Assembly (NCBI GenBank): GCA_017563185.1
Contig: JAFXIL010000173.1
Location: forward strand, 1-37,797
Length of the DNA stretch: 37,797 nucleotides
Origin: Kiritimatiellia bacterium
Lineage (GTDB): Bacteria; Verrucomicrobiota; Kiritimatiellia; RFP12; UBA1067
Direction of reading: 5' to 3'
In this document: positions 1 to 37,797 of the stretch, piece after piece
Numbering within the stretch: position 1 is the stretch's first letter
Layout of the letters: every line of letters begins with the position of its first letter
Program-made: the position numbers and the translations under genes
Notes under the pieces: generated by a model
Told to the model about the DNA's origin: nothing
What the model saw: the letters and a program-made list of their open reading frames with translations, nothing else
Database searches by the model: none

Positions 1-124
1 ATTGTAGCAAATTCACCTGGGGAACGCCAGCGTGGAGCCGTCGGCGGGGGCCACGTGGAGCATGTCGGAGAACGCGCCGCCGTCGCCCATGAACGGACCT
101 GCGAGAAAGTATGCTGGCGTGCCG

Positions 125-1417
125 CTAGTCCTTGAGCGTGTCGCAGAAGTCCATCAGCCAAGTCCAGTCGTGCGCGGAGTATCCGTGGCCCTCGGTGCGC
201 CGCACAAAGGCGAGATCCTCGCCGATGCAGGCGGTGGAGTAGTCGGCCGGATACGGCACGTCGGGAAGGCCCTTCTTCCCCAGGAAGGTCCATGCGGGCG
301 ACGCGGCCCGGCACGCCAGGTACTCGCCCTCCGGGTCGAACCACTGAACGTCGAACCCCTGCACGAACAGCTTGCGCGGCGCGATCGAGGCAAGGAGAAG
401 ATGCTGGTCGAACGTGAGCAGCTTCGCGGGATCCTTCTCATACTTCTTGTACGCAGGGCAGTACCAGTGGCGGAAGCTGCGCATCTCGGTGGCAACGTTC
501 TCGCCCCAGTCGCGCTTGGCGAGCGGACACCCCCCGCCGCCCGTCTGGTTGGGCACGCACGCCGCGAAGCGCTCGTCGCGCGCGGCCGCGAGCAGGGCGG
601 TCTTTCCAAGGCGGGAATAGCCTGCCGCAATGGCCTTCTTCGCGTCGAGCTCCGGAATCTTGAGAGCGAGGTCGAGTCCGCGCGAGAGCGCCCACGCCCA
701 GGCGCCGATCGAAGTGGTGTTGTCGTCGCGCGCGGGGTCACGCTTAGGCCAGAGGTCGAAGACGCCCGACCAAGGGGAGGGATTTCCGCCAGGGTTCACG
801 TCGGGCGAGACCTGCGCGTAGCACGCCGTGACGAGCGCGTACCCGCGCGCAAGGATCATGTGCGCCGGAAACACGAACTCCACGCTGTTCATGTCCTCGT
901 ACCTTCCGCGCAGCTCCTCCACGCACTTGTGCGCGGGGCGCAGCGCAATCCACATGTCGGGCGTAACCACCTGCTTGTCGCGGATGAGCTCGTAGTTGCC
1001 GCCGTAGTTGAGGAAGATAATTGGCAGGGCCGGTTTCTTGGCCCAGCGCGGCAACAGCACCAGCCAGTCGATCGCAGGGCCGCTCTTGTCGGCCTTGAAC
1101 CACATGCGGTACTGGCGGCGTATTCCGAAGCCGGCGAGCGTAACGCCCTCCTCCACCTTCTCGATCACCACCGTCTCGGGGGCGGGAGGCTCCCGGCCGA
1201 ACATCTCCTTCGCGAAGATTCCGAGTATCTCGCGCCGCCTGCGCGCCCAGTCCGCAGGCGTTGCCACCTTCGTGCCGTCCACGAACGTGAGCGGATCCTC
1301 AAGCGTGTACGGCGCGATCTTCGACTTGTCGTAGTTCGGCTTCCAGTAGTCGGGACGCGCGGCCCAAACGCCGGCGGACGCAGCCGCGACTGCAAATGCA
1401 AAAGCAATCTTCTTCAT
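125..1417 (-). CDS. secreted CE15-type glucuronoyl esterase
   Basis: Predicted exported alpha/beta-hydrolase of carbohydrate esterase family 15. Known members cleave ester bonds between glucuronic acid of xylan and lignin alcohols. The ATG at 1417 is chosen because AAGGAG lies 7-8 bases upstream and the protein then starts with a clear signal peptide (residues 1-19, MKK...GVWA). The protein has 430 residues, normal for the family. The nucleophile elbow GYSRLGK has Ser268, followed by DERFA and a GGGG-x6-DWGENV block as in bacterial CE15. The likely catalytic His is His411 in EGHGYSAHDW near the C-terminus. The residue before the nucleophile is Tyr, where Cys or His is more usual. The gene follows the broken HAD gene by 28 bases and ends in TAG. 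Family assignment is fairly firm; the exact ester substrate is inference. Confidence 0.82.
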   Translation of the reverse strand: MKKIAFAFAVAAASAGVWAARPDYWKPNYDKSKIAPYTLEDPLTFVDGTKVATPADWARRRREILGIFAKEMFGREPPAPETVVIEKVEEGVTLAGFGIRRQYRMWFKADKSGPAIDWLVLLPRWAKKPALPIIFLNYGGNYELIRDKQVVTPDMWIALRPAHKCVEELRGRYEDMNSVEFVFPAHMILARGYALVTACYAQVSPDVNPGGNPSPWSGVFDLWPKRDPARDDNTTSIGAWAWALSRGLDLALKIPELDAKKAIAAGYSRLGKTALLAAARDERFAACVPNQTGGGGCPLAKRDWGENVATEMRSFRHWYCPAYKKYEKDPAKLLTFDQHLLLASIAPRKLFVQGFDVQWFDPEGEYLACRAASPAWTFLGKKGLPDVPYPADYSTACIGEDLAFVRRTEGHGYSAHDWTWLMDFCDTLKD

Positions 1418-1445
1418 CTTACAGCTCCTTCCATTTTTCATTCGT

Positions 1446-2327
1446 TCATTCGCCAACCACGACCGCCTGATCCACTCTTCTGAAGAGACCTTCGAAGCCC
1501 AGCTTCTCCTTGCCGCCGTTGATCATAAGGGCAAATCCCTTCGCGCCACCGGGCAGCGGCTGCGACACGATGTAGCGCAGAAACGCGCCGTCAGTCGAAT
1601 AGCTGTTGCCAAAGCCCGCCACGGCAACTCCGTTCGGACGCGAGAGCAGCAGCATGCGCACGTTCTCCACCTTTCCCTAGCCGTAGGGCACCGGATGGAC
1701 CACCTTCGTGGTCATCCTTCCGCCCTCCACCTCCACGCGTATCGCCCTCACGCGGCTCGGCGACACTCCCAGCGACTTCGCGGTCGACTTCACGTACACC
1801 TCCGGGCTCGCGCTCACCACGTAGTTCTCCACGCCCGCCTTTTCAAGCGCGCGCCAAATCGCCATCGACGACGCGAAGTACCACTTCCTGTACACGCTCT
1901 CCACCTTCGCCTCGCAGAAGCGCACAATTGCGCGCTCCTCAACGCCCTCGTACACCTGGGCGTTGTATGGCCAGGCGAGCCAGCGGCCGATCGCGTTCAT
2001 GCGCGGATAGTCCACGTCGCGGTACTGCAGCCAGCCCTTCTCGCCGGAATAAACCGGCGAGAGGCCGGCCTTGATCGTCTCCTCCATGAGGCCGGCGAAC
2101 TTCTGCCTGCCGTCCTCCTCAAGGCCCTCGGTGATGTCGCCCTTCAGGATCGTGCCGTCGAAGTCCCAGAACGCCATCGGCTTGGCATCGGGCTTCACGG
2201 CCTTGATCTTCGCCACGTTCGCGAGCACCTCAGCCACAACGCCGTCCACATGCGCCTCCGGCCCGGCCGCCGCGAACGCGGCAGCCGCAGCAATCCCCAT
2301 CATAAACAAAAATCCTATTCTTCCCAT
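1446..2327 (-). pseudogene. secreted HAD-family phosphatase, interrupted by an in-frame amber codon
   Basis: The ATG at 2327 has GGAGG six bases upstream and begins a signal peptide (MGRIGFLFMMG...AFA). The reading frame shows HAD motif I (FWDFDGTIL) and motif II (VVSAS), then meets TAG at 1677-1679 after HPVPYG. The same frame stays open from 1676 to a TGA at 1446-1448 and encodes GKVENVR, then AGFGNSYSTDGAFL, which is HAD motif IV with its metal-binding Asp. The two parts therefore form one 293-codon gene with a nonsense codon, explained by a single G-to-T change from GAG (Glu). A protein ending at the TAG lacks motif IV and should be inactive. A GTG at 1670 could start the distal piece, but that piece alone cannot be an enzyme. 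TAG is an ordinary stop elsewhere in the window, so recoding is unlikely. A sequencing error is possible. Confidence 0.8.
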
Positions 2328-2397
2328 GAACCGCCTCCGTTCTGATTGCCCAATGCCTGGCGCCTGCAAGGCGCGTCGCCGCTGCAGCGAGCGCTCG

Positions 2398-4119
2398 TCA
2401 GCAGCTGGCGAGCAGCTCGAGGATGGCGGCGGGGGCCTCTGCGGGAGGAACGATCTTCATCGCCTCCTTCGGGTCCTTGCGCGCCTTGATTTCCACGCCG
2501 CCCTTGGCGAGCCCCTTTGCGCCAACGACCACACGCACGGTGAAGCCGATGAGGTCTGCGTCCTTGAACTTCACGCCGGGACGCTCCTCGCGGTCGTCCA
2601 CGATCACGTCCACGCCCTTCTCCTCAAGCTGCGCCTCGAGTTCCGCGGCCACATTCGCGACGGACTCGTCCGCCGGGTCAAGAAGATCGATCACCACCTG
2701 GTACGGAGCGACTGCCGAAGGCCAGATGATGCCGTCCTTGTCGTGGCTCTGCTCGATGACGGCCTGCAAGGTGCGGCTTATGCCGATTCCGTAGCAGCCC
2801 ATCACCATCGTCTTCTCCTGGAGGTCGTCCGTCTTGAACACGGCGTTGAAGGCATCGGCGTACTTCGTACCGAGCTTGAACACGTGGCCCACCTCGATGC
2901 CGCGGCGGATGGCCATCGTCTTGCCGCAGTGAGGGCAGATGTCGCCAGTCTGCGCAACCACGAGGTCGGCGAAATCGGCATCGGCAAGACGCGTGTCGCG
3001 TGCGAGGTCGACGTTCTTGAGGTGGTAGTCGTCGCGGTTGGCGCCCGTGATGCAGCCACGCGCCCCTGCGAGGGACTGGTCGGCCACGATGCGCATCGCT
3101 GTGCATGCGGGCCTCACGGGGCCCACGCTGCCGGCGTTTGCGCCAGTGGCCTGGAGAACGGTCTCGTAGTCGGCGAGCTCGAGCTTCCTCACGCCTAGGA
3201 AGTGGCGCAGCTTCACGTCGTTCACGTCGCGGTCGCCCGGCACGCACACCATCACAGGCGTGCCGTCGGCCGAGTACACGAGCGACTTCACGAACGCGCT
3301 TCCCGGCACGCCCATGAACGCGGAGACCTGGTCGATCGTCTTGGCGCCAGGGGTGTGCACCTCCTCGAAGTCAGGGCATGGGGCGTCGTCGCGCTTGGAC
3401 ACGCTGCGCTCCGCCTTCTCGAGATTGGCCGCATAGCCGCAGCCGTCGCAGAACGCGATGCCGTCCTCGCCGGAGTCGGCGAGCACGTGGAACTCGTGGG
3501 AGAACTTGCCGCCGATGTCGCCTGTATCGGCCTCCACGGGGTATGCCTTGAGGCCGCAGCGCGCGAAGATGCGCTTGTAGGCGTTGAACATCGCCATATA
3601 GCTTGCGTCGGCCGCGTCGAGCGAGACGTCGAAGGAATACGCGTCCTTCATCAGGAACTCCTTCGAGCGCATGAGGCCGAAGCGCGGGCGTATCTCGTCG
3701 CGGAACTTCCACTGGATCTGGTAGAGAGTGGCGGGCAGCTGGCGGTAGGAGCTCACGATGTTCTTCGCGAGGTCGGTCACCACCTCCTCGGCCGTGGGGC
3801 TGAGGGCGTATTCGTGAGCGCCGCGGTCCTTGAGGTGGAAGAGCCCGGGGCCCATCGTCTCCCAGCGTCCGCTCGTCTTCCAGAGCTCGGCGGGCTGCAG
3901 GATCGGCATCACGATCTCCTGCGCGCCGGCGCGGTCCATCTCCTCGCGCACGATTGCCGCTACCTTGTTGAGGGTACGCATGCCGAGAGGCAGGTAGGTG
4001 TAGAGCCCGCCGGAAATCTTCTTCACGAGCGAGGCGCGCACAAGAAGCTTGTGCGAGTCGATCTCCGCGTCGCCAGGATCCTCGCGGAGAGTCTGTATCA
4101 TCAGCTTAGTCCACTTCAT
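2398..4119 (-). CDS. proS: prolyl-tRNA synthetase
   Basis: Class II aminoacyl-tRNA synthetase that charges tRNA-Pro in the cytoplasm. The 573-residue length fits the bacterial form with an editing insertion. Motif 2 is visible as FRDEIRPRFGLMRSKEF (about residues 139-155) and motif 3 as GCYGIGISRTL (441-451). The YbaK-like editing insertion lies between roughly residues 224 and 407, followed by the C-terminal anticodon-binding domain. The insertion is bounded by two CxxC pairs (FCDGCGY at about 223-229 and CPHCG at 395-399), which suggests a metal site. The ATG at 4119 has GGAG eight bases upstream. The gene starts 14 bases after the mazG stop and is probably co-transcribed with it. No defects seen. 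Confidence 0.97.
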   Translation of the reverse strand: MKWTKLMIQTLREDPGDAEIDSHKLLVRASLVKKISGGLYTYLPLGMRTLNKVAAIVREEMDRAGAQEIVMPILQPAELWKTSGRWETMGPGLFHLKDRGAHEYALSPTAEEVVTDLAKNIVSSYRQLPATLYQIQWKFRDEIRPRFGLMRSKEFLMKDAYSFDVSLDAADASYMAMFNAYKRIFARCGLKAYPVEADTGDIGGKFSHEFHVLADSGEDGIAFCDGCGYAANLEKAERSVSKRDDAPCPDFEEVHTPGAKTIDQVSAFMGVPGSAFVKSLVYSADGTPVMVCVPGDRDVNDVKLRHFLGVRKLELADYETVLQATGANAGSVGPVRPACTAMRIVADQSLAGARGCITGANRDDYHLKNVDLARDTRLADADFADLVVAQTGDICPHCGKTMAIRRGIEVGHVFKLGTKYADAFNAVFKTDDLQEKTMVMGCYGIGISRTLQAVIEQSHDKDGIIWPSAVAPYQVVIDLLDPADESVANVAAELEAQLEEKGVDVIVDDREERPGVKFKDADLIGFTVRVVVGAKGLAKGGVEIKARKDPKEAMKIVPPAEAPAAILELLASC

Positions 4120-4133
4120 CGTAATTGCTCCAT

Positions 4134-4943
4134 TTAATTTTCTGCTGCGCCGCCTTCTGCGGCCTTTGCGGCGTCCCAGAGGGCGTCCATCTCGGCGAGT
4201 GTCATCGCCTTGAGGTCGCGTCCCTCGGCCTTTGCTGCCGCCTCAACTGCGCGGAAGCGGCGCGCGAACTTTGCGGTGGTGCCTTCGAGGGCGCTCTCGG
4301 CGTCCACCTTCAGGTGGCGGGCGAGGTTTGCGACTGCGAAGAGCAGGTCGCCCAGCTCCTCCTTCACGTGCGGGTCGAGGGAGGTGTCGGCGCTCGCGGC
4401 CACGGCCTCGTCGAGCTCGGCGGCCTCCTCGCGGATCTTCTCGCGCGGGCCGTCGGCGTCCTTCCAGTCGAAGCCCACGCGTGCGGCCTTCTCCTGCGTG
4501 CGCTGGGCCTTGAGGAGGCCGGGCAGCACGGGCGGCACGCCGTCGAGGGCGCTGTGGCGGCTCTCCTTGCGGTGCTCCTGCTGCTTGATCTGCTCCCAGT
4601 TCTTCAGCACGGTCGCAGGGTCGCGCGCCACCACGTCGCCGAAGACGTGCGGGTGGCGGCGAACGAGCTTGTCGGAGATGGCGTTCGCCACGTCGTCGAA
4701 CGTGAAGCGCCCCTCCTGCTCGGCCATCACGCACTGGAACATCACCTGGAGGAGCACGTCGCCGAGCTCCTCCACGTGATTGGCCTTGTCCTCGGGACGG
4801 TCCATCGCGGCGAGTAGCTCGTACGTCTCCTCGAGAACGCAGGGCTTGAGCGTCTCAAGCGTCTGGACCTTGTCCCATGGACAGCCCGTCTCCGGATCGC
4901 GGAGACGGGTCATTATGGCATGCAGTCTCTCGATGCCCGTCAT
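4134..4943 (-). CDS. mazG: nucleoside triphosphate pyrophosphohydrolase MazG
   Basis: All-alpha NTP pyrophosphohydrolase that converts NTPs or dNTPs to monophosphates and PPi; a housecleaning enzyme of the cytoplasm. The signature LRDPETGCPWDKVQT is near the N-terminus, followed by the metal-binding acidic pairs VLEETYELL and EELGDVLLQV. A second, weaker MazG repeat carries EEAAELDEA and KEELGDLLFAV, so both tandem domains are present. Start at 4943 (MTGIERLHAI) gives 269 residues, matching the family; a longer upstream frame has no homologous sequence. The start is 14 bases beyond the stop of the upstream HAD-like gene, with only a weak GGCGGG as ribosome site, so translational coupling is likely. 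Confidence 0.93.
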   Translation of the reverse strand: MTGIERLHAIMTRLRDPETGCPWDKVQTLETLKPCVLEETYELLAAMDRPEDKANHVEELGDVLLQVMFQCVMAEQEGRFTFDDVANAISDKLVRRHPHVFGDVVARDPATVLKNWEQIKQQEHRKESRHSALDGVPPVLPGLLKAQRTQEKAARVGFDWKDADGPREKIREEAAELDEAVAASADTSLDPHVKEELGDLLFAVANLARHLKVDAESALEGTTAKFARRFRAVEAAAKAEGRDLKAMTLAEMDALWDAAKAAEGGAAEN

Positions 4944-4956
4944 TTCGCGCGCCCGC

Positions 4957-5643
4957 CTACTCCATGTGCAGCATGCGGAACACAATGGCGGCAAGCGAAG
5001 CGTCGAACTGCTCCGCCACCGCGTCCGCGCCGCCGAAGTCCTGATAAGCCACGTGGTCATGCACGATCGCGAGCGCGCTCATGCCTGCCACAAGAGCGCT
5101 CTTCACGCCCTTGCCGGAGCCCGTTACGGCCGCCGAGAGCTTCTCGATGAGGCCGTTCTGGCTGCACGCGCGGCGCCAGGCGTCCCACTTGCAGTTGCCA
5201 TACGTGTTGGACGGTTCGGCGTATGTGACCACGAGCGCGGGGTCGAACTCGGCGAGCGCGGCCTTGAGCGGCTCGACGTCCGAACGCGTGGACACAACCA
5301 CCTTCACGCCCTTGTCGACGAGCGCCTTAACGAACGCCTTGAATCCGGGCGTGACGGCCTGCACCGCCTGCGTGCCGAGAGCCGCGCGGAACGCTTCCGC
5401 GAGCTCCTGGGCCACCTTCGCCGCGTCGGCCTTCGACCCGAGGAACTCGAAGAGCTCGCTGAGACCGCCCTGGTAGTTGCCGCCCACAAGGCGCATCGCC
5501 TCAAGCTTGACCGTGAGGTCGATGCCGTGCCCATTGAGCACCTTCTTGGCCGTCTCGAACAGCAGCTGGGATCCGTCTATCGCCGTGAAGTCGAACTCCA
5601 CCACAACTCCGCGCTGCAGCGCATTCTTGTTTTCTTCTGCCAT
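4957..5643 (-). CDS. HAD-fold protein with degenerate catalytic motifs
   Basis: This 228-residue protein has the layout of a beta-phosphoglucomutase-type HAD hydrolase: an N-terminal acidic strand, a helical cap and a core. The expected DxDGT motif reads EFDFTAIDG near residues 16-24. The first Asp is kept, but the second catalytic Asp is Thr. Motif II (VVVSTRSD) is recognisable. The region expected to hold motif IV reads VAGMSALAIVHDHVAYQ, without the usual GDS-x3-D acids. It may thus be a non-catalytic or repurposed HAD protein; a new substrate class cannot be excluded. The ATG at 5643 has AAGGAA nine bases upstream. The gene lies between the phosphofructokinase and mazG genes, probably in one transcript. 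Confidence 0.62.
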   Translation of the reverse strand: MAEENKNALQRGVVVEFDFTAIDGSQLLFETAKKVLNGHGIDLTVKLEAMRLVGGNYQGGLSELFEFLGSKADAAKVAQELAEAFRAALGTQAVQAVTPGFKAFVKALVDKGVKVVVSTRSDVEPLKAALAEFDPALVVTYAEPSNTYGNCKWDAWRRACSQNGLIEKLSAAVTGSGKGVKSALVAGMSALAIVHDHVAYQDFGGADAVAEQFDASLAAIVFRMLHME

Positions 5644-5678
5644 TTCAACTATTCCTTAAAACTTTATCCCCTGTCTGC

Positions 5679-6911
5679 TCACTTCTTCACGACGCGCGTC
5701 GTGCGTGGACGCGGCTGGCCGATTTCCTTGAGCATCTTGCGGAAGCGGCTGTTGCGCACATTGAAGGGCTTGCCGCCCTTGATGCGATCGAACTCGCACG
5801 CGCGCAGCTCGTTGCGCTGCTCTTCGTCCTTGCCCACCACGCCGCCGATTCCGGCGAGCGCGCACTCGACCGCCTTGACCGCGCAGTCGTGGATGAGGCG
5901 GAGGTCCTTCTTGTTCGGCGCAGCCGCGCGGGCGAAGTAGCCGCTCTTGAACACCTGCGTCTTCTCGGCGCCGATCTTGGCCGCGAACTGCTTGGCGAAG
6001 TACTGGCCCACGTTCACCTTGTCGAGACGGGGGTGGCCGAACGCGTCGAGCGGAATCTCCTCGCCCTGCTTCTTGAGCTCGGCGATGATCTGCTTAACGC
6101 AGGCGCCCTCGCTCACGAAGATGTTCACGCAGTCGTACTTGTCCATGACCTTGCGCAGACGCTCGGCCTCCTTGTTGATGTCGATCTTCGCCTCGGGCAC
6201 ATAGACTGCATGCACGTCCTGCCGCTCGCGCGTGAGGCCGAACTCGGGCAGGAACTTGACGCGGCGGGCGATCATCTTGTGGTATGTGATCGCCGTGAAA
6301 GCGGTGAGCCATCCGCAGTTGCGGCCCATCACCTCGTGGATGATGAGAGCGCGCGGGTTGGCGCTGTTCTCCTTCACCACGTTCGCGAAGAACCTGGCGC
6401 CCTCCTCGGCCGCCGTGTACGCGCCGAGCGACTGCTTGATGGGATACACGTCGTTGTCGATCGTCTTCGGAAGGCCCACCACCGTGAGCTTGTACTTGTT
6501 GTCGGCAAGGTACTTCGCGAGGTCGGCCGCGGTGGTGTTGGTGTCGTCGCCGCCGATCGTGTGGAGCACGTCCACGCCGTCCTTCACCAGCTGGTCCGCC
6601 GCCACCTTGAGGGGGTCTTCGCCATCCTTAACGAGGCCGCGCTTCACGCAGTCGGCCACGTTTGTGAGCTTGACGCGGCTGTTGCCGATGGGGCTGCCGC
6701 CGTGCTTCGTCAGCACGAGCGCATTCTTGCGAACAGCGTCGGTCACCTTGATGGACTCTCCCTTCAGGAGGCCCATGTAACCATTCACGTAGCCTATCAT
6801 TTCCACTTCCGGCGCCTTCTTCGTGTACTCGTCGATCAGGAACCCGATCGCCGAACTGAGGCAGGGCGCAAGCCCTCCCGCAGTTAGAAACGCCACCTTC
6901 TTGACTGCCAT
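5679..6911 (-). CDS. pfp: pyrophosphate-dependent 6-phosphofructokinase
   Basis: Phosphorylates fructose 6-phosphate in glycolysis and, when PPi is the donor, runs reversibly. The 410-residue protein carries GGDDTNTTAADL (from residue 120). Asp rather than Gly after GGD is the residue known to favour PPi over ATP. PKTIDND (148-154) holds the catalytic base and MGR (195-197) binds the sugar phosphate. The ATG at 6911 has AAAGGA seven bases upstream. It is the first gene of the block that ends with the CE15 esterase. The 141 bases upstream hold an unusual octanucleotide tandem repeat and no promoter I could identify with confidence. PPi specificity is inferred from motif knowledge. Confidence 0.9.
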   Translation of the reverse strand: MAVKKVAFLTAGGLAPCLSSAIGFLIDEYTKKAPEVEMIGYVNGYMGLLKGESIKVTDAVRKNALVLTKHGGSPIGNSRVKLTNVADCVKRGLVKDGEDPLKVAADQLVKDGVDVLHTIGGDDTNTTAADLAKYLADNKYKLTVVGLPKTIDNDVYPIKQSLGAYTAAEEGARFFANVVKENSANPRALIIHEVMGRNCGWLTAFTAITYHKMIARRVKFLPEFGLTRERQDVHAVYVPEAKIDINKEAERLRKVMDKYDCVNIFVSEGACVKQIIAELKKQGEEIPLDAFGHPRLDKVNVGQYFAKQFAAKIGAEKTQVFKSGYFARAAAPNKKDLRLIHDCAVKAVECALAGIGGVVGKDEEQRNELRACEFDRIKGGKPFNVRNSRFRKMLKEIGQPRPRTTRVVKK

Positions 6912-6978
6912 TTTGTTTTCCTTTCGGTTGTTTGAACTTGATTGTTGTTGAAAATTCTCTTTCGCCTCACTTGTAGAG

Positions 6979-7042
6979 GTTTGAAAGTTTGAAAGTTTGA
7001 AAGTTTGAAAGTTTGAAAGTTTGAAGGTTTGAGGGTTTGAAG
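6979..7042. repeat. octanucleotide tandem repeat, 8 units
   Basis: Eight head-to-tail copies of GTTTGAAA fill 64 bases. Units 1-5 are identical; units 6-8 read GTTTGAAG, GTTTGAGG and GTTTGAAG. The array sits between the end of ribH (7053) and the start of the phosphofructokinase gene (6911), so it is in the latter's upstream region or 5' leader. It is much more AT-rich than the flanking genes. The pattern of identical inner units and diverged units at one end is typical of slippage-generated arrays. Confidence 0.95.
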
Positions 7043-7052
7043 AAACTAGGCG

Positions 7053-7514
7053 CTAGATCTGCCGAAGCACGTTGGCAAGCTCGATCGCCGCCTGCATGGC
7101 GGAGAATCCCTTGTTGCCCTGTTTCGTACCACAACGCTCGACGGCCTGCTCCAGGTTCTCCGCGCTCACCACCCCGTCCGCCACGGGCACGCCCGTCTCG
7201 AGCGCGATCTCGCTGAACGCGCGCGCGGTCGTCTCGCAGATTAGCCCCGCGTGCGCCGTGGCGCCCTGCACCACAGCTCCAAGGCCCACAATGGCATTGT
7301 ACGCGCCGCTCGCGGCGAGCTTCTTCGCCACTACGGGTATCTCGTACGCACCAGGAACGCGTACCAGCACAAGGTCGCCATCTGCGCCGCCCATACGGGC
7401 AAACGCGTCAGCAGCGCCCTTCACCAGCTGCTCCACAAGGAACGAGTTGAAGCGGCTCGCCACAAGCGCGATCCGCAGCCCCGCCGCAGTAAGATTTCCT
7501 TCGATCGTCTTCAT
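7053..7514 (-). CDS. ribH: 6,7-dimethyl-8-ribityllumazine synthase
   Basis: Penultimate enzyme of riboflavin synthesis; condenses the ribityl-aminouracil intermediate with dihydroxybutanone phosphate. Normally a 60-mer or pentamer in the cytoplasm. The 153-residue length is standard. Seen motifs: RFN (21-23), VPGAYEIP (53-60), GAVVQGATAH with the catalytic His88, and ERCGTKQGNKG with Arg127 for phosphate binding. The position after the catalytic His is Ala, where Phe is common, a mild deviation. The ATG at 7514 has AAAGGAG six to seven bases upstream, and a good promoter lies at 7544-7572. No other rib gene is in the window, so it appears to be a single-gene unit. Confidence 0.95.
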   Translation of the reverse strand: MKTIEGNLTAAGLRIALVASRFNSFLVEQLVKGAADAFARMGGADGDLVLVRVPGAYEIPVVAKKLAASGAYNAIVGLGAVVQGATAHAGLICETTARAFSEIALETGVPVADGVVSAENLEQAVERCGTKQGNKGFSAMQAAIELANVLRQI

Positions 7515-7543
7515 GCACTTCTCCTTTCGGTCGTGTGGCTTAG

Positions 7544-7572
7544 ATTATCCCACAAACCGCCGGAAAAAACAA
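7544..7572 (-). promoter_or_regulatory. promoter of ribH
   Basis: Read on the minus strand: TTGTTT (-35) at 7572-7567, a 17-base spacer ending in TGG, and GATAAT (-10) at 7549-7544. The TG one base before the -10 makes it an extended -10 promoter. Predicted start of transcription is near 7537, giving a leader of about 23 bases with the ribosome-binding site. Confidence 0.65.
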
Positions 7573-7595
7573 GAGTCGCAGGCGGGCCGTGCGAC
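7564..7595 (-). terminator. probable intrinsic terminator after the ABC/secreted-protein operon
   Basis: On the minus strand, GTCGCA (7595-7590) pairs with TGCGAC (7580-7575) around a nine-base GC-rich loop, followed by a T-rich tail TCTTGTTTTTT. It lies 66 bases past the stop of the gene ending at 7661. Its tail overlaps the -35 box of the ribH promoter, a compact end-to-start arrangement. Confidence 0.5.
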
Positions 7596-7660
7596 AAAAA
7601 TGTCGGTTCGGCTTCTGGCCTGCGCCGTTTTTGGTCCGCACGGATTCTGCCGCGTCGCCG

Positions 7661-9145
7661 CTAGTATGGGGACGACGAGTATGGGTGCTTCACCACGTCG
7701 CCGGAATCGCGGTAGTCGAGCATGCCGTCCTTGATGAAGTACTCTACTTTCACGGCCTCCTTGGGGGTGCCGTTTGCCCACGCCGCGATAACGCGCTCGC
7801 CTGACGGACGGAAGAAGCGGTCGGCGAAGACGGACCCGCTGCGCCTGCGCTGTATTGTGACTATGCGCCCCTTCCCGTCAAGGTCGAAGGAGTCGATCCA
7901 GTCGCGCGGCGTGCAGAGCGGCGTGAGCGCCATGCGGAACGGATCGTCGAGGTCCACCCTGCTCTGATAGTTGATCTCGCGTATCATCCCGGTCGAGTAG
8001 AAGTCGCTCACGGCATCCGGCGGCTGGAAGAACGATATGATCGCGGGCGGTCCCCACGGCCCTCCGCCAATTCGCGAGAACACGGCCACGTCAAGCCTTG
8101 CCGACATGTATCTGCGGTTCACCAATATCTCGGCGAAGCCTGCCTTCGGCGTCAGGTTGGGGTCGCCTCTGTACGCCTGTATCTTCTGGAGACCACGGCC
8201 GTGCACCACTTTCCACGCATACTCGACGTGCTCGGTGGAGGCAGCCCACGTGCGCGCGCAGAAGCGGAACATGCGCACCTGCTCCGGAGCGCGCAGCACC
8301 ACTGCGATTGCGAAAGGCGTGGAGAACGTCTCCTCCTTCTGGGGGTCGGCGTAGTCGCGCCCAGGAACCGTCCGCGGAAGCGGGAAGCGCTCGTATTCGT
8401 CATAGACGGACATGATGTACGCGATGGGCGGCACGTCGCGCAACGTGAGGCGTGCGGCTGCGTTGGTGAGCGCCGCAACGTCAAAGTGGTCTGTGGTGAA
8501 CACCGCGGGATGTACGGACGGCGTGAAATAGCTCGCGCCGCTCGCCAGACCATCCGCAAGCGTGCGCCTCACGAGCCACTGCATCACCGGCCCGAGGGCG
8601 CTTTTCTCGCGCAGCACGCGCAGCGTCTCCTCCTGCATGGAGTTCGTCATCGCATCGAGCGCAGAGCGCACAGATTCTACATGTCCCCTCGCACCGACCA
8701 CGGGAATGTGGAAAGGCACGTTGGCTGGAATGAAGTCCGACGTGACACGGCGCGTGTACCGGCCAGCAGAACGCTCGTTCCACGCGGCGGGGCCCACGTA
8801 TGTGACGGCAAGCGTGTTGCGCATGTACGCGTCGGAGAGCTTCTGCGCCTCGGCGGCGTCGATCATGGATGCGAGGTTGAACTCCACAGGCTCGGGCGGA
8901 GGGGCAGGTGGCGCGGCGGGAGGCGCCGGAGTTTGAGGCGGGGCCTTCTTCGGAGCCGCATCCTTCGGCACCGCTTCGGCCGGAGGCAGCGACTTGGCCT
9001 GTTGCTTGGTAGCAGGCGCGGCCGGAGCGGTGCGTTCGGCCACTGCATCGCGGACAACGGCGTTGAAGTCCGTTGCGGCGGCGAATGCGCCGCTCCACAG
9101 TGAAAGCATGGTTGCCATGCAGATCGTCATCGCCAAGGCTCTCAT
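7661..9145 (-). CDS. secreted protein of unknown family with Pro/Ala-rich linker
   Basis: I do not recognise this 494-residue protein. It begins with a signal peptide (MRALAMTICM...GAFA, about 22 residues). A low-complexity Ala/Pro/Lys segment follows from about residue 38 to 88, typical of a periplasmic or cell-envelope spacer. The remaining 400 residues have mixed composition without recognised motifs, though the C-terminal part (DGKGRIVTIQRRR and the later IKDGMLDYRDSGD) looks like a beta-rich fold. The ATG at 9145 has AGGAGG eight bases upstream and overlaps the TGA of the ABC ATPase gene (ATGA), so translation is coupled to the transporter. It could be an envelope partner of that transporter. 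It does not resemble a FecB/BtuF binding protein. Stop codon is TAG. Confidence 0.75.
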   Translation of the reverse strand: MRALAMTICMATMLSLWSGAFAAATDFNAVVRDAVAERTAPAAPATKQQAKSLPPAEAVPKDAAPKKAPPQTPAPPAAPPAPPPEPVEFNLASMIDAAEAQKLSDAYMRNTLAVTYVGPAAWNERSAGRYTRRVTSDFIPANVPFHIPVVGARGHVESVRSALDAMTNSMQEETLRVLREKSALGPVMQWLVRRTLADGLASGASYFTPSVHPAVFTTDHFDVAALTNAAARLTLRDVPPIAYIMSVYDEYERFPLPRTVPGRDYADPQKEETFSTPFAIAVVLRAPEQVRMFRFCARTWAASTEHVEYAWKVVHGRGLQKIQAYRGDPNLTPKAGFAEILVNRRYMSARLDVAVFSRIGGGPWGPPAIISFFQPPDAVSDFYSTGMIREINYQSRVDLDDPFRMALTPLCTPRDWIDSFDLDGKGRIVTIQRRRSGSVFADRFFRPSGERVIAAWANGTPKEAVKVEYFIKDGMLDYRDSGDVVKHPYSSSPY

Positions 9146-9855
9146 CGTTCACACTCCTCCTGTGTATCGTCAAGGTATCTGGACATCACTTCGGCGGGCG
9201 CGCCGTCAGCGTCGATGCGCCCTTCGCGCAGCAGAACGGCGCGCGTGAAGAAGCCGCGCGGCAGCGGAAACTCGTGTATCGTCATCACAATGGTGCGGCC
9301 GATGCGCCGAAGAAGGTCGAAGAACGCGGCGCGTCCCGCTGCGTCGATGTGCGCCGTGGGCTCGTCAAGCAGAAGCGCGGGCGCGCCCGTGGCGAGGGCG
9401 AAGGCGATGGACGCGCGGCGCAGCTCGCCGCTTGAGAGGGCGTCCATGCGCCTGCGCGCGAGAGCCTCGGCGCCGACGGAGGCTATTGCCGCATCGACAG
9501 CCGCTTCGTCTGCCGGGGCGGGACGCCTCCATGCGCTCAGACGTGGCGTGCGGCCAAGCATCACGTAGTCGCGCACCGTGAGAGCGGGCATGGGTTCGTC
9601 GTCCGAAGGCACAAACACGCACCCAGGCGTGCCGTCCGCCTCCACGTCCGCCGCGCGCGCAAGCTCGCCAAGGAGAGTGGTCTTTCCCGCGCCGTTCGGC
9701 CCGATCACCGCCACGCGCTCGCCAGGCGCCACTGCCAAGGACACGTCGCATAGCGCCACGCGCGCACCTTCCGGCGGACGCTCGCCGGGCGCGCACGCGC
9801 GCGCTCCCGCCCGCCGCGGATCGAAGAATACCGTCCTGTGCGCGAGTTCAAGCAT
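9142..9855 (-). CDS. FecE/BtuD-type ABC transporter ATPase
   Basis: ATP-binding subunit of an ABC importer of the iron-siderophore/cobalamin/haem class, predicted to sit on the inner face of the membrane. Walker A GPNGAGKT is at residues 52-59, the signature is SSGEL (141-145), Walker B ALLLDEP (160-166) and the switch His is in TIHE (His194). The Q-loop position reads FVPSDDEP, with Ser where the family has Gln, a notable deviation. I chose the ATG at 9855 (MLELAH) because GGGAG lies six bases upstream. An ATG at 9861 overlaps the permease stop but would touch the ribosome site. The long frame upstream belongs to the permease strand in another phase and is not coding. Length 237 residues. 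Confidence 0.85.
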   Translation of the reverse strand: MLELAHRTVFFDPRRAGARACAPGERPPEGARVALCDVSLAVAPGERVAVIGPNGAGKTTLLGELARAADVEADGTPGCVFVPSDDEPMPALTVRDYVMLGRTPRLSAWRRPAPADEAAVDAAIASVGAEALARRRMDALSSGELRRASIAFALATGAPALLLDEPTAHIDAAGRAAFFDLLRRIGRTIVMTIHEFPLPRGFFTRAVLLREGRIDADGAPAEVMSRYLDDTQEECER

Positions 9856-9857
9856 TC

Positions 9858-10715
9858 TCATCTCCCGCGTGGACACTCCGCCCCTCTTCTCAGGCAGAGC
9901 ATATACAGAAAGAACGGCGAACCGCACAATGCGCACACCACGCCCGCCGAGAGATCCTTCGGCAGCCTGCCCGACACACCGTGCGCCGCCAGCAGGAACA
10001 GCGCCCCGAAGATTGCCGAAAGCGGAAGGTACGCGCGATGGTTCGCGCCGAAGAGCCTGCGCACCACATGCGGCACCACAAGCCCCAGAAATCCTATAGC
10101 ACCCGCAAGCGCCACGCTCGCGGCCGTCGCGAGCGAAGCGGCGCCGAGCGCCACCAGGCACGTGCGGCGCACGTTCACGCCGAGCGTCCGCGCCATCGTC
10201 TCGCCAAGCGACATCGCGTTGAGAGCGCGCGACTGCGAATACACCGCGACGAACGCCGCCGCGGCGCACACGCTCGCCACCGCGAGCGCGGCCGGACGTA
10301 CCGAGCGAAGATCGCCGAACAGCCACTTCGAAAGCCGCGCGAAGGTGGCCGGCTCTGCAAACGACATAACCAGCATGTACAACGATCCCGTGAAAGAGCC
10401 AGCCACGAAACCAGCCAGTATCACGGTCTCTCCCGCGAACGCCGCGCCGCCTCTGCGCCTTGACGCGACATACGATATGCCGCACACTAGCGAAAGCGAG
10501 AAGACAGATCCCATGAACCCGGCCACGGGCAGTACGAACGCCCCCGCGCGCTCTAGCCCAAAGTGCATCGCGAGGGCCGTGAATAGCGACGCGCCGCCCA
10601 CCAGGCCAAGCATGTACGGCTCGGCCAGCGGATTGCGCAGGACGCTCTGGAGGGTTGCGCCCGCCGTTGCGAGCGCAGCGCCAACAACCAAGGCGGCTAT
10701 TGCCGATACCATCAT
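9858..10715 (-). CDS. FecCD/BtuC-type ABC transporter permease, N-terminally short
   Basis: Integral membrane subunit of the same importer. The segment ALVVGAALATAGATLQ, then NPLAEPYMLGLVGGA, matches the family core, as do GFLGLVVPHVVRRLFG and the C-terminal GSPFFLYML. Family members have about 330 residues. This one has 285 and starts directly in what is normally the second transmembrane helix; the first helix and its RxPR loop are missing. GGAG lies eight bases before the ATG at 10715. A better ribosome site (AAGGAGG) precedes an ATG at 10732, but that frame ends after six codons (MTETRA) at a TGA overlapping 10714-10712. No in-frame start exists upstream, so this may be a natural short form or a 5' frameshift. 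The next gene overlaps closely. Confidence 0.82.
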   Translation of the reverse strand: MMVSAIAALVVGAALATAGATLQSVLRNPLAEPYMLGLVGGASLFTALAMHFGLERAGAFVLPVAGFMGSVFSLSLVCGISYVASRRRGGAAFAGETVILAGFVAGSFTGSLYMLVMSFAEPATFARLSKWLFGDLRSVRPAALAVASVCAAAAFVAVYSQSRALNAMSLGETMARTLGVNVRRTCLVALGAASLATAASVALAGAIGFLGLVVPHVVRRLFGANHRAYLPLSAIFGALFLLAAHGVSGRLPKDLSAGVVCALCGSPFFLYMLCLRRGAECPRGR

Positions 10716-10731
10716 GCCCGCGTCTCCGTCA

Positions 10732-12906
10732 TCAGCGCGCCTCCTTGAACTCCGGGCATGTGGCGTCGGCCCTGCGGATCCAGGCCGCGTCGCCGTACAC
10801 GCCGGCTGCGGAGATGTCGAACGGACGGAACCCGGCCTTGACGACAGGCGACCCCGGCTTCAGCCTGAAGTCGCGACGGTCGGCGTCCTCGAAGAGCGGA
10901 TCCGCCACAAGTCCGTGCAGGTCTCTGCCCTTCGCCTGCCACTCGGCGAACGTCTTGCCGTTGAAGGACGGCGCGCCTTTTGCCATCCACCAGAAGTTGT
11001 CCACCCAGTTGATCTTCCCCGTCTCGTTCAGCGTGGCTCCGTACTTCGCGAAGACAGGGCCATTGTCCCAGTAGATGACGTTTCGCTCCGCCGTGAACGA
11101 GAGATGCGGCTCTGCGCGGGAGAGCGCCACCTGGCACTGGCGGCTGAAGGCGAGAATGTTGTTCCTGAGCACATTGTTTCTTCCGTAGTGCTGATGGAAC
11201 GACGAGTCCTTGGTGTCGTACACGAGATTGTTCTCCATCACCACGCCCTCGCTGCCTTCGTCTGGGTAGAGCCCCCATCCGCCGTAGGAATAGGAATCGA
11301 CGGCGTGGATGACGTTGTTCGAGACGCACGTGCCGAATGACGTGCCGAGCGTGTAGAGCCCGCCCATGTCGCTCAGCACTCCCTGGCCGATCTTGCGGAT
11401 TCTGCAGAAGGCGAGCGTGTTGCCCTGCGCCATGCTGCCGGCGTATCCCCACACCCAGCCGATGGAGACGCCGGTGTAGTAGTAGTCGCTGATCTCGCAG
11501 TGCGTGATGGAATTGAACGGCGACGAGCCGATCCACACGCCCACGCCGGCGGCATGCACGCGCCCGCCGTGCGAAAGGATGCAGTTGTCCACCACGTTCC
11601 ATCCGGTGCCGCGTGCGTTCGCAAGGCCCGTCACGTGATCGCCGGGGCCAACCGGCTGCGTGGCGCCCGGCAAACCGATGCGTACGCCGCCCGCGCCAGT
11701 ATCCATCACCGCGCAGCGCTCCACGCGGTTGGACGTGCAGCCCTCCCTCAGCCAGATTCCGTACTCGCCAACATGCGCCACCTCGCAGCCGCGCATCACC
11801 ACCCTGCGCGCGCCGTCCATAAGCACTGCGGCCTCGGTGTGGGCAGCGGCCTGGCACGGCGCCCATTCGCTCGGGCGCATGGAGGCGACGTCATACCCCG
11901 ACGAATCCGGGGTGCCCTTTCTGCCCTTGAATCCCGCGCGGCGGGGGGAGTCCGCAAACTCGAATGCAATGTTCTCGAACACGACGTCATGCACGAAGCG
12001 GTCCTTCGCGGGCTCGCCCGCCACGCGCAGCAGCTGGCCAAGCCCGGGCACCGGGTACTGGAAACGCGTCTTGTCGGGCGTCTCGCCAGGGCGCGGAATG
12101 TACAGAATCTTCTTCGCACAGCCGTCGTACAGCCATTCGCCCGGCGCATCCAGCGCGGCCGGCACGTTCTCCACGTAGTACGTCGAGGCGGTGGTCCAGC
12201 TGTTCCACTTCGGGAGCGTGCGCCCCTGCGTGCGCACTACGCCGTTCTCGAAGCCAAGCACGATGCGACGCGTGGTGTCCCACTTGTGATGCACTACGAT
12301 GTGGGCGAACGGCAGCGACTCGATCGGCGATGCGGCGAGCGGCGCCAGGTCGCCATCGCGCGCCGTAAGCTCCATGCGCGCGACATCGCCGCCGAGCGGA
12401 GTCTCCTTCGTGGCCTTGGGCACGAGGAAGCCCGCATTGGGATGGCGCGCGCGCTGCGCGCGTCGGCCGTCCACGAAAAGATGCTCGAACCAGAGGGGAC
12501 GACCGCCGGAACCGGTCGGCGCGTCAACCTCCCAGCGTCCATCGGGGCGAACGCGCCAGCCCTTCAGCTCTCGCGCGCCGACGAAGCGGGCAGAGCCATC
12601 GGCGGGGCCGCGCCATGTGACAGGCGCACCCGGCGAGCCGGAGTCTTCGGGCAGAATGGTAAGCGGCTCGGAGAGAGGATATTCGCCCGCGGCGAGCGAG
12701 ATCGTCCACGGTCCGCCATCCGGCGCATTCTTTCTCAGCGCGCGCAGCGCGGCCTGCGCCTCGCACGGCGTCGCGAACGGATGTGCCGCGGTGCCATTGC
12801 GCTCTGCGGCGATGCCGGGCGCAACGAAGACCGTGCGCTCTGCGGCATAGGATGTACCGCAGGCGAAAACGGCAGCCACTGCACTTAAGACAAATTTGTT
12901 TTTCAT
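10732..12906 (-). CDS. secreted right-handed beta-helix protein, GH141-like
   Basis: A 724-residue exported protein. The signal peptide is MKNKFVLSAV...SYA. The N-terminal part has the layout seen in glycoside hydrolase family 141 and related beta-helix proteins: TVFVAPG, PFATPCEAQAALRAL, GEYPLSEPLTILPEDSGSPG, then DGRRAQRARHPN and YYVENVPAALDAPGEW. The C-terminal half is a string of short beta-helix coils rich in N and G. GH141 includes a fucosidase acting on pectin and a xylanase; the substrate here is unknown. The ATG at 12906 is chosen for the signal peptide. It has no ribosome site, and the -10 box ends only six bases upstream, so the mRNA is probably leaderless. It is first in an apparent operon with the ABC transporter, with its TGA at 10732 just before the permease gene. 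Confidence 0.8.
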   Translation of the reverse strand: MKNKFVLSAVAAVFACGTSYAAERTVFVAPGIAAERNGTAAHPFATPCEAQAALRALRKNAPDGGPWTISLAAGEYPLSEPLTILPEDSGSPGAPVTWRGPADGSARFVGARELKGWRVRPDGRWEVDAPTGSGGRPLWFEHLFVDGRRAQRARHPNAGFLVPKATKETPLGGDVARMELTARDGDLAPLAASPIESLPFAHIVVHHKWDTTRRIVLGFENGVVRTQGRTLPKWNSWTTASTYYVENVPAALDAPGEWLYDGCAKKILYIPRPGETPDKTRFQYPVPGLGQLLRVAGEPAKDRFVHDVVFENIAFEFADSPRRAGFKGRKGTPDSSGYDVASMRPSEWAPCQAAAHTEAAVLMDGARRVVMRGCEVAHVGEYGIWLREGCTSNRVERCAVMDTGAGGVRIGLPGATQPVGPGDHVTGLANARGTGWNVVDNCILSHGGRVHAAGVGVWIGSSPFNSITHCEISDYYYTGVSIGWVWGYAGSMAQGNTLAFCRIRKIGQGVLSDMGGLYTLGTSFGTCVSNNVIHAVDSYSYGGWGLYPDEGSEGVVMENNLVYDTKDSSFHQHYGRNNVLRNNILAFSRQCQVALSRAEPHLSFTAERNVIYWDNGPVFAKYGATLNETGKINWVDNFWWMAKGAPSFNGKTFAEWQAKGRDLHGLVADPLFEDADRRDFRLKPGSPVVKAGFRPFDISAAGVYGDAAWIRRADATCPEFKEAR

Positions 12907-12912
12907 ACGCCA

Positions 12913-12941
12913 ATTATACCAAAGCGCACGAAGGCGCACAA
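12913..12941 (-). promoter_or_regulatory. promoter giving a leaderless mRNA for the beta-helix gene
   Basis: On the minus strand: TTGTGC at 12941-12936, a 17-base spacer ending in TGG, and TATAAT at 12918-12913. Six bases (TGGCGT) separate the -10 box from the ATG at 12906, so transcription should start at or next to the start codon. No Shine-Dalgarno sequence fits in between. The same -35 hexamer and spacing occur before pilT. Confidence 0.7.
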
Positions 12942-13032
12942 GCCCCGCGTTTTCCCGTGCGTCTTTTGTCCTTCGCCCGCCTACGGAGCCGCAAGGCTTC
13001 GAAACTTCCTTAATGCGCGGCTAACAGAATAA

Positions 13033-13041
13033 TGATACACT
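13033..13041 (+). promoter_or_regulatory. possible extended -10 of the two-component operon
   Basis: TGATACACT fits TGN followed by a 4/6 match to TATAAT. No convincing -35 hexamer is seen 16-18 bases upstream. The predicted transcription start near 13048 lies after the ATG at 13042, which supports using the ATG at 13066 for the response regulator. Confidence 0.35.
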
Positions 13042-13065
13042 ATGGGCCAACGAAAGGCACGCTTC

Positions 13066-13746
13066 ATGAACAACCTCGCGAACATCCTCATCGTGGAGGA
13101 CGACTCCACAATCCGCACGATCCTGCAGATGCTTCTGCGAAGCGTGGGCTTCACCCACGTGCGCAGCGCGGCGCGCGGCGACGAAGGTCTGGACGCCATC
13201 CGCCGCGAACCGCCGCAGCTCGTGCTCCTTGACCTCATGCTTCCCGGCCTAGACGGCCTCACCGTGTGCCGCCGCGTACGCGAAGACCCAACGCTCGCCG
13301 ACGTGCGCATCATCATGCTCACCGCCAAGAGCGAGGACGAAGACGTCGTGCGCGGCCTGGAGCTCGGCGCCGACGACTACGTCACCAAGCCATTCTCCCG
13401 CGAAGTGCTGCTCGCCCGCATCAACGCCGTCCTTCGCCGCAATGACCCCCTCGCCGCCGGACGCGACCTCGACGGCCTGCGCATCGACTCGCGCGCAGGT
13501 TCCGCCACCCTCAACGGCGAGCTGCTCACCCTCACGCGCGGCGAGTTTCGCCTTGTCGCCCTTCTCGCCTCCCGTCCAGGCCGCGTGTACACCCGCAGCC
13601 AGATCATCGACGCCGTGCAGGACGAGGAGAAGAGCGTGACCGAACGCACCGTGGACGTCCAGCTCGTCGGCCTCAGGAAGAAGCTCGGCGACTGGGCCTC
13701 CCACATCGAGACGATCCGCGGCGTCGGATACAGGGTGAAGCCATGA
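13066..13746 (+). CDS. OmpR/PhoB-family response regulator
   Basis: Two-domain DNA-binding response regulator of 226 residues. The receiver domain (about 5-118) has the acidic pocket E11-D12-D13, the phosphoacceptor Asp56 in LLDLMLPG, Thr86 and Lys108 (YVTKPF). The winged-helix effector (about 130-226) ends in the typical ETIRGVGYRVKP. The ATG at 13066 is chosen because AAAGG lies eight bases upstream; an ATG at 13042 adds eight residues but has no ribosome site. The stop overlaps the kinase start (ATGA), so the two are a coupled pair. It resembles PhoB, but no phosphate-transport genes are nearby, so the signal is unknown. Confidence 0.93.
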   Translation: MNNLANILIVEDDSTIRTILQMLLRSVGFTHVRSAARGDEGLDAIRREPPQLVLLDLMLPGLDGLTVCRRVREDPTLADVRIIMLTAKSEDEDVVRGLELGADDYVTKPFSREVLLARINAVLRRNDPLAAGRDLDGLRIDSRAGSATLNGELLTLTRGEFRLVALLASRPGRVYTRSQIIDAVQDEEKSVTERTVDVQLVGLRKKLGDWASHIETIRGVGYRVKP

Positions 13747-15056
13747 AGAAGCACCACCTCGCCGGCTTCATCCCCTGCATCCTCGCCGCCATCGGCCTCG
13801 CCGCGTTCGCGTTCGTGCTGCGCTCCGAGACGCTCTCGTACCGCCGCGCCGTCGAGAAATGGGCGGAACGCGACCTCGCAGCGCGCACGCAGCTCGCCTC
13901 AGAGGCCATCCGCGAGGCGCTCGCCACCGGAGACTTCGCCCGTCTGCGCGCATTCGCGGACGCCAGACGCGCAGACGGCATGCGCCTCACCGTGCTGACC
14001 CGCGCAGGCGGAATGTTCTTCGACTCCGACTCCCGCGCCGCAGGCAACCACGCCTCATGCCCCGAAGTGGCCGCCGCAAGAGAGAAAGGCGAGGGCAGCT
14101 CCCTGCGCAAGTCCGCCACCACCTCCACCAGAACACTCTACTGCGCCCGCCGCGCGGGCGAGGAGTTCATTGTGCGCCTAGCACTTCCGTACGAGACGGT
14201 CGTCGCCCCTCTGCGCGCCAACCGCCCCGTCATCGTCCTGGCCGCCCTCGTTGGCGCGTCGGGAATCCTGATGGTGCTTCTCTTCACCTTCCGCCTCGTT
14301 CTGCGCTACCGCACCCTCGCGCGCGAACGCGAGGCCCAGGAACGCACCCTCGCCGAGACGCGCCGCCTCGCCGAGTTCCGCCGCGACTTCATCGCCAACG
14401 TCTCGCACGAAATCAAGACGCCGCTCACGGGAATACTCGGCGCAGTTGACATGCTCGAAACGGCCGGCGGATCGCTTTCCGAAGACGACCACCGCGAGCT
14501 GATGAAGATGCTGCGCCGCGAATCGACGCGCCTCGACGCGCTCGCCCGCGACATCCTCTCCCTCGCACGCATCGAGCGCGGCGACGAGACAGGAGAAAAC
14601 TCGTTCGCCCCAGCCGACCTAGCCGACGTGCTCTCCTCCGCCGCCGACCGAGTGCGCCCCCGCGCCGAAAAGGCCGGCGTGCGCCTGGTGGTGCATCCCG
14701 CCGCGCCCCTCGTGGCGCAGTGCGACGCCCGCCTCCTGGAGCAGGCGCTGGTGAACCTTGCGGACAACGCACTGCGCCACTCCGCCTCGCCCGACGTGGA
14801 GATGTCGCTCTCGCCATGCGACGGCGGCGCGGTGTTCACCGTCGAAGACCACGGCATCGGCCTCGCCGCGGCAGACCAGGCGCGCATATTCGAGCGCTTC
14901 TACCGCGTGGACAAGTCGCACAGCCGCGAACAGGGCGGCACCGGTCTCGGCCTCGCGATAGTGAAGCACATCGCCACCCTCCACGGCGGCGACGCCCAGG
15001 TGGAGAGCGCACCCGGCAAGGGCTGCCGCTTCACCCTGCGCATCAAGTGCGGATGA
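13743..15056 (+). CDS. PhoR-like membrane sensor histidine kinase
   Basis: Cognate kinase of the response regulator. Transmembrane helices at about 7-27 and 163-184 enclose a roughly 135-residue extracytoplasmic sensor domain with two Cys residues (Cys106, Cys134). The dimerisation/phosphotransfer region holds FIANVSHEIKTPLTGI with His222. The ATPase domain has the N-box NLADNALRHS (about 338-347), G1 DHGIGL (369-374), F-box IFERFYRVDKSHS and G2 GGTGLGLA (398-405). Length 437 residues. It starts inside the regulator's stop codon and its 3' end overlaps the convergent murI gene by 14 bases. No HAMP or PAS motif was recognised by eye. Confidence 0.93.
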   Translation: MKKHHLAGFIPCILAAIGLAAFAFVLRSETLSYRRAVEKWAERDLAARTQLASEAIREALATGDFARLRAFADARRADGMRLTVLTRAGGMFFDSDSRAAGNHASCPEVAAAREKGEGSSLRKSATTSTRTLYCARRAGEEFIVRLALPYETVVAPLRANRPVIVLAALVGASGILMVLLFTFRLVLRYRTLAREREAQERTLAETRRLAEFRRDFIANVSHEIKTPLTGILGAVDMLETAGGSLSEDDHRELMKMLRRESTRLDALARDILSLARIERGDETGENSFAPADLADVLSSAADRVRPRAEKAGVRLVVHPAAPLVAQCDARLLEQALVNLADNALRHSASPDVEMSLSPCDGGAVFTVEDHGIGLAAADQARIFERFYRVDKSHSREQGGTGLGLAIVKHIATLHGGDAQVESAPGKGCRFTLRIKCG

Positions 15057-15759
15057 ACTCGTGGCGCGAGCCACCCGAGGAATTGAGCGCATTCCGCGCG
15101 GCAAGAATGCGCTTCACCTGCCGCGCAACCGCCGGCGCGGGATCCACCACCTTGGCGCGTCCCGCCGCAACGCGCGCGATGAGCGGAGCAAGATGCGGGA
15201 AATGCGTACATCCGAGCACCAGATGATCCGCCCCGGCCGCGATAAGAGGCTCCACCTTCGCCCTCACCTCGGCCTCGGCCTCCGGGCCGTCCAGCTCGCC
15301 GCGCTCCACAAGAGCCACGAATGAATCGGCCACGCACGTCACCACCGTCACTCCCTTCGCGAAGCGCGCGCACGTCTCGCGGTAGAGCCTCCCGTTGAAC
15401 GTGCCTTCCGTCGCGAGCACTCCCACAACGCCGCTCTTCGACTGCAGCGCGGCCGGCTTAACAGCGGGCTCCATGCCGACGAAAGGCACATCAGGCCATT
15501 CGGCCCTCAGCGCGTCTATAGCGGCGGCAGTGGCCGTATTGCAGGCCACAACGACCATCTTGCAACCCTTCGCGAGGAGCGTGCGCACATGGCCGCGCGC
15601 AAGCTCGCGCACCTCGGCTGGCGGACGGCTTCCATACGGACAGTTCGCCGAGTCGGCGATGTACACCGTATCTTCCGCCGGAAGGAGCTTCCTCACCGCG
15701 TCGCGTATGCAGAGTCCGCCCACCCCGCTGTCGAAAAATCCTATCGGCGCCGCATTCAT
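15043..15759 (-). CDS. murI: glutamate racemase
   Basis: Makes D-glutamate for peptidoglycan in the cytoplasm by two-base, cofactor-free racemisation. The two catalytic Cys are Cys73 in VACNTATAA and Cys184 in LGCTHFPHL. The substrate-binding DSGVGG is at 10-15 and PYGSRP at 41-46. Length 238 residues, slightly short of the usual 255-285. The ATG at 15759 overlaps the stop of pflA (ATGA), so it is translationally coupled to it. Its last 14 bases overlap the end of the histidine kinase gene on the other strand. Confidence 0.95.
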   Translation of the reverse strand: MNAAPIGFFDSGVGGLCIRDAVRKLLPAEDTVYIADSANCPYGSRPPAEVRELARGHVRTLLAKGCKMVVVACNTATAAAIDALRAEWPDVPFVGMEPAVKPAALQSKSGVVGVLATEGTFNGRLYRETCARFAKGVTVVTCVADSFVALVERGELDGPEAEAEVRAKVEPLIAAGADHLVLGCTHFPHLAPLIARVAAGRAKVVDPAPAVARQVKRILAARNALNSSGGSRHEFIRT

Positions 15760-16475
15760 CCTCTCGCTCCCAGCATCTCGCGCGCTCTGGCGAGTTCATC
15801 TTCGCTCGGCGGGCGAACTCCGCCCAGCGTGTATTCAAGGCCAAGCATGCGCCACTTCTCCTCGCCCATCGAATGGTACGGCAGCACGTCAACGCGCTCA
15901 ACGTTGGGAAGCGTTGAAATGAAGTCGCCGAGGCGGCGCAGATCGTCCTCGGAATCCGTCACGCCCGGCACAAGCACATGGCGGATCCACACGCGCACGC
16001 CGAGATCTGCGAGGCAGCGGGCGCAGGCTAGGACGTTCGCGTTGCCCGCGCCGGTGAGCGCGCGGTGCGCGGCGGAATCGATGTGCTTCAAGTCAAGGAG
16101 CACCGTGTCGCACGCGGCGAAGAGGCGCGCCTGCACGCGTGATGCAGGATCAAATGGCCCCGCCGCAGTGTCGAGGCAGGTGTTCACGCCCTCGCCGTGC
16201 GCGCGTTCGAAAAGCTCCGCCACAAACTCCGCCTGCGCCATCGGCTCGCCGCCGCTCACGGTTATCCCGCCCTCTTCGCCCCAGTATGCTCGGTAGCGGA
16301 GCGCGCGGGCAAGCACATCCTGCGGTTCGGCTTCGGTCCAGCGCCCTCCCGCCCAAGTGTCGGGATTGTGGCAGTAGCGGCAGCGGAACGGACAGTCATG
16401 CATGAACACGACGAACCGCACTCCTGGTCCGTCTGCCGCGCCGAAAGTCTCGTACGAATGGATGCGTCCCGTCAT
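15756..16475 (-). CDS. pflA: pyruvate formate-lyase activating enzyme
   Basis: Radical SAM enzyme that installs the glycyl radical on pyruvate formate-lyase or a related glycyl-radical enzyme, pointing to anaerobic metabolism. The iron-sulfur motif CPFRCRYCHNPDTW has Cys28, Cys32 and Cys35. The SAM-binding GGITVSGGEPMAQ follows, and VLLDLKHID and LPYHSMGEEKW match PflA. Length 239 residues, normal. The ATG overlaps the stop of the upstream pectate-lyase-fold gene (ATGA), and its own stop overlaps the murI start. No glycyl-radical enzyme gene is in the window, so its partner lies elsewhere. Confidence 0.93.
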   Translation of the reverse strand: MTGRIHSYETFGAADGPGVRFVVFMHDCPFRCRYCHNPDTWAGGRWTEAEPQDVLARALRYRAYWGEEGGITVSGGEPMAQAEFVAELFERAHGEGVNTCLDTAAGPFDPASRVQARLFAACDTVLLDLKHIDSAAHRALTGAGNANVLACARCLADLGVRVWIRHVLVPGVTDSEDDLRRLGDFISTLPNVERVDVLPYHSMGEEKWRMLGLEYTLGGVRPPSEDELARAREMLGARG

Positions 16476-18736
16476 GGTTCGCGTACGGGCAATGGACCAG
16501 GCTGGACGCGGCCGCCGCTGCGCTCAACGTAGGCGTGCCTTCTATGCCGATAGCGCGGGGCCACGATGCGGACGTCGCCATCGTGCACGTATATCGGCCC
16601 GGAAATCGAATTGAACGAGTCTAGCGTCACGCGTCCCTTCCCGCGCTGCACTAGCGTGGGCTTCTCCACCCAGAACTGCGAGGCGCGGAATTCGCTCACT
16701 CCGCGGTCGGAGGGCGCAAGCCAGATGCCGGACTTCTCGACGGGGGAGGCGCTGTCGAACGGGACGATCTGCGCGAGGACGGCGTCGAGGCGGCTCGACG
16801 GCGCCTGGTCCACCACCACCCCGCGCGCGCCAGTGTCGGTGCCGTGTATGAAAAGATTCGCCTTGTTCCGGCCGTAGAACGCAATGCCGTCCCGCGCCGC
16901 ATACAGGAACGTGCCCATGATCGTCTCGTCCACGCAGTCGCGGAACACGAATCCCTCCAGATGCTCGCGCAGCCACCCTGCCTCCCACCCCGCGACGGGC
17001 GGCTTGCCCCACGGACGCGGCGGATTCTTCGCCACAGGCAGTCCCGGCGGACGACGCAGCGCATAGTGCGGGTTGAACTGCAGATCCTGCACCCAGCCGC
17101 CCTTGGCACTGCGGCCTACCTGAAGCGCGCGCCGCCAGCAGCAGCCCGAAAGGTAGGAGATGTAGTGCCCGTCGGACGGATTCGACGCGAAGTCCGCACC
17201 CTGCCAGCCATTTCCGATGTTCACGTCGCGCAGCCAGCACCCCGGCCCGAGCGAGCGCACGGTCCATGGATACGGCACAGGCGAAATCGAAGTCTCCTCC
17301 GGGTACCAGAAGGCGAGTCCGCGCAGTCCCGAGTCCCTCTCGAGCGACACGAACGGCGCACCGTCCTCTTCGCCGCGCCCCTGAAGCGGCATCAGCACCG
17401 ATCCGCCGGAGCACGTGTGGTGCGGCACGCCCGACGCGCCGCGCAGCTCCACGCCGGATGGCACGCGGATGTCGCCCCTGAACCTGTAGAATCCCGCTGG
17501 CACGTACACCGTGCCGCCGGACTTCGCCGCATTGAGCGCGCGCTGGAAGGCGCCGGCATTGTCCTCCGCATCCGGCGACGCGCCGAACGCCGTCACGTCG
17601 AATAAGGCGCGTCCTTTGGGACGCGGAGGCTTGCGGCTTGGCAGCGGCAACGTCGCCTTCACATCCCTCACCACGACGAATCTGTTAGTGGCCGGCGGAT
17701 TGCCTAAGAAATCGCATCCGTAGAACTGCACCACCGAATTGAATTCGTTCCCGAGCTTGACGGACTTGTCACTTCCCTTCAGCGAGCAGCCGTACAACGC
17801 CAGCCCAACCTCGTTCAACGCCTCCAGTTCGAGCGCCGTGCCGCATTCCAAGATCATGCTGCGCGCCATCACGGCATTCGTGAGCCCCTGCCCGCCTTTG
17901 CGGTAGCGCACTCCCGTGCGGTAGCAGATCACAGTGAGACCGCGCACGAACTCCCAGTCGCTTCGGCCGAACTCAACGCCCACTGTGTCATGCCCGAGCA
18001 GCCAGTCGCAAAGCGCCTTGCGTTCGGCGCTTGTCGACTTGCGCGGGAACACGCACCAGGGCGCAGGCGACACGGCCACGTTCACAAGGCGCCCGATGTC
18101 GGTGGTGCTGTCTATGAAGATGCCCGTCTTGAGCGCGCAGATGCGCACGTCCCTGATCGTGTGCAGCTCGTTCCACTCGGGGCCTATCGCGATGCCGCGC
18201 CAGGCGTTCACGATCGTGCAGCTCTCGACGGTCTGGTTGTCGTTGGCGACAGGCGGATTCTTGGCGGTGCGTATGGTCCACGGGTACGGCACTGGATTTG
18301 CAAGCGTCTGCTCAGGATACCAGAACACGAGCCCAACGAGCCCCGCCCCGGGGAAGACCGTGAACGCGGCGGGGCCGTCCTCGTCGCCTCGTCCACCAGT
18401 AATGCGCAGCACCGTGGAACGGCCATTCGGGACAGAATCGGAATATAGCGCGTAGTCGCCGCGCAAGGTCACGCCCACAGGCACGCGCACGGGAGAGGAG
18501 ATCGTGTATTCGCCAGCCGAAAGAAACACCGTGCCGCCGCCCATGCGCCGCACTTCGTCAAGTGCGGACTGTATGCGCTCGGTGGCGTCTTCCTTCACGC
18601 CGGCCGCGGGACGCAGCACGCGTTCGGCCACAACAAGATCGTCCGTGGCGTTGACTGTCTTCACCACCTCAACGCCAGGCGCCGCCCCGCACATGACGGC
18701 TGCAGCGCATAGCATAAGCATCCTTCGGCTTTGCAT
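16472..18736 (-). CDS. secreted tandem pectate-lyase-superfamily (beta-helix) protein
   Basis: Exported 754-residue protein with two copies of the N-terminal module of pectate-lyase-superfamily beta-helices. Copy 1 begins near residue 47 (RIQSALDEVRRMGGGTVFL, then PVGVTLRG). Copy 2 begins near residue 379 (DVTAFGASPDAEDNAGAF, then PSGVELRG). Both continue with nearly the same text, GLVGLVFWYPEQ at about 132 and GLRGLAFWYPEE at about 470, each followed by PVPYPWT. The gene thus arose by internal duplication; copy 1 has lost the leading VTAFGA strand. The ATG at 18736 is chosen for AGAGGA seven bases upstream and the signal peptide (MQSRRMLMLC...GAA). Stop overlaps pflA. Likely acts on or binds extracellular polysaccharide; no catalytic residues could be assigned. 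Confidence 0.8.
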   Translation of the reverse strand: MQSRRMLMLCAAAVMCGAAPGVEVVKTVNATDDLVVAERVLRPAAGVKEDATERIQSALDEVRRMGGGTVFLSAGEYTISSPVRVPVGVTLRGDYALYSDSVPNGRSTVLRITGGRGDEDGPAAFTVFPGAGLVGLVFWYPEQTLANPVPYPWTIRTAKNPPVANDNQTVESCTIVNAWRGIAIGPEWNELHTIRDVRICALKTGIFIDSTTDIGRLVNVAVSPAPWCVFPRKSTSAERKALCDWLLGHDTVGVEFGRSDWEFVRGLTVICYRTGVRYRKGGQGLTNAVMARSMILECGTALELEALNEVGLALYGCSLKGSDKSVKLGNEFNSVVQFYGCDFLGNPPATNRFVVVRDVKATLPLPSRKPPRPKGRALFDVTAFGASPDAEDNAGAFQRALNAAKSGGTVYVPAGFYRFRGDIRVPSGVELRGASGVPHHTCSGGSVLMPLQGRGEEDGAPFVSLERDSGLRGLAFWYPEETSISPVPYPWTVRSLGPGCWLRDVNIGNGWQGADFASNPSDGHYISYLSGCCWRRALQVGRSAKGGWVQDLQFNPHYALRRPPGLPVAKNPPRPWGKPPVAGWEAGWLREHLEGFVFRDCVDETIMGTFLYAARDGIAFYGRNKANLFIHGTDTGARGVVVDQAPSSRLDAVLAQIVPFDSASPVEKSGIWLAPSDRGVSEFRASQFWVEKPTLVQRGKGRVTLDSFNSISGPIYVHDGDVRIVAPRYRHRRHAYVERSGGRVQPGPLPVREP

Positions 18737-18738
18737 GT

Positions 18739-19815
18739 TCACTTCCTCTTTTTGCGATGCTTGCCAGCGTCGGGCGCATCGAGCGGCTTAGAGAGGTAGT
18801 GCCAGCCGTGCCTGAACTTGCCGCCCTTTAGCTTGCCATCCACAATGGAATAGGCGCGCTTCGTGCGGCGGATGGCGCTGTTGCAGTTGCCGTCCATCGT
18901 GTAGAGCGTGCCGTCGGGGTAGCGGTCGATGACGGAGATGAAGTGGCCTTCGAGCGCGATCACGTCGCCTGCACGGATTTCCGAGGCGTCGTTGAACTGT
19001 TCGCCGGCGTTGAAGTTGCGCGCGTCGAAGAGGTACTTCGCGAAGTCGGTGACGAAGGCGGCGCAGCCGCCGTTGCCGCTGCGAACGAGCAGGGGGTGCG
19101 TGGAATTGTCCCAGTGGCGCCCGGGCTGGTAGGGGTCTTCCCCGATCAGGTCTTCGATGCGCTCATGGTAGTAGCGCTCGTTCTCGCTCTCGCCGAATGG
19201 ATGATCCTCACGCACGAACACGAGGCGCGCGGCCACATGGTGTTCGCCGAGCACATAGTTGCGCATGCCGAGGCAGAGAAGCTTGAAGACGTACTCGTCC
19301 CTGCCGTGCGACGACTTGCGAACTCGCTTCTCACCGAGCTTCCAGGCGTCCTCCTCCACGCGCATGCAGCCGACGAGAGCCGGCTTCGCGTAGCCGTTCG
19401 CGCGGTACAGGAGGCAACGCACGCCATCCGGCGCCTTGTACTCGGCAGGCGGATGCACCTTCACCTGCGAAAAGTCGAGGACGTCCTCGATCCTGAACCA
19501 TCCAGTGAGATAGTCGCCGCCGCGCGCCCCCACCGGGTACGCAAGCTGCACTACCTTCTTGTCGTCGGAGATCGCCAGCAACACCAGCTCATCGCCCGCG
19601 ATGTTCACCGAGAGATTCTTCGTGTACGTGCGCTTCTTCTCGGAGACTAGCGGGAACGCCTTCTTCGCCTTGGGCTTCGCCGGCATGGCGTGGAACGACA
19701 ACGGCAGGTGATCAGCGAGCTTCGCAAGCACGGCAGGCGGCACGGCACCGCCCGCCAGCATCGCAGCGCACGCAACGGCGGCGAGCAGAGCGAGTTTTGC
19801 GGAAGACGTCTTCAT
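18739..19815 (-). CDS. secreted SH3-like plus NlpC/P60- or CHAP-like protein
   Basis: A 358-residue exported protein (signal peptide MKTSSAKLAL...GGA). Residues about 57-115 look like a bacterial SH3-type domain. The C-terminal part holds a possible papain-like site: Cys251 in NGGCAAFVTDFAKYL, His291 in EGHFISVIDRYPDG and an acid/amide around DGN (308-310). The context ASEIRAGDVIALEGH is typical of NlpC/P60 and CHAP amidases, which cut peptidoglycan peptides. The last eight residues are very basic (GKHRKKRK). ATG at 19815 has AAGGAG six bases upstream. It ends two bases before the pectate-lyase-fold gene. The enzymatic role is inference from the Cys/His spacing; a non-catalytic envelope protein is possible. 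Confidence 0.66.
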   Translation of the reverse strand: MKTSSAKLALLAAVACAAMLAGGAVPPAVLAKLADHLPLSFHAMPAKPKAKKAFPLVSEKKRTYTKNLSVNIAGDELVLLAISDDKKVVQLAYPVGARGGDYLTGWFRIEDVLDFSQVKVHPPAEYKAPDGVRCLLYRANGYAKPALVGCMRVEEDAWKLGEKRVRKSSHGRDEYVFKLLCLGMRNYVLGEHHVAARLVFVREDHPFGESENERYYHERIEDLIGEDPYQPGRHWDNSTHPLLVRSGNGGCAAFVTDFAKYLFDARNFNAGEQFNDASEIRAGDVIALEGHFISVIDRYPDGTLYTMDGNCNSAIRRTKRAYSIVDGKLKGGKFRHGWHYLSKPLDAPDAGKHRKKRK

Positions 19816-19841
19816 GGCGTTCTCCTTATGTCTTTTGCGCC

Positions 19842-21308
19842 TTAACCTTTAAGCACTTTCTCGAAGTCGAGTCCGTAGCGGCGAAGCTCGTCGGGAAGAT
19901 TGTACTTGCCGCGCGCGAACGGCTTCATAAGCTTCTTCGCCTCTTCGCTGCCGGGCCTCTCCTCGGCGGCGCACCACGAGACCGACGCGCCGTCCTTCTT
20001 GCCGCGGCCAAGCTCCATGCACATCTGCCCGAGGCAGCATGCGGTGGACGAGCGCTGGGCAGCCTCGGCGTTGGTGACGGTGAAAGACGGATCGTCCTTC
20101 CTGATCGCCTCGAGCCAGTTCTTCCAGTGGTCGCCCGACGTTGCGAGCGGAATCTCCGGCTTCGCGATCTTCTCCAGCAGGCGGTTCTTCGAGGCCATGA
20201 GCGGCTGCATCCTGCCGTTGGCGGGAACGTCGGGGTCGCTTGGCGTCACCTTCACCGCGCCGCGCATGCAGTAGAGCCACTCGCCCCCCTCGCCGATGAA
20301 CTTCACGCCCATGGGGAACTTGTTGCACACGTGCAGCTCGGTCTTGCCGCCGTTGTAGGAGTAGTGCAGGTTGTAGGTGGTGTGCACGTTCCAGAGACGG
20401 CCGCGGGAGGTGTCCATCCACTCGCACGTGCCGCTCACGCTTTCAGGGCCGGAGGCGTCCTTGCCGAGGCCCCACTGCGCGATGTCGATGTGGTGGGCGC
20501 CCCAGTTGGTGATCATGCCCCAGCCGTAGGGGGCCATCTGGATCCAGCCGGGACGATCCCCGATGCGCCTGAGATTCTGCGTGTGGACGCGCGTCCAGTT
20601 GTACGGCGTCACGTCCGCTCCCGGCGTGGGACCAAGCCACATGTCATAGTTCAGGTTCTCGGGCACCGGCTCCACCTTCGAGCTGCCGCCCGCCTTGTCA
20701 AGGCCGATTCCAACCTCCACGCGGCGGATCTCGCCGATGCGCCCGTTGCGCACGAGCTCGCACACGCGGTGGAACTGCTCCACGCTGCGCTGCCACGATC
20801 CCACCTGAACGACGCGCCTCTTCAGCTTCGCGATGTTTGCGATGACGCGGCCTTCGGTTATCGTCTGCGCGAACGGCTTCTGCAGCCACACGTGCTTGCC
20901 GGCGGCGAGCGCCGCGCAGGCGACTAGCGCGTGCCAGTGGTCGGGCAGGCATATCTCCACGGCGTCGATGGAGGGATCGGCGAGAAGGTCGTGGTAGTCG
21001 GCGAACGCCTTCACCGCGGCGTTCTCCTCCTTGAGGAGCTTGCGGTAGCGTCCCTTCACGTAATCCACGCCGTGTTTGAGGCGCTTTGAGTCAAGGTCGC
21101 ATACAGCCGTGAAACGGCAGAGGTCGGTGTACTTGATCGCGAGCGGAATGTCCATTGTTGTCGAGATGCGGCCGATGCCGATCACGCCCACGTTCACCTT
21201 CTCGTTTGCCGCGAAGCGGCGCACGCTGCCGGCGAACGCGGACGGGAACAGGAACGGCGCCGAGAAGGCGGCCGAAGCCGCGAGGAAGCTGCGACGTGTT
21301 GTTTTCAT
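19842..21308 (-). CDS. Tat-exported Gfo/Idh/MocA-family oxidoreductase (1)
   Basis: NAD(P)-dependent sugar or sugar-derivative dehydrogenase of 488 residues. The twin-arginine signal TTRRSFLAASAAF is at the N-terminus. The Rossmann motif GVIGIGRIS is near residue 41, and the family KP motif appears as LQKPF (about 142-146), with Gln where Glu is common. WGMITNWGAHHIDIAQWGLG matches the substrate-domain helix of the family. The ATG at 21308 is chosen because AAAGGAG lies eight bases upstream; an ATG at 21314 is too close to it. Export through Tat implies folding with cofactor inside, then action in the periplasm, common in PVC bacteria. Its partner substrate is unknown. Confidence 0.87.
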   Translation of the reverse strand: MKTTRRSFLAASAAFSAPFLFPSAFAGSVRRFAANEKVNVGVIGIGRISTTMDIPLAIKYTDLCRFTAVCDLDSKRLKHGVDYVKGRYRKLLKEENAAVKAFADYHDLLADPSIDAVEICLPDHWHALVACAALAAGKHVWLQKPFAQTITEGRVIANIAKLKRRVVQVGSWQRSVEQFHRVCELVRNGRIGEIRRVEVGIGLDKAGGSSKVEPVPENLNYDMWLGPTPGADVTPYNWTRVHTQNLRRIGDRPGWIQMAPYGWGMITNWGAHHIDIAQWGLGKDASGPESVSGTCEWMDTSRGRLWNVHTTYNLHYSYNGGKTELHVCNKFPMGVKFIGEGGEWLYCMRGAVKVTPSDPDVPANGRMQPLMASKNRLLEKIAKPEIPLATSGDHWKNWLEAIRKDDPSFTVTNAEAAQRSSTACCLGQMCMELGRGKKDGASVSWCAAEERPGSEEAKKLMKPFARGKYNLPDELRRYGLDFEKVLKG

Positions 21309-21364
21309 TGTCATGACTCCTTTGGGTTGCGTTGAGAATGTTGCTTCGCATCCGCGCCATGCGG

Positions 21365-21856
21365 CTATTCGGACGCCTTGAGCTTGATGATCTGGCCGAC
21401 CTTGAGGTTCGCCATGGTCTTTTCGTCCACGCCGTTGAGCTTCGCTATCTCGGCGGGAGTGCTGCCGCACTTGCGAGCAAGGTGGGTAAGATTGTCTCCC
21501 GCCTTCACAGTATATTCTCGCGTCTTCACGGCTCCGGGCGTCGCAGGCGCTGCGGAGGACGGCGTGGCCGTACGCGAAGAAGCCGATGCACGCGGCGGCG
21601 TGGCCGTATGCGCGGCGACGCCAGTGGGCTCAGCTGCTGCGGCATCTTGTGGCACGCCAGACGCGACGTCGGCGGGCGGCGCGTCAATCGGCGCCTCCTG
21701 CTGGCCGACGTCGGAGAGCGGGGATGGCTCAAGCGGAGGCGGTGGCGTGGACGACGAACCAGTCCACACGAAGAACATTATCACCGCCACGTGGCAAGCC
21801 AGGCTGCATAAACCCGCAATTCCCCATCTGATCATGTCGTTTCCGTCAAATCTCAT
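21365..21856 (-). CDS. membrane-anchored LysM protein
   Basis: A 163-residue protein with one transmembrane helix (about 10-32), an Ala/Pro/Ser-rich spacer (35-110) and a C-terminal LysM domain (about 114-160: YTVKAGDNLTHLARKCG, then IAKLNG and LKVGQIIKL). LysM binds N-acetylglucosamine glycans such as peptidoglycan, so this protein probably tethers the membrane to the wall. Start at 21856 has AGAGG seven bases upstream. An ATG seven codons later is possible. It is the first gene after an extended -10 promoter and precedes the Tat oxidoreductase by 56 bases. Confidence 0.83.
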   Translation of the reverse strand: MRFDGNDMIRWGIAGLCSLACHVAVIMFFVWTGSSSTPPPPLEPSPLSDVGQQEAPIDAPPADVASGVPQDAAAAEPTGVAAHTATPPRASASSRTATPSSAAPATPGAVKTREYTVKAGDNLTHLARKCGSTPAEIAKLNGVDEKTMANLKVGQIIKLKASE

Positions 21857-21894
21857 TCCAGAACCTCTTTCGACTCTAATTTGCTTTTCGTCAT

Positions 21895-21903
21895 ATTATA
21901 CCA
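21895..21903 (-). promoter_or_regulatory. extended -10 promoter of the LysM gene
   Basis: On the minus strand TGGTATAAT (21903-21895) is a perfect extended -10, the same nine bases as before the beta-helix gene. No recognisable -35 hexamer lies 16-18 bases upstream, as is allowed for extended -10 promoters. Predicted leader to the ATG at 21856 is about 32 bases. Confidence 0.5.
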
Positions 21904-21989
21904 TAAGTTCTCGGACTTCGGCTGAAATCTTTTACGGGCAGGCAAGCACGAAGGCGAGAATTCAGCTCGTCCACCGATGCGGACAGGTT

Positions 21990-22895
21990 CTACGTGTTTG
22001 GCAGGTGATGTTTCGAAACCGCACGCGCGAACGCGAGCCATTCTTCGTTCGAAAGCTCCTCTGGGCGCGCCGACGAAAGTTCGATCGCGCTCTTTCCTCC
22101 TGCGCGCGCCACCGGCAGCGAAAGCGCCTCCGCCGGCATGCCATGCGTCTTGAATATCGCTCCAAGCTGCTTGCGTCGATGCTCGAACGCCAGCTTCGTC
22201 ATGCGGTGGAAGGCCTCGCGCACCGCGCACGGAACCGCGTCGTTCCTGTGGTGGCGCACGAGCCTGACGACGGTGGAGCCGATTTCAGGACGCGGCCAGA
22301 AGCACGACGCCGCGACTTTGCGCACAGGCGACACGTCGTAGTCAAGCTGCGCCCACACGCCTGCGAGCGAACGCGTCTTCGAGCCGGGCCCGGCGGAAAG
22401 ACGTTCCGCCACCTCGGTCTGCACAAGCACCACCATCACGTCCGGCGGACGCCTCTCTGGCGCACCCTGCGGGTCAACCATCTTCACCAGCTCCAGCAGA
22501 ATGCGCGTTCCGGCCTGATAGGGAAGGTTCGAGACCATGAACGGGAAACCGTTGCAGCCTCCGGCCCGTATCGAGTCGAGCGCGTCGCCCTCAATCACCT
22601 CCAACGCGGCAGGCGAGCCAAGAGAGGCGGCAAGCCGTGCGGCCAGAACGGGATCCTTCTCTATCGCCGCAACTGCACAGCCGCGCGCGAGAAGGCCTTC
22701 GGTGAGAACGCCAAGACCAGGGCCAATCTCAAGGACGCGCGGTGGCGGAACGGACGTCGACGGGATGTCTGCTGCGTCGATGATCGCGTCTAGCGCGTTC
22801 TTGTCGATGAGAAAATTCTGGCCCAGCACCTTGTTCGGGTGGAAGCCGTTTTCAAGGCACCAGGCCTTCACCTGGCTTGGGCTTGTGAGGTTCAT
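21990..22895 (-). CDS. rsmA: 16S rRNA (adenine1518/1519-N6)-dimethyltransferase
   Basis: KsgA/RsmA dimethylates two adjacent adenines in helix 45 of 16S rRNA during small-subunit maturation. Motifs: LGQNFLID (24-31), SAM-binding EIGPGLGVLTEGLL (from 56), acidic IEKD (78-81) and the catalytic SNLPYQAGT (122-130). Start at 22895 (MNLTSPSQVK) gives 301 residues, normal for the family. No good ribosome site is visible before this ATG, and it lies 19 bases past the surA-like stop, so translation may depend on the upstream gene. The surA-rsmA neighbourhood recalls the enterobacterial surA-pdxA-rsmA order, here without pdxA. Confidence 0.93.
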   Translation of the reverse strand: MNLTSPSQVKAWCLENGFHPNKVLGQNFLIDKNALDAIIDAADIPSTSVPPPRVLEIGPGLGVLTEGLLARGCAVAAIEKDPVLAARLAASLGSPAALEVIEGDALDSIRAGGCNGFPFMVSNLPYQAGTRILLELVKMVDPQGAPERRPPDVMVVLVQTEVAERLSAGPGSKTRSLAGVWAQLDYDVSPVRKVAASCFWPRPEIGSTVVRLVRHHRNDAVPCAVREAFHRMTKLAFEHRRKQLGAIFKTHGMPAEALSLPVARAGGKSAIELSSARPEELSNEEWLAFARAVSKHHLPNT

Positions 22896-22914
22896 CTGTG
22901 GAACGGGGATGGGA

Positions 22915-23877
22915 CTAGTTGTCGCTAGGAGGAGGATTGACCTTGATGAACGCCTCATTGCGGAGACGACTCACCCACTCCTTGTACCGTGCGGCTGAAA
23001 GCTCCTGCTTCACATTGGCGGCGATTTCATCGTAGGCTTCTCGGAACGAAAGATCCTTGGCGGGGGATTCTGCGTCCTTGCGCACGATGAAGCCCCAACC
23101 GTCGAGATTGACGAGGGGGGAGACGTTGCCAACGCCGAGCTTGGCTATGGCGGCGGCGATCTCGGGACGGAAGGCCTCGCCGGGATCGACGTCCTTCCAC
23201 TGCCCACCGTCCTTTGCATGAGAATCGGCAGAGAAGCGCTTCGCGAGATCGGAGAACGTCTCGCCCTTCGCAATGCGGTCGAAGACGTCCTTCGCGCGGG
23301 TCTCCACCGACGTGTCTCCTTCGGCGGCAGGCGGACGCAGCAGGATAACGCTCACTGTGGTGCGCGCCGGGCGGCTGTAGCGGTCGCGGTGGAGCTGATA
23401 CTCGGCCTGCATGGCGGCTGGCGTGGCCTGAACATCCTTCTCCACCATCTGGTAGCACATCGCCTGTACGATCATCTCGTCGCGAATCTGGTTGCGCCAG
23501 TCGATGGGGTCGATGCGCGACTGCGCAAGAGCGGTCTTGAGCTTGTTGTTGTCGCCGCCGAAGTTGTCCTTCACAATCTCGCGCACGCGGTTGTCGACCA
23601 CCCACTCCTGTATCTCGAGCTTGCGCTTCGCGGCCTCGCGCAATATGAGACGCCTGTCAACCGCTAGGTTGACGGCGTTCGAGTAGGCTGCGGCAAAGTT
23701 CATGTCCTCCGCCTGCGGCCTGCTGCGCCTTATCGCGCCAGCCACTTCGCTGATGGTGATCACGTCGTCGTTGACCTTGGCGGCGATGCCGTCCAGCGTG
23801 GCCGCCCCTGCGGCGGCGGCGGCGAGCGCGGCTGCCGCGCACACCGTCTTTGCGACAAATGTAGTCTTCATGTGCAT
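22915..23877 (-). CDS. SurA/PpiC-type periplasmic peptidyl-prolyl isomerase
   Basis: Exported chaperone/isomerase of 320 residues that probably helps outer-membrane or periplasmic proteins fold. Signal peptide MHMKTTFVAK...AGAA. An N-terminal SurA-like helical domain (about 28-165, IAAKVNDDVITISEV) precedes one parvulin domain (about 172-267: SVILLRPP, ETFSDLAKRFSADSHAKDGGQW, then GNVSPLV and GWGFIVRKD). E. coli SurA has two parvulin domains; this has one, closer to PrsA/PpiC length. ATG at 23877 has GGA six bases upstream; an ATG at 23871 is an alternative. It lies between the second Tat oxidoreductase and rsmA, probably co-transcribed. Stop codon TAG. Confidence 0.85.
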   Translation of the reverse strand: MHMKTTFVAKTVCAAAALAAAAAGAATLDGIAAKVNDDVITISEVAGAIRRSRPQAEDMNFAAAYSNAVNLAVDRRLILREAAKRKLEIQEWVVDNRVREIVKDNFGGDNNKLKTALAQSRIDPIDWRNQIRDEMIVQAMCYQMVEKDVQATPAAMQAEYQLHRDRYSRPARTTVSVILLRPPAAEGDTSVETRAKDVFDRIAKGETFSDLAKRFSADSHAKDGGQWKDVDPGEAFRPEIAAAIAKLGVGNVSPLVNLDGWGFIVRKDAESPAKDLSFREAYDEIAANVKQELSAARYKEWVSRLRNEAFIKVNPPPSDN

Positions 23878-23906
23878 CTTAATTCCATTGCGGTTTTGAA
23901 CATCCG

Positions 23907-25274
23907 TCATCCAATCGTCCAGCCGTGGCGCACGTGCGGACGCAGAAGCGCGTTCGCGGCCTCGGAGTTGTCGAATTGGCCCTTCGCCTGGTTCCACACG
24001 AGGCGGCCCGGAACGCGCTGCGAGATTGCGCCCAGCAGCACCATTTCCGTGAGCGGCACCGAGTGGTCGTAGTCGGAGAACGGACGCGCCCCGCCGCGCA
24101 CGGCCTCGGCGAACTCCCAGTGGTGCCCCCTCACTCGCGGAATGGACTGCGGAATGTCGCGCGTCGCGGGGTTGTTCTGGTGGCGCACGAACTTCTCGTT
24201 GCCGTTCATCTTGACCTGGCCGTTCCACCAGATGCCCTTCTCGCCCACGATCGTGGTGCCGCCCATCCTCTCAAACCTGCCGTGGGAGAGCCTGCGGCTT
24301 GTCTCGGGATCGGGCGCCGTGTTGCCGTCGTACCAGTAGATCGCGATGGGATCCTTCTGCTTCGCGCTGCGCACGAGGATCTTCACGGTCGTCGCGCAGG
24401 GATACGTCTCGGAGAACGTCTGCGTGGTCTTGATCGTCTCCACGCTGATCGTCTCGCGCATGTCGAGCCCGCGCCAGAAGAAGCTCATCGCGTGGCAGCC
24501 GATGTCGCCGAGCGCGCCCGTGCCGAAGTCAAACCAGCCGCGCCACTTGAAACCATGGTAGACGCCGCTCTTGAACGGGCGCGCTGGAGCCACGCCGAGC
24601 CACTTGTCCCAGTCGAGATTCGGGGGAACGACGTCGCTGCCCTCGGGCCTGTTGAGCCCCTGCGGCCAGATCGGACGGTCCGTCGTAACGTGAATCTCGC
24701 GGATGTCGCCGAACACGCCGCTCTGCAGTATCTCGATGCTGCGGCGCTGGCCGTCGGAGCCGTTGCCGTTGTTGCCCATCTGCGTCACCACGCCGCACGC
24801 CTTCGCCACGTCGCGGAAACGCTCGGCCTCCCACCATGTGCGCACGAGCGGCTTCTCAACGTACACGTGGAAGCCGCGCTCCATCGCCGCGATTGCGCAG
24901 ATGGCGTGCATGTGGTCGGGAATGGAGACGACCACCGCGTCGAGGTCCTGCTCCTTGTCGAGCATCTCGCGCCAGTCCTGGTAGCAGTGGACGTTCGGCC
25001 ACTTTTCCTGGAGCCATCTCTTCGCGCCGTTGAGGTGGTTGAGGTCGACGTCGCATATCGCCTGAATGCATTCGCCAAGGTTGAAGAACTCGTGCAGGTT
25101 TGCGTCGCCACGTCCGCCGGCGCCGATAAAGCCCATGCGGATCTTCTCGCCCGCCTTGCGCATGTGCGCCTTTCTGATCACGGCAACAGGCTGCGCCCCG
25201 CCCAGGCTGCCGCACATTCCAGCGGCTGCGGCGAATGCGCCTGCGCCAATGAACTCTCTTCTGCTCAGGTCCAT
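23907..25274 (-). CDS. Tat-exported Gfo/Idh/MocA-family oxidoreductase (2)
   Basis: A second periplasmic sugar dehydrogenase, 455 residues, from a different subfamily than the one at 19842. It has the twin-arginine signal LSRREFIGAGAF, the dinucleotide motif GFIGAGGRG (48-56), VYVEKPL (138-144) and the downstream blocks QMGNNGNGSDGQRR and GTGALGDIGCHAMSFFW, typical of the PVC/Bacteroidetes group of exported members. ATG at 25274 has AAGGAG seven bases upstream. It sits between a secreted alpha/alpha-toroid protein and the SurA-like gene. Substrate unknown; glycoside or glycosaminoglycan derivatives are plausible only by analogy. Confidence 0.88.
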   Translation of the reverse strand: MDLSRREFIGAGAFAAAAGMCGSLGGAQPVAVIRKAHMRKAGEKIRMGFIGAGGRGDANLHEFFNLGECIQAICDVDLNHLNGAKRWLQEKWPNVHCYQDWREMLDKEQDLDAVVVSIPDHMHAICAIAAMERGFHVYVEKPLVRTWWEAERFRDVAKACGVVTQMGNNGNGSDGQRRSIEILQSGVFGDIREIHVTTDRPIWPQGLNRPEGSDVVPPNLDWDKWLGVAPARPFKSGVYHGFKWRGWFDFGTGALGDIGCHAMSFFWRGLDMRETISVETIKTTQTFSETYPCATTVKILVRSAKQKDPIAIYWYDGNTAPDPETSRRLSHGRFERMGGTTIVGEKGIWWNGQVKMNGNEKFVRHQNNPATRDIPQSIPRVRGHHWEFAEAVRGGARPFSDYDHSVPLTEMVLLGAISQRVPGRLVWNQAKGQFDNSEAANALLRPHVRHGWTIG

Positions 25275-25306
25275 GGTGTTGCTCCTTGCCTTCTGATCGT
25301 CTGATT

Positions 25307-26383
25307 CTACTCGCACATCGAGAGCGCCAGCACGGCAAACGCGGTCGCCAGCATGGGATCGCCCTCCCAGAAACGGTTGTTGTCGTTCACCCAGCTGCCG
25401 TCGGAGCGCTGCAGCGAGATCAGCTTGGCGGCGAGCTCGGCCTTCCAACGCACCCTGCGTCCGTCGGGCTGAACAATCTCGTCAACGCCGGCCGCGGCAA
25501 GGGCGCGGGAGAGGATGTCGTAGTAGTAGTAGAGGCCCTGGTTGCCCATGCCGGGATTTTCGTCCACCGTCCAGAAACGCGAGCAGTACTCGAGCGCGCT
25601 CTTCACGCGAGGATCGGCGCGCGTGAGCTTCGCGTGGCACATCGAGAGAACGGCCGCGTAGCTCATGGAGCCGTATGCGCGCAGCTGAACGCGTCCCGTG
25701 CTGTTGGTGGAGGTGCCGGCCTGCGGCGTGCGTTCGTTGTACGCGGCGCCGCCAGCGCGCTCGCCGGAAGTCTCCTGGAGATGCGTCACGAACTTGAGCG
25801 CCTGCTCCCAGTTGAGGTCGGCGCGGGCCTGTCCCTTCGGGCGCATGTCCTCCACGCTCTCCGTGCGGCGCATCGCGTCCATCGCGTACGAGGTGTTGGA
25901 TAGGTCGGCGTAGCGGCGGCGCGAAACGCGGTCGTACCCGAAACCGCCAGCCATCGTGTCGTCGCCTGTGAGCTGGCTGCCCGCAATGTACGTGCGAGCG
26001 TCGAGAATCGCCTTCGTCGGCGCAAGGCCGCTTTCGAAGAGCGCGCTCACGCACACGCTCGTGTTGTAGTTTCCAAGTCCAGAGCCGCCGCGGCCAGGCT
26101 TGGGCACGTAGAAGCCGCCGTCTGGACGCTGCGTGCCGAGAACGAACGCGGCCGCCTTCTTCGCGCTTTCGCTGCGGCCTTCGCCGCCGCGAACAAGCGC
26201 CCAGAGCGGCAGGGCCGTGAGCGCGGGCATCTGCGCGTCGCTGAAGTGCCCGTCTTCGGCCTGCCGCGCCTTGAGGTACTTCACTCCCTTCGCCACGGCC
26301 TGGGCAACGCCGTCTTCCGCAGCGCATGCCGCCGCGCAGAACGCGGCCGCGGCAACCGCCACCACAAGTCTAGAAGCCTTCAT
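25307..26383 (-). CDS. secreted prenyltransferase/squalene-oxidase-repeat protein
   Basis: A 358-residue exported protein (signal peptide MKASRLVVAV...CAA) built of alpha/alpha-toroid repeats of the terpene cyclase/protein prenyltransferase superfamily. Repeat signatures recur: ARQAEDGHFSD, TQRPDGGFYV and LQRSDGSWVND, each following a helix. The catalytic DxDD of squalene-hopene cyclases was not found, so it is probably a binding or scaffold protein of the envelope. Such secreted repeat proteins are common in PVC genomes with unknown role. ATG at 26383 overlaps the Nif3-family stop (ATGA) and has AAGGAG eight bases upstream. The stop is TAG. Confidence 0.8.
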   Translation of the reverse strand: MKASRLVVAVAAAAFCAAACAAEDGVAQAVAKGVKYLKARQAEDGHFSDAQMPALTALPLWALVRGGEGRSESAKKAAAFVLGTQRPDGGFYVPKPGRGGSGLGNYNTSVCVSALFESGLAPTKAILDARTYIAGSQLTGDDTMAGGFGYDRVSRRRYADLSNTSYAMDAMRRTESVEDMRPKGQARADLNWEQALKFVTHLQETSGERAGGAAYNERTPQAGTSTNSTGRVQLRAYGSMSYAAVLSMCHAKLTRADPRVKSALEYCSRFWTVDENPGMGNQGLYYYYDILSRALAAAGVDEIVQPDGRRVRWKAELAAKLISLQRSDGSWVNDNNRFWEGDPMLATAFAVLALSMCE

Positions 26384-27087
26384 TCGCCCTTCTCCTTCTG
26401 CGCCGCCTGCGCATCCTCGTCGCGCGGGATGAACTGGGTGGACACCTTGAGCGCGCGCGGCATGGTCCTTGCGAGCGCCTTCACGCCGAAGGTCTCGGTC
26501 TGGTAGTGCCCTGCGCAAATCATCGGCATTCCCACGTTCTCGGCGGCGATCGTCTCGCCCCAGTCGGCCTCGCCCGTGATGAAGAGGTCGCAGCCGAGCT
26601 CCTTCGCGTCCACCGCGTGGCACCCGGCCCCGCCCGAGCACACGCCCACCTTCTTGCCGTTGGGAAGCGTGCCCGTCACGCCGATCGTCTCGCCGTGATA
26701 CACGAACGCGGGCTTGAGGTTCTTCAGCCCGAGGAAGCGGGCGAGTTCGTAGTTGTTGCCATACTTGTGGTTGGCGTCGAGAGGCAGATGCACCGCGTAG
26801 AGCGCGAGGTTGGCGTCCATCGCTGCCTTCACCACATTGTACACGCCGCCGGTCAGGCGCTGAATGCCGCCGCCCCACGAGATGCCGTGGTGAACGACGA
26901 GGAGCTGCGCGCCAGCCGCCGCAGCAGCCTTCACGGTGCGCACGCTCGCATCCACGCCGAAGGCCACCTTGTCCACGCGCCCGCCCTCGCGGGCGATCTG
27001 CAGGCCGTTGTTGGAGACGTCGGAGAACGCGCGCACGTCGAGCGCGGCGTCAAGCCAGTCCACAATGCTCTTCAGCGAGGCGCTCAT
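26380..27087 (-). CDS. Nif3/YbgI-family dinuclear metal-binding protein
   Basis: A 235-residue member of the Nif3-like family, often annotated GTP cyclohydrolase 1 type 2 without firm proof. Metal-ligand motifs are present: VVHHGISW (His66, His67), HLPLDAN (His100, Asp104) and GHYQTE (His194, Glu198). ITGEADW is also typical. Its start overlaps the acyl-CoA ligase stop (ATGA) and its stop overlaps the start of the toroid protein, so it is coupled on both sides. No insertion domain is present. Function is a metal-dependent hydrolase or chaperone; not settled for the family. Confidence 0.9.
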   Translation of the reverse strand: MSASLKSIVDWLDAALDVRAFSDVSNNGLQIAREGGRVDKVAFGVDASVRTVKAAAAAGAQLLVVHHGISWGGGIQRLTGGVYNVVKAAMDANLALYAVHLPLDANHKYGNNYELARFLGLKNLKPAFVYHGETIGVTGTLPNGKKVGVCSGGAGCHAVDAKELGCDLFITGEADWGETIAAENVGMPMICAGHYQTETFGVKALARTMPRALKVSTQFIPRDEDAQAAQKEKGE

Positions 27088-28769
27088 TCGTCAAGCGTCC
27101 CCTTGTAGGCAACTCGCCTCACCTTCTGGATGGACGTGCGCTGGAGCGGATCCTTCGCCACCACCACCTTGCGCACGCGCTTGTAGTCCGCGAGGTCCTG
27201 GCACTGCGCGTGCACCTTGTCCTGCGCGATCTTCACGGCGTCCTCCCAGGCCACGTCCTTGCCGCCGTTGCGGGCCTTCAGCAGGTCCATGTTGGGATGC
27301 ACCACGCATCCCACCTTCTCGCCCAGCACTCCGCCGGAGGTGTATCCCACCACCACGCAATCGCTCACCACCGGATCGGCGCCGATGCGGTTCTCAACCT
27401 CCTCGGGGTAGATGTTCTTGCCCTCGCGGTTGACGATGAGCGCCTTCTTGCGTCCGCAGATGGAGATGAGCCCGTCCTCGTCGATCCTGGCAAGGTCGCC
27501 CGTCTTGAACCACTCGCCGTCGAACGCCTCCTTCGTGGCCTCATCGTTCTTCCAGTAGCCCTTCATCGTGATCGGGCCCTTCACCTGAAGCTCGCCCACG
27601 CCGTTCTCGTTCTTGTCCGCCAGGCGCACTTCGATGTTGGTGAGCTTCTGCCCGATGGTGCCTATTCTCGCGCACTTCGGGCCGGCGATCGAGACGACGG
27701 GCGAGCATTCGGTGAGGCCATAGCCCTCCAACACCGTTATGCCGAGGCGCTTGTAGCCCTGAAGCACATGCAGAGGACACGGCGCGCCGCCCACTATCAT
27801 GAACCTCAGCCTTCCGCCCAGGCTGGCCACGATGCGCCGCTTCACGAAGCAGCCAAGCCCGACGCACATGAGGAAGCGCGCCGCGCGGGAAGCCTTGATG
27901 GAGGCGTCGATCTTGTCGAACATCTTCTCCGCGAGAAGCGGCACGCTCATCACCACGGACGGCGCCAGCAGCTTCACGTCCTCGCCAATCGTGTATAGCG
28001 AACGCACGAACATCATCGTGCATCCTCTGAAGAGGCCCAGCACGAAGTTTGTGCAGAACGAGAACGCATGGAAGAGCGGCAGCACCACAAGAAGCGAGTC
28101 GGAGGAGTCCACTCTCTCGCCGAACGCCTCAAGGCCGCCATCTATGTCCGCTATGAAGTTGCCGTGCGTGAGCATGGCGCCCTTCGGACGGCCGGTCGTG
28201 CCGGAGGTGTAGATGACGGAGGCGACGTCCTCCTCGCGCGCCACGTTGGCGGCGTACCAGGCATCTGGCCCCTCGGAGCGCGCCGTGACGGCAGGATCAG
28301 ACTTTATCGCCTCGTAGTCGCACACAGCCACGCCGCCTATCGGATCGAGGCAGACATCGGCGCCGTCCGTGAGCACCACGGCCCGCAGGTCCGGCAGGTC
28401 CGGCGCGATCGCCTTCATCATCTCGAGATGGGACTTGTCGGTGGTGACCACCGCCGCACGGGAGTCACGCAGGATGTACGCCACCTCGTCGTTGTGAAGC
28501 TTCGGATCTATCGGCACCACGGCCACCCCCGCGCCGCTGCAGGCGAGATACGCCTCCATCCACTCGGGGGTGTTGGGCAGCATGATGGCCACGGCCTCTT
28601 CACGCGGACGCAGCGCGAACGCGGGGCCGTACGCCTCGGCAACTGCGCGCACACCAGAGAGGAACTCGGCCCACGTGCGCGTGTGCCATTCTTTGCAGCG
28701 ACAGTACTTAAGCGCCGCGGAATGCGGCGTTTCCTTCGCCAATTTTTCAAGGCAAGAGCGAATTGTCAT
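27084..28769 (-). CDS. long-chain fatty-acid-CoA ligase (AMP-binding)
   Basis: Adenylate-forming enzyme of 561 residues that activates a carboxylic acid, likely a long-chain fatty acid, to its CoA or ACP thioester. The P-loop YTSGTTGRPKGAML begins at residue 187, EGYGLTECSP at 348, FKTGDLARIDEDG at 421, the hinge GRKKALIVNREGKNIYP at 439 and a probable catalytic Lys549 in RTSIQKVRR. ATG at 28769 has TAGGAG six bases upstream. It is first in a run with the Nif3, toroid, oxidoreductase, surA-like and rsmA genes, driven by a clear promoter. Chain length and acceptor cannot be read from the sequence. Confidence 0.9.
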   Translation of the reverse strand: MTIRSCLEKLAKETPHSAALKYCRCKEWHTRTWAEFLSGVRAVAEAYGPAFALRPREEAVAIMLPNTPEWMEAYLACSGAGVAVVPIDPKLHNDEVAYILRDSRAAVVTTDKSHLEMMKAIAPDLPDLRAVVLTDGADVCLDPIGGVAVCDYEAIKSDPAVTARSEGPDAWYAANVAREEDVASVIYTSGTTGRPKGAMLTHGNFIADIDGGLEAFGERVDSSDSLLVVLPLFHAFSFCTNFVLGLFRGCTMMFVRSLYTIGEDVKLLAPSVVMSVPLLAEKMFDKIDASIKASRAARFLMCVGLGCFVKRRIVASLGGRLRFMIVGGAPCPLHVLQGYKRLGITVLEGYGLTECSPVVSIAGPKCARIGTIGQKLTNIEVRLADKNENGVGELQVKGPITMKGYWKNDEATKEAFDGEWFKTGDLARIDEDGLISICGRKKALIVNREGKNIYPEEVENRIGADPVVSDCVVVGYTSGGVLGEKVGCVVHPNMDLLKARNGGKDVAWEDAVKIAQDKVHAQCQDLADYKRVRKVVVAKDPLQRTSIQKVRRVAYKGTLDE

Positions 28770-28794
28770 TATATGCTCCTATTCGACGCGAAAT

Positions 28795-28823
28795 AATATA
28801 TCATAATTCCTCCGATGACTCAA
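28795..28823 (-). promoter_or_regulatory. promoter of the acyl-CoA ligase operon
   Basis: On the minus strand: TTGAGT at 28823-28818, a 17-base spacer ending in TGA, and TATATT at 28800-28795. Predicted transcription start is about 28788, giving a 19-base leader that contains TAGGAG. Confidence 0.68.
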
Positions 28824-28843
28824 TGGCGATTTACCTGTTTGGA

Positions 28844-28923
28844 GATGTCGGGAATGTTGCCAGTATCCAGTTCCAATGCCCAATTGACAATATTGGCATT
28901 GGAACTGGCAACACTTCCACATC
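28844..28923. repeat. 80-bp imperfect inverted repeat between the macroglobulin and acyl-CoA ligase genes
   Basis: The core is a perfect 14-base stem: CCAGTTCCAATGCC (28867-28880) pairs with its complement at 28895-28908 around a 14-base loop. The similarity goes on outward (GATGT at both ends and GTTGCCAG at 28856-28863 against CTGGCAAC at 28905-28912). The left arm has seven extra bases that duplicate CCAG. A further GGCAACATTC lies at 28954-28963. There is no T-run after the hairpin, so a classical terminator for the macroglobulin gene is doubtful. It may be a MITE-like palindromic element. The rest of the 235-base gap holds only the promoter at 28795-28823. Confidence 0.75.
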
Positions 28924-29004
28924 ATGACCACCGCAGCCTCGGCGAAAGAGGTTGGCAACATTCAAAGCCGCCACGCAGCCACCCGCCAAGCACTAATCAA
29001 GGCG

Positions 29005-32000
29005 CTAATTCTCAACCTTGATGCGCTTTGGCGCGGACAGGGCATGGATGTCGGGCGCGTACATCGCCTCGACGGCGGGCCCGGGCATCACGAAGTCGCC
29101 TGCCGTCACCACGCGCAGAGGGTAGAGGAAGCGCACGCTCTTTCCGGCGGCAAGATGGAACTTCTTGGAGAACACGAGCATGCGGTCGTCGCGTGCGTCG
29201 CTGCGCATCACCCAGTCGTCGTCGTAGTCCTTGGCCCAGCTGTACAGGCTAGGGTCGACGCCGCCATGCACCGGTTCAAACGCCGCCGGAAAGAGATCCT
29301 GCACCACAAGGTCGCTGAAGGTGCGTGCCATGGGCGCTGTGAGCGTGATCTCGGCCAGCAGCAGGTCGCCGCGCGAGAGCTTCTCCATGCTCGCGGGAAG
29401 GCCCTCCGGCGTAAGAAAGCGCCTAGATATCTGTATCTGGCTCGTCTCGTTGGTGACAATCGTCGCGTCGGGCAGGTCTATCGTGCGCCATGTGAGCCAC
29501 GCGCTGCCTTCGCCGCGGTTCTCCACAGCCACTTCGCCGCCACCGCGTATGGTCTCGTGCCGTCCCACAGCGAGCGCCTTCTCGCCGTCCGCCCCCTTCA
29601 TCACGAGCTTCGGCACGCTGTCCTTCACAGGATGGTGGCGGTAGTATGCGCCAAGCGCCACGAGCGCATGGGCGTTCTCGCCGGTGGTACCCCAGCTAAA
29701 GCGATCCGGAACGCGTGTGGACTCCAGATACTTCACAAGCGGCGCCAGGCGCGCGTCGTCTGGATCGACCTCGAGAAGCGCAAGCATCGCAAAGGCGGCC
29801 TCCTTCACCGAGCCTGGCTGCGTGGCGGCGGCGCGCAGCAGCTCCGCCGCGCGCTCCCTGTCGCCAGAGACGGCGAACGCGCGGGCAAGCCGCGCACGGT
29901 CGAGCACGGCGAGGTTCCGGCGGTCGTCGTAGAGAACGAGCATGCGGTCCTGCGCGGGCTCTCCCGCGAGCGCGAGCGTGTGGCAGGCGTATGCCGAGAC
30001 GGAGCGGGTATTCTCAAGGCTCCATTTCTTCAAGAACTCCATCACACGCTTCTTCGCGGACGGCGCGAGCGCGGCGCCGCCCTTCTCCGCCTCCACGAGG
30101 AAGTGCGCCGCGTAGAGCGACACCTCGCGGTCCCATGGCGCATAGTTGCAGTCGGGCCACATCACGAAGTCTCTCTCGCGTATCATGGATGCCACGCGTT
30201 TCACACCCGCCGCCACGTAGTCGCCGCGCTTCGCAAGCCTGCCATTCTTCCCGTCCACCGCAATGCGGTTGAGGAACCCGCCGGCCGCCACAAGCGGGAA
30301 GATGCGCGACGACGTCTGCTCCAGGCATCCGTGCGGATATTCCGCGAGGAACTCGAGCGCTCCCACAAGCCGGGAAAGCGCGCTAGCACCAGGCGTGAAC
30401 TGCCTCACCGCAGCCTCGGGAACGATGCCCGCCTTGTCCACGGGGAATGCCTTCGCCTCACCGGGATTGAGAATGAGCGTCCCGCTCCGCTCGCGGCTCG
30501 CCACGGCTGGGCGCACCGGCAGCAGGATAGTCTGCTCGTGCTTCTCGCCGCATCCTTCGCTTCTGAAGACGATCCTCGCCTCGCCCGGCGCGCCGACGGC
30601 CCTCGCGCGCACGGTGCGCGTGACGGACGCTCCGTCCGCCAGCTTCTCCACACCCTCTTTCGCGCCTTCGCACGCCACTCCAGAGCTCGCCTCGACTTTC
30701 CACTTCGCCTCGCCCGCCGCACCGCTGCGGTTGGCGAGCGTCACGGTGACGTCGAACGAATCGCCGGGCGCCGCAAAGCGTGGCGCGTCGCTCTGCATCA
30801 CGAGCTTCGGCGTCACCTTCTGGCGCACGTCGCCCGCGCCTGTGGCCTTGGCGGAAAGCGCCACCGCGGCCACTCGAACTTCACCCACGAACTCGGGCAG
30901 CTCGAAAACGGCACGCCCAACTCCGTTCGTGAGGGGCACGGCGGTCTGCCAGAAGGCGATGGTGCGGAAACGCCTGGTGGGAACGGGGCTCACCCTTCCA
31001 AGCATCTCGGCGCCCATGTCGCCACCAGTCTTGAAGCCGCGTGCCTTCGTGGGATCGCCGTCCCACACCGGCAGCAGATTGTCGAAGAGGTCGTAGAGCG
31101 GCAGACCGGCCGTGCGAAGACGCGCGAAGAAGTCCACGGGCTTCAGCGCGTTCCATCCGGTGAGCAGGTGTATGCCTTCGTCCACCACCGTCACCACGGC
31201 CACCATGCCCGTCGCCGCCTGGCCGACCGCCGTCACGTCCGCCGTGAGCGTGCCGCCGCCGTCTTCGCCCACCTTGTAGGCGGTCTTCACCGCCACGGGG
31301 AACTCGTTCTCCCAGCGGCGGACGGCGAGCGCCGTGTAGCCATGGGCGCGCGCGGTCTGGCGGCGGCCGCCGTTCTCGGCGCTCTGCACCACGCTTATCG
31401 CAATGTCCAGGTTCGGAGCCCACGACCCGTCCACCTTGTCGAGCGAGATCTCCTGCGTGGGGCCTTCGAGCTTCAGGACGCGTTTCGAGACCACCCTGTC
31501 GCGCATCGTCGTTAGCAGCGCCCATCCGGCGAACGGCGACTTCACGAGAAGACGCGGCACGTCGCCGGGACGGTACACCTCCTTGTCGAGGGAGAGCGTC
31601 ACCTTGCTAGGATTGGAGAGCGGCGCGCGCACGGAATCGTCGCCGCGGCTTCCAAGCCAGAACGAGCAGCCGAAGCTTGCTCCGCTCGCCTCGTCGGTGA
31701 GCGTGAGCGCGTAGTCGCCGTCCAGCCGGAACGGAATCTCGAGCTCAACGTCGCCGTCCGCCTTCGTCTCGATCTCGGCAACTGGGCTCTTCTGCGGCAT
31801 GCGCACACGTTCGCAGTGCCATGTCGACCAGCCGCGGCCATCCTCCTTGCAGCTGTACACGCTCTCGACGCGGTCGAAGGCCACCTTGAGCCTCCTCGCC
31901 TCGGGAAGGCGCGTTCCATCAGGCCGTACGCACGCGACTTTAGTCTTCGCGAAGCCCTTGTCTGGAATGCGCACATTTCCTCCTATCGTGGTGCCGATGT

Positions 32001-34209
32001 AGAACGGATAGTAGTGCAGAACGCGATTTCCGCGGGCTCTCGCAGGGCGCCCGCCTTCTTCGAACACCGTTCCCTCGCCTATCGCGAGCACTGCGGCCTT
32101 CGGCCTTCCGCTCTCCTCGAGAAGCGGTGCCTTGTAAACGGCGCATCCTTCGTCGTTCAGGGGGAACTTCCAGAGACGGCGGTAGCTGGGCTTGAGGCCG
32201 AGGTCTTCGTTGCCGAAGTGCCATGCCTCCCAACCCTTCGGCTTGAATGGCGAATCCATGAACACCACCGCGCCAGCGCTCGTGAGCCCACGCGCCGGAC
32301 CGCCGTAGAGATGCCCGGCCTTGACGGCGAACGAGAAGTTGGTGGCGTTGTCGCCTGCCGGCTCCACGCTCACACGGATCTGCGGCGGTGCGAACTCCTC
32401 CACGCTCACGGCGCGGCCGCCGTAGATGCGGGCGTTCTTCGCGTTGCCCGGCGCGGCGACGTTGATCTGCCAGCGTCCGCTGGGCAGCTCGGCGGGAACT
32501 GCGAACGAATCGCACCACGCGGCGCCATGGGCGTCAGAGACCACGGTCTTGCGCTGCACCACCTCGCCGTTAGGATCGCGCAGCAGGAACTCTACAGGGA
32601 ACGGCTTCGGGGCCTCGTTCGCGCCGTTGCGGAGTACGGCGTGTACGAACATATGCTCGTTATGGCGATATATGCCGCGCTCTGTCCAGACGAATGCCGT
32701 CACGTCGTTCGCGCGCAGATATCCTTCGCGCGTGCCAGCGCCAAGAGTCTCTTCTATGGTCTGGCGTTCCTGCAGGCAGACGAAGGAAGTGTCCCTGCCG
32801 TCTGCTGTCTTGACGACCACGGCGAAAGGCTCGGCGCGCGAGGAGCAGACGACGTCGCATATGCCCTTCGAATCGGTGCGTCCATTGACGAGGTGGCGGT
32901 TGTTGGAGCCGTAGACGTCAATTACGCAGTTGGTGACTGGCGCGCCGGTGGTGAGGGACGTGGTCCAGGCTATGATGCGTTCGCCTTCGCGGCGCACGGT
33001 GATGCCGATGTCGGTGATGCAAACGAGCTTGTAGCGGTTGGGGTTCCACTTCTCGCCGCGTTTGTCGCTCCACCACCAGCGGTCGTCCTTGCGGTCGCTG
33101 TCGGCCGAACGCACGGCCACGATGAAGACGCCGTTCGAAGCCGCGTCGGGGAGAGTGCGCAGGGCGAACGGGGTGACGCCGTGCTCGTTGACGCGGCCCA
33201 TCGTCTCTACGTCCCATTCCATCAGATTGTCGGCGATGCTCTCCGTGACCTCGGAATCGGCGGAACCGTCGCCGTCTCCCCTGTAGTACACGCCATTGTA
33301 TTTTCCGTTTTCGCGGGCAAGGAGCTGGACGATGTTGGCGGTTGGCACTGCGGCGGCGGCGCAGTGGATCTTCGCCACGTTCACGCTGTCCACGGCGAGC
33401 ATGCGCGCGCCGCCGGGCGGCAGATAGCGCCCCGAATCGACGAACCGCACGCGCGGCGGAGCGTCCTTGCACTGGAGAATCTTCACGAAGTCGCGTTCAA
33501 GGGGTTCCACCTTCACCTCCACTTTGCTGACATTTTCGCGGTCGCAGGCGGATCTCGCCTCGGCGGTTGGTTTTGCGCCGGGCAGCCCGGCTCTCACGCG
33601 CAGAGTGAGATTTGTGCGGAATGCAAAATCGCCCCGCAGTTTCACCCTAGGCTGTTTCCTGTAATTGTCGTTGGAATCATAATCCCAGTCATAGCCATAT
33701 TCGAAAGCCACCCCTCCATTGACAGGTTCCACAGTAATATAATCGCGCAGCACAGACGCATCAGGCTCGTGGCTAAACGTTATCGACATCTCATCATCGC
33801 CAATATATTTCACGTCTTTCACGCAAACATGCTCGATTTTAACGGTTGTCGTCTTTGGGGGACTGTCCCCCTCTCCTTTTTGGGGACTGTCCCCACTGCC
33901 TGGTTTGGCACCTGCACGGGGACTGTCCCCACTGTCTCTACGGGGACTGTCCCCCTTGGCTTTTTCACCTTCTTGAACGGTATGATTTCCTTCCGATTCC
34001 CCCTGCCCTTTCCTGTATTTTCTTTTCGCCGCATCGTTTTTTTCTGCACTTATAATGCCAACTGCCTTGTCCAGCAACGTCTCGCAGCCCTTTAGCTGCC
34101 TGTGCATCCATGTTGCCGAGCCAATGCCGCCAACCGCCGCAAGAACAAGCGCCCCCATGAGGCACCAAATCCCCGCCTTTTTGATTTTTCCGTTCATTTT
34201 CAGTTCCAT
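29005..34209 (-). CDS. alpha-2-macroglobulin family protein with thioester motif
   Basis: A 1734-residue membrane-anchored protease trap of the bacterial A2M (YfhM/MG) class, predicted to face the periplasm or surface. A cytoplasmic basic stretch and one transmembrane helix (about 12-34, AGIWCLMGALVLAAVGGIG) replace the lipobox usual in E. coli-type A2M. A charged linker (about 55-115) with four GDSP motifs follows, then macroglobulin-like domains. The thioester motif GCLEQT has Cys1295 and Gln1298, followed by the alpha/alpha-toroid thioester domain and the C-terminal receptor-like domain (LVVQDLFPA). Start at 34209 has AAAGG six bases upstream; an ATG at 34197 is possible. The usual neighbour pbpC is absent. 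The 5' 600 bases are much richer in A+T than the rest. Stop codon TAG. Confidence 0.92.
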   Translation of the reverse strand: MELKMNGKIKKAGIWCLMGALVLAAVGGIGSATWMHRQLKGCETLLDKAVGIISAEKNDAAKRKYRKGQGESEGNHTVQEGEKAKGDSPRRDSGDSPRAGAKPGSGDSPQKGEGDSPPKTTTVKIEHVCVKDVKYIGDDEMSITFSHEPDASVLRDYITVEPVNGGVAFEYGYDWDYDSNDNYRKQPRVKLRGDFAFRTNLTLRVRAGLPGAKPTAEARSACDRENVSKVEVKVEPLERDFVKILQCKDAPPRVRFVDSGRYLPPGGARMLAVDSVNVAKIHCAAAAVPTANIVQLLARENGKYNGVYYRGDGDGSADSEVTESIADNLMEWDVETMGRVNEHGVTPFALRTLPDAASNGVFIVAVRSADSDRKDDRWWWSDKRGEKWNPNRYKLVCITDIGITVRREGERIIAWTTSLTTGAPVTNCVIDVYGSNNRHLVNGRTDSKGICDVVCSSRAEPFAVVVKTADGRDTSFVCLQERQTIEETLGAGTREGYLRANDVTAFVWTERGIYRHNEHMFVHAVLRNGANEAPKPFPVEFLLRDPNGEVVQRKTVVSDAHGAAWCDSFAVPAELPSGRWQINVAAPGNAKNARIYGGRAVSVEEFAPPQIRVSVEPAGDNATNFSFAVKAGHLYGGPARGLTSAGAVVFMDSPFKPKGWEAWHFGNEDLGLKPSYRRLWKFPLNDEGCAVYKAPLLEESGRPKAAVLAIGEGTVFEEGGRPARARGNRVLHYYPFYIGTTIGGNVRIPDKGFAKTKVACVRPDGTRLPEARRLKVAFDRVESVYSCKEDGRGWSTWHCERVRMPQKSPVAEIETKADGDVELEIPFRLDGDYALTLTDEASGASFGCSFWLGSRGDDSVRAPLSNPSKVTLSLDKEVYRPGDVPRLLVKSPFAGWALLTTMRDRVVSKRVLKLEGPTQEISLDKVDGSWAPNLDIAISVVQSAENGGRRQTARAHGYTALAVRRWENEFPVAVKTAYKVGEDGGGTLTADVTAVGQAATGMVAVVTVVDEGIHLLTGWNALKPVDFFARLRTAGLPLYDLFDNLLPVWDGDPTKARGFKTGGDMGAEMLGRVSPVPTRRFRTIAFWQTAVPLTNGVGRAVFELPEFVGEVRVAAVALSAKATGAGDVRQKVTPKLVMQSDAPRFAAPGDSFDVTVTLANRSGAAGEAKWKVEASSGVACEGAKEGVEKLADGASVTRTVRARAVGAPGEARIVFRSEGCGEKHEQTILLPVRPAVASRERSGTLILNPGEAKAFPVDKAGIVPEAAVRQFTPGASALSRLVGALEFLAEYPHGCLEQTSSRIFPLVAAGGFLNRIAVDGKNGRLAKRGDYVAAGVKRVASMIRERDFVMWPDCNYAPWDREVSLYAAHFLVEAEKGGAALAPSAKKRVMEFLKKWSLENTRSVSAYACHTLALAGEPAQDRMLVLYDDRRNLAVLDRARLARAFAVSGDRERAAELLRAAATQPGSVKEAAFAMLALLEVDPDDARLAPLVKYLESTRVPDRFSWGTTGENAHALVALGAYYRHHPVKDSVPKLVMKGADGEKALAVGRHETIRGGGEVAVENRGEGSAWLTWRTIDLPDATIVTNETSQIQISRRFLTPEGLPASMEKLSRGDLLLAEITLTAPMARTFSDLVVQDLFPAAFEPVHGGVDPSLYSWAKDYDDDWVMRSDARDDRMLVFSKKFHLAAGKSVRFLYPLRVVTAGDFVMPGPAVEAMYAPDIHALSAPKRIKVEN
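33857..33955. repeat. four in-frame palindromes GGGGACTGTCCCC
   Basis: Perfect 13-base palindromes (one central base) stand at 33858-33870, 33882-33894, 33918-33930 and 33942-33954. Distances between copies are 24, 36 and 24 bases, all multiples of 12, so all four keep the same reading frame. Read on the coding minus strand each gives Gly-Asp-Ser-Pro in the linker of the macroglobulin. Copies 1 and 4 extend by one or two further complementary bases. Such palindromes are usually intergenic. Confidence 0.95.
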
Positions 34210-34230
34210 GCTTTGCCTTTTTTGCACAAT

Positions 34231-34258
34231 TGCATGGCGTACCCATATACGCCCTGCA
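34231..34258. promoter_or_regulatory. palindrome upstream of the alpha-2-macroglobulin gene
   Basis: GGCGTA (34236-34241) and TACGCC (34248-34253) form a perfect 6+6 inverted repeat around CCCATA, flanked on each side by TGCA with one unpaired base. The centre is 35 bases before the ATG at 34209. It could be a two-fold operator or a hairpin in the mRNA leader. I could not place a convincing promoter for this gene in the AT-rich gap. Confidence 0.4.
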
Positions 34259-34303
34259 TACCCCTATTCGCATAGAGTAGATGCATCTTACAAGGGGAAC
34301 TGA

Positions 34304-34325
34304 AAAAACTGGAGATGCAGTTTTT
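34304..34325. terminator. weak AT-rich hairpin, possible bidirectional terminator
   Basis: AAAAACTG (34304-34311) and CAGTTTTT (34318-34325) form an eight-base stem with a six-base loop. The stem ends in A and T runs on both sides. It lies in the gap between pilB and the macroglobulin gene and could back up termination of the pil transcript. Confidence 0.35.
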
Positions 34326-34363
34326 ATGCAACACCAAGGAACAATGAGAAGACCAGAAAGCCA

Positions 34364-34389
34364 AGCTGCCCAGGAATCCCTAGGCAGCT
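34364..34389 (-). terminator. possible terminator after pilB
   Basis: AGCTGCC (34364-34370) pairs with GGCAGCT (34383-34389); after one mismatch three more pairs close a four-base loop. On the minus strand it starts 29 bases after the pilB stop. The tail TTGGCTTTCT is only moderately T-rich, so the call is tentative. Confidence 0.4.
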
Positions 34390-34417
34390 AGAAAGTTAAG
34401 GCAGCTGAGCCATCGCG

Positions 34418-36118
34418 TCAGGTGTAGCGCAGGACTTCGTCCACAGTCGTGTAGCCGTCTAGAATGGCACGCACGCCGTCTTCGCGCATGGTTCGCATGC
34501 CAAGCTCGCGGGCCTTCTCGCGGATGATGAGCGTGGGAGAACGGGCGTTGATGAGCTCGCGGATCGGATTCGTCACGCGCAGATACTCGAAGATGGCCTT
34601 GCGGCCCTTGTAGCCGGTTCCGTTGCACGTCTTGCAGCCCTTGCCGAAGAAGAACTGGCGCCCGCCGATCTCGTCGCGCTGCAGGTTGATGCGGTCGAGA
34701 GTCTCATCGTCGGGATCGTAGCCCTCCTTGCAGTCTCGGCAGCACGTGCGCAGAAGTCGCTGGCCCAGCACCGCCTCGAGAGTGGAGGCCACCATGTACG
34801 GCGCCACGTTCATATCGACGAAACGCATCACTGCGCCTGCGGCGTCGTTGGTGTGAAGCGTCGAGAACACCAAGTGGCCGGTAAGTGCGGCCTGAATGGC
34901 AATTTCGGCCGTCTCGAGGTCGCGGATCTCGCCCACCATGATGATGTCGGGGTCTTGACGGGGGAAAGCGCGCAGCACCTTTGCGAAGGTGTTGCCCACT
35001 TCATGGTTGATCGGCACCTGCACAATGCCGTCCATGTCATATTCCACAGGCTCCTCGGCTGTGAGCAGCTTCGAGTCGATGGTGTTGATGCGGCGAAGGA
35101 CGGAGTATAGCGTGGTCGTCTTTCCGGAGCCGGTAGGCCCAGTCACCACGATGATGCCGTTCGGCTTCTCGATGTCCATCGTCACCTGCTCGTACACGTC
35201 TTCCGGGAGGCCGACGTTTTCGAGGTCTAGCGAGGTGGCGCTCTGGTCGAGAATACGCATAACCACCGATTCGCCGTGCGTCGTTGGAAGACAGCTCACG
35301 CGGAGGTCCACGGGGCGGCCGGCCACGTTGATCGCGATGCGGCCGTCCTGCGGGATGCGGCGCTCGGCGATGTTGAGGTTCGCCATGATCTTCACGCGGG
35401 AGATGATGGCGGGCGCCATCGACACGTCAGGCGCCTTCACCTCGTATAGAGCGCCGTCCACGCGGTAGCGGATCTTGAAGTCCTTCTCGAAGGGCTCGAT
35501 GTGGATGTCGGCCGCGCGGTCGACGACGCCCTGGTAGAGGATCATGTTCACGAACTTCACGACGGCGTTGTTATTGGCGGCGCCCTCAAGGGCCGCCACG
35601 TCGTTTGGGTCGCTCTTGAGCGAATCATCCGCGGTGAGTCCTTCGCCGATGGCATTGAGCATGTCGGCAACGGAATCGCTCGCGTCGCCGTAGTGCTGCG
35701 AAATGCGCTCGGCGACGTCCTTCTCGCGCGCCATGACGAAGCGCACTTCCTTCGAAAGGGAGAACGCGACCTCGTCGGAGACGCGGGGATCCACCAGATT
35801 CGCGGTGGCGAGGGTCACGGACGACTCGTCCGCGCCCACGCACAGTACGTTGTACATGCGCGCGATCGAGGCTGGTATGGAGTTTACGGTGTCGCCGTCC
35901 AGCTCCATCTTCGAGAGGTCCACCACCTCGCATCCCTGGTATGCGGCCATCATGCCGAGCAGGGTGTCCTCGTCGATGTAGCCGCCGTCCACCAGGATCT
36001 CACGCGAGGTCTTGCCGGCGTTGTTCGCCATTTCCTCGCGCACGCTCGCGACGCCCTCTTCGTCGAGGACGCCGTTCTTCTGCAGAAGATCGAGAAGCGG
36101 ATCGAATTGCTCGGACAT
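34418..36118 (-). CDS. pilB: type IV pilus assembly ATPase PilB
   Basis: Hexameric cytoplasmic ATPase (GspE/PulE/PilB family) that drives pilus extension or type II secretion. The N-terminal MshEN-like region spans about 5-150 (ILVDGGYIDEDTLLGMMA, then IPASIARMYNVLCV). Walker A GPTGSGKT is at 327-334 and the Walker B region DPDIIMVGEIRD at 389-400. The His box is GHLVFSTLHT. A tetracysteine metal site is present as CRDC (460-463) and CKTC (495-498), as in PilB/GspE but not PilT. The length of 566 residues is normal. The ATG shares one base with the pilT stop (TAATG) and has GAGG eight bases upstream. GspE is the alternative; the pilT neighbour favours PilB. Confidence 0.93.
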   Translation of the reverse strand: MSEQFDPLLDLLQKNGVLDEEGVASVREEMANNAGKTSREILVDGGYIDEDTLLGMMAAYQGCEVVDLSKMELDGDTVNSIPASIARMYNVLCVGADESSVTLATANLVDPRVSDEVAFSLSKEVRFVMAREKDVAERISQHYGDASDSVADMLNAIGEGLTADDSLKSDPNDVAALEGAANNNAVVKFVNMILYQGVVDRAADIHIEPFEKDFKIRYRVDGALYEVKAPDVSMAPAIISRVKIMANLNIAERRIPQDGRIAINVAGRPVDLRVSCLPTTHGESVVMRILDQSATSLDLENVGLPEDVYEQVTMDIEKPNGIIVVTGPTGSGKTTTLYSVLRRINTIDSKLLTAEEPVEYDMDGIVQVPINHEVGNTFAKVLRAFPRQDPDIIMVGEIRDLETAEIAIQAALTGHLVFSTLHTNDAAGAVMRFVDMNVAPYMVASTLEAVLGQRLLRTCCRDCKEGYDPDDETLDRINLQRDEIGGRQFFFGKGCKTCNGTGYKGRKAIFEYLRVTNPIRELINARSPTLIIREKARELGMRTMREDGVRAILDGYTTVDEVLRYT

Positions 36119-37212
36119 TACTGCTGCCTCATTTCTTCCTTGAGCTTTGCGACGACGGTGTCGGGATCCTGCGACTTGGTGATGAGCTCCTCGTAGGAGA
36201 TGAGCCCGTTGCGGTAGTGGCCCATGAGGCAGGAGTCGAGCGTGACCATGCCGAACTTCGCGCCAGTCTGGATGTCGGAGCGGATCTGGAACGTCTTGTT
36301 GTCGCGGATGCGGCTGCGGATGGAGGGCGTGGCAAGCATGATCTCGAACGCGGCGATTCGGCCGTGAACCTGTCCGTCGGGGCCGAGGCGCGGCAGAAGG
36401 ATCTGCGAGATCACGGCCTGAAGACCCACGGAGAGCTGCGTGCGCACCTGCTCCTGCTGGTCTGTCGGGAACGCGTCGACGATACGGTCGATCGTCTCGG
36501 CGGCGCCGGTGGTGTGGAGCGTGCCGAACACGAGGTGGCCTGTTTCGGCCGCGGTGATGGCGGCTCCGATCGTCTCAAGGTCTCGCATTTCGCCCACGAG
36601 GATCACGTCGGGGTCCTGACGGAGCGCGCGGCGGATGGCCTCGGCGAAGGATGGAACGTCGGCGCCCACCTCGCGCTGCGTCACGAGCGAGTTCTTAGAG
36701 GTGTGGTAGAATTCGATGGGGTCCTCGATCGTGATGATGTGCACGCCGCGCTCCTGGTTGATGACGTCGATCATCGAGGCGAGCGTGGTCGATTTGCCGG
36801 AGCCGGTGGGGCCCGTCACGAGACTCAGGCCGCGCGGCTTGAAGAGGAGCTCCTTAACCGTCTCGGGCAGGCCGATCTTCTCGAGCGTGAGCAGAGTGGA
36901 GGGAATCATGCGCAGCACGCAGCCCCAGCGCTTGCGCTCCTTGAACACGGAGACGCGGAAGCGTGTGCCGTCCTCATGGGCCACGGCGAAGTCTGCGCCG
37001 CCCTTTCGCTCCACCTCCTGGATCTGCTCCTCGGTCATGACCTCGGTGCAGAGCTTGTAGGTGTCGGCCTCGTCGAACACCTCCTCGGAGATCGGCTGAA
37101 GTTCGCCGTGCACTCGAAGCTCAGGCGGCATGAACGCTCGCACATGAAGGTCGCTCGCGCCATAGTCGATGGTGGCCTGCAGCAGTTGGTGCATTGTGAT
37201 TTCGGTTGCCAT
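36118..37212 (-). CDS. pilT: type IV pilus retraction ATPase PilT
   Basis: Hexameric ATPase that depolymerises the pilus and powers twitching. Walker A GPTGSGKS is at 134-141, the Asp box around TIEDPIEF (161-168), Walker B DPDVILVGEMRD (200-211) and the His box GHLVFGTLHTTGA (225-237). It lacks the tetracysteine of PilB. The C-terminal AIRNLI motif of model PilT proteins reads SIRSRIRDNK here (about 297-306), a variant seen in other family branches. Length 364 residues. ATG at 37212 has GAGGA six bases upstream. It is first of a two-gene operon with pilB; pilC is not in the window. Confidence 0.93.
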   Translation of the reverse strand: MATEITMHQLLQATIDYGASDLHVRAFMPPELRVHGELQPISEEVFDEADTYKLCTEVMTEEQIQEVERKGGADFAVAHEDGTRFRVSVFKERKRWGCVLRMIPSTLLTLEKIGLPETVKELLFKPRGLSLVTGPTGSGKSTTLASMIDVINQERGVHIITIEDPIEFYHTSKNSLVTQREVGADVPSFAEAIRRALRQDPDVILVGEMRDLETIGAAITAAETGHLVFGTLHTTGAAETIDRIVDAFPTDQQEQVRTQLSVGLQAVISQILLPRLGPDGQVHGRIAAFEIMLATPSIRSRIRDNKTFQIRSDIQTGAKFGMVTLDSCLMGHYRNGLISYEELITKSQDPDTVVAKLKEEMRQQ

Positions 37213-37242
37213 AGATTGTCCTCAATTCCGTTCCGTGCGCAT

Positions 37243-37271
37243 AGTATAGCATAAACGGCTCTATGGCACAA
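37243..37271 (-). promoter_or_regulatory. promoter of pilT-pilB
   Basis: On the minus strand: TTGTGC at 37271-37266, a 17-base spacer ending in TGC, and TATACT at 37248-37243. The -35 hexamer and spacing are identical to those before the beta-helix gene. Predicted transcription start is about 37236, with a 24-base leader. Confidence 0.68.
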
Positions 37272-37629
37272 TCCAGTGGCAGCGCAAATTTTTTTCACGA
37301 TATGCTTTACGCGCGCAGGAAGAGCCAAAGGGAAGGGACGAGGAGGAGCAGATCGCGGAGGATGGCGGGGAGCGGGCCGGCGGAATCTTCATAGCCGACA
37401 GCTCGGCCTTCGCCCCACAGCACGCCTTGACGCGAGAAACCGACACCACCGCGCTTCCGACATTGCGAATCTCAACCCTGCCGACGACATTTGAACCTAC
37501 GGCCACCTCGTCAAACGCCATTCCCTCAGGCGGCACAGCCAATCTCGGCGCGGCAAAAGCCACAGAGGAAATGAGAATCAGAAAGCAGCACAGGCAACAA
37601 GAGACAGCATATTGAACCCAATGCGACAA
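37261..37629 (-). pseudogene. DUF1573-like exported protein, probably truncated or frameshifted
   Basis: The frame encodes a hydrophobic signal (CCLCCFLILISSVAFA) followed by the first half of a DUF1573-like Ig-type domain (FDEVAVGSNVVGRVEIRNVG, then VSRVKACCG). After AELSAMKIPP the text becomes Ser/Pro-rich and no longer resembles the family. From 37423 a neighbouring frame (GTG start, 38 codons, stop at 37307) encodes a hydrophobic helix, LPAILRDLLLLVPSLWLF. A one-base frame difference would join the two. No ATG with a ribosome site is found after the palindromic element; TTG at 37629 is the only start candidate below it, an ATG at 37680 lies inside it. Its end overlaps the pilT promoter. 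It may be an eroded gene. Confidence 0.42.
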
Positions 37630-37631
37630 AT

Positions 37632-37723
37632 GGTAGGGCCCGCTCGCCGAGCGGGCCGCAATGAAGCGCCGACGCAACATCACCGGCGCATCATTGCGGA
37701 CGGCTCGGGGAGCCGTCCCTACC
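37632..37723. repeat. REPIN-like pair of inverted palindromic repeats
   Basis: Two related units face each other. The left one starts GGTAGGG and folds as GGCCCGCTC-gcc-GAGCGGGCC (37637-37657). The right one, read on the minus strand, starts the same way and folds as GGACGGCTC-ccc-GAGCCGTCC (37698-37718 on the plus strand). Outside the compensating stem changes, both continue with CCGCAATGA and GCGCCG toward a 13-base spacer. Paired substitutions keep both stems perfect, which shows selection for the fold or a shared mobile origin. The element occupies the gap between the gene at 37749 and the DUF1573-like frame. Confidence 0.85.
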
Positions 37724-37748
37724 GCGCCGCTCTCCCGCGCTGACACTT

Positions 37749-37797
37749 TCACTTCACACCAGACCTTTCGTTGATGCGCCTGATTGCGGCTTCGGCG
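37749..37797 (-). CDS. C-terminal end of a gene running off the window
   Basis: The minus-strand frame from the window edge encodes AEAAIRRINERSGVK and then TGA at 37751-37749. The composition is that of a real C-terminal helix, and the REPIN-like element follows 25 bases later, as expected after a gene end. Too short to name. Confidence 0.4.
   Translation of the reverse strand, partial: AEAAIRRINERSGVK

Follow-up and report, generated by a model that had tools for sequence, protein, structure and literature searches.

The stretch of DNA analysed here, called the window, is 37,797 nucleotides long and comes from the genome of a Kiritimatiellia bacterium. On its minus strand, an open reading frame from 29005 to 34227 encodes an alpha-2-macroglobulin (A2M), as identified from the frame itself, its Pfam domains and comparison with orthologues. 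The gene likely starts at the ATG at 34209 rather than at the GTG at 34227, judging by the peptide MELKMNG, which is common to the orthologues.

The protein begins with a predicted membrane anchor at about residues 20-41 (34105 to 34170, minus strand), read from the sequence and matched by a helix over residues 3-74 in the AlphaFold model. Residues 82-88 (33964 to 33984, minus strand) read HTVQEGE, the apparent remnant of a LysM-like domain; it was recognised by comparison with orthologues, and LysM was assigned by eye, without a profile match. Then follows the linker, residues 89-128 (33844 to 33963, minus strand), which is mostly a palindrome array and is predicted to be disordered. Downstream of this linker, Pfam finds bMG3, MG2, bMG5, bMG6, the bait region, A2M and bMG10.

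The AlphaFold model covers residues 1-420 and is weak overall, with a mean pLDDT of 60. It gives pLDDT values below 50 for residues 59-124, and has the first macroglobulin strands from residue 129. The low values fit a flexible linker, as would be expected. An earlier sequence-only reading of this DNA had placed such a linker after the membrane anchor and ahead of the first macroglobulin domain, and this placement holds up.

The window A2M is without most of the LysM-like domain that its orthologues keep, and HTVQEGE joins the array in frame. The apparent deletion ends within or beside the palindrome array.

The home-made gene caller set the start of this gene downstream of the linker, which is why the case for translation of the linker rests on orthologue comparison. 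Over the first 60 codons, third-position differences from orthologues number 20 of 33 and 19 of 29. The A2M frame also stays open across linkers of differing length. This third-position bias, together with the frame kept open among orthologues, supports a translated linker.

The repeat itself, GGGGACTGTCCCC, is a perfect palindrome of 13 letters. An exact search of the whole window finds four copies, spaced 24, 36 and 24 bases apart. In plus-strand coordinates they lie at 33858 to 33870, 33882 to 33894, 33918 to 33930 and 33942 to 33954. Read on the minus strand, these are the GDSP peptides at residues 120-123, 112-115, 100-103 and 92-95 respectively, so that all four fall within the A2M frame, between residues 92 and 123 of its translation. 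On the coding strand each copy is GGG GAC AGT CCC, or Gly-Asp-Ser-Pro. The number of copies, their spacings and their common frame are exactly as first described.

Allowing up to two mismatches reveals no further site in the window beyond these four. Since each site is counted on both strands in that search, there are 8 matches; shuffled windows have 1.06 expected matches, and none of 100 shuffles reaches 8. If the protein merely needed GDSP, the codon usage of this genome would yield this 13-mer with a probability of 1.6e-4 per copy, and 6e-16 for all four. AGT accounts for 2.2% of the serine codons in the genome, and GGG for 11.5% of the glycine codons. Folded as DNA, the 99-nucleotide array scores -31 kcal/mol versus -15.2 in shuffles (z -6.5), and by this model a strong secondary structure is possible.

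The linker in related macroglobulins

The closest A2M orthologues are L072 (92%) and L074 (86%), and both have a LysM-like domain between the membrane anchor and the linker. By eye, the domain is also present in six other A2Ms (L079, L083, L086, L103, L104 and L105). More distant A2Ms are mostly palindrome-free at the linker position. The presence in related A2Ms of the LysM-like domain followed by a palindrome-free linker indicates that the linker is older than the repeats.

Copy number differs between the orthologues. The window has four palindromes, L072 has five (three exact and two decayed) and L074 has eight (seven exact and one decayed). The last palindrome in both L072 and L074 has the opposite centre base, which gives GDCP where the window reads GDSP. 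It had been asked in advance whether orthologues keep GDSP by way of varied codons. They do not: it is the DNA word that is kept, and decayed copies mostly lose the peptide along with it (GDRP, QASP).

Arrays also occur in the same linker further afield. L084, a more distant A2M homologue, has seven units, five of them exact, with spacings of 21, 21, 21, 30, 21 and 21, and these are read as GTVP. An A2M of another genus, in genome G016, has three GDSP copies there. This makes three lineages and two frames. The simplest reading of these sequences is that the arrays arrived independently in the three lineages; the alternative is a shared origin followed by a change of frame.

The sequence-only reading was right that mobile-type palindromes were inserted into coding sequence, but it had also called them domesticated. 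There it went too far, given a copy number that varies from four to eight, a peptide that varies (GDSP, GDCP, GDRP, QASP) and even a different frame, GTVP, in the distant homologue. On present evidence the claim does not go beyond tolerance.

Abundance of the palindrome and a neighbouring transposase

The window's own genome contains 74 exact palindromes in 3.2 Mb, versus none for a reversed control and about 0.37 expected from base composition. These copies were read through fetched stretches, with genes from the home-made gene caller. Outside genes lie 59 of the 74, and 15 are within them (11 in called genes plus the 4 in A2M); coding sequence makes up about 81% of what was fetched, yet most copies are intergenic. 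A genome-wide count had been set beforehand as the test that could refute a mobile-type palindrome in coding sequence, and it finds the palindrome abundant elsewhere and mostly intergenic.

Each locus has spacers of its own, and these recur within the cluster, a pattern that suggests tandem amplification on the spot. Between genes, only 4 of 27 spacings are divisible by 3; arrays in general therefore do not share the in-frame spacing seen in A2M.

Of the 59 relatives and 289 sampled phylum genomes, only members of one bacterial family have high copy numbers. Genomes of other families in the phylum sample have at most 4 copies each, which is roughly what the reversed control gives. Among named relatives, the nearest are metagenome-assembled genomes (MAGs) of Kiritimatiellae from rumen and gut. 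The assemblies are themselves fragmented MAGs, in which copies may be missing.

A search for a Y1 transposase gene had also been proposed. One is present in this genome, on contig C29, with palindromes on both sides. Its protein scores 41.8 bits against PF01797 (cut-off 23) and 71.2 bits against the NCBIfam model REP_Tyr_transpos (NF047646), the latter below the cut-off of 80, with an E-value of 8e-20. Around 31 Y1 loci of the genus there are 26 exact palindromes versus 0.73 expected, nearly all of them around one clade; the other Y1 clades have almost none nearby. As with canonical REPs, a RAYT-like gene is thus flanked by the repeat, for one Y1 clade and in several genomes of the genus. All 8 sampled genomes in which this transposase has a close relative contain at least 8 palindromes; among the remaining genomes, 6 do (Fisher p about 1e-6, uncorrected for relatedness). 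A link between transposase and palindrome is suggested by proximity, and by that alone.

Two contig ends of the same genome, on C71 and C158, match sequence upstream of the transposase in the RAYT element of genome G013. Their outer flanks cease to agree at palindromes. These matches suggest that further copies of the element were lost in assembly. Of the 74 palindromes, 15 are no more than 300 bases from a contig end versus 2.9 expected, where copies within a cluster are not independent.

Contig ends C71, C158, C128 and C149 (L126, L137, L132 and L136) form pairs that share sequence just past the palindrome. The ends of C128 and C149 share a long stretch of another repeat, distinct from the RAYT match of C71 and C158. 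In L041 (451-1704, minus strand), the gene for a RAYT-like transposase itself holds its palindrome in frame, in a decayed form read as QGTVP at about residue 104. In G013 and G011 this GTVP copy in the transposase gene is exact.

Three genomes are rich in palindromes, and no close intact relative of the C29 transposase was found in them: G001 with 32 copies, G016 with 48 and G327, the genome of L084, with 101 (counted with any base at the centre). A search of G327 with the RAYT-like protein of the window's genome gave no match. A search there with the family profile did find RAYT-like loci, and the two that were fetched have no flanking palindromes. One RAYT-like match in G327, L333, has a single in-frame TGA.

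Loops in other proteins and the competing explanations

A palindrome within a gene is not special to A2M. In seven genomes, including that of the window, it is found in frame in about 36 genes, and in all three frames. The six further genomes have 55 exact copies in called genes and 119 outside them. Taking these six together with the better cases from the window's genome, there are 67 copies in 36 genes: GTVP 39 times, GDSP or GDCP 20 times and GQSP or GLSP 8 times. Five of the 36 genes use more than one frame. That the DNA word recurs in varied frames argues against a motif at the protein level.

The hosts include MurC, MtaB, HemW, PurF, phosphoglucomutase and PYNP. In the window's genome, a MurC-MurB protein has in-frame GLSP, GTVP and decayed copies, and an MtaB-like methylthiotransferase has GTVP twice. 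Other in-frame copies there fall in a GDPD-sialidase, in a glycosyltransferase and at the C-terminal ends of two proteins. A single HemW loop uses three frames, its copies being read in turn as GDSP, GQSP, GTVP and GDSP. The most decorated gene seen is a HemW-like one in L268 (2940-3923, minus strand), which has seven exact palindromes and uses three frames.

In genus-wide alignments of MurC and MtaB, a small set of indel-rich loops repeatedly holds palindromes, intact or decayed, along with other repeats. These loops sit between well conserved blocks and differ between species. Some single MurC copies replace loop residues with no net change in length, and a clean pair of empty and filled sites for a single 13-bp insertion was not found. 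The MurC loops of G004 and G003 (L221, L222) and the MtaB loop of G007 (L236) are expanded by unrelated repeats (STSQLLN..., AEEPVTGGPRP...), so the palindrome is not the only repeat by which loops grow. In G014, the MurC reading frame of L323 (2163-4187, minus strand) runs into a match to glycosyltransferase family 25, where the window's genome has a MurB domain.

Some in-gene copies could be chance. The sole copy in the hydrazine-synthase-alpha-like domain of L143 looks like a chance native motif and was accepted as such. Left out of the good gene cases were L118, an integrase-like frame that is probably broken, and L123, at a contig edge.

With arms of GGGG and CCCC, the palindrome has no stop in any of its six frames, and each frame reads Gly-x-x-Pro (GDSP, GDCP, GQSP, GLSP, GTVP). 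This is a simple sequence reason for tolerance. It would also explain why copies build up in loops, in linkers between domains and at C-termini.

The four palindromes of the window are, with good confidence, copies of a family-specific REP/TIR-like repeat whose cognate enzyme is a RAYT-type HUH/Y1 transposase, and they have been amplified locally and tolerated in loops. The core TGGGGACAGTCCCCA would be cognate to the one transposase clade, which may have seeded the repeat. It would then have arrived in the loop that follows the LysM-like domain, or the membrane anchor, and precedes the first macroglobulin domain. There it would have multiplied locally in steps of about 24 bases, perhaps by slippage or recombination, and the lengths that kept the frame would have survived. 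The linker is presumably near neutral, and Gly-x-x-Pro would be a turn-forming, soluble peptide in every frame. In support of this are the abundance of the repeat, its restriction to one family, its place on the flanks of one clade in the genus, its reading in several frames, the recurrent loops and the change in copy number between orthologues.

Other explanations need to be weighed against this. GDSP might be an ordinary protein repeat, selected as a linker motif and with the palindrome incidental: all window copies and most orthologue copies do read GDSP in frame, at spacings that are multiples of 12. With a codon probability of 6e-16, the same word 74 times in the genome, an A2M homologue that reads GTVP in this linker and a HemW loop that uses three frames, this is highly improbable. 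Equally hard to credit is an operator or nucleoid-protein site with the in-gene copies as side effects; a perfect dyad that is mainly intergenic would suit it, but not irregularly spaced tandem arrays of up to seven, nor copies in coding loops and around transposase genes, nor an occurrence in only some species of the family.

More serious is the idea that the palindromes arrived as mobile DNA and that the array is now selected as a spacer between A2M and the membrane. Three close orthologues keep the array and its frame, the linker is predicted to be disordered, and it is occupied in three lineages. This remains on balance unlikely, as copy number, peptide and frame all vary, decayed copies (GDRP, QASP) are tolerated, many A2Ms are palindrome-free there and the same DNA occurs in unrelated housekeeping proteins. 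It is also conceivable that no transposase is involved, and that the repeat arises by replication slippage or hairpin templating and spreads by recombination and gene conversion. The locus-specific spacers repeated within clusters, a sign of local tandem amplification, and the palindrome-rich genomes without a close transposase speak for it. We hold this to be quite improbable, since it leaves unexplained the dispersal to many unrelated sites, the copies clustered to either side of a single transposase clade and the element ends at the palindrome.

The main result is that one mobile palindrome makes loops in many proteins, and does so in all frames. A bolder claim, which we regard as doubtful, is that this frame-proof, Y1-tied palindrome is a family-wide source of linkers, by which Gly-x-x-Pro loops of essential and surface proteins are seeded, expanded and contracted fast enough for selection to act, with the A2M linker remade independently in three lineages. 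Either way there is a natural series over many species, in which the same mobile palindrome enters the same loops of essential proteins with differences in copy number and frame. This makes the question posed by Rickettsia palindromic elements, of how selfish DNA turns into working protein segments, directly testable.

Comparison with known repeats

REPs within open reading frames have been described before, most of them in Opitutus terrae and Rickettsia conorii, where loops and linkers were suggested (Di Nocera and others, PMC3733652). The same work covers TIR-associated tyrosine transposases (TIRYT, in TIRtrons), whose repeats share GGGGWSAS. TIRYT mostly correspond to subclass 2.1, and tnpA-REP genes of subclass 2.4 hold in-frame REP insertions (PMC6006769). 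Rickettsia palindromic elements were reported by Ogata et al. 2000 and 2002, and are reviewed in PMC10969869. The exact text of the palindrome is absent from the papers searched, and a literature search on Kiritimatiellae and palindromes found nothing relevant.

As in a TIRtron, the Y1 HUH transposase gene of the Kiritimatiellae system lies between repeats that have a G-rich motif in common: GGGGACAG, on both sides of the gene, fits GGGGWSAS exactly. Some published TIR families are likewise self-complementary, multi-copy and clustered. The published repeats are however described as long inverted repeats near the gene, whereas this one is a perfect palindrome of 13-15 bp that is often in genes. 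No long terminal inverted repeats were found at the transposase; the longest exact inverted match is 13-17 bp, the palindrome and a few bases.

With canonical REPs it shares being a short palindrome in high copy that is mainly extragenic. The intragenic REPs of Opitutus terrae are also short RAYT-linked palindromes, in frame in housekeeping genes, often in dimers or groups, and proposed as linkers or loops. Those have GTAG or CGTC feet, and the Kiritimatiellae palindrome has neither: its flanks show no conserved GTAG, GTGG or CGTC tetranucleotide, and GTAG or CTAC lies within 14 bases in 8 of the 74 own-genome copies. A further difference is that here arrays recur in the same loops across several species and in different frames. 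Without a GTAG or CGTC foot and without long inverted repeats, the palindrome is assigned neither to canonical REPs nor, as proven, to TIRtrons, although by analogy it appears to work like the repeats of both.

The in-frame, palindrome-derived GTVP inside a transposase of its own family recalls REPtron subclass 2.4 (PMC6006769), although the motifs DNHLH, WQ and YIAYNP, read by eye, are not a clean match. The likeness in principle to Rickettsia palindromic elements, proposed from the sequence, holds up: mobile-like palindromic DNA is in frame in unrelated genes, whose product is apparently not lost. Those elements are about 100-150 bp long and encode a conserved family peptide, whereas here a 13-bp core with unconserved flanks is read in all frames. 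Also, CGTC-type repeats, including rickettsial ones, were found to have no adjacent transposase, unlike the Kiritimatiellae palindrome.

The closest likenesses of the palindrome are the GGGGWSAS repeats that accompany TIR-associated tyrosine transposases and the REPs found within genes of Opitutus and Rickettsia. The Rickettsia and Opitutus cases are already known; the novelty lies in the repeat described here and in the way it recurs at the same loops.
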